64,000 nt of DNA from Syntrophobacterales bacterium. Its GTDB lineage: Bacteria; Desulfobacterota; Syntrophorhabdia; Syntrophorhabdales; Syntrophorhabdaceae. Position numbers and translations under genes: made by a program. The DNA lies in assembly GCA_031274925.1 (NCBI GenBank), contig JAISPL010000026.1, positions 1 through 64,000 of the forward strand, read 5' to 3'. Positions 1 through 64,000 of this stretch are shown here, piece by piece (the stretch's first letter is position 1; each line of letters starts with the position of its first letter). The notes under the pieces are model-generated. The model was not told where the DNA came from, ran no database searches, and saw only the letters and a program-made list of their open reading frames with translations.

Positions 1-316
1 GTATCAAAGGCAATTACGGAATAACGGGAGACACCATATAGTGACCGATGGAGACAGAAGGCATGGCCGGGCGACACCATGATAGCGCAGGGGGGCGGCT
101 CTTTATCCTTCTCTTCTTCCATTGGATGTTTTGTTAAACCGAAGAATACGGCTTGTCCATCAAGCAAATCATCGTCAGGCAGGGAGATTGATTCTGTCGC
201 GCATCCACAAGTCATACTTGCAGGCGCGACAGAGGGGAACGTGACATAAAGGCTTTTCCAGGCTTGAGTGCCGACCATCTTAACATTTCGGCTGAATTGG
301 TCTATAATAAGGCATT
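1..316. other. non-coding left edge
   Basis: No convincing gene is visible. The first 40 bases contain an 'acgggagacaccatat' stretch that resembles the flank often found beside REP-associated Y1 transposase genes, but no transposase is present here, so this is only a possible scar. The stretch holds the upstream region of the HAD gene that starts at 317; no clear Shine-Dalgarno sequence precedes that start. Confidence 0.4.
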
Positions 317-892
317 ATGAAAAAACTTATCGTTGATATTGATAATACGTTATGGGATTTCTCTGCCGTCCTTTACAAACGGATGGTAAAGGTGAACCCC
401 GAGCTCACCCTGTATACGGAGTGGCATGATCTCGACTTCTGGAAGAAATATGTTACACCACGGGCGTTCTACAGTTTTATCAGGGACATCCATATGGACC
501 AGTACATGTTCACCCCATACCATGACGCCGCGCCGTTTCTCTCCTCGTTAAAAGAAAATGGTTTCCACATCATCATCGCGAGCCACAGGCAAAAGGAGGC
601 TCTTGACCCGACGGAGCGCTGGCTCAGAGCAAACAATCTGCTTTTTGACGAGATCCATCTCAGTTACGACAAGACGGTCCTCTTCGACGACTGCTTCGGC
701 ATTGTCGATGACAGTCCTTTAATTCTCGGAAAAGCATATGAGGCGGGCATCATGGGGACCGGGCTTAAAATGCCGTGGAACAAATACAAGGATTATCCAT
801 TATTCGACAGCCTAACCGAGGTGTCCCTGTTCGTGAACAGTAAGCATGATGCCTTTCGGTCTCCGGACTACCCTTTAAACCCTTCGCCTTAG
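317..892 (+). CDS. HAD-superfamily phosphatase, 5'-nucleotidase-like
   Basis: A 191-residue HAD-fold hydrolase, probably acting on a small phosphorylated metabolite such as a (deoxy)nucleotide in the cytosol. Motif I, IVDIDNTLWDF, lies at residues 5-15, with the two aspartates needed for phospho-aspartate catalysis. A motif II-type Ser follows in IIIASH near residue 90, and a C-terminal acidic motif reads GIVDDSP near residue 130. Helical cap-like sequence fills residues 20-75. The length suits small nucleotidase-type HADs. The last 25 residues (after SLFVNS) look unstructured. A second nucleotidase-like HAD lies 480 bases downstream on the same strand; the two are not obviously an operon. 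Family is fairly sure, substrate is inference. Confidence 0.7.
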   Translation: MKKLIVDIDNTLWDFSAVLYKRMVKVNPELTLYTEWHDLDFWKKYVTPRAFYSFIRDIHMDQYMFTPYHDAAPFLSSLKENGFHIIIASHRQKEALDPTERWLRANNLLFDEIHLSYDKTVLFDDCFGIVDDSPLILGKAYEAGIMGTGLKMPWNKYKDYPLFDSLTEVSLFVNSKHDAFRSPDYPLNPSP

Positions 893-1372
893 AAGTATCC
901 CTCTAAGGCTGCCGATAATCTTTCGGGACTTCCGGTGAACAAGCCAGGGGAAGCCTTGTCCTCAATGTGGGTGCGGACACAGAGATATTATTCACACATT
1001 TCGCTCATAGATTTCGGAATGACCTGAGCATGGCCCCATCCCCGCGAAGGAATGTTGCGGTATGTGCCCTGTATGCGCATAAGGTAAGGGCAAATCGTGG
1101 GCTTCATAAGGACGGTCGGCAAAGGGAAGCGATTACGAGATTAACCACACCCCTTGGTTTCAGGAAGAGGTCTTATAGCGAACCTCCCCGCCCCAAGGGG
1201 CGGGGAATTAGCCCCGTAGAGTTAAATAAATTAAGAAAAATTGAAATCCCTATGGGGTGGGTGGCATAAAGACAAGAATCATAATAAGATAGTTAAGATA
1301 AAACGAAAAAAGGATCAAAAGACAATGAGAAACCCCAAACATATTTTTATAAGGAAACAAAGGTGCCGATAG
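893..1372. other. intergenic, no supported gene
   Basis: A 100-codon open frame covers 967-1269, but it lacks a ribosome binding site and reads through a GC-rich palindrome, so it is not accepted as a gene. The only structured element is the perfect palindrome at 1186-1205. The last 100 bases are AT-rich and probably carry the promoter of the HAD gene at 1373. Confidence 0.5.
1186..1205. repeat. 20-bp perfect GC palindrome
   Basis: CCCCGCCCCAAGGGGCGGGG is fully self-complementary and would form a strong hairpin in RNA or DNA. No T-run follows on either strand, so it is a poor intrinsic terminator. Similar 'cccgcccc-aa-ggggcggg' hairpins occur as dispersed intergenic elements in many proteobacterial genomes. 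Function is unknown. Confidence 0.6.
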
Positions 1373-1831
1373 ATGAAACGGAAAACCGTTTACATGGATA
1401 TGGATAACGTGCGTGTCGATTTTCCATCGGGGATTGCTAAATTAGATGCCGATACCAAAGCGAAATATGAGGGCTGTTTAGATGAGGTTCCAGGAATTTT
1501 TAGCTTGATGGAGCCTATGCCCGGCGCTATTGAAGCAGTAGACCAGATAGCCAAGCACTATGATGTATTCATCCTCTCTACCGCGCCGTGGCTTAATCCC
1601 TCCGCATGGTCAGATAAATTGCCGTGGGTTCACAAGTATTTTGGGGCGGAAAAAGGCAGCTCTTTTTATAAGCGGCTGATTCTTACACATCACAAAGACC
1701 TGTTGCGTGGCGATTTCCTGATTGATGACAGAACCAAAAATGGCGCTTCTGAATTTCGGGGAGAATTGATTCAATTTGGCAGCGAGAAATTTCCGTATTG
1801 GCCCGCTGTTATTAAGTATCTTGTGGGTTAA
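1373..1831 (+). CDS. 5'(3')-deoxyribonucleotidase family protein (NT5C-like)
   Basis: A 152-residue single-domain HAD protein of the NT5C type, which dephosphorylates deoxyribonucleoside monophosphates. Motif I reads VYMDMDNVRVDFPSG at residues 6-20 with both catalytic aspartates. Motif II is FILSTAPW near residue 65, where Ser and Thr contact phosphate. The conserved Lys lies in LTHHKDLLRG and the distal acidic motif is FLIDDRTKNG near residue 125. The length and the ordered motifs match the family closely. Relatives usually read DNVLVDF, so the Arg after DNV is a small departure. No strong ribosome binding site precedes the ATG. Bacterial members are often found in phage or accessory contexts, consistent with this gene-poor region. 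Confidence 0.85.
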   Translation: MKRKTVYMDMDNVRVDFPSGIAKLDADTKAKYEGCLDEVPGIFSLMEPMPGAIEAVDQIAKHYDVFILSTAPWLNPSAWSDKLPWVHKYFGAEKGSSFYKRLILTHHKDLLRGDFLIDDRTKNGASEFRGELIQFGSEKFPYWPAVIKYLVG

Positions 1832-1846
1832 ATAGTGAAGCTCCAT

Positions 1847-2078
1847 TCCCAGAACATTCTATTGGGCTTTCCATAATAGATTTCTAAAGGCATGTATGCG
1901 TGGCGCTGGAAATGACAAATTGGCGCCACGAAGATGAGCGCGCCGCATTTTCGGTTATATGCGACCCTGTTTTGTCAACAATGTGCCGGTATTTGGCGTC
2001 GGATGTTGTCCGGGCAGTATGCCGGACTTGAGACAAACTTTTGTTTCTATGCAGAATTCAACCGTTGACAAAAGAAGT
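1847..2078. other. intergenic with an 8-bp inverted repeat
   Basis: No gene is seen. CGTGGCGC at 1899-1906 and its exact complement GCGCCACG at 1923-1930 form a stem with a 16-base loop about 70 bases after the HAD stop codon. It may end that transcript, but no T-run follows. Confidence 0.4.
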
Positions 2079-2104
2079 TCGGAGGAGAGGGGATCCTCCT
2101 CCGA
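2079..2104 (-). terminator. rho-independent terminator of the sigma-54 unit
   Basis: A 9-bp perfect stem (TCGGAGGAG paired with CTCCTCCGA) encloses an 8-base loop. On the minus strand the stem is followed by ACTTCTTTTGTC, a T-rich tail. It sits about 75 bases after the stop codon of the minus-strand gene at 2180-2506 and closes that short transcription unit. Confidence 0.6.
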
Positions 2105-2179
2105 GCCCGACTGTTTCTCCATAGCCAGCACTACCCTGGCTTATGCGCTCATTTATAGACCAGGGATAATCTATAAGCA

Positions 2180-2506
2180 CTACCCGGGAGTGTTTGCCTC
2201 TTCCACAGGGAAGAGACCGAAGGAAACTACAATGTTTTTCTTTATAAGGACCGAGAGAGCGATGGATACTCCCCCGCCTATCTCAATGCCGCTACGCCAG
2301 AGGCTGTACCCTCTGCCGACTTTCGTTATGGCACAAGGGATATTGCGGGTCTTGAACCATTCAACCCAGCCACTCAATGATTTTGCCGATCCCACAACTT
2401 TGCTTACCCTGAAAAATTGGTCCCGGACCTGATGATTCTCCTGAGACCCTGAGTCTTCCACCTTCAGGGGTTCCTCCGTCTGCACCTTCAGTCTGGTTGG
2501 TTCCAT
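2180..2506 (-). CDS. unknown 108-residue protein under a sigma-54 promoter
   Basis: I do not recognise this protein. The start is well supported: AAGGAGGA lies four bases before the ATG. The first 30 residues are polar and likely disordered. Residues 31-77 (DQFFRVSKVVGSAKS... to the GIEIGGG stretch) are rich in aromatic and basic residues and look like a small folded domain. Residues 75-100 are hydrophobic (GVSIALSVLIKKNIVVSFGLF) and could form a weak membrane segment or a buried strand pair. The gene stands alone, with a sigma-54 promoter about 170 bases upstream, two operator-like palindromes beyond that, and a terminator behind it. That arrangement argues for a real, tightly regulated gene. 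Function unknown. Confidence 0.55.
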   Translation of the reverse strand: MEPTRLKVQTEEPLKVEDSGSQENHQVRDQFFRVSKVVGSAKSLSGWVEWFKTRNIPCAITKVGRGYSLWRSGIEIGGGVSIALSVLIKKNIVVSFGLFPVEEANTPG

Positions 2507-2675
2507 GAGGTCCTCCTTTTCATTCTTTCCCTTATGTCCGCTCCCCGTGTTGCACGATCAAAAGCGGCGATGCAGGGTGTTTTTGCGGGTCAGGAGTCAT
2601 TGATATTGGGGTATGGTAACACATGGTTTCGCTTTTCCGGCCAATAACCGGCGCCCCCGATCCCTTTTTAAGGAG

Positions 2676-2694
2676 AAAGCAACAGGTATGCCAA
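2676..2694 (-). promoter_or_regulatory. sigma-54 (-24/-12) promoter
   Basis: On the minus strand the sequence reads TTGGCATACCTGTTGCTTT. It has the invariant GG and GC dinucleotides exactly 10 bases apart and matches TTGGCA-N6-TTGCTT of the sigma-54 consensus; only the less conserved CG after TGGCA differs. Transcription should start near 2667 and run toward the gene at 2506, leaving a leader of about 160 bases. Sigma-54 promoters need an AAA+ activator bound upstream, which fits the palindromes at 2758-2803. Confidence 0.7.
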
Positions 2695-2757
2695 AAATTG
2701 AACATGCCCAACATGCAGGAATTATTATTGATATTGACAGCGCATGTGTGCGATAAA

Positions 2758-2803
2758 CTGACAAATTTGTCAGGACGTAGATCTGTGATGACGAAATTGT
2801 CAG
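2758..2803. promoter_or_regulatory. tandem palindromic activator sites upstream of the sigma-54 promoter
   Basis: CTGACAAATTTGTCAG at 2758-2773 is a perfect 16-bp palindrome. A near copy, TGACGAAATTGTCA, lies at 2789-2802. Their centres are 30 bases apart, about three helical turns, so two dimers would sit on the same face of the DNA. They lie about 100 and 130 bases upstream of the predicted start site, the usual position for enhancer sites of sigma-54 activators. The activator is not encoded in this window. Confidence 0.6.
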
Positions 2804-3365
2804 AATTTTCCCCCAGGCCATATATGGATACCAATCAGCGAATTCAAAAGAATTCCCCTTCAGTCTCCTGATGTTTTCGGCTTAAACCAGCCAGCTGCAA
2901 AGGAGGGCCGCGCGAGGAACCTTTCGGCAATGGACGCACGACCCTGTCCTGGTCCGGCCAGCCCTTGAGGCCGTTTTTTGGCTTAGCGGATTCTATACAC
3001 CTTTTTCCTCCATTCCGGGGCTCTTTTCAAAAGGAAAATCATCGTGACAGACCGGGCGAAGCCCGTCTGAAGCCCCCCCTTGTCTTCCATTTCAATGCAT
3101 ACAAGGAAGTATATCGTCCTGAAATGAAAACCCCCACGGCAAAATTTTCACGGGGGCAAGGAAACGCTCACGAGGCGGAAAGCAGTAGTTCTCTCTTGAG
3201 CCGTTGCAGGAATATTTTGACAATCTCTTCTGCATTTGCATAAATTAAATATTGTCGCGCAAAAAGGAAACATTGACGAGCCGGCAATCGTGACGCGACA
3301 CGGTTTGAACGCTGAAAAAGGGGAGCGCATGTCGGGGTACATAGCGCTAACAACGGCTGACGGGA
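2804..3365. other. intergenic upstream of cobO
   Basis: No supported gene. Short open frames on both strands lack ribosome binding sites and protein-like composition. A CCCCC...GGGGG inverted repeat around 3131-3160 could fold. I looked for a cobalamin riboswitch before cobO and saw no B12-box-like sequence. Confidence 0.4.
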
Positions 3366-3890
3366 ATGAATAACAGAGGCTATATAATCGTACTCACTGG
3401 CAATGGAAAGGGAAAGACCACGTCCGCCCTCGGCATGGCCATGAGGGCAGTGGGCCAAGACCTGAAAGTAATTATGCTTCAATTCATCAAAGGCTCGTGG
3501 CGTTGCGGCGAGCATGAAATAGCGAGGAGGTTAGGACCCTGCCTGACCATCAGGCAGTTGGGGGGCGGCTTCGTCAATGCAAAAAACCAGGATCACGAAG
3601 ACGTGAATGGGGTGGCTGAGGCCTGGGCCGTATGCAAAGGAGTACTGTCTGCCGGTGAATATGACATGGTGATACTGGATGAGATCAATAATGCCTTAGC
3701 GTACGGGTTGCTTCCCGCAGACGATGTCCTGGACGCGCTCCGGCAACGCCCTGCCGGACTGCATGTAGTCCTTACCGGCAGGGACGCCCATCCACGTCTC
3801 ATTGAAGCAGCGGATATTGTCACGGAGTTTAATGAAGTGAAGCATGTCTTTCAGAATGGTGAGGCAGCGAGAAAGGGGATAGAGTACTGA
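3366..3890 (+). CDS. cobO: cob(I)yrinic acid a,c-diamide adenosyltransferase
   Basis: CobO/BtuR-type corrinoid adenosyltransferase of 174 residues. It transfers the 5'-deoxyadenosyl group of ATP to cob(I)alamin or its precursors in the cytosol, supplying adenosylcobalamin. The P-loop GNGKGKTT is at residues 12-19, followed by MLQFIKGSW near residue 40. The Walker B-like stretch MVILDEINNAL lies near residue 100 and the family motif LTGRDAHP near residue 138. Length and motif order are typical. No other cobalamin synthesis gene is nearby, so this may act in salvage. Two B12-binding radical SAM proteins encoded in this window (13827 and 40700) would be plausible users of cobalamin, although such enzymes generally do not need the adenosyl form. 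Confidence 0.92.
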   Translation: MNNRGYIIVLTGNGKGKTTSALGMAMRAVGQDLKVIMLQFIKGSWRCGEHEIARRLGPCLTIRQLGGGFVNAKNQDHEDVNGVAEAWAVCKGVLSAGEYDMVILDEINNALAYGLLPADDVLDALRQRPAGLHVVLTGRDAHPRLIEAADIVTEFNEVKHVFQNGEAARKGIEY

Positions 3891-3904
3891 TGTAAGGGCG
3901 CACA

Positions 3905-4120
3905 ATGGAACGAAAACCATGGTCCTGGTGCTGTCGCTTATTCATGACGAGGGCGCCGAAGCAGGACCAGCGGGCAATTGCAGTGAAGGCCATGTATGAA
4001 AAGTATATCCAGGCTGCACGAGAAAAAGACCTGCCAAGCGAGGAAGTATTGAATTTTTGCGCTCACGCCTTCGCCTCTCGCACTGGGGGAGAGGCGAGTT
4101 TGACAAACATTCGGTCATAG
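3905..4120 (+). CDS. doubtful 71-codon ORF between cobO and the galT-like gene
   Basis: A short open frame fills the gap between two same-strand genes. Residues 22-52 (QRAIAVKAMYEKYIQAAREK and onward) look like a charged amphipathic helix, which is protein-like. The first 20 residues (MERKPWSWCCRLFMTRAPKQ) do not, and no Shine-Dalgarno sequence is seen. It could be a remnant or chance; no family recognised. Confidence 0.2.
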   Translation: MERKPWSWCCRLFMTRAPKQDQRAIAVKAMYEKYIQAAREKDLPSEEVLNFCAHAFASRTGGEASLTNIRS

Positions 4121-4135
4121 CCTATTATTAAAGCA

Positions 4136-5113
4136 ATGGCAGAGTTTCGCAGAGACCCCATATCAGGCAACTGGGTAGTATCCGGTTTAATCATGGCCAA
4201 GGGCGACTCCGCCGGCGAATGCCCGTTCTGTCCGGGCAATGAAAACCTGACCCCACCGACCATAAAACAATACCAGGGCAGCGAAAATGAATGGCGGATC
4301 CGATGTTTTGCTGCCGCCAACCCCATATTTCTGTCTGACATAGACGAGGCAAAAAGGGCCGAGGGGCTTTATGACAAGATGGGTAATGTGGGAGCCCATG
4401 AGATCATAGTGGAGAACAGGTCCCACACCAAAAGTCTTTCGAGTTTTACTGAGGACGAGTTCCTCCTCCTCATGGCGTTCTACATGGAGAGGATTCGCGA
4501 TCTAAAGCAGGAAAAAAGATTCAAACATATCCAAATATTCAAGAACCACGGGGAACTTGCGGGCTCTTTTCTCTTTCATCCCCACTCCCACCTGCTTGCC
4601 ATGCCAATCGTGCCGCAAATGATTGAGACGGAGCTTTCAAACACAAAAAGGCGTTACCTTCAGAAGGAACGCTGTCTTTTTTGCGACATTATTGCCCAGG
4701 AAATCAGGCAAAACAAAAGGATCGTTAGTATCAACGCCAACTTCGCTGCCATATGCCCTTTTGCCTCACGGTTTCCTTACGAGGTCTGGGTAATGCCCAG
4801 ATTTCATGACGATTGTTTCGAACGCCCCGTGGATCATGGGGTCTTACGCGACCTCACCTCTATCATGCTCGACATCATGAAGAGAATGGAAAAAGTAGTA
4901 AACGCATACAGTGTGGTGCTCCATACTTCGCCAAACATGTATAAAGACCCTTATGTCACCGATGATCTTCCTGTGAGCGAATACTTCCACTGGCGTATCG
5001 AGATACTCCCCAGGGACCTCCGGTCTTCACGATTTAAGCGGAACGACCAATTCTATGTCGTGGCCATCACGCCCGAGGAAGCGACAAGCTCACTGAAGAC
5101 ACAGAAAATTTAG
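4136..5113 (+). CDS. GalT-like nucleotidyltransferase with an altered active site
   Basis: A 325-residue member of the galactose-1-phosphate uridylyltransferase branch of the HIT superfamily. Two zinc-type CxxC pairs are present (CPFC at 29-32, CLFC at 180-183), as is the shared GAHEIIVE segment near residue 86. The catalytic triplet reads H148-P-H150-S-H152, where canonical GalT has Gln in the last position; the other copy in this window keeps Gln. The C-terminal metal-site motif HWH is HWR here, and the usual PNKFPAL segment is replaced by AANPIFL. In the wider HIT superfamily a third His is typical of hydrolases and nucleotidyl-hydrolysing enzymes. It may therefore act on another nucleotide sugar or on a dinucleoside polyphosphate. 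Family sure, substrate unknown. Confidence 0.75.
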   Translation: MAEFRRDPISGNWVVSGLIMAKGDSAGECPFCPGNENLTPPTIKQYQGSENEWRIRCFAAANPIFLSDIDEAKRAEGLYDKMGNVGAHEIIVENRSHTKSLSSFTEDEFLLLMAFYMERIRDLKQEKRFKHIQIFKNHGELAGSFLFHPHSHLLAMPIVPQMIETELSNTKRRYLQKERCLFCDIIAQEIRQNKRIVSINANFAAICPFASRFPYEVWVMPRFHDDCFERPVDHGVLRDLTSIMLDIMKRMEKVVNAYSVVLHTSPNMYKDPYVTDDLPVSEYFHWRIEILPRDLRSSRFKRNDQFYVVAITPEEATSSLKTQKI

Positions 5114-5403
5114 CTGCCCCGCGCAAGGGGACCATGCTAGGAAGCCGACGATGAATCTCCTCTCCTCTCTTTTTCACTCTGGCTCTGCTTCGGGTATTTT
5201 CTTTGGACTATCGCCTGCTTACGCAGAGAAACCTGGAGACATGGTTGCCTCTTTGGGCGCACTGCAGGGAATTGATTGATTCAACAAGATTGGGCGCCCT
5301 CGTGGTTAATTGATAGCGTCTATTTCTGGATTTGGATTAACGCAATAACAGGACCGGAGTAGAAAAAAAGGGGGGGTGCCGGCAGTATACAGTATGGGGT
5401 GTA
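5114..5403. other. intergenic between convergent genes
   Basis: A 42-codon open frame at 5151-5279 on the plus strand begins like a signal peptide (hydrophobic run, then PAYAEKPGD), but it ends at once and has no strong ribosome binding site. It might be the 5' remnant of an exported protein gene. Nothing else is seen. Confidence 0.3.
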
Positions 5404-6543
5404 TTATTTTCTACGGCCCATTGTGAGAAGGGTCTCGTAGAACTCACTCATTGCATGCGCCTGAGCGGCGTAGCTCCATTTTTCCCGGGCGGACTCTTTC
5501 GCATAACTTCCGAAAGCCTCCCGCTTCGTATCGTCTGTAAGGATCGTCATTATTTTTTCGGCCACCTCACCTGGTTCGGGCGCCGCGACAAACCCGGATT
5601 TCCCATGATCCACCAGCTCGGGAAGCATCCCCAAGTCGGACACAACGGCGGGTTTACCCATTGCCATGACCTCTCTCAGGGCTCGCGCACTCCCGTCACT
5701 CCCGGCCCTCATCATGACAAAGAGGTCAAAAGCAGAAATCATCGAGAAATAATCTTCTACCCTGTATCCCGCGAGTATAACATGGTCCGCGATTCCCAGT
5801 TGTAAAAGGGGTCCGAGTATACTGTTTTCTATTTGGGAGCTTCGCCCCACGATAACGAGCTTCACTTTGTCGATTTGTTCCAGCACAATCTTGAAAGCTC
5901 TGAGTATTACATCGTAGCCCCGGTCGGGTTTCAACCGGCCTATTACTCCGATCACCAATTCGTCCGGCTTGATTCCGAGGGAGTCTCTCAGGTCTTCGAC
6001 GGGACCGGTATAAGGGGTGATCCCGGGAGGGATGACGCAGGTCCTCTCCCCGTTGAACCGGAAATTTGCGATGTCGCGGTCCATGATTTTCCTGCTGAAG
6101 GTCACGAGACCATCCGTTTTCCCAAACGCCCATGACATGGTAAGGCTCTTGGGGAGACCATCCCTCTTGTGGTCCGACCGTATGACAAGCGGTCGCCATA
6201 CCCCTGAGAAGGCGAAGGAAAAGAGGGCGGTAAAGTGATCATGAGACAGGTTCGTGTGTACGATGTCGATTTTCTGTTCCTTTACATAGGACCTGATGGA
6301 GCCTATATCATACGCCCAATCCGAGACAGAGAAATACCTGTTGAGCTTGAAGCCGCCGTGGTATTTTATTTGAGTCCTTTTATGGACCTCTTTCTCCACG
6401 GTCCTGTCGGGATACTCCATGGGGGTCGGGCGATAGGCTATGGTCACGTCCACACCAGCATCGGTCAAGGCTTCACACAGGGATACCGTGGGCTCCGCAG
6501 GACCGGTCCATTTCCAGTCGCTGAAAAGGTGAAGGACTTTCAT
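5404..6543 (-). CDS. glycosyltransferase family 4
   Basis: A 379-residue GT-B glycosyltransferase of the GT4 (WaaG/PimA-like) family, retaining, expected to add a sugar to the LPS core or O-chain at the inner membrane's cytosolic face. The N-terminal acceptor domain starts MKVLHLFSDWKWTGPAE. The C-terminal donor domain starts near LVIGVIGRLKPDRGYDVI (residue 200), and the nucleotide-sugar site is GSDGSARALREVMAMGKPAV. That site reads D-x7-E rather than the common E-x7-E. It is the last gene of the envelope operon, and its ATG overlaps the stop of the aminotransferase gene upstream, indicating translational coupling. Donor and acceptor cannot be read from sequence. Confidence 0.85.
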   Translation of the reverse strand: MKVLHLFSDWKWTGPAEPTVSLCEALTDAGVDVTIAYRPTPMEYPDRTVEKEVHKRTQIKYHGGFKLNRYFSVSDWAYDIGSIRSYVKEQKIDIVHTNLSHDHFTALFSFAFSGVWRPLVIRSDHKRDGLPKSLTMSWAFGKTDGLVTFSRKIMDRDIANFRFNGERTCVIPPGITPYTGPVEDLRDSLGIKPDELVIGVIGRLKPDRGYDVILRAFKIVLEQIDKVKLVIVGRSSQIENSILGPLLQLGIADHVILAGYRVEDYFSMISAFDLFVMMRAGSDGSARALREVMAMGKPAVVSDLGMLPELVDHGKSGFVAAPEPGEVAEKIMTILTDDTKREAFGSYAKESAREKWSYAAQAHAMSEFYETLLTMGRRK

Positions 6544-7664
6544 GCGGCTCCTGCTCCGTAAAAGTCCCGTATGGTCTGGGAAACGTATTGGACCTCGTCC
6601 TCGGTGAGGGAGGGATACATGGGAAGGGTTATGATCTCCCTGGCGGCCTTCTCTGCCACGGGGAAAGAACCTTCCTTATATCCGAGACGGGCGTAGACCT
6701 GCTGTAGGTGAATCGGCGTGGGATAGTTTATGATGGTCGTAATCCCTTTTGAAGATAGGTATGTCATCAGATCCTTTCTTTTTTCCGATCTTATGGCGTA
6801 AATGTGATAGACGTGGCGCGCCCAGGGCTCTTCCAAGGGAAGACTGACGGGTATGCCCGCGAGTGTCCGAGTGTAAAGGGAGGCAAGGGCTCTCCTTTTT
6901 TCATTCCAGACATCAAGAAAAGGAAGTTTGTAGTGGATCATTGCCGCCTGCAGCTCATCAAGCCTTGAGTTAAACCCCTCGGTTATGTGGACGTGTTTTG
7001 CGCGGTCATCTTGACCAAAATTTCTGAGCCTGAGGGCCCGCTCATAAACCTCGTCTGAATCGGTGACCAAGATGCCGCCATCCCCGAAGCCACCCAAGTT
7101 TTTGGTGGGATAGAAACTGAATATCGCGGCGTCACCGAGGCTACCTACTTTCCTGTTCTTATAAAGGGCACCATGGGCTTGGGCTGCGTCTTCAAGCACC
7201 CGGACCCCATGGGCCGTGCAAATTTGCATGATCTCGTCCATCCGGGCGGAATGGCCATAGAGATGGACTGGTATGCAAACCTTTATATCTTTATGTTTTT
7301 TCAGGATGTCGTCAAGCAGGGCAGGATCCATGTTTAATGTCTCTTCTTCAATATCACAAAAAACGGGGTCGATTCCCTGTACGGAAAGAGCCATTGCTGT
7401 CGCCACATACGTATTCGGAGTGGTGATGATCTTATCCCCTGTTGTGAGTCCGAGGGCAAGCCCGCCCACTCTTATGGCATCCGTCCCGTTGCCCACTCCC
7501 ACCCCATGCCTGACTCCTATATACGACGCGAACGCCTCTTCAAGGGCCTTCACGCCCCTACCCAAAATAAATTGTCCACCCGACAGGACTTCTTCAAATA
7601 TCCTGACCAACTCCCCCTTCATCTCGCGGTGATCTCTCCCGAGATCGAATATATTCACATTCAC
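6540..7664 (-). CDS. DegT/DnrJ/EryC1 sugar aminotransferase (copy 1)
   Basis: PLP-dependent aminotransferase that converts a nucleotide-linked keto-sugar to an amino-sugar. The PLP lysine is in [16 protein letters not shown] near residue 185, and the family motif VLEDAAQAHGA lies about 25 residues earlier. I choose the GTG at 7664, because AAAGGAG lies nine bases before it and it begins just after the methyltransferase stop region. A longer reading from an ATG at 7697 would overlap the upstream gene and carry 11 extra basic residues. A second DegT gene of the same family lies two genes upstream at 8571. Together with the FdtA-like isomerase this points to a 3-amino-deoxyhexose, perhaps with a second amino-sugar. 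Confidence 0.88.
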   Translation of the reverse strand: MNVNIFDLGRDHREMKGELVRIFEEVLSGGQFILGRGVKALEEAFASYIGVRHGVGVGNGTDAIRVGGLALGLTTGDKIITTPNTYVATAMALSVQGIDPVFCDIEEETLNMDPALLDDILKKHKDIKVCIPVHLYGHSARMDEIMQICTAHGVRVLEDAAQAHGALYKNRKVGSLGDAAIFSFYPTKNLGGFGDGGILVTDSDEVYERALRLRNFGQDDRAKHVHITEGFNSRLDELQAAMIHYKLPFLDVWNEKRRALASLYTRTLAGIPVSLPLEEPWARHVYHIYAIRSEKRKDLMTYLSSKGITTIINYPTPIHLQQVYARLGYKEGSFPVAEKAAREIITLPMYPSLTEDEVQYVSQTIRDFYGAGAA

Positions 7665-7668
7665 AGGC

Positions 7669-8433
7669 TCAAACTCCTTTGAGCGGTTTTTCCGCAAAGA
7701 TAATCAGGGTATTTCCCCCTTCCAGTATATCACTCCCCGATGTCTCCCCGAGCCAATATTTTGCCCGTTTCTTTTCCGGCCAAAACTTTATGTACAATCG
7801 TATGAGCCATACGACGGGCTTCAGGAACATCTGCTTAGGTTTCTTCTTATCATACGTGACGGTCCTTATGTCGAGTCCCGCATGTTCCAGGGCGAACCTG
7901 ATGAGTGTATAGCCCATGGGGCTCATGTGCAGGCCATAAGTCTTTCCCTGGCAGTCGTTCAGGAACATCTCGCGGGAAACGGGCCGGGTGAAGAAGCCGG
8001 TAACGAGAAATTTGAGCCGCCGCTCGATGTTCAGGTAGTTGGGGGTGCTGAGGATGAGTGTGCCTCCCGGCTTAAGGACCCGTGCAAGCTCGCGGACCGC
8101 ATTGTAAGGGTTCTCCGTATGTTCTATGGCTTCGAGAAAGCAAACATAGTCGAACTTCCCGTCTTCATAAGGAATCCGTCCGTTGAGGTCGCCCCTATCG
8201 ACCATGAGACCATTCGCGAGAAATTGCGCGGTGTCAATATCGCAGCATGATACATGAAATTTCATCCCATGCAGTACTTCAGCGAGGGCGCCCAAGCCGG
8301 TGGGGATATCAAGTACCTCGCCCCGCGGCTTATCCCGGAGGTAACCTATAACTTTCTCGTGGACCCCGTCCCGCGCCAGGGCGCGGATGGTTGCAGGGGA
8401 AAAAGCGTTCCGTGTCTGTCGGGATTTTGTCAT
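7669..8433 (-). CDS. SAM-dependent methyltransferase, class I
   Basis: A 254-residue Rossmann-fold methyltransferase (Methyltransf_11/23 type). Motif I is VLDIPTGLGALAEVL near residue 42, where the usual GxGxG has become a P-T-G-L-G loop. The acidic motif CCDIDTAQF follows, then FDYVCFLEAIEHTENP near residue 97, and the post-motif LKPGGTLILSTPNY at about 125. The C-terminal basic segment (MFLKPVVWLIRLYIKFW) could lie against the membrane. Flanked by two sugar aminotransferases in an LPS operon, it is likely to methylate a sugar or a lipid-linked glycan; that is inference from context. Confidence 0.8.
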   Translation of the reverse strand: MTKSRQTRNAFSPATIRALARDGVHEKVIGYLRDKPRGEVLDIPTGLGALAEVLHGMKFHVSCCDIDTAQFLANGLMVDRGDLNGRIPYEDGKFDYVCFLEAIEHTENPYNAVRELARVLKPGGTLILSTPNYLNIERRLKFLVTGFFTRPVSREMFLNDCQGKTYGLHMSPMGYTLIRFALEHAGLDIRTVTYDKKKPKQMFLKPVVWLIRLYIKFWPEKKRAKYWLGETSGSDILEGGNTLIIFAEKPLKGV

Positions 8434-8570
8434 AGATAATATCCGTTACTATAACATACCAGAGAGACCACTTCCAGTTTTTGGAGTCCTTGCTTCTTTG
8501 GCAGTATTCATCTTTCCGTGGCCGAACCCAGGAGTGATCAAGTATGAATCTGCAATTCTCAATCCATCAA

Positions 8571-9656
8571 TCAAAAACGGTTCATTGCATGTACAACCTG
8601 AAGGATGTCGTCTTCGCTGTGAGAGAACGATATGGGGAGACTTAGTATGGTGTTGTGTATCTCTTCGGAGATGGGGTAATTCCGGTCATCAAGTATCCCT
8701 TTCATGGCTTCCTGCCTGTGGGGAGGGATCGGGTAATGGATCTCGGTTTTTATACCCTTTGCCATGAGGTGCTCTCTCAGCCGGTCTCTTTCGGGGTGCC
8801 TTATCGCGTAAATATGGTACACGTCAAAACAGTCGCCGTTCATTGCGGGCTTCACGAAACCGTCTTTAAGATTCTCATGATAGACTTGCGCGAGCCGCCT
8901 CTTGTGCCGGTTTATCTCGTCGAGTTTCCTGAGCTTGACGGATAGAAAAGCCGCCTGTATCTCGTCCAGCCGCGAATTGACGCCGATAAGATCATTCCGG
9001 TACTTCGTATCGGAGCCGTAATTCCTTAGTTTTCGGACCCGGTTGGCAGTCTCATCACTTCCCGTCGTGACCGCCCCGGCATCGCCTAGCGCACCCAAGT
9101 TCTTGGTGGGGTAAAAACTGAAGGCTCCGGCATCCCCGAAAGATCCAATCTTCCTGTTCCGATACATGGCGCCGTGCGCCTGGGCACAGTCTTCCACGAC
9201 TTTCAGGTCGTACTTCGCCGCTATTTCCATGATAGGACCCATTTCACACGGCTTGCCATAGAGGTGCACCAAAAGGATGGCCGCCGTATCAGGACCAATC
9301 CTCTCTGCTATTTTCGCCGGATCTATGTTGTAGGTGCGGATATCGGGCTCCACCGGTACAGGCATAAGACCGCACCGGAGTACCGCGATAATAGTGGCGA
9401 TGTAGGCATTCGAGGGTACAATGACTTCCCTCCTGCCCTTGAGGTCAAGGGCGGACAGGGCAAGCGTGATGGCGTCCAAGCCGGAGCCGACGCCGATGCA
9501 ATGTAGGCATTCCGAATACGCAGCGAACTCGCTCTCAAAGCGTTCCACATTCTTCCCCAAGATAAACCAGCCGCTTTTCAGTGTATCCCTGAAGCGTTCC
9601 ACAAGGCTGTCAAAGAAGAGCAGGTTGGATTTTTCGAGGTTTTCGTATTCGATCAT
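8571..9656 (-). CDS. DegT/DnrJ/EryC1 sugar aminotransferase (copy 2, FdtB-like)
   Basis: A 361-residue PLP aminotransferase. The Schiff-base lysine lies in [16 protein letters not shown] near residue 180, preceded by [13 protein letters not shown]. The ORF is full length and its ATG overlaps the stop of the upstream FdtA-like gene by four bases (ATGA), so the two are co-translated. In known dTDP-Fuc3NAc and Qui3NAc pathways, a 3,4-ketoisomerase (FdtA/QdtA) feeds a DegT transaminase (FdtB/QdtB), so this copy is the best candidate for that step. It is clearly related to copy 1 at 6540, with the same active-site signature but different surrounding sequence. No rmlA, rmlB or acetyltransferase gene is in the window. 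Confidence 0.88.
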
Positions 9657-10021
9657 GGGTATTCGTCCGGTATATATTCCCCTGGATCGTAATACTCCGA
9701 GGCAAGGACAAGGAGAATCGCGTCGTCGCTGAAGTTATACATGGTGTGCCAGTCCTCCGGAGGGAGTATGAGGCCCTGATCGGGGGAATTGAGGAGGAAC
9801 GTCGCCTCCGTGACGCCATTGTTTACATAAACTTCACAGCTTCCTTTCAGACAGGTCAGGGCATGGACGGTCCTGTGGTGCCTGTGTCGGCCCCTCACAG
9901 ACTGCGGTGAGACTCCATAAATGTAATAGACGCGTTTTATATCAAAGGGGATTTCCTTCTCCATCACGGTCAGATGGCCTCTGTGATCGGAGTGGGTGTT
10001 AAATTTTATAAGATGGGCCAA
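9653..10021 (-). CDS. sugar 3,4-ketoisomerase, FdtA/QdtA-like cupin
   Basis: A 122-residue single-domain RmlC-like cupin. The signature [20 protein letters not shown] at residues 43-62 and the later [20 protein letters not shown] match dTDP-4-oxo-6-deoxyglucose 3,4-ketoisomerases, which move the keto group from C4 to C3 before transamination. Strand-turn spacing and length are typical. It overlaps the DegT gene at 8571 by four bases, reproducing the FdtA-FdtB pairing. Whether the product is fucose- or quinovose-configured at C4 cannot be told from this sequence alone. Confidence 0.85.
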
Positions 10022-10116
10022 CGAAATCCTCCGGCAATGAGTTCATTTTTTATAACAGTATGCACAAGGGTTGTCAAATCAACCGTTGGTAACGCAGGGC
10101 CTCAATCCATTCATCT

Positions 10117-10884
10117 TCAGCGCCCCGCTTTCCGCTCAATCTCCCAGAGTTTGGCATGCTTCATGAACACGTAGTACATGGTAGAGATGACAATGATGAG
10201 TCCGGGCAGCCCATCAAGAAATCCTCTTTTCATGACATAATCTCTGAAGAAACGGTAGGCGGGCCTGAAAAGCAGGTTGGCCATATGAAAAGAGCGGCCA
10301 GCGGAATGCAGGTCCCTGGCGTAGGTTGCGGAGTAGCGGTCCACGGTCTTTATCTGGTCCGCAATGCTTAGGTAAGGTGTATGCATGTAATGGTTCTTCA
10401 GTCGTCCGACTTTGCCCTCAATGTAAATCTTGGCGTGGAGGTCACCCTTCCAGTACCCGCTTTTCTTCCTGTAAAGCCTGATCTCCTCGTCCGGATACCA
10501 CCCGCCGTATTTTATCTCCCGCCCAAGGTAGATGTTTCTCCTGCTGACGACAAACCCATCGAAGATCGTTTCCGTTGCGATGACCTCTGCAATCTCCTTT
10601 TTAATCCTTTCGGTGAGCCATTCATCGGCATCAATGAATAGCACCCACGGGTTGCGGCACCGATCCTGTGCATGCTGGTATTTCTCTCTGAAATTGTTGT
10701 TGTCGAACTGAAAAACGTGGTCGGTATACCTCTCCATTATTTCGAGTGAGCCGTCAGTGCTATGGGAGTCAACCACCACGATCTCGTCCGCCCAGTCTGC
10801 CACGCTCTCAAGCGCATGCTCAATGGTCTTCCCATTGTTGAAGGTAATCATGTAGACGGAAAGGGGCTGTTTATTCTTTTTCAT
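10117..10884 (-). CDS. glycosyltransferase family 2, WaaE/KdtX-like
   Basis: A 255-residue GT-A fold enzyme. It starts LSVYMITFNNGKTIEHALES. The nucleotide-binding segment is EIVVVDSHSTDGSLEIM, and the metal-binding DxD is in LFIDADEWL near residue 95. The C-terminal part contains RRNIYLGREIKYGGWYPD and a hydrophobic segment (LPGLIIVISTMYYVFM) that may anchor it to the membrane. This layout is that of WaaE-type LPS inner-core beta-glucosyltransferases. It lies between the heptose-activation genes and the amino-sugar genes, which suits a core role. It starts about 320 bases after the stop of rfaE2, so it may have its own promoter. Confidence 0.82.
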   Translation of the reverse strand: MKKNKQPLSVYMITFNNGKTIEHALESVADWADEIVVVDSHSTDGSLEIMERYTDHVFQFDNNNFREKYQHAQDRCRNPWVLFIDADEWLTERIKKEIAEVIATETIFDGFVVSRRNIYLGREIKYGGWYPDEEIRLYRKKSGYWKGDLHAKIYIEGKVGRLKNHYMHTPYLSIADQIKTVDRYSATYARDLHSAGRSFHMANLLFRPAYRFFRDYVMKRGFLDGLPGLIIVISTMYYVFMKHAKLWEIERKAGR

Positions 10885-11200
10885 GCGAAGACTGGCTTTG
10901 GGTAAATTTACACCAAAAAGTGCCTGGAATCAAACAGAAGTTGCTGGGTCTCCCTTTCGCTGCTCCCGGCTGCGGGAAACGGTATAAAAAGAGATATTTT
11001 TCAAAAAATTCACCCCGGACAGGGTAGCCTGAAGCAGTTGGAGTATGCGTCTCACATGGGGCTTTCGCAGCCTGGATTATGAGCTGGCAGAATTATGAAC
11101 GGCTCCGCGAAGCGTTTCACAAACAACAGTCTGTAGATTATTATACCGGTGGTAGCTGGTTTGACAGCCGTGAACGTCTCGGGGACTGACTGCAACAGCC
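10885..11200. other. 316-bp gap inside the envelope cluster
   Basis: A 36-codon ATG frame at 11079-11189 on the plus strand reads MSWQNYERLREAFHKQQSVD and on to a stop. Its composition is protein-like but there is no ribosome binding site; it may be the tail of a lost gene. The AT-rich stretch around 10980-11010 could hold the promoter of the GT2 gene. Confidence 0.3.
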
Positions 11201-11683
11201 CTATTTTTCATCAATCTCTTTGATAACCTTGATTATATCCCTGGTGGAGTGGTCCTTGGGGTCGCCTACTATGGCCACCTCTCCGCCATAGGAACGCACT
11301 ATCTTACCCTCTGGCACACTGTCCACCGTGTAATCCGTGCCCTTGGCATGTATGTCCGGCTTCAGGGTGATGAGGAGTCTCTCCACCGTGGGATCACTGA
11401 AGATGATGACATAGTCGACGCAGTCGATAGCAGCTATGATCTCGGCCCGCTCGTTGGCCATGGTCACGACCTTCTTTCTCTTTCCGAGTCCCGTTACGGA
11501 TGAATCGTCGTTGACAGCCACAATAAGGAGGTCGCCTAAGGCTTTCGCCCCCTTCAGGTATCGTATGTGGCCCACATGGAGGATATCGAAGCAGCCGTTC
11601 CCGAATACAACACGCTTGCCCTTCTTCTTTTCCCCGTCGATAACCTTTTGCAGATCCTTTAGACTATTGATGATCGTGCCCAT
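11201..11683 (-). CDS. rfaE2: D-glycero-beta-D-manno-heptose 1-phosphate adenylyltransferase
   Basis: A 160-residue cytidylyltransferase-fold enzyme equal to the C-terminal half of E. coli HldE. It makes ADP-D-glycero-beta-D-manno-heptose from heptose 1-phosphate and ATP. The HxGH nucleotidyl motif is in FGNGCFDILHVGHIRYL near residues 28-44. The later motif GTDYTVDSVPEG and the ISSTR-like HSTRDII near residue 145 complete the family pattern. The kinase half is a separate gene 35 bases upstream, so this organism uses the two-protein arrangement. GmhA, GmhB and the epimerase are not in the window. Confidence 0.93.
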   Translation of the reverse strand: MGTIINSLKDLQKVIDGEKKKGKRVVFGNGCFDILHVGHIRYLKGAKALGDLLIVAVNDDSSVTGLGKRKKVVTMANERAEIIAAIDCVDYVIIFSDPTVERLLITLKPDIHAKGTDYTVDSVPEGKIVRSYGGEVAIVGDPKDHSTRDIIKVIKEIDEK

Positions 11684-11718
11684 GGTGAGTTACAGCCCCT
11701 CTCGTTTATTTGTCCTGC

Positions 11719-12876
11719 TTATTGCTCATTAAGAACTTTTCTCAACTCATCCACTGTCACAGTTGCAGTTCCCCGCTTCATAACCACAATGCCTCCGGCC
11801 ACATTGGCGATTTTTGAAGCGCTGTAAAAGTCCACGCCGCTCGCAAGGGAAAGGGTGACGGCAGCACAGACCGTGTCGCCGGCGCCGGTGACGTCCGTGA
11901 CGTCGTCCGAGCCGGAAATGGGAATGTGATGCACCCTGCCGTCCCTCAGGAAGAGACTCATGCCCTTGTTACCTCTGGTGACAAGAAGTGCCGTCACATT
12001 CATAAGTCCCATTATCTTCCTTCCCACCGTCTCCATATCGTCTCCGTCGCCAAGGGAAGCAAGCGCCAATGCCTCCGATTCGTTGGGCGTGATAAGGGTG
12101 AAACCCTTGAAGCTTCTCAAATTATATCTTGAATCACCCACCACCGGTTTGCTTTTCGCTGCCTCGGCCATAAGCCGTATGACGTTCCGATCAATTACTC
12201 CATGCCCGTAATCGGAGACGATAAACGCATCCATCCGGGGGATCAGACTCCTTACTTTTTCAATGAGAAGCCTTCTCTCGCCTTTGCTTATGAGGTGGCT
12301 GGTATCTTTGTCGATCCTTATGACCTGCTGCTTTGACGTGTGGGTGTCGCCGGCAAGGATCCGCGTCTTCGTCACTGTTTCGCCATCATGACGGAGAAAC
12401 CCCTCTGTATCCACGGCCTCGTAGCGGGAAAAATGGTCAATGAGCCTGTCGCCTGCGGCATCGCTCCCTATAAATCCGACGGGAAAAACTTGGGCGCCAA
12501 GCGCTAAAAGGTTGTTGATCGTGTTACCAGCGCCTCCCGGGTAAATTTTTTCCTCCTCGTATTTTACGACGACCACCGGGGCTTCTCTCGAAAGCCTGTA
12601 GGGCTTGCCAAAAATATATACGTCCGCGATGATGTCACCTATCACGCATATCTTCTTTCTCTGAAATTCTTCGATCAAATCAGACGATTTCCCGCGCCTT
12701 GCCGGGAGGTAACCGCACCTCTCCTGCCCCTCCGGGGGAGCCGAAAGCAGGCGCCTGGAGGCGCGAGACCGAGGCGAGGAAGAACGTGCGTCTTCATTCT
12801 GACGATTTCCCGCGCCTTGCCGGGAGGTTTGTCTGTTTCGGTGCAGATTCGTTTCCGATTTCTTAGTTTGTGCCAT
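11719..12876 (-). CDS. rfaE1: D-glycero-beta-D-manno-heptose 7-phosphate kinase with aberrant N-terminus
   Basis: PfkB/ribokinase-family kinase equal to the N-terminal half of HldE; it makes heptose 1,7-bisphosphate. The fold starts at KICVIGDIIADVY (residue 74). GGAGNTINNLLALGA follows near residue 115, and the catalytic motif DVTGAGDTVCAAV near residue 340 holds the base Asp. The first 66 residues are low-complexity and basic and are not part of the family. They are encoded by two 28-bp direct repeats 118 bp apart (12683-12828) and the DNA between. An alternative start is the TTG at 12678, giving about 320 residues, the normal size. The ATG at 12876 overlaps the upstream heptosyltransferase stop. 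The kinase call is firm; the start is not. Confidence 0.85.
   Translation of the reverse strand: MAQTKKSETNLHRNRQTSRQGAGNRQNEDARSSSPRSRASRRLLSAPPEGQERCGYLPARRGKSSDLIEEFQRKKICVIGDIIADVYIFGKPYRLSREAPVVVVKYEEEKIYPGGAGNTINNLLALGAQVFPVGFIGSDAAGDRLIDHFSRYEAVDTEGFLRHDGETVTKTRILAGDTHTSKQQVIRIDKDTSHLISKGERRLLIEKVRSLIPRMDAFIVSDYGHGVIDRNVIRLMAEAAKSKPVVGDSRYNLRSFKGFTLITPNESEALALASLGDGDDMETVGRKIMGLMNVTALLVTRGNKGMSLFLRDGRVHHIPISGSDDVTDVTGAGDTVCAAVTLSLASGVDFYSASKIANVAGGIVVMKRGTATVTVDELRKVLNEQ
12683..12828. repeat. 28-bp direct repeat pair inside the start of rfaE1
   Basis: The same 28 bases occur at 12683-12710 and 12801-12828, starting gacgatttcccgcgccttgc on the plus strand, without mismatch. The 90 bases between contain a gcgcctggaggcgc hairpin and a 'ccctccggg.gagccg' segment that resembles the hairpin near 61821. 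The period of 118 is not a multiple of three, so the two copies are read in different frames. If one period is removed, the frame from the ATG at 12876 runs into a stop. Confidence 0.85.
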
Positions 12877-13858
12877 TCAGGACACTCTCCACCTTCATGA
12901 AAATATCTTGGGGTTTAATGCCCTTCAGACATTCATGGTCTCTGTCGCATCTCTTCTTGTTGCAGGGTTTGCATGGAACATCGATAAACGCCTGGTGCGT
13001 ATGAGGACTCTGGTAGGCCGTGTATTTTGCGTCCATGGGCCCAAGGAGGACGATGGTAGGCACGGAAAGGGCGGCTGAAATGTGTCGCGGCCCCGTATCG
13101 TTGCTAATCACTGCGGATGCCCTGGACAGGCAAACTTTGAGATCCCTTATATCAAGGTATTTGACCTCCACCAGGTCCTTTCTTCTCGCGCCTTCCGCTA
13201 TGGAACGGGCAATACCTTCCTCGCCCTTTCCTGGCAGGATATACACTTTAGCATTGAGGTTGTCTGCAATCATGTCGGCAAGTTCCGAGAAATGGCTCTC
13301 GGGCCACCGTTTCGACGGCCCGTACTGAGCGCCCGGTATGAATGCCACATACGGTCTAAATATATCCAAATGTCCGTGGTCGAACCTGTATTCTTCATCT
13401 GCTGTCACCACAAGCCCGGGGCTTTGCTCGACCCTTTTTTCGCCCATGGCTTCAATTATCTTCAGATAATGCTCCACGGTCGATTCTAGTCCGGGCGCTT
13501 CCTCAACCGTACGGGTAAGCATAAACCCCCTCCTATTCCTTGAATACCCGATCCTTTCCCGCACACGGGCGGTAAATAAGAGCAGGGCTGAGCGGAATGA
13601 ATGGGGCAGCATCACGCCACGGTCAAAGTACGTCTCCTTCAGGGAATTCACCACATCAAGGAAAGGCAGAAACCCTCTCCGGTCGTAGGGCACGAACCGG
13701 TCGAACAGTTCGAGTCCATTGTAGATATGCATGGCATTAGTCTTGCCGATCCCCCATAACTCGCCGGAAAGAGAGGTCTTTAGAGACTTGAGAAAAGGCA
13801 CGGCCATCACCATATCACCGATCCAGTTAGGCAGATAGACTATCGTCCGTCCAGTCAC
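12863..13858 (-). CDS. waaF: glycosyltransferase family 9, LPS heptosyltransferase II type
   Basis: A 331-residue GT-B enzyme that transfers L,D-heptose from ADP-heptose to the growing LPS inner core on the cytosolic side of the inner membrane. The start YLPNWIGDMVMAVPFLKSL carries the GT9 N-terminal GD motif. Substrate-site motifs GAQYGPSKRWPESHF near residue 180 and SNDTGPRHISAAL near 260 are WaaF-like. A Cys cluster (CKPCNKKRCDRDHEC) near the C-terminus is common in deltaproteobacterial copies. It overlaps the radical SAM gene upstream by 32 bases and rfaE1 downstream by 14, so it is translationally coupled both ways. WaaF rather than WaaC or WaaQ is a judgement from the motifs. Confidence 0.85.
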   Translation of the reverse strand: MTGRTIVYLPNWIGDMVMAVPFLKSLKTSLSGELWGIGKTNAMHIYNGLELFDRFVPYDRRGFLPFLDVVNSLKETYFDRGVMLPHSFRSALLLFTARVRERIGYSRNRRGFMLTRTVEEAPGLESTVEHYLKIIEAMGEKRVEQSPGLVVTADEEYRFDHGHLDIFRPYVAFIPGAQYGPSKRWPESHFSELADMIADNLNAKVYILPGKGEEGIARSIAEGARRKDLVEVKYLDIRDLKVCLSRASAVISNDTGPRHISAALSVPTIVLLGPMDAKYTAYQSPHTHQAFIDVPCKPCNKKRCDRDHECLKGIKPQDIFMKVESVLNGTN

Positions 13859-15329
13859 TTCTCACACCCATAAAAGGGTTATATTTTACGCAATAGTAAG
13901 GCATTCCATTTAGCTCCATCTCGCGGTCAAGGACATGAAGCTCGGAAGCGATGGATTCTTTCTCCCTCTCCCATTCGCTCTTTGTCAGCGCCTTGACCCT
14001 CTTCGCAAGACTCAGGTACTTTCCCTTCCCGTCCGCATTACCATAGCCATTCACGAAAAGACAGAACATGGTTTTCAATTTTTCGGCAAAGAGGTTAGCG
14101 TCCTCTCCCAGTATCATACAGGTCTCGTCCGTAAAGTTGTCAAGGCCGCTCATTCTATCAAAGTCGATCATGCCTGCTTTTTCCGCTATATCATACGCCT
14201 TCGTGCCTATAAAAGGGAAGAACAAAGTCCATCGGAACCGTCCGGGCTTAATTCTGGCCAGGAGCTTCACCGTCTCCATCATGTCTTCCTCGGTCTCGTA
14301 GGGCAATCCCACCATAACGAATGCCGAAGTGTGGAGGCCAAATCCGTGGGCGATGAAAAAAGCTTCCGCAATGTGGTCATTGGTCATATACCGGTTTAAG
14401 ACGTCACGGCGTATCCTGTTGCTGCCGCTCTCAAGTCCGAATTTGACGATCCTGCACCCCGCCTCTTTGAGATCTCTTGCCATCTCGCGGTCGAAAACAC
14501 GGGCATGTGCGTTGCAGACGAACCCGATTTTGGTTACGGCTCGGTATCTCGCGGAGAAGTCATGGAGCCATTCCTTGTCAAAAGTGAAAATGTCATCGTC
14601 AAAGATGAACATCCTGATCCCTGTATAGCGGGAAAGGAGATACTCAATTTCACCGATCACCTCATCAACGGTATGTCTCCTCAGGTAGGTTCGCGGAAGG
14701 TGGCCGTCGTCCTTATAAAGGGCCATGATTTTGTGGTTAAGGCAGTAGGTACAACGGAACGGACATCCACGGGAGGCGGTCAGGCCTACCCATCCGTCTT
14801 TAGCATCAATTATCTGCTGAAAGTCGAAGATCTCGTAATCTTTGAACGGCATATTCGCGATCTCTTTGAAGGGCCTCATAGGCGCAACTATTATGCTGCC
14901 GTTCCGTTTGTACCCTATATTCCTGATGCCCGCGGGATCACCCTTTCTCACCAGTTCCAGGAACGCATCTTCTCCTTCGCCGACGCAGATATAATCAACC
15001 ACCGGTTCGGCGAGTACTCCCCGAGGGTCCATGGTGGGGTGAATCCCCCCGAAAATGATGGGCACATCCAGGTAGGTCTTGATGTTCCGGGCGATCTCAA
15101 GCGCGTATTTGCACTGAGTGGTCAGGACGGAAAACCCTATAAAGTCGGGGTTTATGCGGAGCACATCCTTCTTTATCCTCTCAAGATCAAGAGGGTAGCC
15201 GACCTGTTCGTTTACGTTTAGCAGGTGAGTCTCAATGCCTTCCGCCTTCAAAATGCCGGAAATGTAGGAGATTCCGTAGTTGAAGCCTATCTGGGCATTG
15301 AGGTTGGGATAGATGAAGAGTACGCGCAT
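13827..15329 (-). CDS. B12-binding-domain radical SAM protein
   Basis: A 500-residue radical SAM enzyme of the class with an N-terminal cobalamin-binding domain. Residues 1-140 form the B12-type Rossmann domain (MRVLFIYPNLNAQIGFNYGI... VPIIFGGIHPT). The radical SAM cluster is SRGCPFRCTYC near residue 185, a canonical CxxxCxxC. FIFDDDIFTFDKEW and KFGLESGSNRIRRDVL follow, as in family members that bind SAM and substrate. The C-terminal 80 residues are specific to this protein. Such enzymes often methylate unactivated carbons or rearrange lipids. It overlaps heptosyltransferase genes at both ends (43 bases upstream, 32 downstream), implying a role in LPS or envelope lipid modification. The substrate is unknown. 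Confidence 0.85.
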   Translation of the reverse strand: MRVLFIYPNLNAQIGFNYGISYISGILKAEGIETHLLNVNEQVGYPLDLERIKKDVLRINPDFIGFSVLTTQCKYALEIARNIKTYLDVPIIFGGIHPTMDPRGVLAEPVVDYICVGEGEDAFLELVRKGDPAGIRNIGYKRNGSIIVAPMRPFKEIANMPFKDYEIFDFQQIIDAKDGWVGLTASRGCPFRCTYCLNHKIMALYKDDGHLPRTYLRRHTVDEVIGEIEYLLSRYTGIRMFIFDDDIFTFDKEWLHDFSARYRAVTKIGFVCNAHARVFDREMARDLKEAGCRIVKFGLESGSNRIRRDVLNRYMTNDHIAEAFFIAHGFGLHTSAFVMVGLPYETEEDMMETVKLLARIKPGRFRWTLFFPFIGTKAYDIAEKAGMIDFDRMSGLDNFTDETCMILGEDANLFAEKLKTMFCLFVNGYGNADGKGKYLSLAKRVKALTKSEWEREKESIASELHVLDREMELNGMPYYCVKYNPFMGVRSDWTDDSLSA

Positions 15330-16375
15330 GCAGGCTCCCCTATTCGTTCTTTCATTGCCAAGACCGCACCGTACACATCTTCCACGGTTATACCGTCAAG
15401 GCATTCTCTCTTTTCGCACTTTTTGTTCTTGCACGGACTGCACGGGAGGTCTTTTCTCACGACCGTACTCCTCGGGCTGTAAGGGCCGTTTACGAGCACA
15501 TCCGTGGGGCCGAACACCGCCACCACCGGCGTCCCGGCGAATGCGGCCAGGTGCATCACGCCCGTATCCCCTCCGATGTACATGTCCATCTTCCTGAGGA
15601 GGGCGAGAAGTTGGGGCACATCGGTGGGACAGGAAAGAAAGGCCCCGTCCCCGACGGTCTCCCGCAATGCACGGGCATCTTCTTCTTCTCCCGGTCCCCA
15701 GAGAATAATGACAGAAGCGTGATCTTCCTCTTTTATGCGCCGGATCAGCTGCCCGTACCGCCCTATATCCCACCGTTTGAAGGCGCTCCCTTTGCTCGAA
15801 AAAGGGTTGACTGCGTAAACGGGGGACGGGATTCCACTGCTCTCGAAAAAACGGTCGATATAGGCAACCGCTTCTGCCGGCGCCACGAGGGTAAGCTCAG
15901 GGACAGACCTGTCTGTGCCGACGTGACGAGGAATGAGCATGTTTCTCTCCACCTTATGGAGTCTCTTGTCTTTTCCCTCCACTTTCTCGTGGCAGAAGAG
16001 GTGGCTTTTTTCCTTGGCATACATTTTTCCGAATCCGATTCTCTTTCCCCCCCGGACATAGAGGGAAAGGAGGGCGCTCTTAATGATGCCGTGGAAATCA
16101 AGAATCATATCGTATTTGTCTTCTCTGAGGGTACCGAGAAAACGGTCCATTTCCTTTTTTGACTTCAGAAATCTGCCTCTTTTTAAGGCCCTCACCATAG
16201 CGCTTCTCGGAAAGCGTATGACCTTGTCGATAAAGGGTTGGTGGGTGAGCAACTCGCCCACGGACCCTTCGACGAGCCATGAGATACGGGTTTTCGGGAA
16301 TTGCTCCCGAAGGGCCTTTACCGCAGGCATGGCCATAAGCACGTCACCCAAGGAACTCATCCTTATGACCAACAT
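15287..16375 (-). CDS. waaC: glycosyltransferase family 9, LPS heptosyltransferase I type
   Basis: GT9 enzyme expected to add the first heptose to Kdo of lipid A-Kdo2. I start at the ATG at 16375 (MLVIRMSSLGDVLMAMPAV), two bases after the thioesterase stop; a longer frame begins at 16393 inside that gene. The N-terminal motif RMSSLGDVLMAMPA is typical. The donor domain carries GGDTGVMHLAAFAGTPVVAV near residue 265 and FGPTDVLVNGPYSP after it. A C-terminal Cys cluster (CSPCKNKKCEKREC) mirrors that of the second GT9. The last 14 residues overlap the start of the B12-radical SAM gene in another frame. Which heptose it adds is inferred from similarity to WaaC. Confidence 0.85.
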   Translation of the reverse strand: MLVIRMSSLGDVLMAMPAVKALREQFPKTRISWLVEGSVGELLTHQPFIDKVIRFPRSAMVRALKRGRFLKSKKEMDRFLGTLREDKYDMILDFHGIIKSALLSLYVRGGKRIGFGKMYAKEKSHLFCHEKVEGKDKRLHKVERNMLIPRHVGTDRSVPELTLVAPAEAVAYIDRFFESSGIPSPVYAVNPFSSKGSAFKRWDIGRYGQLIRRIKEEDHASVIILWGPGEEEDARALRETVGDGAFLSCPTDVPQLLALLRKMDMYIGGDTGVMHLAAFAGTPVVAVFGPTDVLVNGPYSPRSTVVRKDLPCSPCKNKKCEKRECLDGITVEDVYGAVLAMKERIGEPACAYSSSIPTSMPR

Positions 16376-16376
16376 G

Positions 16377-16817
16377 CTACCTGGTATTGGCATCTTTCAA
16401 GATGGCATAGAGATGGGAAGGGATGGCAACCGCTTTTCGTTCGTTGTTCACGCAGAGGTGTTTCGTGGAACCTTGAACGAGCAACGTCTCATCCTTATAA
16501 ACTGAATAATGAAACGTTAACCCGCGGGACCTCAATTCCGGCATGCTCGTCTTTACGATAATAAGGTCGTCATAGGTCGCATTGTTGTAGTATTTTGCCT
16601 CAAGATTGACCACCATGAGGTAGTAGCCAAGCCCCTCAAACTCCTTGTAAGTAAAACCCTTCTCCCTCATGTATTCGCTGCGCCCCGTCTCGAAATACAC
16701 GGGATAGTTACCGTAGTAGACAACACCCATCTTGTCCGTGTCGGCGTACCTTACCCGGATCGGCACATCGACGCTTGGTATATTGCAATCGGCAGATGAA
16801 CTGTCAGAGCGGGGCAT
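16377..16817 (-). CDS. YbgC-type acyl-CoA thioesterase
   Basis: A 146-residue hot-dog fold thioesterase of the 4-hydroxybenzoyl-CoA thioesterase/YbgC family, hydrolysing short or medium acyl-CoA. The active-site stretch RYADTDKMGVVYYGNY at residues 23-38 has the catalytic Asp, followed by YFETGRSEYMRE, the family signature. YbgC is usually linked to tol-pal; here it sits between a radical SAM gene and a heptosyltransferase gene, one base after the former's stop. That suggests a link to envelope lipid turnover rather than tol-pal, but it may simply share the promoter. Confidence 0.85.
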   Translation of the reverse strand: MPRSDSSSADCNIPSVDVPIRVRYADTDKMGVVYYGNYPVYFETGRSEYMREKGFTYKEFEGLGYYLMVVNLEAKYYNNATYDDLIIVKTSMPELRSRGLTFHYSVYKDETLLVQGSTKHLCVNNERKAVAIPSHLYAILKDANTR

Positions 16818-16818
16818 T

Positions 16819-17694
16819 TCAGAGCGCTCTCAAGTACTCGGGCCTTAAAAGCGACGGGTCTCTCCGGTTCAGAACCTGCTTAATCGCCCTGAGTATCGCC
16901 TCTTTTTCCTCCGGTAGCCAAGCCTTGACAGGGAGGTAATTCGATGCGTGGTTCGAGGCAAAGAACATGCGGGTAACGTTGGTGTTCTGAAGCATAATGT
17001 ACAACTCTTCAAGGAGCTGGTAAGGGTCCGGGACCTTGAACGTGCCTTTCTGGACCTCTTCTGCCAGTACTGTGCCCGGTACGACGATCACGCTCAATGC
17101 GCCTGCATAGTCGGGATCAATCCTGCTCAGGAATTTCCCCGTCTCTTCCGCATGAATCGCACTCCTCTCCGTGCCGCCCAAGCCGAGAAGTACGGTCACC
17201 GAGAGGGTAATGCCCGCCTCTTTCACGCGCTTCGCCGCCTCCGCCGTATTGTCGAGAAGCGTCCCCTTGCACACCTTGTCGAGAATGACTTGATCGCCTG
17301 ACTCGACTCCGAGATAGATGATCTTTACCCCAAGATCTCGAAGCGCTTTCAACTCATCGACGGACTTCTTTAGTATGCTTTTTGTGTTTCCGTAAACACC
17401 AATCCGCTCAAGTTTGGGAAAGGCATCCTCTATCAGTTCCACGATAGGGAGAAGTCTCTTCTGGGGTATGATGAGGGCGTCGCCGTCGGCGATAAAGACC
17501 TTTTTCACGTAACGGGCGTACTGCTTTGCCTCCTCTATGTCCTCTTTCACTTCCTCGAACGATCGTACGCGGAATTTTTTTTCCTTGAACGAACCGCAAA
17601 AGGTACACTTATTGTGGGAACACCCGATGGCTACCTGCAGTATAAGGCTGTCCGCCTCGCTTGGCGGTCTGTAAATAGATCCTTCATACCTCAT
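16819..17694 (-). CDS. radical SAM protein with Cx4CxxC cluster motif
   Basis: A 291-residue radical SAM protein of the Elp3/COG1032-like group, without a B12 domain. The iron-sulfur motif reads GCSHNKCTFCGSF near residues 24-36, spacing Cx4CxxC instead of the classical CxxxCxxC. Relatives from anaerobes share the CSxNxCxFC form, so this is probably the family norm, not a mutation. KKVFIADGDALII near residue 65, GVESGDQVILDKVCKG near 150 and SVTVLLGLGG near 192 are the expected barrel strands. The C-terminus (MFFASNHASNYLP) is conserved in the group. It starts four bases inside the ftsB stop. Reaction unknown. Confidence 0.8.
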   Translation of the reverse strand: MRYEGSIYRPPSEADSLILQVAIGCSHNKCTFCGSFKEKKFRVRSFEEVKEDIEEAKQYARYVKKVFIADGDALIIPQKRLLPIVELIEDAFPKLERIGVYGNTKSILKKSVDELKALRDLGVKIIYLGVESGDQVILDKVCKGTLLDNTAEAAKRVKEAGITLSVTVLLGLGGTERSAIHAEETGKFLSRIDPDYAGALSVIVVPGTVLAEEVQKGTFKVPDPYQLLEELYIMLQNTNVTRMFFASNHASNYLPVKAWLPEEKEAILRAIKQVLNRRDPSLLRPEYLRAL

Positions 17695-17969
17695 TTTTCA
17701 ATCCTGTAAAGTTTTTCGCCTTCTCGCACAAAACCGTATCTGGTTCTCACCACGTTCTCGAGATACTGGTCGTCTTTCTGTAATCGGTCGATTTCCTTCA
17801 AGAGGAGCTTGTTTTCCTTCTCTATCGACGCAATGGAAGCATTGACTGTTCTGGCATCCTTCCACGTCAAGAGACAAGCAAGAACCCCGCCCTCCGAAAA
17901 GACCATTTGGAAGCCAAGAGCCGATAAAAGGATAATCAGGCCATATTTCCGTATGGCATCTTCCAACAT
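17691..17969 (-). CDS. ftsB: FtsB/DivIC-family septum formation initiator
   Basis: A 92-residue bitopic membrane protein: short cytosolic N-terminus, one transmembrane helix (IILLSALGFQMVFSEGGVLA, residues 12-31), then a periplasmic coiled coil (ASIASIEKENKLLLKEIDRL) and the family ending RTRYGFVREGEKLYRI. FtsB bridges FtsL and FtsQ in the divisome. Length and layout match. It is the first gene of the envelope operon on the minus strand. The promoter should lie in 17970-18100. Confidence 0.85.
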   Translation of the reverse strand: MLEDAIRKYGLIILLSALGFQMVFSEGGVLACLLTWKDARTVNASIASIEKENKLLLKEIDRLQKDDQYLENVVRTRYGFVREGEKLYRIEK

Positions 17970-18479
17970 AAAATAATCTTACCGGTAAAGCAGGCAAAAA
18001 GTCAAATGTTTGCGGGATACCCGAGAAAAATAGCCGTCCCATACGCCTTGTTGTTAGAGAAAAGAAGATGCAGGCCTGAAGGCGGACCCATGCCCGACCC
18101 CCCGACCGAAGGACCCCCCCCATGCGCAGGCGGGGAACACGGTGCGCCGCGCATGGAGCAATGGCGGGATGAATACGAAGGATGTATATCTAAAGTAAAT
18201 ATAGCTTGGCGTAAGCTAAACTATAGACATATAATGTTATTATGCTTTGGATTTCTGTTCTTCATTCATATCTTACTCTTTAACAGTATTTAAATCTCAT
18301 AAAAAGATAGTTTATGAGAACTTGTCAGGAGGAGATTTTTGTGTTCTTAAGGTTTTTTGAGGGCACTGGTTTTGTAAAAATATTACGGGTTTTTGCTATG
18401 CCTTTTTAAAAAGACTCCGGCAGAAGGCTTTATTGTGATAAGCCGGCTGTCAAAGCTAAACTACTATAGGTGAATCAAT
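17970..18479. other. intergenic between divergent ftsB and SDR genes
   Basis: An open frame at 18006-18293 encodes a proline-rich N-terminus and a hydrophobic tail (MLLCFGFLFFIHILLF) but has no ribosome binding site and straddles a sharp GC change at about 18180. I do not accept it as a gene. From 18180 on, the DNA is AT-rich, like the SDR gene it leads into. Promoters of both neighbours are expected here. Confidence 0.4.
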
Positions 18480-19196
18480 ATGCAAAAAGTAATTATCATA
18501 GGCGCAAGTAGCGGGGTTGGCCTGCAACTTGCGAAATTTATGGCGAAAGACGATTTCTGTATTGGTTTGACCGGCAGACGAACGGAATTACTTGTTAAAC
18601 TCCAAAGTGAATTGCATTGCAAAACCTATAGCAGATATATGGATATTGCCAACACGCCGGAAGCTATGAAAACCCTTAATGAATTGATTGATGAAATGGG
18701 TGGAGTGGACTTAATTTTTGTAAGTAGTGGAATAGGACATATTAACTATGAGTTAAACGGGGAATTAGAACAGGAAACTATCAATGTTAATGTCTCCGGT
18801 GTGACCGCTGTTATCAATACTGCCATGCAATATTTTTTAGATAAAAAATCTGGGCATTTAGCTGTCATGTCTTCTGTTGCGTCTTTACGGGGAAACTCTG
18901 AAGGTCCTGCATACAGCGCCTCTAAAGCATATATTTCGAATTACGCAGAAGGCCTGAGATGCAAAGTCAAGAAACAGAATTTAGAAATTACTATTACCGA
19001 TATAAAAGCCGGATTTATAGACACTGCTATGGCTAAAGGTGAAGGGCTGTTTTGGGTTATGCCTTTGGAAAAGGCGACTCAGCAAATATATAAAGCCCTT
19101 CTGAAGAAGAAAGATGAAGTTTATATTACAAAACGGTGGCGGCTTATAGGATTTATGCTTAAAGTGCTGCCGAAGTTTTTGTACTACAAAATATAA
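18480..19196 (+). CDS. short-chain dehydrogenase/reductase
   Basis: A 238-residue classical SDR, NAD(P)-dependent oxidoreductase. The cofactor motif GASSGVG is at residues 8-14, the structural NxxG-like VSSGIGH near 81, the catalytic Ser in VMSSVAS near 131, and YSASK at 145-149. Two arginines after strand beta-2 (TGRRTELL) suggest NADPH. A hydrophobic C-terminus (IGFMLKVLPKFLYYKI) could touch the membrane. The gene is clearly more AT-rich than its neighbours, has AT-ending codons, and stands alone, so it probably arrived by transfer. A plsC remnant follows, so the pair may once have served lipid metabolism. Substrate unknown. Confidence 0.85.
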   Translation: MQKVIIIGASSGVGLQLAKFMAKDDFCIGLTGRRTELLVKLQSELHCKTYSRYMDIANTPEAMKTLNELIDEMGGVDLIFVSSGIGHINYELNGELEQETINVNVSGVTAVINTAMQYFLDKKSGHLAVMSSVASLRGNSEGPAYSASKAYISNYAEGLRCKVKKQNLEITITDIKAGFIDTAMAKGEGLFWVMPLEKATQQIYKALLKKKDEVYITKRWRLIGFMLKVLPKFLYYKI

Positions 19197-19289
19197 AAAT
19201 GCCAGTCAAGTATTGAGTTGCAAATATCTCCAAAAACTTGAAGGACAAGGGCCGCAGAAAGCATGGCAAAGCATCACAACAGGACCTAA

Positions 19290-19529
19290 CCCACAGGTAA
19301 AAGAACTCTCCTTGTGCCTTTCCTGAGATGGACTCTCAGGGCCGGCAATCACATGGCCATCGACAGAAGAATTCGGGGAACGCGCCTAAAGTCCATGTAT
19401 CAGGCGGCTTGGAGAATAAGGGAGGGGATGAGCGTACTCATATTTCCGGAAGGAACATGGAGCGCGGGCAACGCCGCGCCATGTTACCCGCTCAGAACAA
19501 AATTCCGCCGGCCGGAGATCGCGGAATAG
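19290..19529 (+). pseudogene. remnant of a PlsC-type acyltransferase
   Basis: About 80 codons match the middle of 1-acyl-glycerol-3-phosphate acyltransferases. VPFLRWTLRAGNHMAIDRR resembles the 'P.GW.LR..G.IPIDR' region, and IREGMSVLIFPEGTWS is the acyltransferase substrate motif FPEGTRS with Arg changed to Trp. The catalytic HxxxxD motif that should precede it is missing, with an in-frame stop at 19287. After the motif the frame decays to unrelated sequence and stops at 19527. An intact enzyme has about 200-250 residues. The open frame's first start codon is a GTG at 19314. A dead fragment, not a short gene. Confidence 0.75.
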
Positions 19530-19555
19530 CTGTGCGCTTAAACGCTCTTGCGCTG

Positions 19556-20701
19556 TTATGTACGGTAGGACGCGTTTATCTTTATGTAGTCATAGGTGTA
19601 ATCGGTGGTATACATATCGAACCCTGCTTTGCCATCGTGGAGGTCGATTATCACTTCGATCACTTTCTTGTCCATTCGCTGCTTCATCTCTTCTTCGTCA
19701 AAGGGGACTTCAACCCCTTCCCTGGCCACGACATGGTCTTGGAGGGTGATTTCAATCTTTGACGGCACGACAGGAACATCCGCATCGCCGACTGCGGCGA
19801 TGATCCGACCCCAGTTCGGATCGCATCCGAAAAATGCGGTCTTGGTGAGCGGCGAGATGGAAATCCTTCTCGCAATCTTCTCTGCCGTTTTCTTCTTCCT
19901 GGCCCCTCTCACAACGATGTGAGCGACCCGGGTCGCGCCTTCCCCATCCCTGACGACCATCATGGCGAGCTCTTTGAGGACTTTAGAAAGAGCCTTATTG
20001 AAGGCTTTCAATTCTTTCAGATCTTCTTTTCCGGTCTTCGTGAAAAGCAGAATGGAGTCGTTCGTCGAACATTCACCGTCCACAGATATTCTTTCGAAAG
20101 TCTCTTTGGCCGCGCGAGCAAAGGACCGCCGTATCGTTTCCGGAGCTACCGGAAAATCGGTAAATACGAAGACAAGCAAGGTGGCAAAGCGGGGATTTAT
20201 CATACCGGACCCTTTTGCGACGCCGATCATATGGTACGCTCTTTGCCTTCCGAACGTCTCTTCAACGGTCTTAGGGAGCGTGTCGGTTGTCATGATTGCT
20301 TTGGCAAAATCCATGTGAGATGTCTTGAGCCCCTTCCCGATGGACGGCAGGGCACGAATAACGGTGTCCGTCGGGAGCCGCTTACCGATAACCCCTGTGG
20401 ACGCGAAGAGGATATCCTCCCGGTTTACCCCGAGGATGGCCGAAAGGTTCTCGCCTATGGCGGCTAAATCTCCGATACCGTCCGCCCCCGTGCAGGAATT
20501 GGCGCAGCCGCTGTTTGCGAGCACGGCCCGGACCGGCGCGCCTTCAATACCTCGATTGTAAACAATGTGGGCAGCTTTTACCTGGTTTTTCGTATAGAGC
20601 GACGAGACATACATGGGATCATTGAAGAAAGCCAGTCCGAGGTCGAGACCCGAGGCCTTGATGCCGGCTGCCGTCGCCGCAAATTGAATCCCCTCTATCA
20701 T
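19556..20701 (-). CDS. argJ: bifunctional ornithine acetyltransferase/N-acetylglutamate synthase
   Basis: ArgJ moves the acetyl group from N-acetylornithine to glutamate and, in bifunctional forms, also makes N-acetylglutamate from acetyl-CoA; cytosolic, arginine pathway. The self-cleavage and catalytic site is KGSGMINPRFATLL with Ala173-Thr174; Thr becomes the nucleophile after autoproteolysis into alpha and beta chains. The alpha chain has LANSGCANSCTGADG, the beta chain CDPNWGRIIAAVG and the ending DYTYDYIKINASYRT. I choose the ATG at 20701, two bases after the secA stop, over one six codons earlier. No other arg gene is adjacent. Confidence 0.95.
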   Translation of the reverse strand: MIEGIQFAATAAGIKASGLDLGLAFFNDPMYVSSLYTKNQVKAAHIVYNRGIEGAPVRAVLANSGCANSCTGADGIGDLAAIGENLSAILGVNREDILFASTGVIGKRLPTDTVIRALPSIGKGLKTSHMDFAKAIMTTDTLPKTVEETFGRQRAYHMIGVAKGSGMINPRFATLLVFVFTDFPVAPETIRRSFARAAKETFERISVDGECSTNDSILLFTKTGKEDLKELKAFNKALSKVLKELAMMVVRDGEGATRVAHIVVRGARKKKTAEKIARRISISPLTKTAFFGCDPNWGRIIAAVGDADVPVVPSKIEITLQDHVVAREGVEVPFDEEEMKQRMDKKVIEVIIDLHDGKAGFDMYTTDYTYDYIKINASYRT

Positions 20702-20703
20702 GC

Positions 20704-23307
20704 CTACCTCCCGCAGCACTTCTTGTATTTCTTTCCGCTGCCGCAGGGACAGGGGTCATTTCTTCCTATTTTCTTCTCCTTGTCCTCAAAGGTCGCCTGC
20801 TCGCCGCCCCTGCTCATAAACATTACGGGCTCGTCACGGGTAAGCTCTTCTTTTGCGGGCTGGACTGCGTACATCTTCTTTATCGTGTCGAGTTTCATCC
20901 TGTCCAGCATACCGATGAACAAATCAAAACTCTCTCTCTGATATTCCCTCAATGGATCTTTCTGGCCATATCCTCTGAGACCAATCCCCTCCTTCAGGTG
21001 GTCAAGAGATAGGAGGTGCTCTTTCCAGTATGTATCGAGAGAATTAAGGGTGAAAAAGTGCTCCATTGATTCAAATTGACCGTCTGCAAAGATCTTCTCC
21101 TTATCTGTGTAGACCGAGACGGCCTTTTCTCTGACCAGGTCGAGAAGGCCCTCCCTCGTCAGGTCAGTCACCTGTTCAAGGTTCAGGTCCATATGGAAGA
21201 AGAAAGTCTCGTAAATCCTGTTGTTGAGCGACGCAAGGTCCCACTCCTCCGGGTAGACTTTCTCTGGTGCAGCCTCGTACACCATCTCTTCGCATAGTTC
21301 ATCAATCATGTCGAGAATGCGCTCCCTCACGCTCTCGTCCTTCATTACTTCTCTGCGCATCCCGTATATGGTTTCGCGCTGTTTATTCATTACATTGTCG
21401 TATTCAAGGAGATACTTTCTTATTTCGAAGTTGCGCCCCTCAACCCTGGTCTGGGCATTCTCTATGGTTTTTGAGATAAAAGGGTGTTCAATGGGCATAT
21501 CTTCCTGCATCCCCAGTTTTGCCAGTATGGGCGAGACCCTGTCGGAGCCGAAAAGCCTCATGATCTCATCTTCCAAAGAAACGTAGAACCTGGATGAGCC
21601 AGGGTCGCCCTGGCGGCCGGCACGCCCTCTCAACTGGTTGTCGATGCGTCTTGATTCGTGCCTCTCTGTGCCGAGGATATGGAGCCCTCCCAATTTTATA
21701 ACTTCTTCCTTCTCCTTCTCGCAGATGCTTCGTGCCGCCTCAAGGGCCTTTTCATACTCGGGCGTCCCAGTCTCACCCTTGGCCATGACCAAGGCGAGGG
21801 CATTCGCGTTTCCGCCTAAGAGTATATCCGTTCCCCTTCCCGCCATGTTGGTGGATATGGTAAGCGCTTTGAGCCTTCCCGCTTGGGCGACGATCTCCGC
21901 TTCTCGCTCATGGTTCTTGGCGTTAAGGATGTGGTGAGGAATACCCCTCCGTTTCAGCATATCCGAGACTCTCTCGGATTTGTCTATGGAAAGCGTGCCT
22001 ACCAGCACGGGCCGCCCCTTCTTATGATGTTCCTCAATCTCGTTTATTACGGCCTTGAACTTCTCTTTCTCCGTCCTGTAGATCACGTCAGTGTGATTGG
22101 TCCGGATAAGGGGCCTGTTGGTGGGGATCACCATCACATCAAGATTATATATCTTCTTGAATTCGAGAGCCTCAGTGTCGGCCGTACCGGTCATGCCCGA
22201 GAGCTTCGTGTACATCCTGAAGTAATTCTGGAACGTGACAGTAGCCAGGGTTTGGTTTTCCCTCTCGATCTTAACGTTTTCCTTCGCCTCCAGCGCCTGG
22301 TGGATGCCATCGCTGAAACGCCTGCCGGGCATGAGCCTTCCTGTAAACTCATCAACTATGATGACCTGACCGTCTTTGACTATATAATCCACGTCACGTT
22401 GAAACATGTTGTGTGCCCTGAGCGCCTGGTTTACGTGGTGCAAAAAGTCTACATATTTAGGATCATAGAGGTTTTCGATCCTGATCAGTTTCTCGATCTT
22501 CGCGACCCCTTCTTCGGTGAGGTAAGCGCTTTTCGCCTTCTCATCTATCATGAAGTCCTGCTCTTTTTTTAGTTGGTAGATGAGCCGGTTAATCTTGTAA
22601 TACTTGTCCGTCGACTCTTCCGCAGGGCCGGATATGATGAGAGGGGTCCTTGCTTCATCTATGAGAATGCTGTCCACTTCGTCGACTATGGCGTAATTGA
22701 ATCCCCGCTGGGCGCACTCCTCAAGAGCGTACTTCATGTTGTCCCTGAGGTAGTCAAAGCCGAACTCGTTGTTCGTCCCGTACGTAACATCGCAGCCATA
22801 GGCTATTCGTCGCTCGTCGTCGTCGAGGCCGTGAACCACGGTGTCAACCGTGAGGCCAAGAAACTTGTAGACGGGACCCATCCACTGGGCGTCTCTTTTT
22901 GCAAGGTAGTCGTTGACCGTCACCACATGGACGCCTAGACCCGAAAGAGCGTTAAGGTATACGGGCAGGGTGGCCACGAGGGTTTTGCCTTCGCCGGTCG
23001 CCATCTCCGCGATCTTGCCTTCATGGAGCACGATGCCGCCTATGACCTGTGCATCGAAATGCCTCATGTGCACGGTGCGGCCCGCAACTTCACGGACCAC
23101 AGCAAAAGCTTCGGGAAGCAGGTCATCAAGCTCTTCGCCGTTCGCAATCCTCTCTTTGAATTGGGGCGTCTTTGCCTGAAGATCCGCATCGCTCAGTCTC
23201 CCGAGCTCCTCCTCAAAATTTCGCGTGCGTTCCACTAAGGGGCGGATTCTCTTCAGTTCTCTTTCGTTCTTAGTTCCGACGATCTTCTTAATTAAATTAT
23301 TAATCAT
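20704..23307 (-). CDS. secA: preprotein translocase ATPase SecA
   Basis: SecA, the ATPase motor that drives unfolded preproteins through SecYEG. The start at 23307 ([20 protein letters not shown]) is the family norm; an upstream start would add 17 unrelated residues. Walker A is [14 protein letters not shown] near residue 100, the DEAD-type box is [18 protein letters not shown] near 205, and the helicase motif NMAGRGTDI lies near 490. The C-terminal zinc-binding SEC-C tail ([17 protein letters not shown]), which binds SecB and lipid, is intact. At about 867 residues it is full length. A 15-bp inverted repeat lies in the leader at 23351-23404. Confidence 0.97.
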
Positions 23308-23350
23308 GTCAATATATTTATCACATCGGGTAGTGTTTTGCCAATATAAG

Positions 23351-23404
23351 CAGAACATCCGCCGGATAGATCATCAGGGATGAATTTACCCGGCGGATGT
23401 TCTG
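23351..23404. repeat. 15-bp perfect inverted repeat between the HAD gene and secA
   Basis: CAGAACATCCGCCGG at 23351-23365 pairs exactly with CCGGCGGATGTTCTG at 23390-23404, with a 24-base loop. It begins eight bases past the stop codon of the minus-strand HAD gene and ends about 45 bases before secA. On the minus strand the trailing sequence is CTTATATT, a weak T-tail. It may terminate the HAD transcript, or control read-through into secA. Confidence 0.7.
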
Positions 23405-23411
23405 ACAAAGA

Positions 23412-23882
23412 TTAATCTCTGAGGGTGGCCACCAGTCTTTCAGGATGGAGAATAACGCCGATGGCATCGGCCACATTGCTCACAAGGAGGTCTGCTTCTT
23501 TCACAAGAAGGGTTGAACAGCCCTCGCGGCCTACAACTCCGATGCCCAAGGCGGCCTCTTTCAACATCATGGCATCATTGGCCCCGTTTCCTATGGCGAC
23601 GACTTTCTCGGGGCCAAGCTCTTTTATGATCCTTGCCTTTTCCTTGCCGCTTCCATCCTTGCCTACTTTAATGATGCTGAAGCCTATGGTGCTCCCTTCG
23701 TTGTCAATGTTGCCGTAACTATCTGCGGTTATTATAAAAACCTTTATATAACGCGAGACCTTCTCCATCGCGTCTTTCACGCCTTCGCTCAGCTTCCCGT
23801 CGAACGCGCATGTCCCGTTATAGTCGACTACTAAATACTCTATGTCTAGGTCCCCCCATCCGGGAATAGAAACACTGATCAT
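23412..23882 (-). CDS. soluble P-type-ATPase-like HAD phosphatase (COG4087 type)
   Basis: A small HAD protein resembling the catalytic P-domain of P-type ATPases without any membrane part. Motif I reads VVDYNGTCAFDGKL, with Asn in place of the second Asp (DxNGT), as is usual in this family. Motif II is FIITADSYG near residue 50, and the C-terminal motif AIGNGANDAMMLKEA near residue 97 has the Mg2+ ligands. The ATG at 23882 is supported by GAGGAGGA eight bases before it. With Asn in the position of the general acid/base, true phosphatase activity may be low. Role unknown; it is the gene just upstream of secA. Confidence 0.75.
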   Translation of the reverse strand: MISVSIPGWGDLDIEYLVVDYNGTCAFDGKLSEGVKDAMEKVSRYIKVFIITADSYGNIDNEGSTIGFSIIKVGKDGSGKEKARIIKELGPEKVVAIGNGANDAMMLKEAALGIGVVGREGCSTLLVKEADLLVSNVADAIGVILHPERLVATLRD

Positions 23883-24110
23883 AACCAAATTCCTCCTCTA
23901 CGTTTTTCTAGACCTTATTGTAGCACATATTATCCGTTTTAAATATAAATATTATCCTTGCTTTTTGCTCAAATAATATTTAAATCATAGCAGTTAGCGA
24001 TCGGCAACGGATGAAAGAGTTCTAACCGTCCAAAAAACTGTGGCAATCCGAGCGCGTCTCCTGCCGGTTTACCGGGCCGAAATTTGACGTTGACATAATG
24101 CAGAGGTTTC

Positions 24111-24770
24111 ATGACCGTCGAGAAATCTGATTCCATAGAGTGCGTCATATATGATGTGGATGGCGTCCTCTTCGACTCCCTTGATGCAAACGGAAGATTA
24201 TACGGCAAGATAGCGGCATCCATGGGGAGGGGGCCGCTATCCGGCGATGAGTTGCATTACTGCCACACTCATACGGTCTATGAAGCAATCAATCGCCTTT
24301 TCCGACACGAAAAAGAATTGGAGAGAAAGGCGCTTGAGTTCCTCAAAAAAGTGGATCTAAGTGAATTCATCGTCTTTTTAAAAATGGAACCCCATCTGCT
24401 GGAGACGCTCGCAACTTTAAGAGAGCGGATGATCAAGACAGCGATATGCACCAACAGGACTACGTCCATGCCGCACGTGATGGATCGGTTCAATCTCTGG
24501 CCTTACTTCGACACGGTTGTCACTGCCCTTGATGTAAAATATCCAAAACCCCACCCAGGGTCAGTGGAGAAAATATTGGAAACCCTTCATGCGGACAGGG
24601 AACGTACCCTATTCCTGGGGGATTCCGAAGTGGACCGGGAAACGGCCCTCTCGGCGGGCGTCAGGTTTATCGCTTATAAGAACGAGGAGATCGCGACGGA
24701 CGGTTTAATCAATGACCATCTCGACCTGCTGGGGCTTCTTTCGACTGACTGCTCTCAGTCTCAAGGATGA
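24111..24770 (+). CDS. HAD hydrolase, phosphoglycolate phosphatase-like (subfamily IA)
   Basis: A 219-residue HAD phosphatase. Motif I is CVIYDVDGVLFDSLD (residues 11-25), followed by a helical cap, motif II ICTNRTTSMP near residue 104, the Lys motif KYPKPHPGS near 143, and the acidic motif LFLGDSEVDRETA near 165. This is the Gph/PpaX/beta-phosphoglucomutase-like layout; the substrate is open. Its last 62 bases overlap the 3' end of the convergent pssA gene. Convergent overlap of coding sequence is uncommon here and means neither gene has a terminator between them. Confidence 0.8.
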   Translation: MTVEKSDSIECVIYDVDGVLFDSLDANGRLYGKIAASMGRGPLSGDELHYCHTHTVYEAINRLFRHEKELERKALEFLKKVDLSEFIVFLKMEPHLLETLATLRERMIKTAICTNRTTSMPHVMDRFNLWPYFDTVVTALDVKYPKPHPGSVEKILETLHADRERTLFLGDSEVDRETALSAGVRFIAYKNEEIATDGLINDHLDLLGLLSTDCSQSQG

Positions 24771-25476
24771 CCTTTTTCCTCCTAAAAATGGTATAGATCG
24801 GCCCTGACAGGGCATAGCCCACGGTCCCTATGAAAAGGGTGATCTGAGGCTCGCTGGAGACGATCACGAGGAGCATAATGGCCACCACGGTGGATCGGAA
24901 CGGCTTCCCCTTGAAAAAGCCCATGTCTTTGAAGCTGTAATACCGCACGTCACTTACCATGAGAAAGGCAAGGACATAAACAATGATGGGCATTGCCACC
25001 GTCTTCGGTTCCGCAGAGAACCCGAGATATGAGTAAAAAAAGACGATTCCCGCGATCACTGAAGCCGCTGCGGGTATGGGAAGACCGAGAAAATGCTGCT
25101 TTTGTACGCTGTCGGCCTGCACGTTGAACCTTGCGAGCCTGAGGGCACCACACGCCACATAGAGGAACGCGGCAAGCCACCCGAATTTGGGATAGACATT
25201 AAGCGCCCACATGTATGCAAGGAGCCCAGGCGCCACGCCAAAAGCGATTACATCAGAAAGGGAGTCATATTCCACCCCGAACCTGCTGCTTGAGCCCGTA
25301 AGTCTTGCAACCCTGCCGTCCAGCATATCGAATACGGCGGATATGAAGATGGCGCCGGCCGCATGGGTAAATCTTCCATCAATGGTGGCAATCATGGAAT
25401 AGAAACCCGAGAAGAGGCTAACCGATGTCAGTAAATTCGGCAGTATGTATATTCCTTTACCTTTCCGTTTTCTCAT
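24709..25476 (-). CDS. pssA: CDP-diacylglycerol-serine O-phosphatidyltransferase
   Basis: PssA, an integral membrane CDP-alcohol phosphatidyltransferase making phosphatidylserine. The signature DGRVARLTGSSSRFGVEYDS matches DGx2ARx8Gx3Dx3D with all catalytic Asp residues. Six to eight hydrophobic segments follow. I start at the ATG at 25476 (MRKRKGKGIYILPNLLTSVS); a start ten codons earlier exists. About 255 residues is normal for this Bacillus/deltaproteobacterial type II enzyme. The gene follows psd, so phosphatidylethanolamine synthesis is encoded in one run after ilvC. Confidence 0.93.
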   Translation of the reverse strand: MRKRKGKGIYILPNLLTSVSLFSGFYSMIATIDGRFTHAAGAIFISAVFDMLDGRVARLTGSSSRFGVEYDSLSDVIAFGVAPGLLAYMWALNVYPKFGWLAAFLYVACGALRLARFNVQADSVQKQHFLGLPIPAAASVIAGIVFFYSYLGFSAEPKTVAMPIIVYVLAFLMVSDVRYYSFKDMGFFKGKPFRSTVVAIMLLVIVSSEPQITLFIGTVGYALSGPIYTIFRRKKVILETESSQSKEAPAGRDGH

Positions 25477-25548
25477 GGTGGTCCCTTTTTTTGAGCGACT
25501 CCTCAAGCCCTTTTCGCTGTTCGTGCCAATTTCTGCAACGCTCCGGCT

Positions 25549-26196
25549 TTATTCGGCTATGGGTCCTTTTCTTGCCAGGATCGTGACCCCTGCCCTCACT
25601 CTCTCCTGCAAGTCTACCATAGGTTCATACTCCTTTGGCAGATACACATCAACTCTGGAGCCGAAGGATATGATGCCCACGGGTTGTCCCTTTTTAACTT
25701 CGTCTCCACCTTTTACATAGCAGGTGATGCGGCGAGCCAGAAATCCTGCGATCTGGACCATGAGTACCGCATCGCTGCCACTCCCGATGAGTATATAGTT
25801 CCTCTCGTTTACTTGGTCGACATCTTGTTTGAACGCCATGGCAAACTCGCCGCTCCTATGCCGTACCGTGCTTACACGGCCGGAGGCGGGCGCCCTGTTT
25901 ACATGAACGTCGACGGGAGACATGAATATGCCGATTCGCTTTCTCTTTTCGCCCAGAAATTCGCTGTCGAAGACATCGCGCACCTCCACCACCTTCCCAT
26001 CGGCCGGCGAGATGATTGTTCCCGCCTCATCGACCGTCACCCGTTTCGGGTTCCGGAAAAAAAAAACAGAAAACATGACAAAGAGGAAGCAGGCGAGGGC
26101 AAGCACTCGATAATGAAAAGCAGTAAAAAAAATGAACAGGGCAAAGGAGGGGATCAGAAACCTGAGCCCCTCCTTTGCGATAAGAGATTCTTTCAA
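25549..26196 (-). CDS. psd: phosphatidylserine decarboxylase, short form
   Basis: A 215-residue pyruvoyl-dependent decarboxylase of the short archaeal/deltaproteobacterial type. It converts phosphatidylserine to phosphatidylethanolamine at the inner membrane. Two N-terminal hydrophobic segments ([31 protein letters not shown]) anchor it. The self-cleavage site is Gly179-Ser180 in [14 protein letters not shown]; Ser becomes the pyruvoyl group. [11 protein letters not shown] and [13 protein letters not shown] are further family motifs. Its start overlaps the ilvC stop by four bases. Confidence 0.93.
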
Positions 26197-27194
26197 TCTT
26201 TTCTCCTGATCCAGCCCATCATGCTCCGGAGTTGTGTTCCCACTTTCTCAATAAGGTGTTCACTCTCTATTCTCTTCAATGAATTATATACGGGTCTGCC
26301 GCACATGTTCTCAAGTATCCATTCCCGGGCGAACTCGCCGCTCCTGATCTCATCGAGAATTTGCCTCATCTCTTCCCTCGTCTCTTCCGAGACGACCCTA
26401 TTGCCTCTCGTGATATCGCCGTATTCGGCGGTATCGCTGATGGAGTAACGCATATACGAAATGCCTCCTTCGTACATAAGGTCAACGATAAGCTTCAGCT
26501 CATGGAGGCACTCGAAATAGGCGATCTCCGGCTGGTAGCCGGCTTCCACCAAGGTGTCAAACCCGGCCTTCACGAGTTCGGAGGCGCCGCCGCAGAGAAC
26601 CGCCTGCTCGCCAAAAAGGTCTGTCTCCGTCTCTTCCGCAAAAGTGGTCTCAAGTACACCGGCCCTTGTGGCGCCAATTCCCTTCGCGTAGGCCAGGGCT
26701 TTTTTCTTTGCTTTTTTTGAATGGTCCTGGTAGACGGCGATGAGTGACGGAACGCCCGCCCCGCGTTCATATTCCCTTCTTACGAGATGGCCCGGGCCTT
26801 TAGGGGCGACCATGATTACGTCGATATCCGGCGGCGGAACAATCTGGCTGTAATGGATGTTGAAACCATGGGAGAAAACGAGGGTCTTTCCTTTTTTCAG
26901 GTTCTGTTTTATCTCTTCGTTGTAGAGTTTTGCCTGGAGGTTATCTTGGGCAAGTATCTGGATCACCTCCGCATCTTTCGATGCCTTTGCCGCGCTTACG
27001 GGCTTGAATCCGTGGTCCTTGGCTATCTTGTAATTCGGCGTGCCTTCAAGCTCCGCCACCAAAACATCTATCCCGCTGTCTCTCAGGTTCTGGGCTTGCG
27101 CATGTCCCTGACTGCCGTATCCTATGATGGCAACCTTTGCACCTTTCAATACGTTGAGGTCGGCATCTTTGTCGTAATACATTTTAGTAGCCAT
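26193..27194 (-). CDS. ilvC: ketol-acid reductoisomerase
   Basis: Class I IlvC, 333 residues, Mg2+- and NADPH-dependent, second step of valine/isoleucine synthesis. The cofactor loop is [19 protein letters not shown] near residue 25. [19 protein letters not shown] lies near 110. The C-terminal knotted domain has the acidic metal ligands in [14 protein letters not shown] (about 190) and the ligand pair in [12 protein letters not shown]. It overlaps the ilvN stop by 11 bases. Length is that of the short class. Confidence 0.96.
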
Positions 27195-27714
27195 CTTCTT
27201 CTCCTCCTTTGGAATGTTTTTCTTTCATTTTTATTGTTTTCTCCCCGCGCATCATGGCAATAGGGCCGGTCCTCACAAGCTCTTTGATGCCGAGAGGCTT
27301 GATAAGGGCAAGAAAAGCCTGGATTTTCGCCTCGTCGCCCGTTATCATTATGGTATACGTCTTGGGGGAGACGTCTATGATCCTGCCCCGGAAAATTTTA
27401 ACCATACGGGGTACTTCCTCTCGGATCTTGTCGTCCGTACTTACCTTCACAAGGACCATCTCCCGGGAAACATAATCCGCATCTTTGAAATCGACAACTT
27501 TTATGACGTTGATCAGCTTGTTGAGTTGTTTCAATACCTGTTCAATGATGGCATCGTCACCCTCTGTCACTATAGTCATAGAGGAGGTGGTGGGATCAAG
27601 CGTCTCGGCAACGCAGATGCTCTCAATGTTGAAGCCCCTGCCGCTAAAAAGCCCCGCCACCCTCGACAACACACCAAATTCGTTTTCAGCAAGTATTGAT
27701 ATTATATGTCTCAC
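27184..27714 (-). CDS. ilvN: acetolactate synthase small (regulatory) subunit
   Basis: A 176-residue regulatory subunit of acetohydroxyacid synthase (type III, IlvH-like length). The N-terminal ACT domain starts [20 protein letters not shown] with the GRGFNIESI valine-binding segment, and a C-terminal ALS_ss domain begins near residue 85 ([10 protein letters not shown]). It binds the large subunit from the next gene upstream and gives valine feedback inhibition. Stop and start lie close to neighbours (8 bases after ilvB, overlapping ilvC). Confidence 0.95.
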
Positions 27715-27722
27715 AAACCCTC

Positions 27723-29414
27723 CTATACGAGAAGCATTTCCCGTAGCGACGCCCCTGCGGGAACCATGGGATAGACCGATTCCTCAGGATTGACGAGTAT
27801 GTCGACGAAAGCGGGCCGTTTGTCCTGAAATGCCGCGCGAAGCACGCGATCCACATCTTCCTCTTTTTCTATCCTGAATCCCGCTGCTCCGTAAGCCTCC
27901 GCGACCTTGACAAAATCGGGAGCATACTGCATGGGCGTCCATGTGTACCTTTTTTCATAGAAAAGCTCCTGCCACTGTCGTACCATCCCGAGATACCCGT
28001 TGTTCAGAATTACGACTTTGACAGGAAGCCCGTATTGGACCGCCGTCGCAAGTTCCTGGATATTCATCTGAATGCTCCCGTCACCTGCAATATCAATGAC
28101 CAGAGCGTCTGGGTAGGCCACCTGGGCCCCGATACCGGCAGGAAATCCGAACCCCATGGTTCCGAGTCCTCCGGAAGTAAGAAGGGTCCTGGGCTTCAGG
28201 AACTTGTAGAACTGGGCCGTCCACATCTGGTTCTGCCCCACTTCGGTGGTTATTATGGCATTGCCTCCCGTGATGTCGAAAATCCTCTCGATAACATACT
28301 GGGGCTTGAGTGTTCCGTTTCTCATGTAGGTAAGCGGATATTCCTTTTTCCAGCGCTCGGTCTCATGGATCCACTCGGAGATATGGGACTGATAATTCTC
28401 GAAATCATCCCTGTCCTCCGTTGCAATCTCAATCATCTTCCTGAGCACATCCCTGGAGTTACCCACGATCGGTACGTCGACATGTATGTTCTTGCTTATG
28501 GATGTAGGGTCAATATCTATATGGATGACCTTCGCATGGGGGGCAAACTCATCAACTTTTCCCGTTGCCCTGTCGTCAAAACGCGCTCCAACCGCAATTA
28601 TCACATCGGATTCCGTGATTGCCATGTTTGCAGCATATGTCCCGTGCATCCCCAACATACCGAGAAACAGGGGATGATTCCCCGGAAATCCGCCAAGCCC
28701 CATGAGTGTGTTCGCTACCGGGATTGAAAGCATGCTGGCAAGCTTTGTCAGCTCCTCGGACGCCCCGGATAAGATGATTCCACCGCCAGCGTAGAATACG
28801 GGCTTCTTCGACGATGCGATAAGTTTCATCGCCTTCTTGATCTGACCCAAGTGCCCCGTGTAGGTTGGCTGATAACTCCTGATGTGGACCTTGTCGGGAT
28901 ACTTGAACTCTCCCAGTGCCGCCGACACATCCTTCGGTATGTCAACGAGAACCGGTCCCGGCCGACCGGACTTCGCGATATAAAACGCCTCTTTTATGAT
29001 CCGGGCGAGGTCATTCACATCCTTAACCAGATAGCTATGCTTGGTACACGGCCTCGTGATACCCACAATATCAACTTCCTGGAACGCATCGTTGCCAATT
29101 AGCATGGTCGGAACCTGGCAGGAAAAAATTACCAGAGGGATGGAGTCCAGATAGGCCGTGGCGATGCCGGTTACCGCATTTGTGGCTCCCGGACCGGAGG
29201 TGACAAGAGATACACCCACCCTGCCGGAAGCCCTGGCATATCCGTCGGCCGCGTGCACGGCGCCCTGCTCATGCCTCACCACAATCTGCCCGATGTCGGA
29301 CAGGCCCAATGCATCGGTTATGTTAAGAGTGGCTCCTCCGGGGTAACAAAACAGGGCGTCGATACCCTCCGCTTTCAGCGCTTCCACAAAGATTTGTGAG
29401 CCGTTCTTCTTCAA
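27723..29414 (-). CDS. ilvB: acetolactate synthase large (catalytic) subunit
   Basis: ThDP- and FAD-dependent acetohydroxyacid synthase, 563 residues. The catalytic Glu is in [18 protein letters not shown] near residue 48, FAD contacts lie in the middle domain ([15 protein letters not shown]), and the ThDP-Mg motif [20 protein letters not shown] runs to [10 protein letters not shown] near residue 460. It makes acetolactate and acetohydroxybutyrate. The start is the TTG at 29414, directly after the stop of the DUF465 gene, so the two are coupled. A -10-like TATAAT lies near 29830 on the minus strand as a possible operon promoter. Confidence 0.96.
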
Positions 29415-29627
29415 TTACCCTTCCCCTTTCTTCATTGCTTTAGCTGTCTTTTCCATAAGGTCCTTGAAATAGAGTTTCTTTTTCTTCAAGACCTTGGTTT
29501 CAAGCTCCTCATCCTCAGTGAGGTAGGATTTCTTGAGCAACATCTGCAATCGGCTGTCCAGAGCTGCGTGTTGGTCTTTTGCATCGTTATATATCTTCTC
29601 GTTTTCGCTCTCGCTCCGCTCGGTCAT
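29415..29627 (-). CDS. DUF465 (YdcH-like) small protein
   Basis: A 70-residue highly charged helical protein. The DUF465 pattern is visible: HAALDSRLQMLL, then SYLTEDEELETKVLKKKKLY and FKDLMEK. It probably forms an antiparallel helical hairpin. The ATG at 29627 follows GAGGAG with nine bases of spacing, which is better than a start 12 codons upstream. DUF465 proteins have no settled function. It is the first gene of the ilvBNC-psd-pssA run, directly abutting ilvB. Confidence 0.75.
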   Translation of the reverse strand: MTERSESENEKIYNDAKDQHAALDSRLQMLLKKSYLTEDEELETKVLKKKKLYFKDLMEKTAKAMKKGEG

Positions 29628-29663
29628 ATTTCTTATCTCCTCAAGAAACCAGACTGGCAGCAT

Positions 29664-30430
29664 CCGGTCCGCTTTTTACATAATCTTGTGCGAGAAACAT
29701 CATCATCTTCCGGGAATTATGAATCTCGGCTCTATGTTCCCGGAGAACGCCCCGTTACGTCCAGATGGAGGCATCCTTCATTCCCGCCTTTTGATGCCCG
29801 CTGTATCCCTCTCGCAAAACAACCCTTATTATACAAAATCAAAGGGGTACAAGACACCATTATCATAAGTTTAATTGAGATATGGTATAGGAAATATTGA
29901 AAAAAGTCAACTCACCCGCCCCCGCCTCTTTCTCTCACCGCTACCCCCCTACTCTTCCCCCGGGGGCGTCTATCCCGGTGTCTGCCTTGCATCAGGGGTT
30001 CTCTGCTCGTTTCGCCTATTACGGCGTGTCGTATGCCTTCATGAGGGGCGGTCTCGTGTGCTGCTTGATGCTTTCGGTAGCGAAAGGGCCTCTTCGTTGG
30101 CAGAATTGGGCGGCCCCGGCGGCGGAAGCTGCTCGTGTCCTTGACAATCTTGCCTTGGGCTACCTTTTAAAAGGTCCGGTGCGGGTGCGGTTTCTTTTTG
30201 CCAGGCACTGCTTCTGTTGAGGGAAATGCGGACCCAAGGTCCTTGGCTGCCGCTTCTGTGTAGCAATGTTGGCTTGATTGTTCAGGTAATCGTGGGACTG
30301 GGTGAGGGTGAAGCACAAAAATTCTTCGCGGTCACCCTAAAGACGGCTCGCATCAACAACAGATATACCGACACGGCGAAACAGAAACCCCGTTCGCACA
30401 CAACGCGGTGTCGTATAAGCCGGTTAATTA
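29664..30430. other. 767-bp gap upstream of the ilv operon
   Basis: No gene is supported. Open frames of 75-110 codons exist on both strands from 29875 to 30444, but they are mutually overlapping, lack ribosome binding sites and show no family signature. On the minus strand a TATAAT (29828-29833) lies about 200 bases before the DUF465 gene and may be its -10 element, with a weak -35. From 29930 on the composition is GC-rich with many short inverted repeats; a structured RNA is possible but no known class was recognised. Confidence 0.35.
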
Positions 30431-31696
30431 CTACTCCTTCTTGAGATAGACCAAGTCGGATGCGGAGAAGCTGCCTCCTGACACGCTGGTGGCCCACGAT
30501 GCGTCAATACCGAAGAGCTCGCCCACTTTGAGCTCTCCTTTATAGCTCCCTTTCACCTTGCCCAGGGGCATATTTGTTCTGGAATCCATGATCTGCTCGC
30601 CTGGCGCGTAGACTTCAAGGATAGCTCCCTTGTCGAGCCCCGAGAGTCTTCCGGCATTGATGTAAACCTTCTCGTTCTCGAAAGACGCGATCCTCGCGTG
30701 CCAATCAATTGAAAGGACCGTTTTCAGGAGGTCGTCGGCGATTATTTCGATAGAAAGGTCAATGGCGCGGATCTTCGCCTTTTCCGTGCTCAAATCGCCT
30801 TTTTCCCGGGAGAGAAATACGGGGTTCCTCCCGGAAAATTGTTTCAGAATAGTCCCGGTTTCGGTATTATAGACGTCGAGGCCCATTTTAGATATAGCAA
30901 ATGCGGTCTCTTTCTCGTCTTTCCCTTCAATCTTGGATGTGCTCGTGAATATATCGGAAAGAGTCCCTTTCAACACCGCCTGAACGCCGTAAATCTCATT
31001 CAAAGCCTTCATATTCTTGGGGTCTGTCAGCGACCCCGTGAGGTTCGTGGTTCCAGGATCGACACAAATAATGGCGTTCGTGTTTTCAATCCTGGAAACG
31101 AGTCTCCTTGTCGCAAGCTCTCCCAAGGCCTCCGCTTTATAGTTCGTGAGATCGGTGATGGGGAGCACGATGACCTTGCGCTTCATCTTCGGCGAGGGAT
31201 AGGCAAAAGGAAGGGCCGGTGTGGTCATATAACCCGTCATTCCGGGAGGCATGGCTCCCATCTGGGCAGGGTACGCCATTTGCGGGGCCAACCCTTTTTT
31301 CTTGTAATCCTCTTCAAGTTTGGCCAGCCTGCTTTCAAGCTCCTCCCTGTCTTTCTTGCTTGAACCGCTTAGTGCGGTCGACACTACCTCTCCGAGTCCC
31401 GGCACGTATTGATCTTTCCTTATCCAGACATATTCGGGCTCATACGGTGTCAGCATGTACTTCTTGTTGCGGGTATATATATACTCTATTCCGTCAAGTA
31501 TCTTTATATCCCCGGGCTTCACGTCCAGCACATCCAGCCTGTCGCCCCTGTCGTCCTTCTGGGCGGGAGTATCGCTTTTTGCAGCCGCCTCCTTCGGGGC
31601 TGTTTTGGCCGATCCCGTCTTTTTACCGGAAAAGGGCATGGAACTGCACGCGAAAAGCAAGAAAACAAGCAGAAAGGTTAGGTATTTTTTCATCAA
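30431..31696 (-). CDS. outer-membrane-type lipoprotein with CsgG/FlgT-like domains
   Basis: A 421-residue lipoprotein. The signal peptide ends in the lipobox LLFAC with Cys17, followed by SSM, so sorting to the outer membrane is likely. Residues 20-60 form a low-complexity Lys/Ala/Asp linker, 115-135 a short coiled coil, and 140-170 a Met/Pro-rich stretch. From VIVLPITDLTNYKAEALGEL (about residue 180) the sequence resembles the CsgG/FlgT middle fold. The end, EKVYINAGRLSGLDKGAILE followed by VYAPG, resembles the FlgT C-terminal beta domain. Such proteins act in secretion pores or flagellar basal bodies. No curli or flagellar gene is nearby, so the partner is unknown. Confidence 0.65.
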   Translation of the reverse strand: MMKKYLTFLLVFLLFACSSMPFSGKKTGSAKTAPKEAAAKSDTPAQKDDRGDRLDVLDVKPGDIKILDGIEYIYTRNKKYMLTPYEPEYVWIRKDQYVPGLGEVVSTALSGSSKKDREELESRLAKLEEDYKKKGLAPQMAYPAQMGAMPPGMTGYMTTPALPFAYPSPKMKRKVIVLPITDLTNYKAEALGELATRRLVSRIENTNAIICVDPGTTNLTGSLTDPKNMKALNEIYGVQAVLKGTLSDIFTSTSKIEGKDEKETAFAISKMGLDVYNTETGTILKQFSGRNPVFLSREKGDLSTEKAKIRAIDLSIEIIADDLLKTVLSIDWHARIASFENEKVYINAGRLSGLDKGAILEVYAPGEQIMDSRTNMPLGKVKGSYKGELKVGELFGIDASWATSVSGGSFSASDLVYLKKE

Positions 31697-31847
31697 ATGA
31701 TTATACCCGTATCGGGCAATAAAGTCAATCCTGGTGCGCTGCAGGCCGCTTTCATTCCCCTGGTGTCGTCTCCTCTAATCTGGCCGCTGTGCATATCAGG
31801 CGTATTACAATTTAGGCAAAAATCTATTGACAAACTATCTAAAATAA

Positions 31848-31904
31848 TTGACTTCAATCTTAATTTTTGATAAAACGAAATTTTATTATTAAATTTAGGA
31901 GGTG
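31848..31904 (+). promoter_or_regulatory. promoter and ribosome binding site of the alcohol dehydrogenase gene
   Basis: TTGACT (31848-31853) and TAAAAC (31871-31876) are 17 bases apart, a sigma-70-type pair. AGGAGGTG at 31897-31904 lies eight bases before the ATG and is the strongest Shine-Dalgarno sequence in the area. A second -35-like TTGACA is at 31827. The stretch is much more AT-rich than the neighbouring DNA, like the gene it drives. Confidence 0.55.
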
Positions 31905-31912
31905 TAATAATT

Positions 31913-33118
31913 ATGTGGGAACAAGACATTAAAATTGATGAATTAAAAGAAATAAGAATGCGCCCGAATGTTTATTTTGGTGTAGGTGCTATTTCCAAGA
32001 TAAATGATATTGTAGAAAGTCTTAAGTCAAAATCTATAGACAAAATAATCGTTGTTTCGGGCAAAAACGCCTATAAAACAACAGGCGCATGGGATTATGC
32101 AGAAAAAGCCCTTAAGCAGCATAACATCGGTTATGTTAATTATGACAAAATCACGCCCAATCCCACCACGCATCAAATTGATGAAGCGGTTAAAATCGCG
32201 GCTGATTTTGGTGCTAAAGCAGTAATTGCAATCGGCGGAGGCTCGCCCATTGACGCAGGTAAATCCGTTGCTATTTTGCTGAAATATCCTGAAAAAAACT
32301 GCTCAGAGCTTTATGGTTACGAATTTACTCCGGAAATTGCCGCTCCTGTTGTAGCAATTAACTTAACCCATGGAACAGGCACTGAAACAAATCGTTTTGC
32401 GGTTGTGACAATACCCGAAAAAAACTTCAAGCCGGCCATTGCTTACGATTGCATATATCCTTTCGCCTCAATTGACGACCCCGCTTTAATGACAAAGCTT
32501 TCTCCGGAGCAAACGCTTTATGTTTCCATAGACGCGGTAAATCACGCCGTCGAGGCCGCCACAACTATAGCAAGTTCACCTTATTCAATAACTTTGGCAA
32601 AAGAAACCATCAGGCTTGTTGCAAAATATCTACCTGAAGTTATTAAAAATCCTGAAAATTTAACGGCAAGATATTTTCTTGCCTACGCGTCGCTTTTAGG
32701 CGGAGCAAGTTTTGATAACGGACTTCTTCACTATACGCACGCACTGGGGCATCCTTTGAGTGCGGTTAAACCCGAACTTTCGCACGGCTTAAGTCTTGCC
32801 GTGCTGCTTCCCGCGGTTTTGAAATATATATACAAGGAAAAATCAAATACTCTTGCAGATATTTTTTCTTCTGTCGTAAATGAAACATGTGGGTCACCGG
32901 ATGAATTTGCAAAGAAAATAGAGCAGTGGATTTTTGACCTTGGGATAAAATCTAAGCTTCAAGATGAAGGCTTTACAGGCGAAGATATACCAAAACTGGT
33001 TGATCTGGTTTACACCACGCCTTCTTTGGAGCTTCTTTTGAGTTTAACCCCGTTGCAAAATACCAAGGAAATTGTTACGGCAATATATAATGAGTCTTTG
33101 ACTGCTTATAATTCGTAA
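31913..33118 (+). CDS. iron-containing alcohol dehydrogenase
   Basis: A 401-residue group III (Fe-dependent) alcohol dehydrogenase; NAD(P)-linked oxidation or reduction of an alcohol/aldehyde pair. The dinucleotide segment is AVIAIGGGSPIDAGKSVAIL near residue 105. Metal ligands are provided by the Asp/His of SIDAVNHAVEA (about 210) and the two His of HYTHALGHPLSAV (about 280). LTHGTGTETNRFAV near 160 is a family motif. The gene has low GC, AT-ending codons, a strong Gram-positive-like ribosome binding site, its own promoter, and a terminator 35 bases after the stop. Transfer from a Firmicutes-like donor is likely. It stands as a single-gene unit. Confidence 0.9.
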   Translation: MWEQDIKIDELKEIRMRPNVYFGVGAISKINDIVESLKSKSIDKIIVVSGKNAYKTTGAWDYAEKALKQHNIGYVNYDKITPNPTTHQIDEAVKIAADFGAKAVIAIGGGSPIDAGKSVAILLKYPEKNCSELYGYEFTPEIAAPVVAINLTHGTGTETNRFAVVTIPEKNFKPAIAYDCIYPFASIDDPALMTKLSPEQTLYVSIDAVNHAVEAATTIASSPYSITLAKETIRLVAKYLPEVIKNPENLTARYFLAYASLLGGASFDNGLLHYTHALGHPLSAVKPELSHGLSLAVLLPAVLKYIYKEKSNTLADIFSSVVNETCGSPDEFAKKIEQWIFDLGIKSKLQDEGFTGEDIPKLVDLVYTTPSLELLLSLTPLQNTKEIVTAIYNESLTAYNS

Positions 33119-33151
33119 ATATATTGAGCTGGAACTGAAACAATTAAAAAC

Positions 33152-33180
33152 AATAGAGAGGGGTGGAACCCTCTCTATTT
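33152..33180 (+). terminator. terminator of the alcohol dehydrogenase gene
   Basis: An 11-bp perfect stem (AATAGAGAGGG and CCCTCTCTATT) with a six-base loop GTGGAA begins 33 bases after the stop. It is followed by TTTG, a short T-tail; because both arms start with A and end with T, it can work on both strands. Confidence 0.7.
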
Positions 33181-33242
33181 GTGGAACGCATTGACTAAGC
33201 CGGAAATCTTCGGGCTCTGGCAATATCAAATGATGTGTATCT

Positions 33243-33410
33243 TTAGGTGAACACCCTCTCAATCATTTCTTCTAATGTGGTATCGTTGTTTTTGCTGATG
33301 TAATCGCGTATTTCATTATCCTTTTCTTCCGGTTGTGTCCAGATAGTTTCGCAAATTAGTTCGCGGCCGATGGAACTTACGCTGACATTAAGCCACTTGA
33401 ATGATAGCAA
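33243..33410 (-). CDS. possible 55-residue protein or gene fragment
   Basis: A minus-strand frame from a TTG at 33410 to TAA at 33243 encodes LLSFKWLNVSVSSIGRELIC and then ETIWTQPEEKDNEIRDYISK. The C-terminal half looks like a real, charged helical protein. An in-frame stop lies just upstream, near 33432, and no ATG exists, so this may be the surviving end of a longer gene. Same low-GC composition as the neighbouring genes. No family recognised. Confidence 0.3.
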   Translation of the reverse strand: MLSFKWLNVSVSSIGRELICETIWTQPEEKDNEIRDYISKNNDTTLEEMIERVFT

Positions 33411-33536
33411 CTGCCGATTCTTTGCGTTATTTTACCTCAATTATATTTTGTCGTTTGTCGTTCGAAATTGGTTGCAAAATAACCCATCTCCCCTTTGAGA
33501 CTATTGCATCACAACCATATTGGTATAATCGACTCC

Positions 33537-34157
33537 TTATCGGCATATTTTCTTTTTCAATTTCAAAATTCTACTTCTGTGCGCTTTTGATAAATCGCTT
33601 GTTCTAGCGTCCAAGACTTCGAAAAACACTTCTTTGTTGTCAAGACCTATACAAACAGAAATCCGTTCAGTGTGTTGCGGAATGTCCTTTGCCCTACAAT
33701 TTTTGATGTGGTTAAGTAGAATAGGGAATACCTCTATCCGGCAATCGCTGTTAACTCTGCATAGTTCGGCAAAAACGCTAATGCTGTTATCAACCGTAAT
33801 TACGCTTCCTTTTTTGTATGCTGTGATAATTTCTGATAAGCGGCTACTTATTATTTCTGGTTTAATCGAAGCAACGCAGGATAACGCTTTCATGCTTCCC
33901 CAAACAATCCGATTCTCTTTATCGGATAAAGCGGTGATGAAATCATCGGCAAAATCCGCAATCAAAACTGGCTTTCTTTGCCCTATCTCATACAAAACTT
34001 TAATGCAATCATTGGCTATGGCTTTGTCGTTCGATTTTAATCCAGCAATAATCTCGGCAATTCCTTTTTTATCCATATTTTCGCATAGCTTTTCCGCAAT
34101 CTGAATATTAGGAGCTTCATCATTGCGACCAAGCCGACAAGCCAATAATTCAAACAT
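33537..34157 (-). CDS. HEAT/ARM-repeat-like protein
   Basis: About 206 residues built of paired helices: EKLCENMDKKGIAEIIAGLK, then NDCIKVLYEIGQRKPVLIAD, then GSMKALSCVASIKPEIISSR and SVFAELCRVNSDCRIEVFPI, spaced about 35-40 residues apart as in HEAT repeats. I start at the ATG at 34157 (MFELLACRLGRN), because AGAAGGA lies seven bases before it. The longer open frame from 34289 would overlap the yjbR gene and adds residues with no repeat character. The C-terminus is basic (KAHRSRILKLKKKICR). Scaffold or binding function only; partner unknown. Low GC, same strand as the broken yjbR gene 44 bases upstream. Confidence 0.65.
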   Translation of the reverse strand: MFELLACRLGRNDEAPNIQIAEKLCENMDKKGIAEIIAGLKSNDKAIANDCIKVLYEIGQRKPVLIADFADDFITALSDKENRIVWGSMKALSCVASIKPEIISSRLSEIITAYKKGSVITVDNSISVFAELCRVNSDCRIEVFPILLNHIKNCRAKDIPQHTERISVCIGLDNKEVFFEVLDARTSDLSKAHRSRILKLKKKICR

Positions 34158-34200
34158 CTGGCGATCCTTCTGATTTGTGCCGCAAAGTGATATGGATTTC

Positions 34201-34873
34201 CTATTCTTTATAGGGGTTTTTTCCCGCCGCGAGACCATAGCTTTCGTCAATACGGCGAAAGACTTCTTCAATGGGAACCGATCCGTCAAGACAAATTGTG
34301 ACCCAATGCTTCTTATTCATATGATAGCCGGGATAGTATTTCTTTCCGTCTACCACAACATCTATTTCTTCCGAGTTCATTCGTAAGTCGATTATATCGA
34401 CCGTGCCGTCTTCACACAATCCCAATTTTTTCTTTGGTAAGAATTAGGAGTGCAGCATACCATTTCGAGTTATCCTGCCGCCTGTAAACTGCGTTTTCAG
34501 GGAACTGCTTCCAAAGATACTGAAGTTCATCATGATACTTTTCCCGAACATAGCAAATGACCTGCTTCGCCCCATCACTCTTAAAAATATCGGCCTCGCA
34601 GCAGTTATTGGCAATCGAATCAAGCATACGTTCATATTCTTCGCGCAATCTGCCGACAAATGAACCCGAAGCATTAGAAATGCGATGGAGGACATAACGT
34701 TCTTTTGAAGATAGGTCAAATACTTCTGCGGTTACCTGCCCCTCTCTTGTGACAGCGACAATCATCTCAAATTGGCCGTCAACCAAAGCGGTAGAATAGA
34801 CATAACCATTTTCATTCTCAGTAAATCCAAAGGGAAGGAGTTGACCGATCTTGATTTTTCGATTTTTTAGCAA
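34201..34873 (-). pseudogene. YjbR/MmcQ-family protein interrupted by a frameshift
   Basis: Two adjacent frames together make one complete protein of about 225 residues. The first (34873 to 34412) ends WYAALLILTKEKIGIV and then a stop. The second (from about 34425 to 34201) holds the conserved C-terminus: GLCEDGTVDIIDLRMN and then GYHMNKKHWVTICLDGSVP, the YjbR DNA-binding-fold signature. Removing one A from the six-A run in the codons for KEK restores KEKLGLCEDG, exactly the family sequence. The long N-terminal part is of the type seen in Firmicutes. This may be a recent inactivating mutation, a sequencing error, or slippage at the A-run. Confidence 0.75.
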
Positions 34874-35029
34874 ATCATTTGAAAAGCTTATAAGGAAAAT
34901 CTCCTTATGATTTCATCAAAAATATATGGACACTTGAGCCTGAAAGATTTGCAAGTGACCCAAACCATTTCAATGTGGGGGGTAAACACCATCTCTGAAC
35001 GTGAAAAGGTGGTTCGGATTGTCTGGTGA
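34874..35029. other. short gap between yjbR remnant and tRNA-Ala
   Basis: Nothing recognisable. GC content changes back to that of the core genome within this stretch, so the right edge of the low-GC island lies here, next to the 3' end of the tRNA gene. No direct repeat of the tRNA 3' end was found at the left edge of the island by eye. Confidence 0.35.
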
Positions 35030-35104
35030 TGGTGGAGGTGGCGGGAATCGAACCCGCGGCCCCCTCGTTGCGAACGAGATGCTCTCCCGCTGAGCTACAC
35101 CCCC
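35030..35104 (-). tRNA. tRNA-Ala (anticodon CGC)
   Basis: A full cloverleaf on the minus strand. The acceptor stem GGGGGTG pairs with CACCTCC (one G-T pair). The D-arm starts TAGCTCAGC. The anticodon arm TCTCG-TTCGCAA-CGAGG presents CGC, reading GCG alanine codons. The T-arm contains GGTTCGATTCC, and CCA is encoded. It is not part of an rRNA operon. Confidence 0.95.
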
Positions 35105-35117
35105 TGATTCAGGCTTT

Positions 35118-35147
35118 ATAATATTATCTTATGGCTATCAATAGCAA
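35118..35147 (-). promoter_or_regulatory. promoter of tRNA-Ala
   Basis: On the minus strand TTGCTA (35142-35147) and TATTAT (35118-35123) are 18 bases apart, each one base from consensus, and the -10 ends 13 bases before the tRNA. A good sigma-70 match for a stable-RNA promoter. Confidence 0.55.
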
Positions 35148-35391
35148 GGATTTTCTTTGGTGAAAGGTATTCTTATTGGTGCAGGTTCGAGGAAAAAACC
35201 GATTCACCGAACCGGGAAAATCAAGGTTGCAGCCATGGATCACACTCACCCGCAACGGGGCGGCCGAGATAGCGGTCCGGCCTGAGCAAGGCTGGTCGAA
35301 TGGCGGTTTCCTAAAGGTGCGATCTCCGGCGCCAAGTATTTTAAGGATCATAAAGGCACATGATCATGAGAGTTCTTTCTATGGGCCTCGG

Positions 35392-35751
35392 TCAGCGGTT
35401 AAGTATGTTCTTTATGGTTTGCTTCAGTTCATCCGTGTCCGCCGACTTCACCACATACCCGTCGGAGACCCAGCTCGAAAAGTCCTGTTTGAATTCACCG
35501 TATGCCGAGCAAAGGATCACCGGCTGGTCCTTATTTATATTCTTAATTTCGCTCAGAACCTGTATGCCATCAATACCGGGCATCTTTATATCCAAGATCA
35601 TTATATCGAAGGTCCCGTTCTTGAATTTTTCTATAGCTTCGTAGCCGTTGGAGGCAAGATCCACCTCATAGCCCTCATCTTCAAGCTCCTCTTTGAAGAG
35701 TATTCTTATATTTTCCTCGTCGTCAGCAACCAACAGCCTTATGGTTTTCAT
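35392..35751 (-). CDS. single-domain response regulator
   Basis: A 119-residue CheY-like receiver without an output domain. The acidic pair is Asp10-Asp11 (LLVADDEENIR), the phosphoacceptor is Asp54 in IMILDIKMPGIDG, the switch Ser is in ILCSAYGEF near 82, and the conserved Lys is in YVVKSAD near 102 (usually KP). Its start overlaps the stop of the histidine kinase gene by four bases, so it is the kinase's cognate partner. It must act through protein binding or pass phosphate on, as it has no DNA-binding part. Confidence 0.9.
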   Translation of the reverse strand: MKTIRLLVADDEENIRILFKEELEDEGYEVDLASNGYEAIEKFKNGTFDIMILDIKMPGIDGIQVLSEIKNINKDQPVILCSAYGEFKQDFSSWVSDGYVVKSADTDELKQTIKNILNR

Positions 35752-37484
35752 AAAAGCTCCCCCCCTAATATTGTATGATTATTCTGCACGGGAAGATAGA
35801 CCAGAAACGTCACGCCTTTTCCTACCTCGTTTTTTATATCAATCCGGCCGCTATGGTTCATAATGATCTTGTTCGATATGGCAAGCCCAAGACCAGTCCC
35901 TCTTTCCTTGGTGGTGAAGAAGGGGTTGAAGAGGTTGTCCAGTATGGAAGGGTCGACTCCGCCTCCTGTGTCGGAGATGGAGGCAAAAAGGAACTCTCTT
36001 TTGTCCCGGATCATTTCTCCTGTTTCTATTTTGATCTTCCCTTTGCCATTCATGGCTTCAAAGGCGTTGATCAGAATGTTGATCAGAACCTGCTTGATCT
36101 GCTGACTGTCGCAGGTTATGGAAGGCAGAGGCTCCCGGTAATTCTTCTCGATCGTGACGTCCTTCCACGAGCTGTCAGAGATGAAAAGGGAAAGCGCTTC
36201 ATCAAGCGTGCTGTTTATATCGCATGTACCCGTCATTACAGGTGTTTTTTTTACATAGCTCAGTATCTCTTTGAGAATTGATTCGAGACGGGTTACCTCC
36301 TTGATGATTATATCTACGTACATGCTTTCCGGCTGATCAAGGCGGGTTTTTTTGGCGAGCCTCTTGGTAAATCCTCCGATTATAACAAGAGGGTTCTTGA
36401 TCTCATGCGCGATATTTGCCGTCATTTCTCCCAGGCTCTTCAATTTTTCCTGCTCAATGAGCCTCTTTTGGGCGTCGGAGAGCTCTCGCACCACATCCCG
36501 GAGCCGCCTGTTGAGCAAAGTGTTTTCCAGGCCGTTGGACATATAGTTCGATATGGTGTTTATGAGGGAACGCTCGTCTTCGTCGGCGGCAAAGCCCTGC
36601 CCTCTCGCGACACCCATTGTGATGGTCCCGATTATACGGTTCTTGGAGAGTATCGGGGAGACATAAAGCGAGAACTCAAGGGTCATCTCTTCTGCGTCCG
36701 GGGTCCGATCCTTGAGGGTTATGGATCTCCCGCTTTTTATAGACTCATGCTCGGTCTCACTCACACGCACCATCGTCTCGGCGTCTATAGTGCCATACGT
36801 GAACCTCTGCGTACCAATCCGCAAGAACGGGTACTCCAGTTTGATGGTCACAAACTTCGCATTCAGCGCCTTGCCGATAATGAGGGTGATGGTCCGAAGG
36901 AGTTCCTCGGGTTCCACATCCGACGTGAGCACCTTTCCCAGTTCAGAGAGCGTGGCAAGTTCGCTAATCCTCTTCTTCGAGCCGAGGATCAAGGCATATG
37001 TGCGCAGCACCCCGCCGATTTCTCTCGAAAGAATGGCGAGAAGGGTCTTTTCCGGGTCGCGTATCACGCCCCTTGAGGAGACCGCCACGAGCACCCCGTG
37101 GAGATAGCTGTCATCAGATAGAGGGAGAAACGCATAAGCCCCTCGGTTTCTGCTAAGTCCGCTCATCTCGGGATAGAAAGGGCACCCCAGCTTCGGAGAC
37201 ACATCCTTTGCGGTATAGTATTGGGGCGCCCTTTTTTGGGCCACGCCCCCCACAACGCCTTCCCCTACGCGGCATCGGTGTTTGCTCAGGATCTTGAAGA
37301 GGGCGCTGCCGTCATTCATGAACCTGCACGTGAGCTTCTTGTCCTGATCAAGGATGTAGACTATTACCTCTTCAAAACCCAGGTCCTGCCCTATAATATT
37401 CAGGATTGACCTGATCCGGGAGGATATCTCAAGGTTGGAGTGGGATATCTCTATTACCTTCCCTAAGAGCTCAGTGTAATTCAT
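35748..37484 (-). CDS. GAF-domain sensor histidine kinase
   Basis: A cytosolic sensor kinase of 578 residues from the ATG at 37484 (MNYTELLGKVIEIS). Two GAF-type domains occupy residues about 20-170 and 190-320; the first ends near PLSDDSYLHGVLVAVSSRG. The dimerisation/phosphoacceptor helix has His360 in EMTANIAHEIKNPLVII. The ATPase domain has the N-box LINILINAFEAM, the G1 box ISDTGGGVDPSI, the F-box LFNPFFTTK and the G2 box GTGLGLAIS. No transmembrane segment is visible, so the signal is internal. The start lies inside the last codons of glgA, which ties sensor expression to glycogen synthesis. Confidence 0.88.
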   Translation of the reverse strand: MNYTELLGKVIEISHSNLEISSRIRSILNIIGQDLGFEEVIVYILDQDKKLTCRFMNDGSALFKILSKHRCRVGEGVVGGVAQKRAPQYYTAKDVSPKLGCPFYPEMSGLSRNRGAYAFLPLSDDSYLHGVLVAVSSRGVIRDPEKTLLAILSREIGGVLRTYALILGSKKRISELATLSELGKVLTSDVEPEELLRTITLIIGKALNAKFVTIKLEYPFLRIGTQRFTYGTIDAETMVRVSETEHESIKSGRSITLKDRTPDAEEMTLEFSLYVSPILSKNRIIGTITMGVARGQGFAADEDERSLINTISNYMSNGLENTLLNRRLRDVVRELSDAQKRLIEQEKLKSLGEMTANIAHEIKNPLVIIGGFTKRLAKKTRLDQPESMYVDIIIKEVTRLESILKEILSYVKKTPVMTGTCDINSTLDEALSLFISDSSWKDVTIEKNYREPLPSITCDSQQIKQVLINILINAFEAMNGKGKIKIETGEMIRDKREFLFASISDTGGGVDPSILDNLFNPFFTTKERGTGLGLAISNKIIMNHSGRIDIKNEVGKGVTFLVYLPVQNNHTILGGELL

Positions 37485-38928
37485 GGGTACGTATCGCCCT
37501 TTCATATAACCCAAGGTACTCTTTCGCGGATCTCTCCCAGGAGAAGTCAGCGGTCATGCACCTTTTCACAAGGGTTTGCCATGCCGCTTTGTCCTGGTAT
37601 ACCTTAAGGGCCCTCTGCAAGGCGTCAAACATCGCCTCCTTCGTATAATCATAGAACTTGAAGCCGGTCCCTTCATCCGGTTCCATGGTGTAATCTATTA
37701 TGGTATCTTCAAGTCCGCCCACACCCCTTACGACAGGGATCGTCCCGTATTTGAGGCTGTAAAGCTGGTTTAGGCCGCAAGGCTCGTAACGGGAGGGCAT
37801 GAGAAACATGTCCGCTCCTGCTTCAATAAGATGGGCAAGGCGGTTGTCATAGGTGATCTTTACGCCAAAAGAGTTCCGGAGGCTTTTTGCCATCTCGGTG
37901 AAGAGCTCGTGGTATTTTCTTTCCCCCGTCCCAAGAATCACGTACTGGGGCCCAAGGGCGAGCATCTCCTCAAGGCCTGATGAGATGAGATCAAAGCCCT
38001 TTTGATCGGCAAGCCTTGATATGGTGGCGATGAGAGGCGTTGAGCTGTCCGCCGGTAATCCGAAGGCCTGCTGTACCGCCTCCTTGCACACCGCCTTATT
38101 GCTCGTGTCCTCTGCGTTATACCTGGCGGGAAGGAACTCGTCCGTTTCAGGGCTCCAGTCCTGGTGGTCTATCCCATTGATTATGCCAAAAAGATCCTTC
38201 TTTCTTGTACGCAGGATCCCGTCCAGGCCGTAGCCGAACTCCTGCGTCTGTATCTCCTCGCTGTATTTCTTGCTCACCGTACTGATTATATCAGAGAATA
38301 TGATACCCCCTTTTAGGAAATTGATGTTGCCGAAAAACTCAAGGTAATCAGGGGTGAAGTATTCCCACCCTATGTTGAGCAGGTGCATGTCGTGATGCCA
38401 GAAGATCCCCTGGTAGCCAAGGTTGTGGATGGTGAAGACTGTGGCGATGTTCTTAAGGATGGGGTCATCCCTGTAGATTGTCTTCAGAAATACAGGAGCA
38501 AGGGCGGTTTCCCAGTCGTTGCAGTGGAGCACGTCAGGCACGAACCCCGTCTCCTTGATAGCCTCAAGTATGCTTTTCGAAAAAAAGATGAATCTCTCGG
38601 CGTTGTCGAGGTAATCGCCGTCCGGGGTGCTGTAGAGGTAGTCCCTGTAATAGTACTCGTCGTTTTCCACAAGATACGCCTTGACCCCGTCATAGGCGCT
38701 CTCCACGATCTCCGCCTCCACAACCGCCTGCGACACTTGGCACGCAATCTTCAGGTTCTTGTATTCCAGCGGGAATTTTGTCTCATCAATGCCCTTGTGC
38801 TTGGGCAATATAACTCGCACATCGGCGCCCAGTTTATTGAGCACCTTCGGAAGCGCACCGGTGACGTCGGCAAGCCCTCCAGTTTTTTTGAACGGGAATA
38901 TTTCGGGAGAAGCGATCAGGATCTTCAT
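37471..38928 (-). CDS. glgA: glycogen synthase (ADP-glucose)
   Basis: GT5 glycogen synthase, 485 residues, adds glucose from ADP-glucose to alpha-1,4-glucan. The ADP-binding KTGGLADV is at residues 15-22 with the N-terminal EIFPF. The catalytic region TVFTIHNLGYQGIFWHHD lies near residue 165. The C-terminal donor site carries RYEPCGLNQLYSLKYGTIPV near 380 and GVGGLEDTI. Full length. It follows galT by 12 bases and is followed by the histidine kinase gene, which overlaps its end by 14 bases. No glgB, glgC or glgP gene is in the window. Confidence 0.94.
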   Translation of the reverse strand: MKILIASPEIFPFKKTGGLADVTGALPKVLNKLGADVRVILPKHKGIDETKFPLEYKNLKIACQVSQAVVEAEIVESAYDGVKAYLVENDEYYYRDYLYSTPDGDYLDNAERFIFFSKSILEAIKETGFVPDVLHCNDWETALAPVFLKTIYRDDPILKNIATVFTIHNLGYQGIFWHHDMHLLNIGWEYFTPDYLEFFGNINFLKGGIIFSDIISTVSKKYSEEIQTQEFGYGLDGILRTRKKDLFGIINGIDHQDWSPETDEFLPARYNAEDTSNKAVCKEAVQQAFGLPADSSTPLIATISRLADQKGFDLISSGLEEMLALGPQYVILGTGERKYHELFTEMAKSLRNSFGVKITYDNRLAHLIEAGADMFLMPSRYEPCGLNQLYSLKYGTIPVVRGVGGLEDTIIDYTMEPDEGTGFKFYDYTKEAMFDALQRALKVYQDKAAWQTLVKRCMTADFSWERSAKEYLGLYERAIRTHELH

Positions 38929-38940
38929 GCAGCACCCCCT

Positions 38941-39942
38941 CTATATAGTAGTGTCCCTCAAGTATTCGGTAGCCTCTTCGGGGGGAGTCGGATTTATGTA
39001 GAAACCTGTCCCCCATTCAAATCCAGCCATCTTAGTAAGCCTGGGAATGACCTCAATATGCCAGTGATAATGGGGCATATCGCCGTTGCCGAAAGGCGCC
39101 GTGTGGATCATGAAGTTGTAAGGCGGGGCATTCAGCGCCTTGTTGTACTTTTTGAGGATCACCGAGAGCGCTTCTGCTACTTCATAAAAGTTATCTTCTT
39201 TGCCCCTCTCTACAAAATACGGCTCGTGCCTCTTTGGGACGATCCATGTTTCAAAGGGAAATCGTGGGGCATAGGGCGAGAGGGCGATGAAGTGGGCGTT
39301 CTCAAATACTACCCTAACGCCGTCCTCCTTCTCTTGGGCAATTATGTCGCAGAAGATGCATCTGTCTTTGTAGCGGTAGTACGTGAGACCTCCGTTTATC
39401 TCTTCAAGCACCCTCCGCGGGACAATCGGGAGCGCGATCAGTTGAGAGTGGGAGTGGTCGAGGGAGGCTCCCGCGATGGACCCCTGGTTCTTGAAAACCA
39501 TGACGTATTTGAACCGTTTATCTTTCGCGAGGTCAAGCACTCGCTCCTTGTACGCCACAAATACGTTCTCAATGGCGGTCGTCTCCATGACCGAGAGTGT
39601 TTCGCCGTGGACCGACGTTTCCACGATCACCTCATGGGCCCCGACTCCGTTCATCCTATCATAGAGGCCCATACCCTCCTTGTTCAGGTCGCCTTCAATT
39701 CTGAGCGCGGGGAATTTGTTCGGGACCACGCGAAGGGTCCACCCCGGACTGTTTGGCGGCGAAAAGTCCCTTCTGATAGAGTAGACTTCAGGAGGGGTCA
39801 TGTTCTCGTTACCAGGACAGAGCGGGCACATGCCAGCCTTTGCCGAAGTCCCTTCTTCGGCGAAAAAGACCGGCCTTTTCCCTCTTTCAGTGGAAATTAT
39901 GACCCATCTATCAATAATCGGGTCCTTCCTCAGTTCAGGCAT
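38941..39942 (-). CDS. galT: galactose-1-phosphate uridylyltransferase
   Basis: A 333-residue GalT of the bacterial/archaeal short type, catalysing UMP exchange between UDP-glucose and galactose 1-phosphate (or an analogous ADP/UDP exchange). The zinc pair CPLC lies at 39-42 and CIFC further on. RVVPNKFPALRIEGD and GAHEVIVET are family motifs. The active site is His163-Ser-His165-Ser-Gln167, with the nucleotidylated His165 and the Gln typical of GalT. The metal site HYHWHIEVIPR is intact near 280. Its linkage to glgA suggests that sugar-phosphate exchange feeds glycogen. Compare the altered paralogue at 4136. Confidence 0.9.
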   Translation of the reverse strand: MPELRKDPIIDRWVIISTERGKRPVFFAEEGTSAKAGMCPLCPGNENMTPPEVYSIRRDFSPPNSPGWTLRVVPNKFPALRIEGDLNKEGMGLYDRMNGVGAHEVIVETSVHGETLSVMETTAIENVFVAYKERVLDLAKDKRFKYVMVFKNQGSIAGASLDHSHSQLIALPIVPRRVLEEINGGLTYYRYKDRCIFCDIIAQEKEDGVRVVFENAHFIALSPYAPRFPFETWIVPKRHEPYFVERGKEDNFYEVAEALSVILKKYNKALNAPPYNFMIHTAPFGNGDMPHYHWHIEVIPRLTKMAGFEWGTGFYINPTPPEEATEYLRDTTI

Positions 39943-39985
39943 ACGTCACTCCATCCCCTCAATATTTTGACTTGGTACCCGACGC

Positions 39986-40672
39986 GTGGTATATATTGCG
40001 GTGATACCGATTAAAGATAACATACCGACGCGCACATATCCAATTATAACCACATGCCTTATCATTGTAAACCTTGCGGTTTTTCTCATGCAAAAATTGT
40101 ACCTGCACGGACACGCAGATGAAGAGGTTTACAGGTACTTAGGGCTTGTGCCCAAGGAATTCATCGCTGCTTTTCGCTCCAGGTGGGACCTCATACCCTA
40201 TAATATGCTTACCCTGTTTACCTCCATGTTCCTTCACGGCGGCATCCTCCATATTGGAGGGAACATGCTTTATCTCGCGATTTTCGGCAATAACGTGGAG
40301 GACGCCTTTGGTCACATGAGGTTTCTTTTCTTTTACATCGTCTCCGGCCTGATTGCAGCGACTTTTCAGATCTTTTATGACCCGGGCTCCGCAGTGCCTA
40401 TGATAGGCGCCAGCGGGGCTGTCGCGGGCGTCCTGGGATCATATCTTGTGCTGTTCCCTCTTGCCCGCGTCAAGACGATCCTTTTCATTGTTATCTTCAT
40501 CAAGATCGTGGAAATACCCGCTATCATTCTTCTGACAGTCTGGTTCATTATGCAGGTGCTTCTTTCCTATGGCGGGGAGGGTGTGGCTTGGTATGCCCAT
40601 ATCGGAGGTTTCATTTTTGGCCTCGTGACTGCCAGGCTTCTCAGCACAAAAAAGAAAAGGCGCAGGCGATGA
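39986..40672 (+). CDS. rhomboid-family intramembrane serine protease
   Basis: About 225 residues with six transmembrane segments. The catalytic Ser is in MIGASGAVAGVLGSY (about residue 142) and the His in WYAHIGGFIFGLV (about 205). The L1-loop WR-like region and LFTSMFLHGGILHIGGNMLY, with the oxyanion-hole His and Asn, are intact. It cleaves membrane-spanning substrates. The start is either the GTG at 39986 or the GTG at 40001 (VIPIKDNIPTRTYP), the latter being closer to family alignments. The basic tail is cytosolic. It is divergent from galT. Confidence 0.88.
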   Translation: MVYIAVIPIKDNIPTRTYPIITTCLIIVNLAVFLMQKLYLHGHADEEVYRYLGLVPKEFIAAFRSRWDLIPYNMLTLFTSMFLHGGILHIGGNMLYLAIFGNNVEDAFGHMRFLFFYIVSGLIAATFQIFYDPGSAVPMIGASGAVAGVLGSYLVLFPLARVKTILFIVIFIKIVEIPAIILLTVWFIMQVLLSYGGEGVAWYAHIGGFIFGLVTARLLSTKKKRRRR

Positions 40673-40675
40673 GCC

Positions 40676-40695
40676 GATGTTTCACGTGAAACATC
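40676..40695. promoter_or_regulatory. parS: parS centromere site
   Basis: TGTTTCACGTGAAACA at 40678-40693 is identical to the 16-bp ParB-binding consensus and extends to a perfect 20-bp palindrome. parS sites cluster around the chromosomal origin and nucleate ParB spreading for segregation. It lies in the 27-base gap between the rhomboid and radical SAM genes, about 15 kb from dnaA. parA and parB are not in the window. Confidence 0.9.
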
Positions 40696-40699
40696 TCCC

Positions 40700-42049
40700 G
40701 TGAACGGCCATATGAATGTTCTTCTCGTCAACCCGCACATATATGATTTTGCGGCTTACGGCTTCTGGTCAAGTCCGCTCGGCCTTCTCTACCTCGGGGG
40801 TATACTAAGGAAAAACGGCATGAACCTCAGGCTCATTGACTGCATGGTCACGCTAGATGTGAAGCGCAAACCCGATGGACGCGCCCCGTTTCTCAAGAAA
40901 AACGATCCTCGCCCCCTGCCCGCACCCCTCGCGGGCATCAGGAAGCGACTCAAACGATATGGCATGTCCGACGCGCGCCTGCGTGAAGCGCTGCTCTCTG
41001 CAGACCCTCCCGACCTTGTCCTTATAACCTCCATCATGACCTACTGGTATCCTGGAACAAGAGAAGCTGCCTCCCTCATCCGCGAGGCCTTTCCCGCAGC
41101 AAAGATCGTGGTCGGTGGGATTTACCCGTCCCTTTGCGCCGACCATGCTTTCGCAAACCTGCGGGACGCCCACCTTGTCTTAAACCATACCCAGGTTGAC
41201 CGCCTCTACGCCTACATTGAGGAGAGTCTATCTTTCCCTCTCTCCTTCAAGCCCTCCCCCTACGACCTTGACACCCTTCCCTACCCAGCCTTCGACCTTT
41301 ACGAATCTATTCCCTTCGTTCCTCTTCTCACCTCCTATGGCTGCTCCTTTGCCTGTGCCTACTGTGCTACCCCCTACATGCATCCCGCAATAGTCCGCCG
41401 CAACCCTGCGCATGTTGTTAGCGAGATCCGCCACTGGCAGGCCTTGGGCGTAAAGAACTTCGCCATATACGACGACAATTTCCTCCACAGGGCCGAGATC
41501 TACGCAAAACCGATGCTCACCCAAATCGCCAGCCTTGCTGATCCCATGGACATTTACAACCCAAATGCCGTGAATGCCGCCCTTATAACTGAAGAATTGG
41601 CGGAGCTTCTGAAGGCCTCAGGGTTTAGGGAGGTCCGCCTGGGCCTCGAAACGGTTAACCCCGAGCTCCAGCATGCAACCGGGGCCAAGGTCAATTCAAG
41701 GGTCTTCGAAAGGGCCGTCGCCGCCCTCTTCAAGGCGGGCTTTCCCCCGGGCTCAATAGCCGCTTATATCATGGCGGGCCTGCCCTTACAGCCTTGGGAG
41801 GATGTCCAGCGCGCGATAGATTATCTCGCAGACCTCGGCGTAAGGACTCACATTGCCGAGTACACCCCCATACCACATACCCCGCTGTTTGACCGCTATC
41901 ACCACCTGGCCAGATATCCCATCACAGACGACCCCCTCTACCAGAACAATGCCCTTTTCCCCTTCGCTTGGGAAGGCTTCACAGAAGAGGACCTTGAGCG
42001 CTTGAAGAGATCTGCCAGAGACAAGAATGCGCTTCTGGTTGATAAGTAG
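40700..42049 (+). CDS. B12-binding-domain radical SAM protein
   Basis: A 449-residue radical SAM protein with an N-terminal cobalamin-type domain (MNVLLVNPHIYDF... SSPLGLLYLGGIL; then KIVVGGIYPSLCADHA near 130). The cluster motif is SYGCSFACAYCATPY near residue 215, a canonical CxxxCxxC. NFAIYDDNFLHRAEIY near 255, REVRLGLETVNPELQHATGA near 310 and YIMAGLPLQPWED near 355 are barrel motifs of the class. The start is the GTG at 40700 or the ATG at 40712. It stands alone between parS and a long non-coding stretch. It differs from the radical SAM protein at 13827 and has no envelope context; substrate unknown. Confidence 0.85.
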   Translation: MNGHMNVLLVNPHIYDFAAYGFWSSPLGLLYLGGILRKNGMNLRLIDCMVTLDVKRKPDGRAPFLKKNDPRPLPAPLAGIRKRLKRYGMSDARLREALLSADPPDLVLITSIMTYWYPGTREAASLIREAFPAAKIVVGGIYPSLCADHAFANLRDAHLVLNHTQVDRLYAYIEESLSFPLSFKPSPYDLDTLPYPAFDLYESIPFVPLLTSYGCSFACAYCATPYMHPAIVRRNPAHVVSEIRHWQALGVKNFAIYDDNFLHRAEIYAKPMLTQIASLADPMDIYNPNAVNAALITEELAELLKASGFREVRLGLETVNPELQHATGAKVNSRVFERAVAALFKAGFPPGSIAAYIMAGLPLQPWEDVQRAIDYLADLGVRTHIAEYTPIPHTPLFDRYHHLARYPITDDPLYQNNALFPFAWEGFTEEDLERLKRSARDKNALLVDK

Positions 42050-42759
42050 CCAGATGCTGCCGTTTGTTATGTCAGGTTTTAAATCTTCCCAAGCCCTAAA
42101 GCCACTTGGATAATTCCAATGCGTCCCTCCGTGGCAGCCACTGCTATCACCCGGGGATTCTAAAACATGACAAAGCGGGTATTGTTCGTTACATATTACG
42201 CTCTAATTTATCGTCCATCGCATGCCTGCTCGTGTATCGTTTGATCAGATTCACCGCCCAATCATCGGCTCCATCACTTAAGTCACCCCAGGAATAGTTC
42301 CAACTTAATGTGTGGTGACAGTGCACACGCTGGAGCGGGCCAACCAAGGCAAATGAACCTCTCCCCCGCAAGCGGCTGGGAGGTTCATCAATAGGGGTGG
42401 TGGCTTGTATAAGATTCTTCTTAAACTCTTAAAGAGATAGCCCGCTGTTTTAGGCAGGACCCATAAAATACCTTCAGCGCAGCGCCGCGCCACAATACCG
42501 ACCACAGTATGGTCTCGATTACACCGAGACCCATCACGAAAGCGATCTCGCACATTAGCTCCATTGAACACTTGACCACAGAGGGTGCCGCCTCAAGGCC
42601 AAACACAGATCCTCCCGCAGAACCCCGCAAGGCACTTTATTTATCCGGAGGTTCCATACATACCCTTCTTCTCTCGTTGCAAGGCGAATAAGGCTTGGTA
42701 GGCCGGTAAGGCGCACCATGGAGGCAAGATTGGAAGTTCCTTTAGAGCGGTTCTCTTTC
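42050..42759. other. non-coding stretch before tRNA-Leu
   Basis: No gene supported; short frames on both strands lack ribosome binding sites and similarity. The main structure is the hairpin at 42354-42387. The sequence from 42420 to 42660 has codon-like texture on the minus strand (CEIAFVMGLGVIETILW) but no credible start, and could be a degraded gene. Confidence 0.4.
42354..42387. repeat. long GC-rich hairpin
   Basis: TGAACCTC and GAGGTTCA form the outer 8 bp. CCC/GGG pairs and an inner CCGC-AA-GCGG stem extend it, with a two-base bulge, to 34 bases in total. No T-run follows on the plus strand and only TTT on the minus strand. Possibly a REP-like element. Confidence 0.6.
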
Positions 42760-42788
42760 TTGATATATCACGACAAAACGTGTACAAT
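42760..42788 (+). promoter_or_regulatory. promoter of tRNA-Leu
   Basis: TTGATA (42760-42765), a 17-base spacer and TACAAT (42783-42788) make a near-consensus sigma-70 promoter. The -10 ends nine bases before the first base of the tRNA. Confidence 0.75.
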
Positions 42789-42797
42789 ACATTCTGC

Positions 42798-42879
42798 GCG
42801 AGAGTGGCGGAATTGGCAGACGCACTGGACTTAGGATCCAGCGGGTTAAACCGTAGGGGTTCAAATCCCCTTTCTCGCA
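42798..42879 (+). tRNA. tRNA-Leu (anticodon TAG)
   Basis: A class II tRNA. The acceptor stem is GCGAGAG with TTCTCGC. The D-arm is TGGCGGAATTGGCAGACGC. The anticodon arm CTGGA-CTTAGGA-TCCAG presents TAG, reading CTA codons. The long variable arm (CGGGTTAAACCG) is typical of tRNA-Leu, and the T-arm is AGGGGTTCAAATCCCCT. CCA is not encoded. Confidence 0.95.
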
Positions 42880-43381
42880 TTTTTTAACCCTCGGCTCCCG
42901 CTCGGCTTCAGTTGCCCCGCTTTTGCACCCTTCCCACTCAAAAGGTTTCCTCTCAAATGCCCCGAAAAGGATAAAATCTGTCGTGATCGTCCTTGTGCGT
43001 TTTGTACCGTAAGATCGCTCTTTTTGCACATTGTTTCCCGAAGAACCTTGCTTACGTCCATCTCAGCAAATCCTCCGCGATAGTTCCGAAAACCAGCGCT
43101 GTGAAACGCTTCGCGCAAACCGACCCCAACCTCCTCCATTCTTCCGGGCGTCGGGGGGTCTTTCCCGTCACAATACCGCAAGCGCAACAAGACGATGGGC
43201 TTCGTGGTCCTTTCCTTCGCTCTCCTTTGATAATAACAAGACCTCTTCCCGCGAAACCAAGGCGCTCTTCCAGTTGCAACTCACCATCTCGCGCTTACAA
43301 TCGCCCTGTCTGCAAATGGGTAAAATTGTTGATGAGCAGGCAATGTTCCGCGCCTGTGGGACACGCCGCCTTGGGCGGCCC
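42880..43381. other. non-coding stretch after hisH
   Basis: No accepted gene. GCCGCC-TTG-GGCGGC at 43365-43379 forms a hairpin directly after the hisH stop; on the minus strand it is followed by GTGTCCC, so it is not a classical terminator, though it may stop or protect the long operon transcript. Open frames on the minus strand between 43030 and 43280 overlap each other and show no family match. The expected hisA and hisF genes are absent. Confidence 0.4.
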
Positions 43382-43996
43382 TTACCTGGCGGCCATCACC
43401 ATTTTCAGGAAGTTCCTGAGAATTGCCAGCCCCACGCCCTGGCTTTTCTCCGGATGAAACTGGCACGCGAACACGCGCCTTTTCTGTATGGAAGACGTGA
43501 AATTGATCCCGTAGCTGGTGGTTGTCGCGACCACATCCTCTTCTTCGGATCTGCAATAAAAAGAGTGACCAAAATAGAGGAACTCACCGTCCGGTATTCC
43601 GTCAAGGATCTCCGCCCCCTTGACCCGCTCAATGCTGTTCCACCCCATATGGGGCACCTTCGCCTCCCTCTTGAACCGCAGGACAGTCCCTTTCGCAAAT
43701 CCCATGCCTTTCACTCCCGGGGCTTCCTCGCTCGACTCAAACAGGATCTGCATCCCCAGGCATATACCAAGATAGAGTTTGTCGTTCATGATCAGATTTT
43801 TGATGAAACCGAGAAGCTCAAATTTTTCCAAGTTTTCGATGCATTTGCCGAAGGCGCCCACGCCGGGCAGAACAATGGCATCCGATTCCTCAATCACCTT
43901 CTTGTCTCTCGTGATCACCGCATCGGCGTGCAATTTCTGAAATGCGTTCGTCACGCTCTTCAGATTTCCCATTCCGTAATCAATGATCGCAATCAC
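43382..43996 (-). CDS. hisH: imidazole glycerol phosphate synthase, glutaminase subunit
   Basis: HisH, 204 residues, a class I glutamine amidotransferase supplying ammonia to HisF. It starts MIAIIDYGMGNLKSVTNAF. The nucleophile Cys is in YLGICLGMQILFESSEE near residue 80; the catalytic His-Pro-Glu is in CQFHPEKSQGVG near 182. It is the last gene of the dnaA-to-hisH run, two bases after hisB. Its obligate partner HisF and HisA are not adjacent and must lie elsewhere. Confidence 0.95.
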   Translation of the reverse strand: MIAIIDYGMGNLKSVTNAFQKLHADAVITRDKKVIEESDAIVLPGVGAFGKCIENLEKFELLGFIKNLIMNDKLYLGICLGMQILFESSEEAPGVKGMGFAKGTVLRFKREAKVPHMGWNSIERVKGAEILDGIPDGEFLYFGHSFYCRSEEEDVVATTTSYGINFTSSIQKRRVFACQFHPEKSQGVGLAILRNFLKMVMAAR

Positions 43997-43997
43997 A

Positions 43998-44582
43998 TCA
44001 CAACATCCCCTTCGTGGACAGAGCCCCTTTTATATTCTCACCTATTGCGGACGCATCGTTTAGCGCCCTTCCGAAGGCCTTGAACACTGCTTCCACCTTG
44101 TGGTGGAGATTTTCCCCGTAAACCAGGTTCACGTGGACAGCGCACTTAACTTCGGCCGCAAAGGCTTTAAAGAACTCACTCACCACCTGCAAATCAAAGA
44201 GTCCGATCCTGCCTTGGAGCTCTCCCTTCCACACAAAGGCGGGTCTTCCGCTCAGATCAAGGGCTACCACTGCAAGAGATTCATCCATGGGCACCATGGC
44301 GTGGCCGTATCTCTTCAGTCCTTCGAAATTGCCGAGCGCCTCCTTGAACGTCCTGCCCAGGACTATGCCCACATCTTCCACCGTATGATGAGAATCTACC
44401 TCCACATCGCCCTTTGCCTCAATGAAGAGATCGAAAGACCCATGCCTGGCAAAGAGGTGGAGCATGTGGTCGAAAAAGGGGATCCCCGTCGATATTTCCG
44501 ATACCCCTTCCCCGTCAATAACCACCCTTACTGCGATGGTTGTCTCCTTCGTGGTCCGCTCGACTTTAGATTCTCTGCTCAT
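43998..44582 (-). CDS. hisB: imidazoleglycerol-phosphate dehydratase
   Basis: A 194-residue monofunctional IGPD (no phosphatase domain), a manganese enzyme of histidine synthesis. Family motifs: GIPFFDHMLHLFARHGSFDL near residue 38, DSHHTVEDVGIVLGRTFKEA near 65, and the second metal motif GENLHHKVEAVFKAFGRAL near 160. Length is standard. It lies between hisG and hisH. Confidence 0.95.
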   Translation of the reverse strand: MSRESKVERTTKETTIAVRVVIDGEGVSEISTGIPFFDHMLHLFARHGSFDLFIEAKGDVEVDSHHTVEDVGIVLGRTFKEALGNFEGLKRYGHAMVPMDESLAVVALDLSGRPAFVWKGELQGRIGLFDLQVVSEFFKAFAAEVKCAVHVNLVYGENLHHKVEAVFKAFGRALNDASAIGENIKGALSTKGML

Positions 44583-44592
44583 TTTTTCCCTC

Positions 44593-45462
44593 TTACGGTA
44601 TCACTTTATTCAAAGGATATTCCACAATTCCCTCCGCGCCCGCCCGCTTGAGATCCGGGATAATATCTCTTACCACTTTCTCGTCAATGATCACTTCCAC
44701 GGCGATCCAGTTCTCGTCCGAAAGATTTGACACGGTCGGCGTATGCAGCGAAGGGAGAATCCCGGATACCTTTTTAAGCGCCCGCCTGGGAACATTCATC
44801 TTGAGTCCCACCTTCTCCTCGGCAAGGAGCGCGCCTTTCAGCAATATCATTATATTCTCTATCTTCCTTTTTTTCCACTTGTCTTTCCATGCCTCCCGGT
44901 TGGCGATGAGCACCGTCTCAGACTCAAGGATCGTGTCCACGATTCTCAGGTTATTCGCTTTTATCGAAGCTCCTGTCTCGGTGACTTCAACGATTGCGTC
45001 AGCGAGAAGGGGCGGCTTTACTTCGGTAGCCCCCCAGGAAAACTCCACGGACGCCTCTATCCCTCTCTTCCTCAAAAATCTTTTCGTAAAGGCCACGAGT
45101 TCTGTGGCGATCTTCTTTCCCTTTAAATCCTCAATGGTCCGTATAGGCGAGTCCGCAGGCACCGCGACCACCCATTTCACGCCCCTGAACCCCACTTTGC
45201 CGTATCTCAGGCGGACAAGCTCCACCACCTTCGCGTCCTGTTCGAGCACCCAGTCATAGCCTGTGATCCCCATATCAAGGATCCCGTCCTCCACGTAGCG
45301 GGCCATCTCCTGGGCTCTGATCACGAGACCCTCCATCTCGGGGTCGTCAATCACGGGGACATACGACCTTTCGGGCAGTTTTATGGTGTATCCCGCATTT
45401 TTGAAGAGTCTGAATGTACTCTCTTGCAAGCTCCCTTTCGGAAGACCTATCTTAAGCTTCAT
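44593..45462 (-). CDS. hisG: ATP phosphoribosyltransferase, long form
   Basis: The first enzyme of histidine synthesis. Its 289 residues identify the long form, which carries a C-terminal regulatory domain for histidine feedback and does not need HisZ. The start [20 protein letters not shown], the PRPP-binding region [20 protein letters not shown] near residue 165, and the C-terminal ACT-like part ([17 protein letters not shown]) are visible. It overlaps hisD by four bases. Confidence 0.94.
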
Positions 45463-46736
45463 AACAGCTCCTTTCTTGCCAGTATTGCCTCTCCATGGGC
45501 AAAGAGGCCTTCTATCCGGGCCAGCCTTGCCGCATTATCGGCAAATTGTCTTACAAACTCCTTTTCTGCTTTCACCACCGACTTTCTCTTTGTGAACGTA
45601 TCCACCGAAAGGCCCGCCGTGAACCTCCCCGCACCGCTTGTAGGCAGGACATGGTTGGTGCCTATATAATAATCGCCCAGCGCGACGGGCGTACAGGGGC
45701 CGACATAGATTATACCCGGATAGAGGAAGCGCCGTGCTTCTTCTTCGTCTCCGATGACCTCCATGTGTTCGGGCGCAATCATGTTGATTGCCTGCACCAT
45801 TTTCTCTTTGTCGCTATATTTCACGAGAAACCCGTTGTCTGCAAGGGCCTTCTCCATGACGGGCTTTCTCGGGCTGGCCGCAGAAAGTCCATCCATGGCG
45901 GAGCGGACCTGTTCAAGGTGCTCTCTTGAAGGCGAGAAGAGTCCCACCACAGCCATTTCGTCATGTTCCGCCTGGGAGAGGAGGTCCCACGCGATTACCT
46001 CGGGGGAGAAGGGCTCGGTGGCGAGGACGATAAGCTCGGAGGGGCCTGCGAGCATGTCTATGCCCACTGTTCCGTATACATCCCTCTTTGCCGCTTCCAC
46101 ATATGCGTTTCCCGGACCCACAATGACGTCGACCTTCGGTATGGAGCCCGTTCCGTATGAAAAGGCGTATATGGCCTGAGCGCCGCCGATCCTGTATACA
46201 TCGTTTATACCCAGAAGGCTGCATGCGGCGAGTATATACGGGTTTATGATCCCTTTCTTCGCGGGAGTGGCAACAAATATCTCACTCACCCCGGCAAGCT
46301 GGGCAGGCACTACGCCCATGATCACCGAAGAGGGATAAGGCGCGGTCCCGCCAGGCACATACACCATGGCCCTCTCCAGGGGAACCATTTCTTCGGTCAC
46401 GGTGAGACCTTTTCTCCTGTATATCCGCTTACGGCCTTTCTGTCCCCGGTGATAGGCCTTCACGTTTTTTATCATGCCTTTCAGCACCGCCTTGTCCGCT
46501 TCATGTATCCCGGTCTCCGCTTCATGTATCTCTTTTTCAGACACTTTGAGGGGGTGGTCTTTCTCCCACTCGTCCCATTGCCTTGAAAACTCGACAACGG
46601 CCGCTTCGCCCTTTTCCTGAATAGCATTCCTGACGTGTTCAACCGCTACTCCGACATGCGTCTTCCTCTTTTCCCTGCCCTCCAAGACGAAAGCGATGAG
46701 TCGGTCGAATTCCTGATCAAGATTCCAGATCTTCAC
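45459..46736 (-). CDS. hisD: histidinol dehydrogenase
   Basis: HisD, 425 residues, a zinc enzyme that oxidises L-histidinol to histidine in two NAD-dependent steps. Motifs: [20 protein letters not shown] near residue 125, [20 protein letters not shown] near 195, [20 protein letters not shown] near 230 with AEHDEMAVV, and the C-terminal [18 protein letters not shown] with zinc and catalytic residues near 380. Its start overlaps the murA 3' end by 20 bases. Confidence 0.95.
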
Positions 46737-47991
46737 CCTTCCTCCTCGTTATCTTTGCGCCAAGACCGGAGAGCTTCTCCTCTATGGTTTCATATCCCCG
46801 GTCGATATGGTAAATTTCTGAAATCTCCGTGGAGCCGTAAGATGCGAGACCCGCGACAATAAGGGACGCGGACGCCCTCAGGTCCGTCGCCATTACCTGC
46901 GTTCCGGAAAGGATCTTGCCTCCCTTTACGATGGCCGTATTGCCTATCACTCTTATGTCCGCACCCATACGCCGGAGCTCCCCCGCATGCATCATCCTAT
47001 TCTCAAAGATGGTCTCGGTTATGGCGCTCACCCCGCGGGAAATGCTCATGAAAGCCATCGTCTGGGCTTGCATGTCCGTAGGGAATCCTGGATAGGGGGC
47101 CGTCTTTATATCCACGGCCAGAGGCCGCTTTTTGTTCATAGCCGCTTTTATCGTGGTCCCATGCTCACTGATCTCCATGCCCGCTTCCTTGAATTTGTCG
47201 ATTATCGCCTTCACATGATCAGGATTGCATTCCTCTATCTCAATATTTCCTCTCGTAATGCCGCACGCGGCGAGGAATGTCCCCGTCTCTATCCTGTCCG
47301 GGATTACGTCATGATCACAGGGAGTGAGCGCCTCAACCCCATTTATCCTGAGCACCTCCGTGCCGTCGCCGTCGATCCTTGCCCCCATCTTTCTGAGCAT
47401 GGCCACAAGATCAACCACCTCTGGTTCCTTGGCCGCGTTCTCAATGATTGTCTCCCCTTTGGCAAGGACAGCGGCCATGAGGATGTTCTCCGTGCCGCCC
47501 ACCGTCGTCGTTTCAAAGGTTATTCTCCCGCCCTTCATTTCTTTTGCCGTTACCTCCACGTAACCTTCTTTGATGTTGACTTCGCAGCCGAGCGTGGCAA
47601 GTCCTTTAAGGTGAAGGTCTATGGGCCGCTCCCCTATGGCGCAGCCGCCGGGATACGATACCGTTGCCTTTTTAAGCCTGCCCATAAGCGAGCCAAGAAC
47701 AAGCACGGAGGCCCTCATCTCCTTGACCAGCTCATAAGGGGCTACATGATTCTCCAATTTACGCGTATCCACTTTCAGTCGGTGAGGCTCAACCCATTTC
47801 ACCTTCGCTCCGAGAACACTCAGGAGACGGATCATGGTATCAACATCCTTAAGACGGGGGACATTCCCTATGGTATACACGCCCTTTTTCAATACAGTCG
47901 CCGCGAGAACCGGCAAAACAGCGTTCTTCGACCCGCTTATCCTTACTGCTCCTTTAAGCCTATCTCCCCCTTCAATTACAAATCTGTCCAT
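46717..47991 (-). CDS. murA: UDP-N-acetylglucosamine 1-carboxyvinyltransferase
   Basis: MurA, 424 residues, commits UDP-GlcNAc to peptidoglycan using PEP. The catalytic loop is SYPGGCAIGERPIDLH with Cys117, the residue attacked by fosfomycin. The N-terminal GSKNAVLPVLAATVL with Lys22 and the C-terminal DLRASASLIVAGLASYG are standard. It overlaps prmC by 16 bases. Placement between prmC and hisD is the deltaproteobacterial order. Confidence 0.96.
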   Translation of the reverse strand: MDRFVIEGGDRLKGAVRISGSKNAVLPVLAATVLKKGVYTIGNVPRLKDVDTMIRLLSVLGAKVKWVEPHRLKVDTRKLENHVAPYELVKEMRASVLVLGSLMGRLKKATVSYPGGCAIGERPIDLHLKGLATLGCEVNIKEGYVEVTAKEMKGGRITFETTTVGGTENILMAAVLAKGETIIENAAKEPEVVDLVAMLRKMGARIDGDGTEVLRINGVEALTPCDHDVIPDRIETGTFLAACGITRGNIEIEECNPDHVKAIIDKFKEAGMEISEHGTTIKAAMNKKRPLAVDIKTAPYPGFPTDMQAQTMAFMSISRGVSAITETIFENRMMHAGELRRMGADIRVIGNTAIVKGGKILSGTQVMATDLRASASLIVAGLASYGSTEISEIYHIDRGYETIEEKLSGLGAKITRRKGEDLES

Positions 47992-48803
47992 GACCCTCTG
48001 ACCATCCTTTCCTTTCCCGCAAGGTCCTTTTTCAGCGCCGCATTAAGCCCGCTGGATTCAAACAGTTCCGCCACTTTCTTTCCCTGCCCGTCGCCTATTT
48101 CGATAAGCACAAATCCGTGCTCGCTTAGGTGGTCAGGCAGGAGGCGGACGAATCTCCGGTATATGTCAAGCCCGTCAGGACCCCCTAAAAGGGCCGACGC
48201 CGGCTCGTATTCCTTTACATCCCTCATGAGGCCGTCCCATTCGTGTTCCGCCACATAAGGAAGGTTCGCAACAATCATGTCAAACTTCCGACCTTTCTTT
48301 ATACCGCTCATCAGGTCCGAGCAGAGGAATGTGAGCCTCTCCGCCATACCTGAATCCCGCCCGTTCTTTTGCGCCACGTCAAGGGCGCCCGGCGAGATAT
48401 CCACGCAGAGCACACTCCTCAAGGAGAGCCGTGCAATAGTGTTCCCGACAACACCAGAGCCTGTTCCCATGTCCATGACGGACCGCAGGTCATTCCGTTT
48501 TTCGAGAATCGCTAAGGCCTCCTCCACGAGAAGCTCTGTTTCCGGCCTGGGGATCAACACTCTGCCGTCCACGAAAAACGAGTGAGAGAAAAATTCTTTC
48601 TCTCTTGTGATGTAGGCAAGGGGCTTTCCCGCTTCCCTCTCTCTCACGAGGGTTGTTATGGTACGTGCCGCCTCGTCTCCGATCTCATTGTCGAGACTGA
48701 CCAGAATCTTTTCTTTTTTGATGGAAAGGGCAAAAGAGAGGATAGGGAGAACATCTGCCCCCTTCATTGCTCCCGCCTCTGACATGATGTCTCGGATACG
48801 CAA
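47976..48803 (-). CDS. prmC: peptide chain release factor glutamine methyltransferase
   Basis: PrmC (HemK), 275 residues, methylates the Gln of the GGQ motif of release factors RF1 and RF2. The N-terminal helical domain is followed by motif I VMDMGTGSGVVGNTIAR near residue 115 and the catalytic motif IVANLPYVAEHEWDG near 180. The classical motif is NPPY; here it is NLPY, a variant that preserves the Asn and Tyr. The substrate, RF1, is encoded directly upstream, with a gap of five bases. Confidence 0.93.
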   Translation of the reverse strand: MRIRDIMSEAGAMKGADVLPILSFALSIKKEKILVSLDNEIGDEAARTITTLVREREAGKPLAYITREKEFFSHSFFVDGRVLIPRPETELLVEEALAILEKRNDLRSVMDMGTGSGVVGNTIARLSLRSVLCVDISPGALDVAQKNGRDSGMAERLTFLCSDLMSGIKKGRKFDMIVANLPYVAEHEWDGLMRDVKEYEPASALLGGPDGLDIYRRFVRLLPDHLSEHGFVLIEIGDGQGKKVAELFESSGLNAALKKDLAGKERMVRGSWTDL

Positions 48804-48808
48804 CGATT

Positions 48809-49873
48809 TTACCCTTTGTTCATGGTTTCCGATCTGAAGTGGGCCGTCAGGGGGGCGATGATCCCATCCAGGTCACCGTCCATGACGTCTTGAAGCTTGT
48901 ACAGCGTGAGACCGATTCTGTGGTCCGTGACCCTGCCCTGGGGAAAGTTGTATGTTCTTATTCGTTCGCTTCTGTCGCCGCTGCCTACCTGCTTCCTCCG
49001 CTCCTCGGATATTTCCTGCTCTTTTTCGCTCTCAAATTTCTCTTTGAGCCGCGCCCGCAGCACCCTTATGGCCTTCGCCTTGTTTTTGTGCTGTGACTTC
49101 TCGTCTTGGCAGGTAACCACGATACCCGTGGGCAGGTGCGTGATCCTCACTGCGGAATCGGTAGTGTTCACATGCTGGCCTCCGGGTCCGCTTGATCTGA
49201 ATACGTCGATTCGGAGCTCCTCGGGGCTTATGTTCACCTCAAGTTCTTCGGGTTCTGCAAGGACCGCCACGGTCACCGTGGAAGTATGGATGCGGCCCTG
49301 CGCTTCCGTGAGGGGTACCCTCTGAACCCTGTGAACCCCGCTTTCGTACTGGAGCAGGTTGTAGGCGTCCTTATTCTCAATCGCCAGTATCGCTTCTTTC
49401 AAGCCCCCCAGGTCTGATGTGCTCGCCTCCATAAGCTCCGTCTTCCAGCGGTTCTTTTCCGCATGCTTCAGGTACATGGCAAGGAGGTCTCTCGCGAAAA
49501 GAGCGGCTTCTCCGCCTCCGGTGCCCGCCCTGATCTCAAGGAACATGCTCCTCGCGGTCGTTTCATGTTTGCTGAGCAATTTATCGGTGAGCAGGGCTGC
49601 GAACCTCTCCGTCTCCTTCTCCAGGAGCGCTACCTCTTCCCTGGCCAGGTCTTTGAGGTCCTCATCCGTCTCGGACCGGACCATCTCCGCGACTTTTTCC
49701 GCCTCTTCCTTCTGCTTCCTCCAGTTCCTGTAAAGATCTACAACCTCTTTGATCTCGGTCCGCTCCTTGGCGAGCAGCTTAAAAGTCTCCATATTGGAGA
49801 GGGACTCGGGCTTGGCCATCTCTTCCTCAATCTCCCGGTACCGCTTCTCCGTCTCTTCCAGTCTTTCAAACAT
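48809..49873 (-). CDS. prfA: peptide chain release factor 1
   Basis: RF1, 354 residues, recognises UAA and UAG stop codons and triggers peptidyl-tRNA hydrolysis. The GGQ loop is in [20 protein letters not shown] near residue 230, and the codon-recognition region lies around [20 protein letters not shown] to [20 protein letters not shown] (residues 150-195). RF1 rather than RF2 follows from the length, the absence of a frameshift site and the neighbouring prmC. The ATG overlaps the rpmE stop by one base. Confidence 0.96.
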
Positions 49874-50082
49874 TATTTTTCAATCTTCTTGCCGTACCTT
49901 CTCTCGAATTTCTCCACCTGTCCCGCGGAGTCAATCCTCTTCTCCTTCCCGGTGAAGATTGGGTGGCACTTCGCACAGATTTCCACGGTAATCTTTTCCT
50001 TCACGGACAGGGTTTCGAAGGTATGGCCGCACGCGCATTTGACTGTGGCTGTCTTCAGGTTGGGGTGTATTGCTTTTTTCAT
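49873..50082 (-). CDS. rpmE: 50S ribosomal protein L31, zinc-binding form
   Basis: A 69-residue L31. The four zinc-type cysteines are in KCACGHTF (16, 18) and ICAKCHPIF (36, 39), so this is the C+ form. It starts [16 protein letters not shown] and ends in the usual basic FERRYGKK. It sits between rho and prfA, its classical place. Zinc limitation could favour a zinc-free L31 paralogue, none of which is seen here. Confidence 0.95.
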
Positions 50083-50084
50083 GG

Positions 50085-51338
50085 TTATCCTCCTTTGCTC
50101 ATTGAATATAAGAAATCTTTATTCGAATCGGTGTCGGTCAGTTTCTCAAGGAGAAACTCCATGGCCTCCACCTGGTTCATAGGCTGAAGCACTTTCCTTA
50201 AAAGCCATATCCTCGACAGGTCGCCGTTGTCGAGGAGAAGTTCTTCTTTTCTGGTTCCCGATTTGTTTATGTCGATGGCCGGGAATACCCTCTTCTCGGC
50301 AAGCTTCCGGTCGAGGTAGATCTCCATGTTTCCCGTGCCCTTGAACTCTTCAAAGATGACCTCGTCCATCCTGCTGCCCGTATCTATGAGAGCTGTGGCA
50401 ACGATGGTCAGGCTCCCCCCCTCTTCAATGTTCTTGGCGGCCCCGAAGAATCGTCTCGGCTTCTGCATGGCGGACGCGTCGATACCGCCTGACAGAATCT
50501 TGCCGCTTGATGGCACCACAGTATTGTAAGCCCTCGCGAGCCTCGTAATGCTGTCGAGGAGGATGACCACATCTTTTTTGTGCTCCACGAGCCTCTTGGC
50601 TTTCTCTATCACTATCTCCGCCACCTGCACGTGTCTTGTGGCCGGCTCGTCAAAGGTGGAGCTTATCACCTCTCCGTTTACGGACCTGATCATGTCCGTA
50701 ACCTCCTCCGGCCTTTCATCAATGAGCAGGACGATCAGATGAACCTCCTTGTGGTTTCTCGTTATACTGTTTGCGATGGACTGAAGGAGCATTGTCTTGC
50801 CCGTTCTGGGAGGCGCGACGATCAAGCCTCTCTGGCCTTTGCCGATGGGGGTGAAGAGATCCATGACCCTTGTGGAAAGGCCGTCTGTCTTTGTCTCCAG
50901 GCGGAGTCTTTCGTCGGGATAAAGAGGGGTGAGATTGTCGAATATTATCTTGTCTTTGGCCACGCTCGGGTCATCAAAGTTGATCGTTTCCACCTTGAGA
51001 AGGGCGAAGTATTTTTCGTTATCTTTGGGGGGCCTTATCTGACCCGAGGTCGTATCCCCTGTCCTAAGGCCAAACCTCTTTATTTGCGACGGCGATATAT
51101 AAATGTCGTCAGGACCCGGAAGGTAGTTAGAGTCTGTTGATCTTAAAAAACCGAATCCTTCAGAAAGGACTTCGAGCACCCCCTCTCCGTAAACCGACTC
51201 ATTTTTGTCGACGAAGGCCTGGAGTATCGCGAATATGAGCTCCTGTTTTCGTAAACCAGCAGCATTATCTATATTCATCTCCTTCGCCATATGGGTCAGT
51301 TCCCCGATTTTCTTCTTCTTTAATTCATTAAGGTGCAT
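50085..51338 (-). CDS. rho: transcription termination factor Rho
   Basis: Rho, a hexameric RNA helicase that ends transcripts. I start at the ATG at 51338 ([20 protein letters not shown]), six codons inside the longest frame. The N-terminal helix bundle is followed by the cold-shock RNA-binding domain ([20 protein letters not shown]), then Walker [15 protein letters not shown] near residue 175, Walker [17 protein letters not shown] near 260, and the R-loop [20 protein letters not shown]. Full length at about 417 residues. It is separated from rpmE by two bases. Confidence 0.96.
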
Positions 51339-51940
51339 GTATCCTCTACCTCCCATATTTTTATCTGTTCCAAGAGAAAGTTCGTCTCGCCTATAAGGTC
51401 TTGTTCCGTCCCGTTGTTATTTACAATATGATCAGCCATTTTCTCTTTTTCTGACAAGGGCATCTGGTTTGATATCCTTCTCTCCGCGTCCTCGCTTATC
51501 ATTCCCCTAAGGAGAAGTCTTTTCCTTATGGTCTCCATGTTCGCCGATATCACCACGGTCTTTGTCAGTTCTTTATTCATCCCTTTTTCAAAAATCAAGG
51601 GTCCGTCAATGATGACGGCTCTTGCGCCCTTTTCCTTTTCCCATGCAAGCCGCCGGGCCAGTTCGCCAAGGATCCGGGGATGGGCTATTTTTTCAAGCAT
51701 GGCAAGACGCTCCCGGTCCTGAAAAACCAGCGTTTTCATCCTGTTCACGTCAATTGATCCGTCGTCTCTTATGAACTCTTCGCCGAAGACTCTCCTGATA
51801 TCTTCCTTTACCTCGGAGCTGCCGGAAACTTCCTTTGCGATATGATCAAGATCAATTACCTGGTAGCCTGCTTCCCGTAACATCCGTGATACCGTACTCT
51901 TGCCGCTCCCTATGATGCCTGTAATACCGACTGTAATCAT
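51320..51940 (-). CDS. coaE: dephospho-CoA kinase
   Basis: CoaE, 206 residues, phosphorylates the ribose of dephospho-CoA in the last step of CoA synthesis. The P-loop is [17 protein letters not shown] at the N-terminus, followed by [11 protein letters not shown] near residue 30, and [16 protein letters not shown] near 110. [20 protein letters not shown] is the lid and adenine region. It overlaps gyrB by four bases and rho by 19 to 37 depending on the rho start. Confidence 0.94.
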
Positions 51941-54294
51941 ATGTCGAGGTTTCTGACATTCAAGGCGTTTCCCTCGATAAAAAGCCTTCTCGTCTCGATA
52001 TTATTGCCCATAAGAACGGTAAACACCTGATCCGCTTCCACTGCGTCTTCAATGGAAACCTTGAGAAGGGTTCTTCTTTCCGGATCCATGGTGGTCATCC
52101 AAAGCTGCTCGGGGTTCATCTCTCCTAAGCCTTTGTATCTCTGGATGTTAATTCCTTCCTTCCCCACGCTGTTTATAAAGCCAAGAAGACCTTCGGCGTT
52201 GGAAAACACCTTTTCCGCCGCCCCGTTTACCACCCGTACCGCCCCTTCGTAAAAGGGTTTCGCCTGTGTATACTCCTTATATGCGGCCAAATAATCACCC
52301 TGACTGCACATCTCGTAATCAATTAGAGTGGTCGTTTTTCTCGAGAGGTCCTTCACCAGAAGAGAGAAAAGACTGTGTTCCCTGTCCTTGGTCAGCGTCG
52401 TCTCGAAACCTTCCTTTTCTACATATTCCTTTACTGCGGTCAGTCTGTCCGGTTCCTCAAAGTCCTCTCTCCTTGAAATACCTGCCCCAAAAAGGCCCAT
52501 GATTACAATCCTGTCGGTGCCGGCAATGTTCAAATCCCGCACATACCGCTCTACGCCTCTCATTTTCTCCACACCGCTCTTAAGAGTTTCACCTTCCACC
52601 TTTTCTTCGCCAAGATAACATTGTATCTTGTCCATGCCCCTGGTCATGATGTGCCGCTCAAAATCCTCCTCATCCTTCGCATATATTTCTTTTGAGCCAT
52701 GTTTTATCTTGTAGAGCGGCGGCTGGGCTATATAGACATATCCATTCATGAGAAGGTCTGGCATTTTCCGGTAAAAAAGTGTGAGGAGGAGTGTCCTGAT
52801 GTGGGAACCATCCACATCGGCGTCAGTCATAATTATTACCTTGTGATATCTCAGCTTTTCTATGCTGTCCGTGGTTATCCCCAAGGCCAGATAGATTGCT
52901 CTGATCTCCTGGTTTGTGAGTACTTTTTCCTGCCTCGATTTTTCCACATTCAATATCTTACCCCGAAGCGGCAGAATTGCCTGGGTCGCCCGGTTTCTTC
53001 CCTGTTTTGCAGAACCTCCCGCCGAATCTCCCTCAACGATATAAATCTCGCAAAGGTTCGGGTCGTTCTCCTGACAATCGGCGAGCTTTCCTGGCAGTAT
53101 CCCGCTTTCCAGAAGACTTTTCGTCTTTACAAGCTCTTTTGCTTTCTTTGCTGCCTCCCTCGCCTTTTTTGCCTCCATCGCCTTAGTAATAATCGCTTTG
53201 GCAATATCCTGATGGAGCTCAAAATATTCAGTAAATCTTTCATTGAGAACAGACTCCACGAGACCCTTAATCTCACTGTTCCCGAGCTTCGCTTTCGTCT
53301 GACCCTCAAACTGGGGATTTGCTATCTTGATGCTCACGACGGTGACCATACCCTCTTTTATGTCATCGCCTGATACGTTCTCTTTTACTTTTATAGTTGG
53401 ACTTGACTGGATAAAATTGTTGATGCTCCTCGTAAATGCCGCCCTGAATCCCGCCACATGGGTACCGCCTTCCTGGGTGTTTACATTATTTACGAAGCTG
53501 TATATATTTTCATTATATCCATCGTTATATTGGACTGCCACCTCGATAAAGTCGAGAGGCTGCCTTTCGCTGATCACATATACGGGCTCCTCGAAAAGGG
53601 CGGTTTTGTTTGTATTCAGATATTTTACAAAGGCCTTTACGCCGCCTTCATGTTTAAATTCCTGCCGTTTACCCTTCTTTTCATCGGTTACAACGATATG
53701 GATACCGTTATTAAGGAAAGATATTTCCCTCATCCTGTGAGCTATGATGTCATAACTTATCTCTGAAGTCTCAAAGAGATTTTCATCAGGTTTAAACTTT
53801 ACTTTCGTACCCGTCTTTTCTGTATCGCCGATAATCTTGAGTTCCGCTGTTTTATTCCCCCCTTCATATCGCTGGAAGTAGACCTTCCCATCCCTTCGGA
53901 CTTCTACCTCAAGATACTCGGAAAGAGCATTTACCACGGAAAGACCAACACCGTGGAGCCCGGCAGAATAGCGATAGGTATCCTTATCAAACTTACCGCC
54001 AGCGTGAAGTTTCGTAAGTACCACTTCCAGGGCCGGTATTCCTTCTTCGGCGTGAATAGCCACAGGAATACCTCTTCCGTTATCTTCACATGTAATACTG
54101 TTATCGCGATGAATAATAACCTGTATCTTGTTGCAGTATCCTTCAAGCGCCTCGTCTACACTGTTATCCACAAGCTCATACACAAGATGGTGAAGTCCCT
54201 CAACACCCGTATTTCCTATATACATGGAAGGTACTTTTCTGACTGCGTCAAGACCTCCCAATATTTTTATATTTTCCGCTCCGTATTCTCTCAT
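51937..54294 (-). CDS. gyrB: DNA gyrase subunit B
   Basis: GyrB, 785 residues, the ATPase half of gyrase that introduces negative supercoils. GHKL ATPase motifs: YELVDNSVDEALEGYCN near residue 40, TCEDNGRGIPVAIH near 73, and GLHGVGLSVVNALSEYL near 115. The TOPRIM motif EIYIVEGDSAGGSAKQGRNR lies near 415 and PLRGKILNVEK follows; DADVDGSHIRTLLL binds metal. It lacks the long insertion of enterobacterial GyrB. gyrA is not adjacent; coaE follows directly, an unusual neighbour. It starts 17 bases after dnaN, with no recF between. Confidence 0.97.
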   Translation of the reverse strand: MREYGAENIKILGGLDAVRKVPSMYIGNTGVEGLHHLVYELVDNSVDEALEGYCNKIQVIIHRDNSITCEDNGRGIPVAIHAEEGIPALEVVLTKLHAGGKFDKDTYRYSAGLHGVGLSVVNALSEYLEVEVRRDGKVYFQRYEGGNKTAELKIIGDTEKTGTKVKFKPDENLFETSEISYDIIAHRMREISFLNNGIHIVVTDEKKGKRQEFKHEGGVKAFVKYLNTNKTALFEEPVYVISERQPLDFIEVAVQYNDGYNENIYSFVNNVNTQEGGTHVAGFRAAFTRSINNFIQSSPTIKVKENVSGDDIKEGMVTVVSIKIANPQFEGQTKAKLGNSEIKGLVESVLNERFTEYFELHQDIAKAIITKAMEAKKAREAAKKAKELVKTKSLLESGILPGKLADCQENDPNLCEIYIVEGDSAGGSAKQGRNRATQAILPLRGKILNVEKSRQEKVLTNQEIRAIYLALGITTDSIEKLRYHKVIIMTDADVDGSHIRTLLLTLFYRKMPDLLMNGYVYIAQPPLYKIKHGSKEIYAKDEEDFERHIMTRGMDKIQCYLGEEKVEGETLKSGVEKMRGVERYVRDLNIAGTDRIVIMGLFGAGISRREDFEEPDRLTAVKEYVEKEGFETTLTKDREHSLFSLLVKDLSRKTTTLIDYEMCSQGDYLAAYKEYTQAKPFYEGAVRVVNGAAEKVFSNAEGLLGFINSVGKEGINIQRYKGLGEMNPEQLWMTTMDPERRTLLKVSIEDAVEADQVFTVLMGNNIETRRLFIEGNALNVRNLDI

Positions 54295-54311
54295 TTCCTA
54301 ATTCCTTTTTT

Positions 54312-55400
54312 TTACACTCTGATTGGCATCACGATATTTTTATAATACTCTGCTCCATTTTCCTCCTCAAAGAGAACGGCGCCGTATGTGGGTGGTACTT
54401 TCACAATAATTTTCTTCCCTTCAATATGGGATACTATATCAAGGATAAACCTCACGTTAAAATTGAGGCTCATTGTTTCCCCTTCATAGATAATATTGAT
54501 CATTTCCCTGGCATGACCTATGTCCGATTCTGCCTCTATCTCCATACAACCCGCCGAGAGCGTGATTTTAACTGGTTCTGACCGCCCCATAATTGACGAG
54601 ACGCGCCTTAAACCCCTTAAAAAATATTCCTTTTTAACAACTGCTGTGTTCTCACTCTGTTGTGGTATGACATTATCATAATCGGGAAAATTCCCCTCAA
54701 TAATCCTCGACACTACCGTAGCCTTGTCAGTGCTGAACTGAATATGCTTGTCGTCGATGGATAATTTCACATTATCATCGTCGCCTATAATCCTCTCAAT
54801 TTCCGACATAGACCGTTTCGGAATGGTAATCCCCTTAAACAACTTGATATTTTCTATATCCTTCTGATACAGGGCCATCCTAAAACCATCCGTACCAACC
54901 ACGACTATTTTTCCTTCATTTCCCTTTATGTGCATTCCTGTAAGTATATATCTCGTCTCGTCATTCGAAATGGCAAAATTTACCTTTTCCACTATCTCGC
55001 GAAGAACCCCTCCGTTTAGACTGAATTCCTCAAATCCCTTAATTTCCCTCACTTCAGGAAATTCATCAGGCTCCTGAAGACTTAAAACTATCTCCGTCTG
55101 TTTCTGCCTGATTGTCAAGGTATTCTCTTTTATTTCGAGATTTATCTCGCCATTATCCATCTCTTTCAGTATCTCGAGGAATTTTTTCCCGTGGACTACT
55201 ATTTTCTTTTCCTCATCCGTTTTGTAATCAATATGGCTTATGGCGCTTAGTTCAAGGTCAGTGGAATATATGGTAGTTTTCTCTCTTCCAAAAGATATCA
55301 AAATATTAGAGAGTATGGGCATGAGAGATCTTTTCTCTGTAATTCCTACTAATTTTGATATTGGAGCGGAAATAAGATTTTTATCTATGATTATATTCAT
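54312..55400 (-). CDS. dnaN: DNA polymerase III beta clamp
   Basis: DnaN, 362 residues, three clamp domains forming the sliding clamp on DNA. It starts MNIIIDKNLISAPISKLVGI and ends with the conserved peptide-pocket segment EYYKNIVMPIRV. YILTGMHIKGNEGKIVVVGT and TDGFRMALYQKDIE lie near residue 150. It is separated from dnaA by 119 bases and from gyrB by 17. The usual recF gene is missing at this place. Confidence 0.95.
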   Translation of the reverse strand: MNIIIDKNLISAPISKLVGITEKRSLMPILSNILISFGREKTTIYSTDLELSAISHIDYKTDEEKKIVVHGKKFLEILKEMDNGEINLEIKENTLTIRQKQTEIVLSLQEPDEFPEVREIKGFEEFSLNGGVLREIVEKVNFAISNDETRYILTGMHIKGNEGKIVVVGTDGFRMALYQKDIENIKLFKGITIPKRSMSEIERIIGDDDNVKLSIDDKHIQFSTDKATVVSRIIEGNFPDYDNVIPQQSENTAVVKKEYFLRGLRRVSSIMGRSEPVKITLSAGCMEIEAESDIGHAREMINIIYEGETMSLNFNVRFILDIVSHIEGKKIIVKVPPTYGAVLFEEENGAEYYKNIVMPIRV

Positions 55401-55519
55401 ATAAACCTCACATCATAATAATAGTTTGGTGTTGATTTGTTAAAAAGTATCAAAGCTCCAGTAAATCTAAATAGATCCAGATAAAAATACTGCAATAAGG
55501 TTGTGGAACGTTTGTAAAT

Positions 55520-56836
55520 TCATGTTAATTTAATTCTGGATTCTAGGTTTTCAACAGCATTTTTCAACTCTTTTTTTATTTTTATCTCGGCTTCAATTTT
55601 TCTTATGGAATGAAGCACAGTTGCGTGATCCTTTCCACCGAACTTTTCACCAATGCTTACCAGAGAAGAGTCCGTCAATTTCCGTGAGAGATAGATCGCG
55701 ATTTGGCGGGGCAGTATGAGTGATCTGATTCTCCTCTCTGACTTTAATTCTGATATCTTTATAGAAAAATAGGAGGCTACATTTTCTATTATAAGATCAA
55801 TAGTAATCTCTTTTTTTCTCTCTTTTATGAGATGACCCATCACATCTTTGGCGAGATCAATGGTAATTGGTACGCCTTTAAGGGATGAGAAAGCGACGAT
55901 TCTTGTGAGGGAACCCTCGAGGGATCTTACATTATCATCTACATTTGAGGCGATGAAGAAAGCTACATCCAAGGGCAGGTCAGCATTTTCATATTCTGCT
56001 TTTTTATTGAGAATGGCTACTTTTGTCTCAAGGTCGAGGGACTGGATATCTGCTATTAAACCCCATTCGAAACGTGAGCGCAGGCGCTCCTCAAAATTTT
56101 CTATGTCCCTCGGAAATTTGTCGCTCGTCACCACAATCTGTTTCATATTGTCATAAAGAGCGTTGAAGGTGTGAAAAAACTCTGCCTGGGTTCTTTCTTT
56201 ACCTGCGATAAATTGTATGTCATCAATAAGTAAAATATCCATTTTCCTAAAATGGTTTCTGAAATCTTCCATCTTCTCATATCTCAACGAATTTATGAGG
56301 TCGTTAGTAAAAACCTCGGCCGTTGTATAGCAGATACGATCGGGTCCTATGGAACCGTGGTTCAGCGTGAAATTGCCTATAGCATTGAGAAGGTGAGTCT
56401 TGCCGAGACCCACGCCACCATATATGAAGAGAGGATTATATGTCTTACCGGGATTGGTGGCAACCGCAAGACATGCGGCATTGGCAAATTGATTGCTTGC
56501 TCCCACCACGAAGTTTTCAAAGATATAACGCGGGTTAAAGATATTATATTTCGGCGGTTTTCTAATAACCACGCCCTTTGTGTTTTCCTGTTTCTCTTCT
56601 TTTTTGAGAACGTACTCAATTTTGACATCTTCTTTTGTAACATCCTTAAGCAGACTCGCCAGAGTAGACTCGAAATTCTCCACAATCCAGTCGCGGAAAA
56701 AGGTATTCGGAACCATGATATAACACCTATGGTCCTTGTATTCCGAAAATTGGATTGGATCAATCCACGTTTTATAGCTATCTTCGCTGATGATACTCGC
56801 AAGCTTAGGTTTTATTTGGGAGATAATATCATCCAT
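55520..56836 (-). CDS. dnaA: chromosomal replication initiator DnaA
   Basis: DnaA binds DnaA boxes and opens oriC. I start at the ATG at 56836 (MDDIISQIKPKLASIISEDS), the normal domain I start; a longer frame begins 11 codons earlier. Domain I carries the DnaB/HobA-type contact (YKTWIDPIQF). Domain III carries Walker A IYGGVGLGKTHLLNAIGN near residue 150, Walker B ILLIDDIQFIAGKERTQAEF near 212, and the arginine finger in FEERLRSRFEWGL. Domain IV ends with the DNA-binding signature GGKDHATVLHSIRKIE. At about 438 residues it is full length. Confidence 0.97.
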   Translation of the reverse strand: MDDIISQIKPKLASIISEDSYKTWIDPIQFSEYKDHRCYIMVPNTFFRDWIVENFESTLASLLKDVTKEDVKIEYVLKKEEKQENTKGVVIRKPPKYNIFNPRYIFENFVVGASNQFANAACLAVATNPGKTYNPLFIYGGVGLGKTHLLNAIGNFTLNHGSIGPDRICYTTAEVFTNDLINSLRYEKMEDFRNHFRKMDILLIDDIQFIAGKERTQAEFFHTFNALYDNMKQIVVTSDKFPRDIENFEERLRSRFEWGLIADIQSLDLETKVAILNKKAEYENADLPLDVAFFIASNVDDNVRSLEGSLTRIVAFSSLKGVPITIDLAKDVMGHLIKERKKEITIDLIIENVASYFSIKISELKSERRIRSLILPRQIAIYLSRKLTDSSLVSIGEKFGGKDHATVLHSIRKIEAEIKIKKELKNAVENLESRIKLT

Positions 56837-57178
56837 TATTATACGTCGTTGTGAACATGTTTTCAACAAATGTGGATATCTTTAAAGGTTTCCCGAATGG
56901 CTTACAAAAATATTAATATAAACGGGAAATTATTTCAACCTTTTTTTAATCCCGTCGCTTGAGTTACGCCACAATGCCGCAGCCACCGCATGTCCCGGGA
57001 GTCTTGATTTATAATCATTTTTCTCTATTTTCTTGCAGACGGAAATTGTGGCTGGTCCTGCCGGGAAACAGACGGAAACCAGGAGCCTGATTTTCATTGT
57101 CCTTGCTATGGATAAGGTCTTTGTGTTAGATTTATATGATAATTCGTAGAAATTTCTTGTTAAGGATACCTTTAGAAA
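56837..57178. other. dnaA-ileS intergenic region, candidate oriC
   Basis: A 342-base gap between divergent dnaA and ileS. DnaA-box-like 9-mers with one mismatch to TTATCCACA occur on the minus strand: ATATCCACA (56871-56879) and TTATCCATA (57107-57115). An AT-rich stretch with ATATTAATATAAA near 56905-56920 could be an unwinding element. The dnaA leader also lies here. A further weak box (TTGTGGAAC) is in the dnaA-dnaN gap at 55501. The box number is low, so oriC may instead sit elsewhere nearby. Confidence 0.4.
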
Positions 57179-59923
57179 ATGGACTATAAAGAAACACTTA
57201 ACCTTCCAAAAACACCCTTTCCCATGAAAGGGAACCTTCCGGTAAAAGAAAAGGAGATGCTTGCCTTTTGGGAGCGGATCAGACTCTACAGCCGGCTTGC
57301 GGAAAAGGATGACCGGCCCACTTTCATCCTCCATGACGGCCCCCCCTACGCCAACGGGAACATACATCTTGGGACCGCCCTCAACAAAATTCTTAAGGAT
57401 ATTATTATAAAATCGAAGTTCATGTCCGGTTTTCGGGCAGACTACGTCCCGGGCTGGGACTGTCATGGCCTCCCCATTGAGCATCAGATAGAAAAGGAGA
57501 CGAAAGAGAACCTCACAAAACTTGAAGTGCGCCGCCGCTGCAGAGAGTATGCGGCCAGCTTCGTTGACACGCAGAGGGAGGAGTTCAAGAGGCTTGCCGT
57601 AGCAGGGGACTGGGATCATCCCTACATCACCATGGATTATAACTACCAGGCCACCATTGTCGAGGAGATCGAGAAATTTTTCGAGAGGAACGAAATATAT
57701 CGGAAAAAGAAACCTGTCTACTGGTGCGTCAATTGCCTCACCGCCCTGGCGGAGGCGGAAATAGAATATGATACGAAGAAATCGACCTCCATCTACGTGA
57801 AGTTCCCATATCTCCAAAGGAAGGACAGCCTATTCGCGGGGTATCCGGATAAGCCTCTTTATATGCTCATCTGGACCACCACGCCGTGGACCCTGCCCGC
57901 AAATCTCGCTATCGCGGTAAACCCCAACTTTACCTACGTTTCCGTGGACACGGGGGATTCCATCTTCATAGTCCTCAAGGATCTGGTGGAGCATGTTATG
58001 CAGAGGGCGGGTATTACCAATTACACAGTCCTTGAGGAAATCCAGGCGGAAAGCCTGAAGGGTTTGAAATTCAGGCACCCCTTTATTGAGAGGGACTCCG
58101 TCATCGTTTTTGCTGACTATGTAGCTGCCGACACGGGGACAGGGGCTGTCCATATCGCCCCCGGACACGGCGAGGAGGACTATGAGACCGGCCTCGAATA
58201 CGGCCTTGATGTTTACTCTCCAGTTAACGAGAAAGGCGAATTCCTGGATGAAGTCGACTTTTTCAGAGGAATGAACGTGTTTGACGCGAACAAGCACGTG
58301 ATCGCCAAGCTCCAAGAGCTTGGGAGCCTCCTTGACCAGGAAGAAATTGAGCACTCTTATCCCCATTGCTGGCGGTGCAAGAAGCCCGTCATCTTCAGGG
58401 CAACAGAGCAGTGGTTTATCTCCATTGACAAAAACGGACTCAGGCAGAAGGCATTAGATGAGATCGACCGGGTGAAGTGGATCCCCGCGTGGGGAAGGGA
58501 CAGAATCTACAATATGCTCTCCGTCCGCCCAGACTGGTGTATCTCCAGACAGCGGACATGGGGCGTGCCCATCACCATATTTTACTGTGAAAAGTGCCGC
58601 GAGCCGTACTGGACCAGGGAAACCTTCCAGAAAGTGATTGACGAGGTTAAAAAAGCGGGGGCCGATGTATGGTTTGAGAAGGAGGCGTCCTATTTTCTCG
58701 ATCCCCACGCCAAATGCGGCAACTGCGGTCATACCGGTTTCGTGAAGGAAGAAGATATTCTTGACGTTTGGTTTGATTCGGGCGTAAGCTTTGCGGCGGT
58801 TTGTAAAAAAAGGCCGGAGCTTAAGTACCCTGCGGACCTCTACCTGGAGGGGAGCGATCAACATAGGGGCTGGTTTCACAGCTCACTGCTCGCCTCAGTG
58901 GGGAACGAGGGAAAAGCCCCCTATGGGTCGGTCCTTACCCACGGGTTCGTGGTCGACGGATCGGGGCGGAAAATGTCTAAATCCCGCGGAAATACCATAT
59001 ACCCCTCAGACATTATCGAAAAATATGGAGCCGAGATCCTGAGGCTCTGGGTAACCTATGAGGATTACAGAGACGACATAAAGATATCGAAAGACATCAT
59101 CAACCGTCTGGTGGAGACTTACAGGCGGATAAGGAATACCCTCCGGTTCCTCCACGCCAACATCCATGACGACTTTGACCCTTCAAAGCACCGGGTGGCC
59201 TACGAGGACCTTTCTTATCTCGACAAATGGCTCCTCTCGCGGCTCCAGAGGCTCATCACAAAGGTAAAGGAGGCGTACAGCAGTTATTCCTTTCACGTCA
59301 TCTACCACAGCATTCATAATTTCTGCGCCGTCGATCTTTCCGCGCTTTATCTCGACATCGCGAAGGACAGGATCTATGTGGAAAAGACAGATGCCGTGAA
59401 AAGAAGGGCCTCCCAGACCGTGATTTTCGAGACCATCATGGCCCTCACCAAACTCATGGCGCCGGTCCTCTCATCAACTGCGGACGAGATGTGGTCCTAC
59501 CTCGGAGGCCAGGTGGAAGAGGAGAGTGTCCTTTTGACGCGCTTTCCTTCCGCCAAAGAAGAGTTCGTCAGCGAAGCGATTGAGCGGGACTGGGAGGTCA
59601 TCTGGAAGATCAGAGAGCAGGCGAACAAGAAGATAGAAGAGAAGCGGGCTGCGAAAGAGATCGGCCACTCTCTTGACACCAAACTGATCCTCACTGCGGG
59701 CGGAGACGACTACAGGCTTCTCAAGAAGATAGAAGACGAGCTGAAGGCCGTGTTTATCGTCTCGCAGATAGAACTGAAAGAGGGCGCGGAGCTTGATATC
59801 GCGGTCCTCAAGGCAGAAGGGGAGAAGTGCGAGCGGTGCTGGCAGTACGCCACCGGCATGAAAAAAGACGGGCCGTTTCCGAACGTATGCAGCCGATGCG
59901 AAGATATTCTATCTTCCTTATAA
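57179..59923 (+). CDS. ileS: isoleucyl-tRNA synthetase
   Basis: IleRS, 914 residues, class I synthetase charging tRNA-Ile, with an editing domain against valine. The HIGH motif appears in PPYANGNIHLGTALNKI near residue 55, the editing CP1 domain is between residues 180 and 400 (TTTPWTLPANLAIAV), and KMSKS is in SGRKMSKSRGNT near 598. The C-terminal zinc finger CERCWQYATGMKKDGPFPNV with CSRC is complete, typical of the bacterial type. No T-box-like leader was seen. Its 3' end overlaps the lspA start. Confidence 0.97.
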   Translation: MDYKETLNLPKTPFPMKGNLPVKEKEMLAFWERIRLYSRLAEKDDRPTFILHDGPPYANGNIHLGTALNKILKDIIIKSKFMSGFRADYVPGWDCHGLPIEHQIEKETKENLTKLEVRRRCREYAASFVDTQREEFKRLAVAGDWDHPYITMDYNYQATIVEEIEKFFERNEIYRKKKPVYWCVNCLTALAEAEIEYDTKKSTSIYVKFPYLQRKDSLFAGYPDKPLYMLIWTTTPWTLPANLAIAVNPNFTYVSVDTGDSIFIVLKDLVEHVMQRAGITNYTVLEEIQAESLKGLKFRHPFIERDSVIVFADYVAADTGTGAVHIAPGHGEEDYETGLEYGLDVYSPVNEKGEFLDEVDFFRGMNVFDANKHVIAKLQELGSLLDQEEIEHSYPHCWRCKKPVIFRATEQWFISIDKNGLRQKALDEIDRVKWIPAWGRDRIYNMLSVRPDWCISRQRTWGVPITIFYCEKCREPYWTRETFQKVIDEVKKAGADVWFEKEASYFLDPHAKCGNCGHTGFVKEEDILDVWFDSGVSFAAVCKKRPELKYPADLYLEGSDQHRGWFHSSLLASVGNEGKAPYGSVLTHGFVVDGSGRKMSKSRGNTIYPSDIIEKYGAEILRLWVTYEDYRDDIKISKDIINRLVETYRRIRNTLRFLHANIHDDFDPSKHRVAYEDLSYLDKWLLSRLQRLITKVKEAYSSYSFHVIYHSIHNFCAVDLSALYLDIAKDRIYVEKTDAVKRRASQTVIFETIMALTKLMAPVLSSTADEMWSYLGGQVEEESVLLTRFPSAKEEFVSEAIERDWEVIWKIREQANKKIEEKRAAKEIGHSLDTKLILTAGGDDYRLLKKIEDELKAVFIVSQIELKEGAELDIAVLKAEGEKCERCWQYATGMKKDGPFPNVCSRCEDILSSL

Positions 59924-60411
59924 TTCCGCTCATATTTGCCCTCGACAGATGGACCAAATGGCTCGTCACTGAAAATTTGAGGTACGGGGAAAGCGTCGAC
60001 ATTGCCCCTTATTTCGCGGTCGTGCACTGGAGAAACCTTGGCGGGGCCTTTGGTTTTCTCTCCCAGCACCATCTCGGCAAATATGTATTCATGGTGCTCC
60101 CTCTCGTGGTGGCTGTGGCTCTCGGCTATGCCCTCATAGCATACAGGTGGCCAACCCTCAAGACCTTCGCCCTTACGTGCGTCTTGGCCGGAGCCTTGGG
60201 AAACATTTACGACAGGGTGACTGTCGGATACGTGATTGATTTCCTCCTCTTCTATTACAAGAACCTCCAGTGGCCAGCATTTAATGTGGCCGACACTTCC
60301 ATTTCCACAGGCATCGGGCTGTGGCTTTTAGCGGAATTTCTCGTCACATTGGGAAAAAGAAAAGCCGTCTCCGGCACCTCTTACAAGCGCCAGCGGCGGG
60401 AGGGAGGATGA
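59887..60411 (+). CDS. lspA: lipoprotein signal peptidase
   Basis: LspA (signal peptidase II), an aspartic protease that removes the signal peptide of prolipoproteins in the inner membrane. Four transmembrane segments are visible. The catalytic aspartates are in GNIYDRVTVGYVIDFL and FNVADTSIS. FALDRWTKWLV near residue 15 is the N-terminal signature. I start at the ATG at 59887 within the end of ileS (an ATG at 59896 is also possible); the long upstream frame is only ileS read in another frame. The C-terminus is basic. ileS-lspA is a common bacterial pair. The lipoprotein encoded at 30431 is a natural substrate. Confidence 0.93.
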   Translation: MQPMRRYSIFLIIPLIFALDRWTKWLVTENLRYGESVDIAPYFAVVHWRNLGGAFGFLSQHHLGKYVFMVLPLVVAVALGYALIAYRWPTLKTFALTCVLAGALGNIYDRVTVGYVIDFLLFYYKNLQWPAFNVADTSISTGIGLWLLAEFLVTLGKRKAVSGTSYKRQRREGG

Positions 60412-60459
60412 TTTCTGTGGGCCGTGGTGTCCCCCCGACCATGGCTTGCCGGGTGGGGC

Positions 60460-61641
60460 CTACCTTGTCTCCTCAGGGGCGACATGGGCAGGGGGAAAGA
60501 GGAATTGTTTCCCGAGCAAAGCCGGCTTCCCCAGGGATATCTTGAGGTATTCCAGCAGGAGCTCCTGAAGCACCTGCTCTTTTGGAACATCGGCAAAAGA
60601 GCGCTCCTTCCCTTCCGATTTGCTGATCCTCCCGTGCTGAATGGCCGAGGCGCGCTGTGCCTGCTGCAATGCGGTATATCTCTCCGTTAACTCGCCCGGA
60701 GGCATATTGGAGAGCGACTGGTAAAAGGAGGCTATTTGCGTTGGAGAGGGCATTCGAGGGGATTCCAGACTCCCTCTCGAGTCGCGGGAGAAGCGCCTCA
60801 ATCCGGCAAGGATGTGCCCTGATTTTACGAAGTTTATCCCCGACCAGCCGGCGCGGAGCCACTGGAACACGCCGGACCGGACCATCGAAGAGTTGGCCCC
60901 CGTTTCGACATAGATGCCGATGGAGCAGAAATCGTAAATGTAGGACTTGACCCATCCAAGACCTGTCGTCATCGTGCCCGGTTCCCCTGAGTAGTAGTAA
61001 TTCCAGTCATTGTCATTTCCCAGGATGGTCCCCTTCTTTCCCACGTTCGATTTGCCGGTCTGTTTTGATATGGAGAGCATCGCCTGATGGCCTTTGTAAT
61101 TGAACAGGATAAGCGTTCTCTTGAGGTCGTATTCATGATACACATGGGTGTTGAGGTCGGGTGTATCCGATTCCTGTTCCAGGCCATGAACCACCACAGG
61201 GCTTCCGCCGGAAGGAATGCGCTTCCATGTGGCGGGCAGCTTTAATGCGCCGCGAGGGGTAGTCCAGATGGAGTAGCGAAGCGACGACGGTCTCGTAATT
61301 ACCGGCGGAACGAGGGAGCTGTACGAGTATTCCACGAACCGGGGAAAGGTGATCTTTGTGTCAAATTCAAAGTAAGCCCCGGTGCCATCGCGAAGCGACG
61401 GGACGGCGTGCTCCTTTGTTTGTTTGGCGCCCATCACGTAATCCGCCAGGACATCAAGGGTGCGCTCGTCAAGGGAAGTCTTGCCGGGATCAATGCAGAA
61501 CCGAAACAGTTTCTCGGCAGCCTCATGGACCGCCTCAAGCTGGTCGGTGGAAGCAAAGGTCCAGGAGGGCGCACAAAGCAGAGCGAGCAGCACAAGAAGA
61601 ATGCCCAAAGATACGGACGCTATATTGTTAGATAGTTTCAT
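60460..61641 (-). CDS. exported protein of unknown function
   Basis: A 393-residue protein with a clear Sec signal peptide (MKLSNNIASVSLGILLVLLA then LLCAPSWTFAS, cleavage likely after FA). I do not recognise the mature part. Residues 40-250 contain alternating hydrophobic strands with many Tyr, Ser and Gly (YSYSSLVPPVITRPSSLRYS; NDNDWNYYYSGEPGTMTTGL), suggesting a beta-rich fold. The region FCSIGIYVETGANSSMVRSG and LRAGWSGINFVKSGHI is notable and may bind a ligand. The C-terminal 90 residues are helical and charged. A single gene convergent with lspA; its promoter should lie in 61642-61750. Confidence 0.6.
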   Translation of the reverse strand: MKLSNNIASVSLGILLVLLALLCAPSWTFASTDQLEAVHEAAEKLFRFCIDPGKTSLDERTLDVLADYVMGAKQTKEHAVPSLRDGTGAYFEFDTKITFPRFVEYSYSSLVPPVITRPSSLRYSIWTTPRGALKLPATWKRIPSGGSPVVVHGLEQESDTPDLNTHVYHEYDLKRTLILFNYKGHQAMLSISKQTGKSNVGKKGTILGNDNDWNYYYSGEPGTMTTGLGWVKSYIYDFCSIGIYVETGANSSMVRSGVFQWLRAGWSGINFVKSGHILAGLRRFSRDSRGSLESPRMPSPTQIASFYQSLSNMPPGELTERYTALQQAQRASAIQHGRISKSEGKERSFADVPKEQVLQELLLEYLKISLGKPALLGKQFLFPPAHVAPEETR

Positions 61642-62034
61642 TTCAGGGAATATTATAGAGACAGCCCCTCTCCGGCTATTTTATGAATCACCGATAAATA
61701 TACGACGGGAACCCGGCCGTGTCAATGAAAACGATGGACATTTGAGATCCTGTGGGCACAGCCGCGTCTTGAACCAGAGATGCCTTGGGCTGCCCCGCAG
61801 GACAACTCATCTCCTCGTCCCTCCGGGAGAGCCGGAGAAGCGATAGGAGGGACGAGGGTCCAGGCGGGAGACTTCTCCATCAATACCCCGGAGATGATTC
61901 GTCGAAATATAGGAGAATTTCTGGTATGAGAAAATCATGGCCCGCGAATTAAATAAATGACGGCGCCGCGAAAGCGCCGCACAAAGCCCCCGAAAGGTTG
62001 ATTTTACAATTTTTCAAAGGCTTTCTGCTGTTTT
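61642..62034. other. intergenic with two hairpins
   Basis: No gene. A strong 12-bp inverted repeat lies at 61813-61857, described separately. CGGCGC/GCGCCG with a CGCGAAA loop forms a second hairpin at 61961-61979. Promoters for the flanking divergent genes should lie here. Confidence 0.4.
61813..61857. repeat. 12-bp inverted repeat hairpin
   Basis: CCTCGTCCCTCC (61813-61824) and GGAGGGACGAGG (61846-61857) are exactly complementary, with a 21-base loop that can form a small inner stem (CCGG..CCGG). The loop side 'ccctccggg.gagccg' is similar to the DNA between the rfaE1 direct repeats, so both may belong to one dispersed family. Confidence 0.65.
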
Positions 62035-62906
62035 TTGAAAAACCTTGACAAGCCTGGTCGTTATATCGATACTAAGCTTATGAAGGGTTGGGTTTTATTC
62101 CCAAGTGTGGCTTGTGTGCTGGGTACGGTGATTGCTTTAGCTGTCGGTTTGTGCGTGGCGATTAGTCAGCCATCTTCGTGGGGATGGCTTATACGAGCGG
62201 GCTTGGTCCTTATCTTTCCGCTGGGCTTCTTGATTATCTTGGTCTTATGTAGCTTTCTTTTTGTTAGCCTGAAGGCTCGCCCCACTGACAATTGGCAGGA
62301 AGAGGCAAAGGAGGCCGATGCGGCGCTTATTTTTGCCTATGGCCTGGGTAAGCCGGTTCTGGAGAAAATGCAGCCCGGCGAAAGCAATAGGGAGCTTTTA
62401 GGCTGGACCTTAAAAAATACTGGCGCCCCAATTTTACTGGTACAGGAAGGCGTTTGGGTGGCCGTCTGCCCCGAGGAAGACAAGGAATGCGCCAAAAAAG
62501 ACAAGGAACTTTTAGAAATATTACGCATGCACGAAACCGAGAAAAGCGGGAACCGAGAAAAAAGCCGGACTCTTTTTCGCATGCATGAACATTCCAATGA
62601 AAAATATGTGAATACCGGGAAGGCGGCCTTCTATGCGGTCGATAAATTGATTGGGCTGAAAGCTAAAAATAAGGTTGTGAGCGTAGTTGTGATTGCCCAT
62701 GACCTCCAATTGAAGTTGGCCGCTTGGGATGTGTGGGCCAGGCCCTGAAACGTCTAAACCATAATGGCATCAAGGTAGTCGTTCCCGATATGCCGGAAAC
62801 GGCTTCACCGGGGAGTTGGGCTCATTGGCAGACCCGCTATCGTTTCGTATATCAATTAGCCCAGATTTTTTATTGCCAGCCTCGTGACTATTTATATTGG
62901 CGTTGA
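62035..62906 (+). pseudogene. frameshifted membrane protein with DUF218-like C-terminus
   Basis: Two frames make one protein of about 290 residues. The first runs 62035-62748 and ends KLAAWDVWARP; the second continues in another frame from about 62735 to 62906 with GQALKRLNHNGIKVVVPDMP and ends QPRDYLYWR. Removing one GT/TG unit from the gtgtg run at 62731-62735 joins them as AAWDVGQALKRL. Residues 15-85 form two transmembrane helices (VACVLGTVIALAVGLCVAIS and LIRAGLVLIFPLGFLIILVL). The rest, with VVVIAHDLQLKLAA and the W..E/Q-like tail, resembles DUF218/ElyC-type domains, a weak call. TTG start at 62035 or ATG at 62080. Confidence 0.5.
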
Positions 62907-63105
62907 ATCTAAATCGGTCAAATGCCCGGAGTAACTAACCCTCAATTGCTCCCGCGTGCCGCTCTTAAAGGTGGCAGCAAACTAACGATGCCCCCATTAT
63001 ATATATTTAACACTGCAATGAAAACACGGCAAAGGAGAGATGGGCTCTCGTTGTTGCCCCGCTTAAGCAGCAGAATTTAACAAACTGAAATTGTAAGGGT
63101 TTTCA
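62907..63105. other. non-coding gap
   Basis: Nothing recognisable. AT-rich in its middle (TATATATATTTAA near 63000). It separates the broken DUF218-like gene from a minus-strand small ORF. Confidence 0.4.
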
Positions 63106-63279
63106 TCATCGCAGATTCAGGAACTTTTCCGGCGAGGCGATACCGAGCAGTTTGACTTGGATGAGTTGGGGAAAAGCTGTTGCACGGGGTGGCTCGGGAA
63201 TTTCTGGTATTTCAGGGGCAGGCAAACCGTCAGGGTCGTATAAATCGGTTATTTCAACGCTGTTATCGGCGGCGGTCAT
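63106..63279 (-). CDS. small orphan ORF, possible gene fragment
   Basis: A 57-residue minus-strand frame: MTAADNSVEITDLYDPDGLP, then a proline/glutamate-rich stretch (APEIPEIPEPPRATAFPQ), then LIQVKLLGIASPEKFLNLR. The frame stays open and protein-like for about 25 codons upstream of the ATG (NNFISGTNPLQGK), up to a stop near 63354, so the ATG may be internal to a remnant of a larger protein. AAGGGAAA before the ATG is a weak ribosome binding site. Family not recognised. Confidence 0.35.
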   Translation of the reverse strand: MTAADNSVEITDLYDPDGLPAPEIPEIPEPPRATAFPQLIQVKLLGIASPEKFLNLR

Positions 63280-63361
63280 TTTCCCTTGAAGCGGATTCGT
63301 GCCGCTGATAAAATTATTAAGGATATGTGAAGTTAAGATCTGATCCTTTTAGGGAGAGACA

Positions 63362-63829
63362 ATGGACCGCCCCAGAAATGATGACGACTTGTTTTTGTGT
63401 CTCAATGAGCTATTTGACGAAAAGATTCCGTTCAATAAAGTGTTAGGCCTTAAAGTGGAATCGCTGAGCCGTGACGGCGTCACGACCTCGTTCGAGATGA
63501 AGGACTATCTCCTCGGTCACGTTTCCCGCGGGATGCTCCACGGTGGCGTCATTTCGTCCGTCATCGACGTCACCGGCGGTTTGTCTGCTTTCATGGGTAT
63601 TGAGGAAAGAATGATGGATGAGAATATCGAAGCGAAGCTTGCAAGGTTCGGCAAGGTAAACACCCTTGACCTGCGGGTCGATTATTTGCGCCCCGGCCGC
63701 GGCAAGCGGTTCGTCGCAAAGGCCCATGCGCTGAGGACAGGAAAAAAGGTCGCTGTCACTAGGATTGAACTCAGGAACGAGATGGATGATCTCATCGCCG
63801 TCGGCACCGGATCATATATCGTGGCGTAA
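63362..63829 (+). CDS. PaaI/YigI-like hot-dog thioesterase
   Basis: A 155-residue acyl-CoA thioesterase of the PaaI branch of the hot-dog fold. The catalytic helix motif is RGMLHGGVISSVIDVTGGLS at about 57-76, where His-Gly-Gly and Asp position the thioester. NTLDLRVDYLRPGRGKRFVA near 100 is the conserved strand pair. AGGGAGAG lies about six bases before the ATG. Likely a tetramer hydrolysing medium-chain or aromatic acyl-CoA, relevant in an organism degrading fatty or aromatic acids; no pathway neighbour is present to fix the substrate. Confidence 0.82.
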   Translation: MDRPRNDDDLFLCLNELFDEKIPFNKVLGLKVESLSRDGVTTSFEMKDYLLGHVSRGMLHGGVISSVIDVTGGLSAFMGIEERMMDENIEAKLARFGKVNTLDLRVDYLRPGRGKRFVAKAHALRTGKKVAVTRIELRNEMDDLIAVGTGSYIVA

Positions 63830-64000
63830 GCTCAAAGCGGATTCTACAAATTACACCCTGACGCCGGTTATCGTTCAACCAACCCGATGCTTTGCTCTAC
63901 AAACGCCGCTCTCCCTGGACTATCAAAAATTCGTCCCGCATGGGATTTGTTGGACAGGGGCGGACACGCGACTCTTGATCGTATTCCGCGCGACCGTCTC
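63830..64000. other. right edge, no gene seen
   Basis: The last 171 bases show no convincing coding frame and no recognisable structure. Confidence 0.4.

Follow-up and report, generated by a model that had tools for sequence, protein, structure and literature searches.

The window, that is, the whole 64-kb stretch of DNA analyzed here, carries on its minus strand a small unit between positions 2803 and 2079. In that direction a pair of activator sites is followed by a -24/-12 promoter, a leader, a Shine-Dalgarno sequence, an open reading frame (ORF) of 108 codons and, lastly, a hairpin with a T-rich tail; the coordinates are given in the table below. The small gene is real, its sigma-54 promoter is intact and its activator sites are paired; direct reading of the minus strand bore out the order and strand of all the elements that the original prediction had proposed. 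On the plus strand, the same part of the window contains two HAD-type phosphatase genes, one encoding an NT5C-like 5'-nucleotidase (1373-1831) and one with a weaker HAD match (317-892), as well as a cob(I)yrinic acid adenosyltransferase gene (3366-3890) followed by a galactose-1-phosphate uridylyltransferase-like gene (4136-5113).

Table. Features of the minus-strand unit in the window, and of the candidate regulatory operon and predicted regulon members in the host genome (G000)
Feature	Position	Strand	Remarks
Distal upstream activator site	2789..2803	-	TGACAATTTCGTCA at 2802-2789; best composite match of the window begins here
Proximal upstream activator site	2758..2773	-	perfect palindrome CTGACAAATTTGTCAG
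-24/-12 sigma-54 promoter	2678..2693	-	TGGCATACCTGTTGCT; TGGCAC-N5-TTGCA element
Untranslated leader	2507..2667	-	about 160 nt; start inferred from the -12 position
Shine-Dalgarno sequence	2514..2519	-	AGGAGG, 7 bases 5' of the ATG at 2506
ORF	2180..2506	-	108 codons; predicted soluble, without signal peptide (by inspection); has relatives; dN well below dS
Probable intrinsic terminator	2079..2104	-	10-pair stem, 6-nt loop, T-rich tail ACTTCTTTTG
Small exported protein (C14 operon)	L033:7067-7687	-	
ZraS-like histidine kinase (C14 operon)	L033:5458-7077	-	
Response-regulator activator (C14 operon)	L033:3982-5334	-	
Predicted regulon member	L093:5602-6366	-	Gly-rich secreted protein, 254 residues
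Predicted regulon member	L092:2564-2779	+	Tyr/Gly-rich lipoprotein, 71 residues

Judged from its sequence, the ORF is a real gene. Five further copies were found in four other genomes of the order, giving a patchy distribution (5 of the 46 genomes of the order). The relative in G029, which belongs to the same genus, aligns at 54% over the whole alignment and 62% over the core, and further copies came from profile searches: G042 has two, G044 one and G043 one, the last being cut by a contig end and recovered only with a later profile. Elsewhere in a sample of 395 genomes of the phylum no credible relative was detected, and viral contigs yielded none; weak matches in G011, G013, G020, G036 and G069 were judged to be spurious because of interrupted frames or low scores. 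Differences between the ORF and its relatives concentrate at third codon positions, and dN is far below dS wherever dS can be estimated, indicating purifying selection. The genes next to the copies differ between genomes, and the gene is therefore not part of a fixed cluster.

The protein consists of a variable N-terminus and a conserved core of 70 residues (FFxVSKxVxSxxxLxxWVxWFxxxxIPCxI...GYxLxRxGxE), with an invariant IPC and conserved aromatic residues. It had been described as being of unknown family, and the proposed protein searches agreed with this, since sequence searches of Pfam, NCBIfam and the PDB returned no credible family. An AlphaFold model built with three sequences reached a mean pLDDT of 57, only a strand-helix-strand-strand core being moderately confident, and a fold search of the PDB with this model gave no match below an E value of 0.3. 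The model suggests a small alpha/beta domain; since it is poor and the fold search found no match, no fold is claimed.

We also inspected the promoter region of the unit. The promoter is the sole zero-mismatch match to TGGCAYR-N4-TTGCW in the 64 kb and has the exact GG-N10-GC spacing that had been predicted. Upstream of it, the proximal and distal sites are centered 74 and 104 bp, respectively, 5' of the -24 GG, which confirms the predicted distance of 30 bp between them; calling the two palindromes near-identical was slightly generous, as the distal site is an imperfect palindrome that matches at just 5 of 7 pairs. The strong Shine-Dalgarno sequence was likewise found as described, and the predicted leader is about 160 bases long. 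Leader length is not conserved (about 105 nt in G029 and about 45 nt in G042), and a search against Rfam gave no match, for which reasons the idea that the leader is a structured RNA was rejected. At the other end of the unit, the 10-pair hairpin is a plausible intrinsic terminator, as had been proposed, but one that is weak taken alone, because such hairpins are no commoner in the region than in shuffled sequences (6 found versus 6.3 expected).

Next, the upstream regions of the relatives were compared. Alignment of the upstream DNA alone between the window and G029 was uninformative, and the sites were instead read directly and then scored. The persistence of the ORF and the palindromes in relatives had been named beforehand as a test of the prediction; both are present, and four of the five relatives, from two families, retain both the site pair and a -24/-12 element, similarly spaced, although coding and leader sequences have diverged. 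From the distal site to the -24 GG, the distance is 103 bp in G029, 109 bp in G042, 105 bp in G043 and 106 bp in G044. The G029 promoter contains CGACATTTTTGTCG and CGACTTTTTTGTCA, 31 bp apart, together with TGGCACGGCAGTTGCT, and that of G042 contains CGACATTTTTGTCT, a degenerate second site and CGGCACGCCTATTGCT. In G043 and G044 the pair and the -24/-12 element precede a gene for a secreted peptide of about 90 residues, and the relative of the ORF comes second in the sigma-54 transcript predicted there. This peptide gene lies at L147:1130-1399 (-) in G044 and at L107:257-529 (-) in G043, and its product matched no Pfam family. Upstream of the second G042 copy (L028), the paired sites and the -24/-12 element are absent; an inverted repeat of 28 bp, its loop about 50 bp long (about 1213-1240 and 1293-1321), is found 5' of this copy, where the promoter would be expected, and is possibly an insertion.

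To look for the same layout across the order, as the original prediction had suggested, a composite pattern (GACA-N4-TGTC followed by GGC-N7-TTGC) was searched in its 46 genomes. The search gave 95 matches in 40 of the 46 genomes, compared with 6 for a reversed control, and a version with nearer spacing gave 27 matches versus 4. Beyond the order, the strict pattern occurred in 2 of about 378 other genomes of the phylum. Pair spacing in the order-wide set was 29 to 33 bp, mostly 31 to 32 bp, and 15 of the 55 fetched sites were followed, in the same direction, by the activator gene. A three-part model (distal site, proximal site and -24/-12 element) was trained on 15 activator-operon promoters, with the orphan-gene loci excluded, and scored against 200 Markov-1 control sequences of 64 kb each. 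It ranked position 2804 (-) first in the window, at 29.2 bits versus 20.3 for the best control; when trained only on operons of other genomes, it gave the window site 24.8 versus 21.5 for the best control. With the same models the relatives' promoters scored 30 to 46, and the promoter-less G042 copy scored 4 to 9.

The recurrence of the layout at the G029, G042, G043 and G044 relatives and the score of the composite model against its controls make a chance arrangement very unlikely, in line with what had been argued from the window. A fortuitous combination of elements, or a relic promoter with an ORF that is not expressed under sigma-54, would fit the patchy occurrence of the gene and a terminator that does not exceed chance; given the conservation of the layout in two families, the purifying selection on the ORF and the outcome of the reversed-pattern and Markov-1 controls, we regard it as very improbable. 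On sequence grounds, sigma-54 control of the 108-codon gene is strongly supported by this conservation and by the matched regulon.

We then sought the regulator. The host genome encodes sigma-54, with one Sigma54_DBD match, and only six full-length sigma-54 activators. One of these, on contig C14, belongs to an operon whose own promoter combines a paired site of this kind with a perfect -24/-12 element. The operon encodes a small exported protein, a ZraS-like histidine kinase and the activator; next come genes for an MlaE permease and an ABC ATPase. ZraS is the best NCBIfam match of the kinase, at 196.8 of 479 bits, below the equivalog cut-off. The activator scored 462.5 of 714 bits with the AtoC model and 405 of 760 with the ZraR model, both below the equivalog cut-offs, and also matched a PEP-CTERM model below its cut-off. 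In relatives, the first gene of the operon matches Metal_resist/LTXXQ (ZraP/CpxP/Spy type), with Pfam scores above the cut-off at L110, L138 and L139 and below it at L096; the first-gene protein of the host genome matched no Pfam family, and its G029 counterpart matched weakly.

Activators encoded behind these operon promoters across the order form one ortholog group, 66 to 85% identical to the C14 protein and sharing the recognition helix ...SER(M/V)LRYK, compared with 36 to 45% identity between the C14 protein and the other five activators of the host genome. All five genomes with the ORF gene contain an ortholog of the C14 activator (at least 68% identical), and in G028 and G045, which are without the ORF gene, the best activator relative is at most 49% identical. 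Many genomes have the activator without the ORF gene, and the gene is therefore an optional regulon member. The description of the unit as a self-contained lone orphan holds only in part: relatives of the gene occur in four other genomes, the regulator predicted for it is encoded on another contig, and in G043 and G044 its counterpart stands second in the predicted transcript.

The first genes behind the order-wide promoters encode mostly secreted or envelope proteins, including Metal_resist/LTXXQ proteins, Gly-rich and Tyr-rich secreted proteins, a small lipoprotein, FecR/DUF6600, HlyD-type and outer-membrane efflux proteins, and a DegP-like protease, the protease being assigned by inspection. 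The Gly-rich protein and the lipoprotein listed in the table are the products of the other two clear targets in the host genome. Since the shared sites precede the ZraSR-like operon and mostly secreted or envelope genes, this family of promoters speaks for envelope stress. The original prediction had offered a stress, nitrogen, envelope or syntrophy response; envelope stress is the part that these promoters favor, and nitrogen and syntrophy found no support. Because the same layout stands before the ZraSR-like sensor operon and other envelope genes, the gene is probably switched on by that sensor.

Another of the five remaining activators, for instance one responding to nitrogen or to a specific signal, might instead drive a real sigma-54 unit, the likeness to the ZraSR-like operon being incidental or due to cross-talk. 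Besides the existence of these five proteins, such a reading could draw on the window sites, which are TGAC-type and score below most other members of a regulon in which CGAC-type sites are commoner, and on G028, where composite matches are present although the best activator relative is just 49% identical to the C14 protein. However, the stretches read around the genes of the other activators showed no site pair accompanied by a -24/-12 element, and the sites in the window agree in type, in the spacing within the pair and in distance with those of the C14 operon and its orthologs; activation by one of the other five is accordingly rather unlikely. We consider it likely that the unit combines a sigma-54 promoter with a gene that belongs to a lineage-specific envelope-stress regulon under the C14 ZraSR-like system.

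As to how such control might operate, we infer the envelope signal, the phosphorylation and binding steps and the role of the protein as follows. The ZraS-like membrane histidine kinase of C14 would phosphorylate the response regulator that is paired with it. This regulator, a sigma-54 activator of the AAA+ type, would bind the two YGACA-N4-TGTCR sites that lie about 74 and 104 bp 5' of the promoter. By DNA looping, the bound activator would reach the sigma-54 RNA polymerase on the -24/-12 element and start transcription. The small soluble product could then assist the envelope response as an accessory effector within the cytoplasm, which we propose as its most likely role. In other envelope responses, products of a regulon are known to feed back negatively, PspA acting on PspF and ZraP on ZraSR. 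Feedback is the main alternative here, behind the effector role: the protein would be a small cytoplasmic binder of the activator or kinase that tunes the response. This precedent, the apparently cytoplasmic location of the protein, control like that of the pathway's own operon and the finding of the gene only in genomes that have the activator are all compatible with feedback. Most activator-bearing genomes do without the gene, which argues against a core part of the circuit, and neither sequence nor fold connected the protein with a known regulator, so that we hold a feedback regulator to be improbable and retain the accessory effector as the preferred role.

The candidate system was compared with described ones. 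It resembles ZraPSR of E. coli and Salmonella, where ZraR works with sigma-54, in having a membrane kinase and a sigma-54-activating response regulator and, in some relatives, a small, apparently periplasmic protein of LTXXQ/Metal_resist type, and it is likewise apparently self-regulated from a sigma-54 promoter with upstream sites. It differs from ZraPSR in that its kinase and regulator fall below the ZraS/ZraR equivalog cut-offs and all three genes lie in one direction. The C14 system would work like ZraPSR but, by these cut-offs, is not ZraPSR. In E. coli the direct ZraR targets are zraP, zraSR and mgtA (PMC7657598), and the regulon predicted here is therefore wider. Sigma-54 activator regulons of Desulfovibrio vulgaris, reconstructed by comparative genomics (PMC4641369), follow the same logic, with autoregulated operons for the activators, sites farther upstream and promoters of the -24/-12 type. 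Outside the order of the window the strict pattern hardly occurs, and the running text of that paper contains neither zraP nor a GACA or TGTC string. Sigma-54 control of envelope stress through upstream activator sites is also shared with QseF/GlrR (glmY, rpoE) and PspF (psp), which were compared by family scans; on the C14 activator, the models for PspF and GlrR give lower scores than those for AtoC and ZraR.

If this assignment is right, a single orphan promoter becomes a regulon that can be tested, in which the activator is named, the site is defined and the targets are mostly envelope genes of an order that has received little study, and a ZraSR-like system, which in E. coli is an almost private circuit, would be able to run a broad envelope response. 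An ORF family of unassigned role would also gain a condition in which to seek its function. More tentatively, and with somewhat less than even confidence, the order may possess a previously undescribed sigma-54 envelope-stress regulon with its own site (YGACA-N4-TGTCR pairs about 30 to 33 bp apart) that has recruited lineage-specific small proteins, the ORF family being a new cytoplasmic effector or feedback regulator without a relative in known families.

Distances in the order-wide set fall into two classes, 101 to 106 and 112 to 118 bp, which is suggestive of helical phasing, with the distribution cut by the limits used (the search ended at 118 bp and training was limited to 100 to 119 bp). 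Some members of the predicted regulon are not obviously envelope proteins, as with the small zinc-ribbon proteins at L132 and L143. Genes of this zinc-ribbon family lie behind regulon-type promoters in G032 and G027 (L132:1517-1804 (+) and L143:4064-4351 (-), respectively), and a zinc-ribbon gene (L028:778-1116 (-)) is divergent to the promoter-less second copy of G042.
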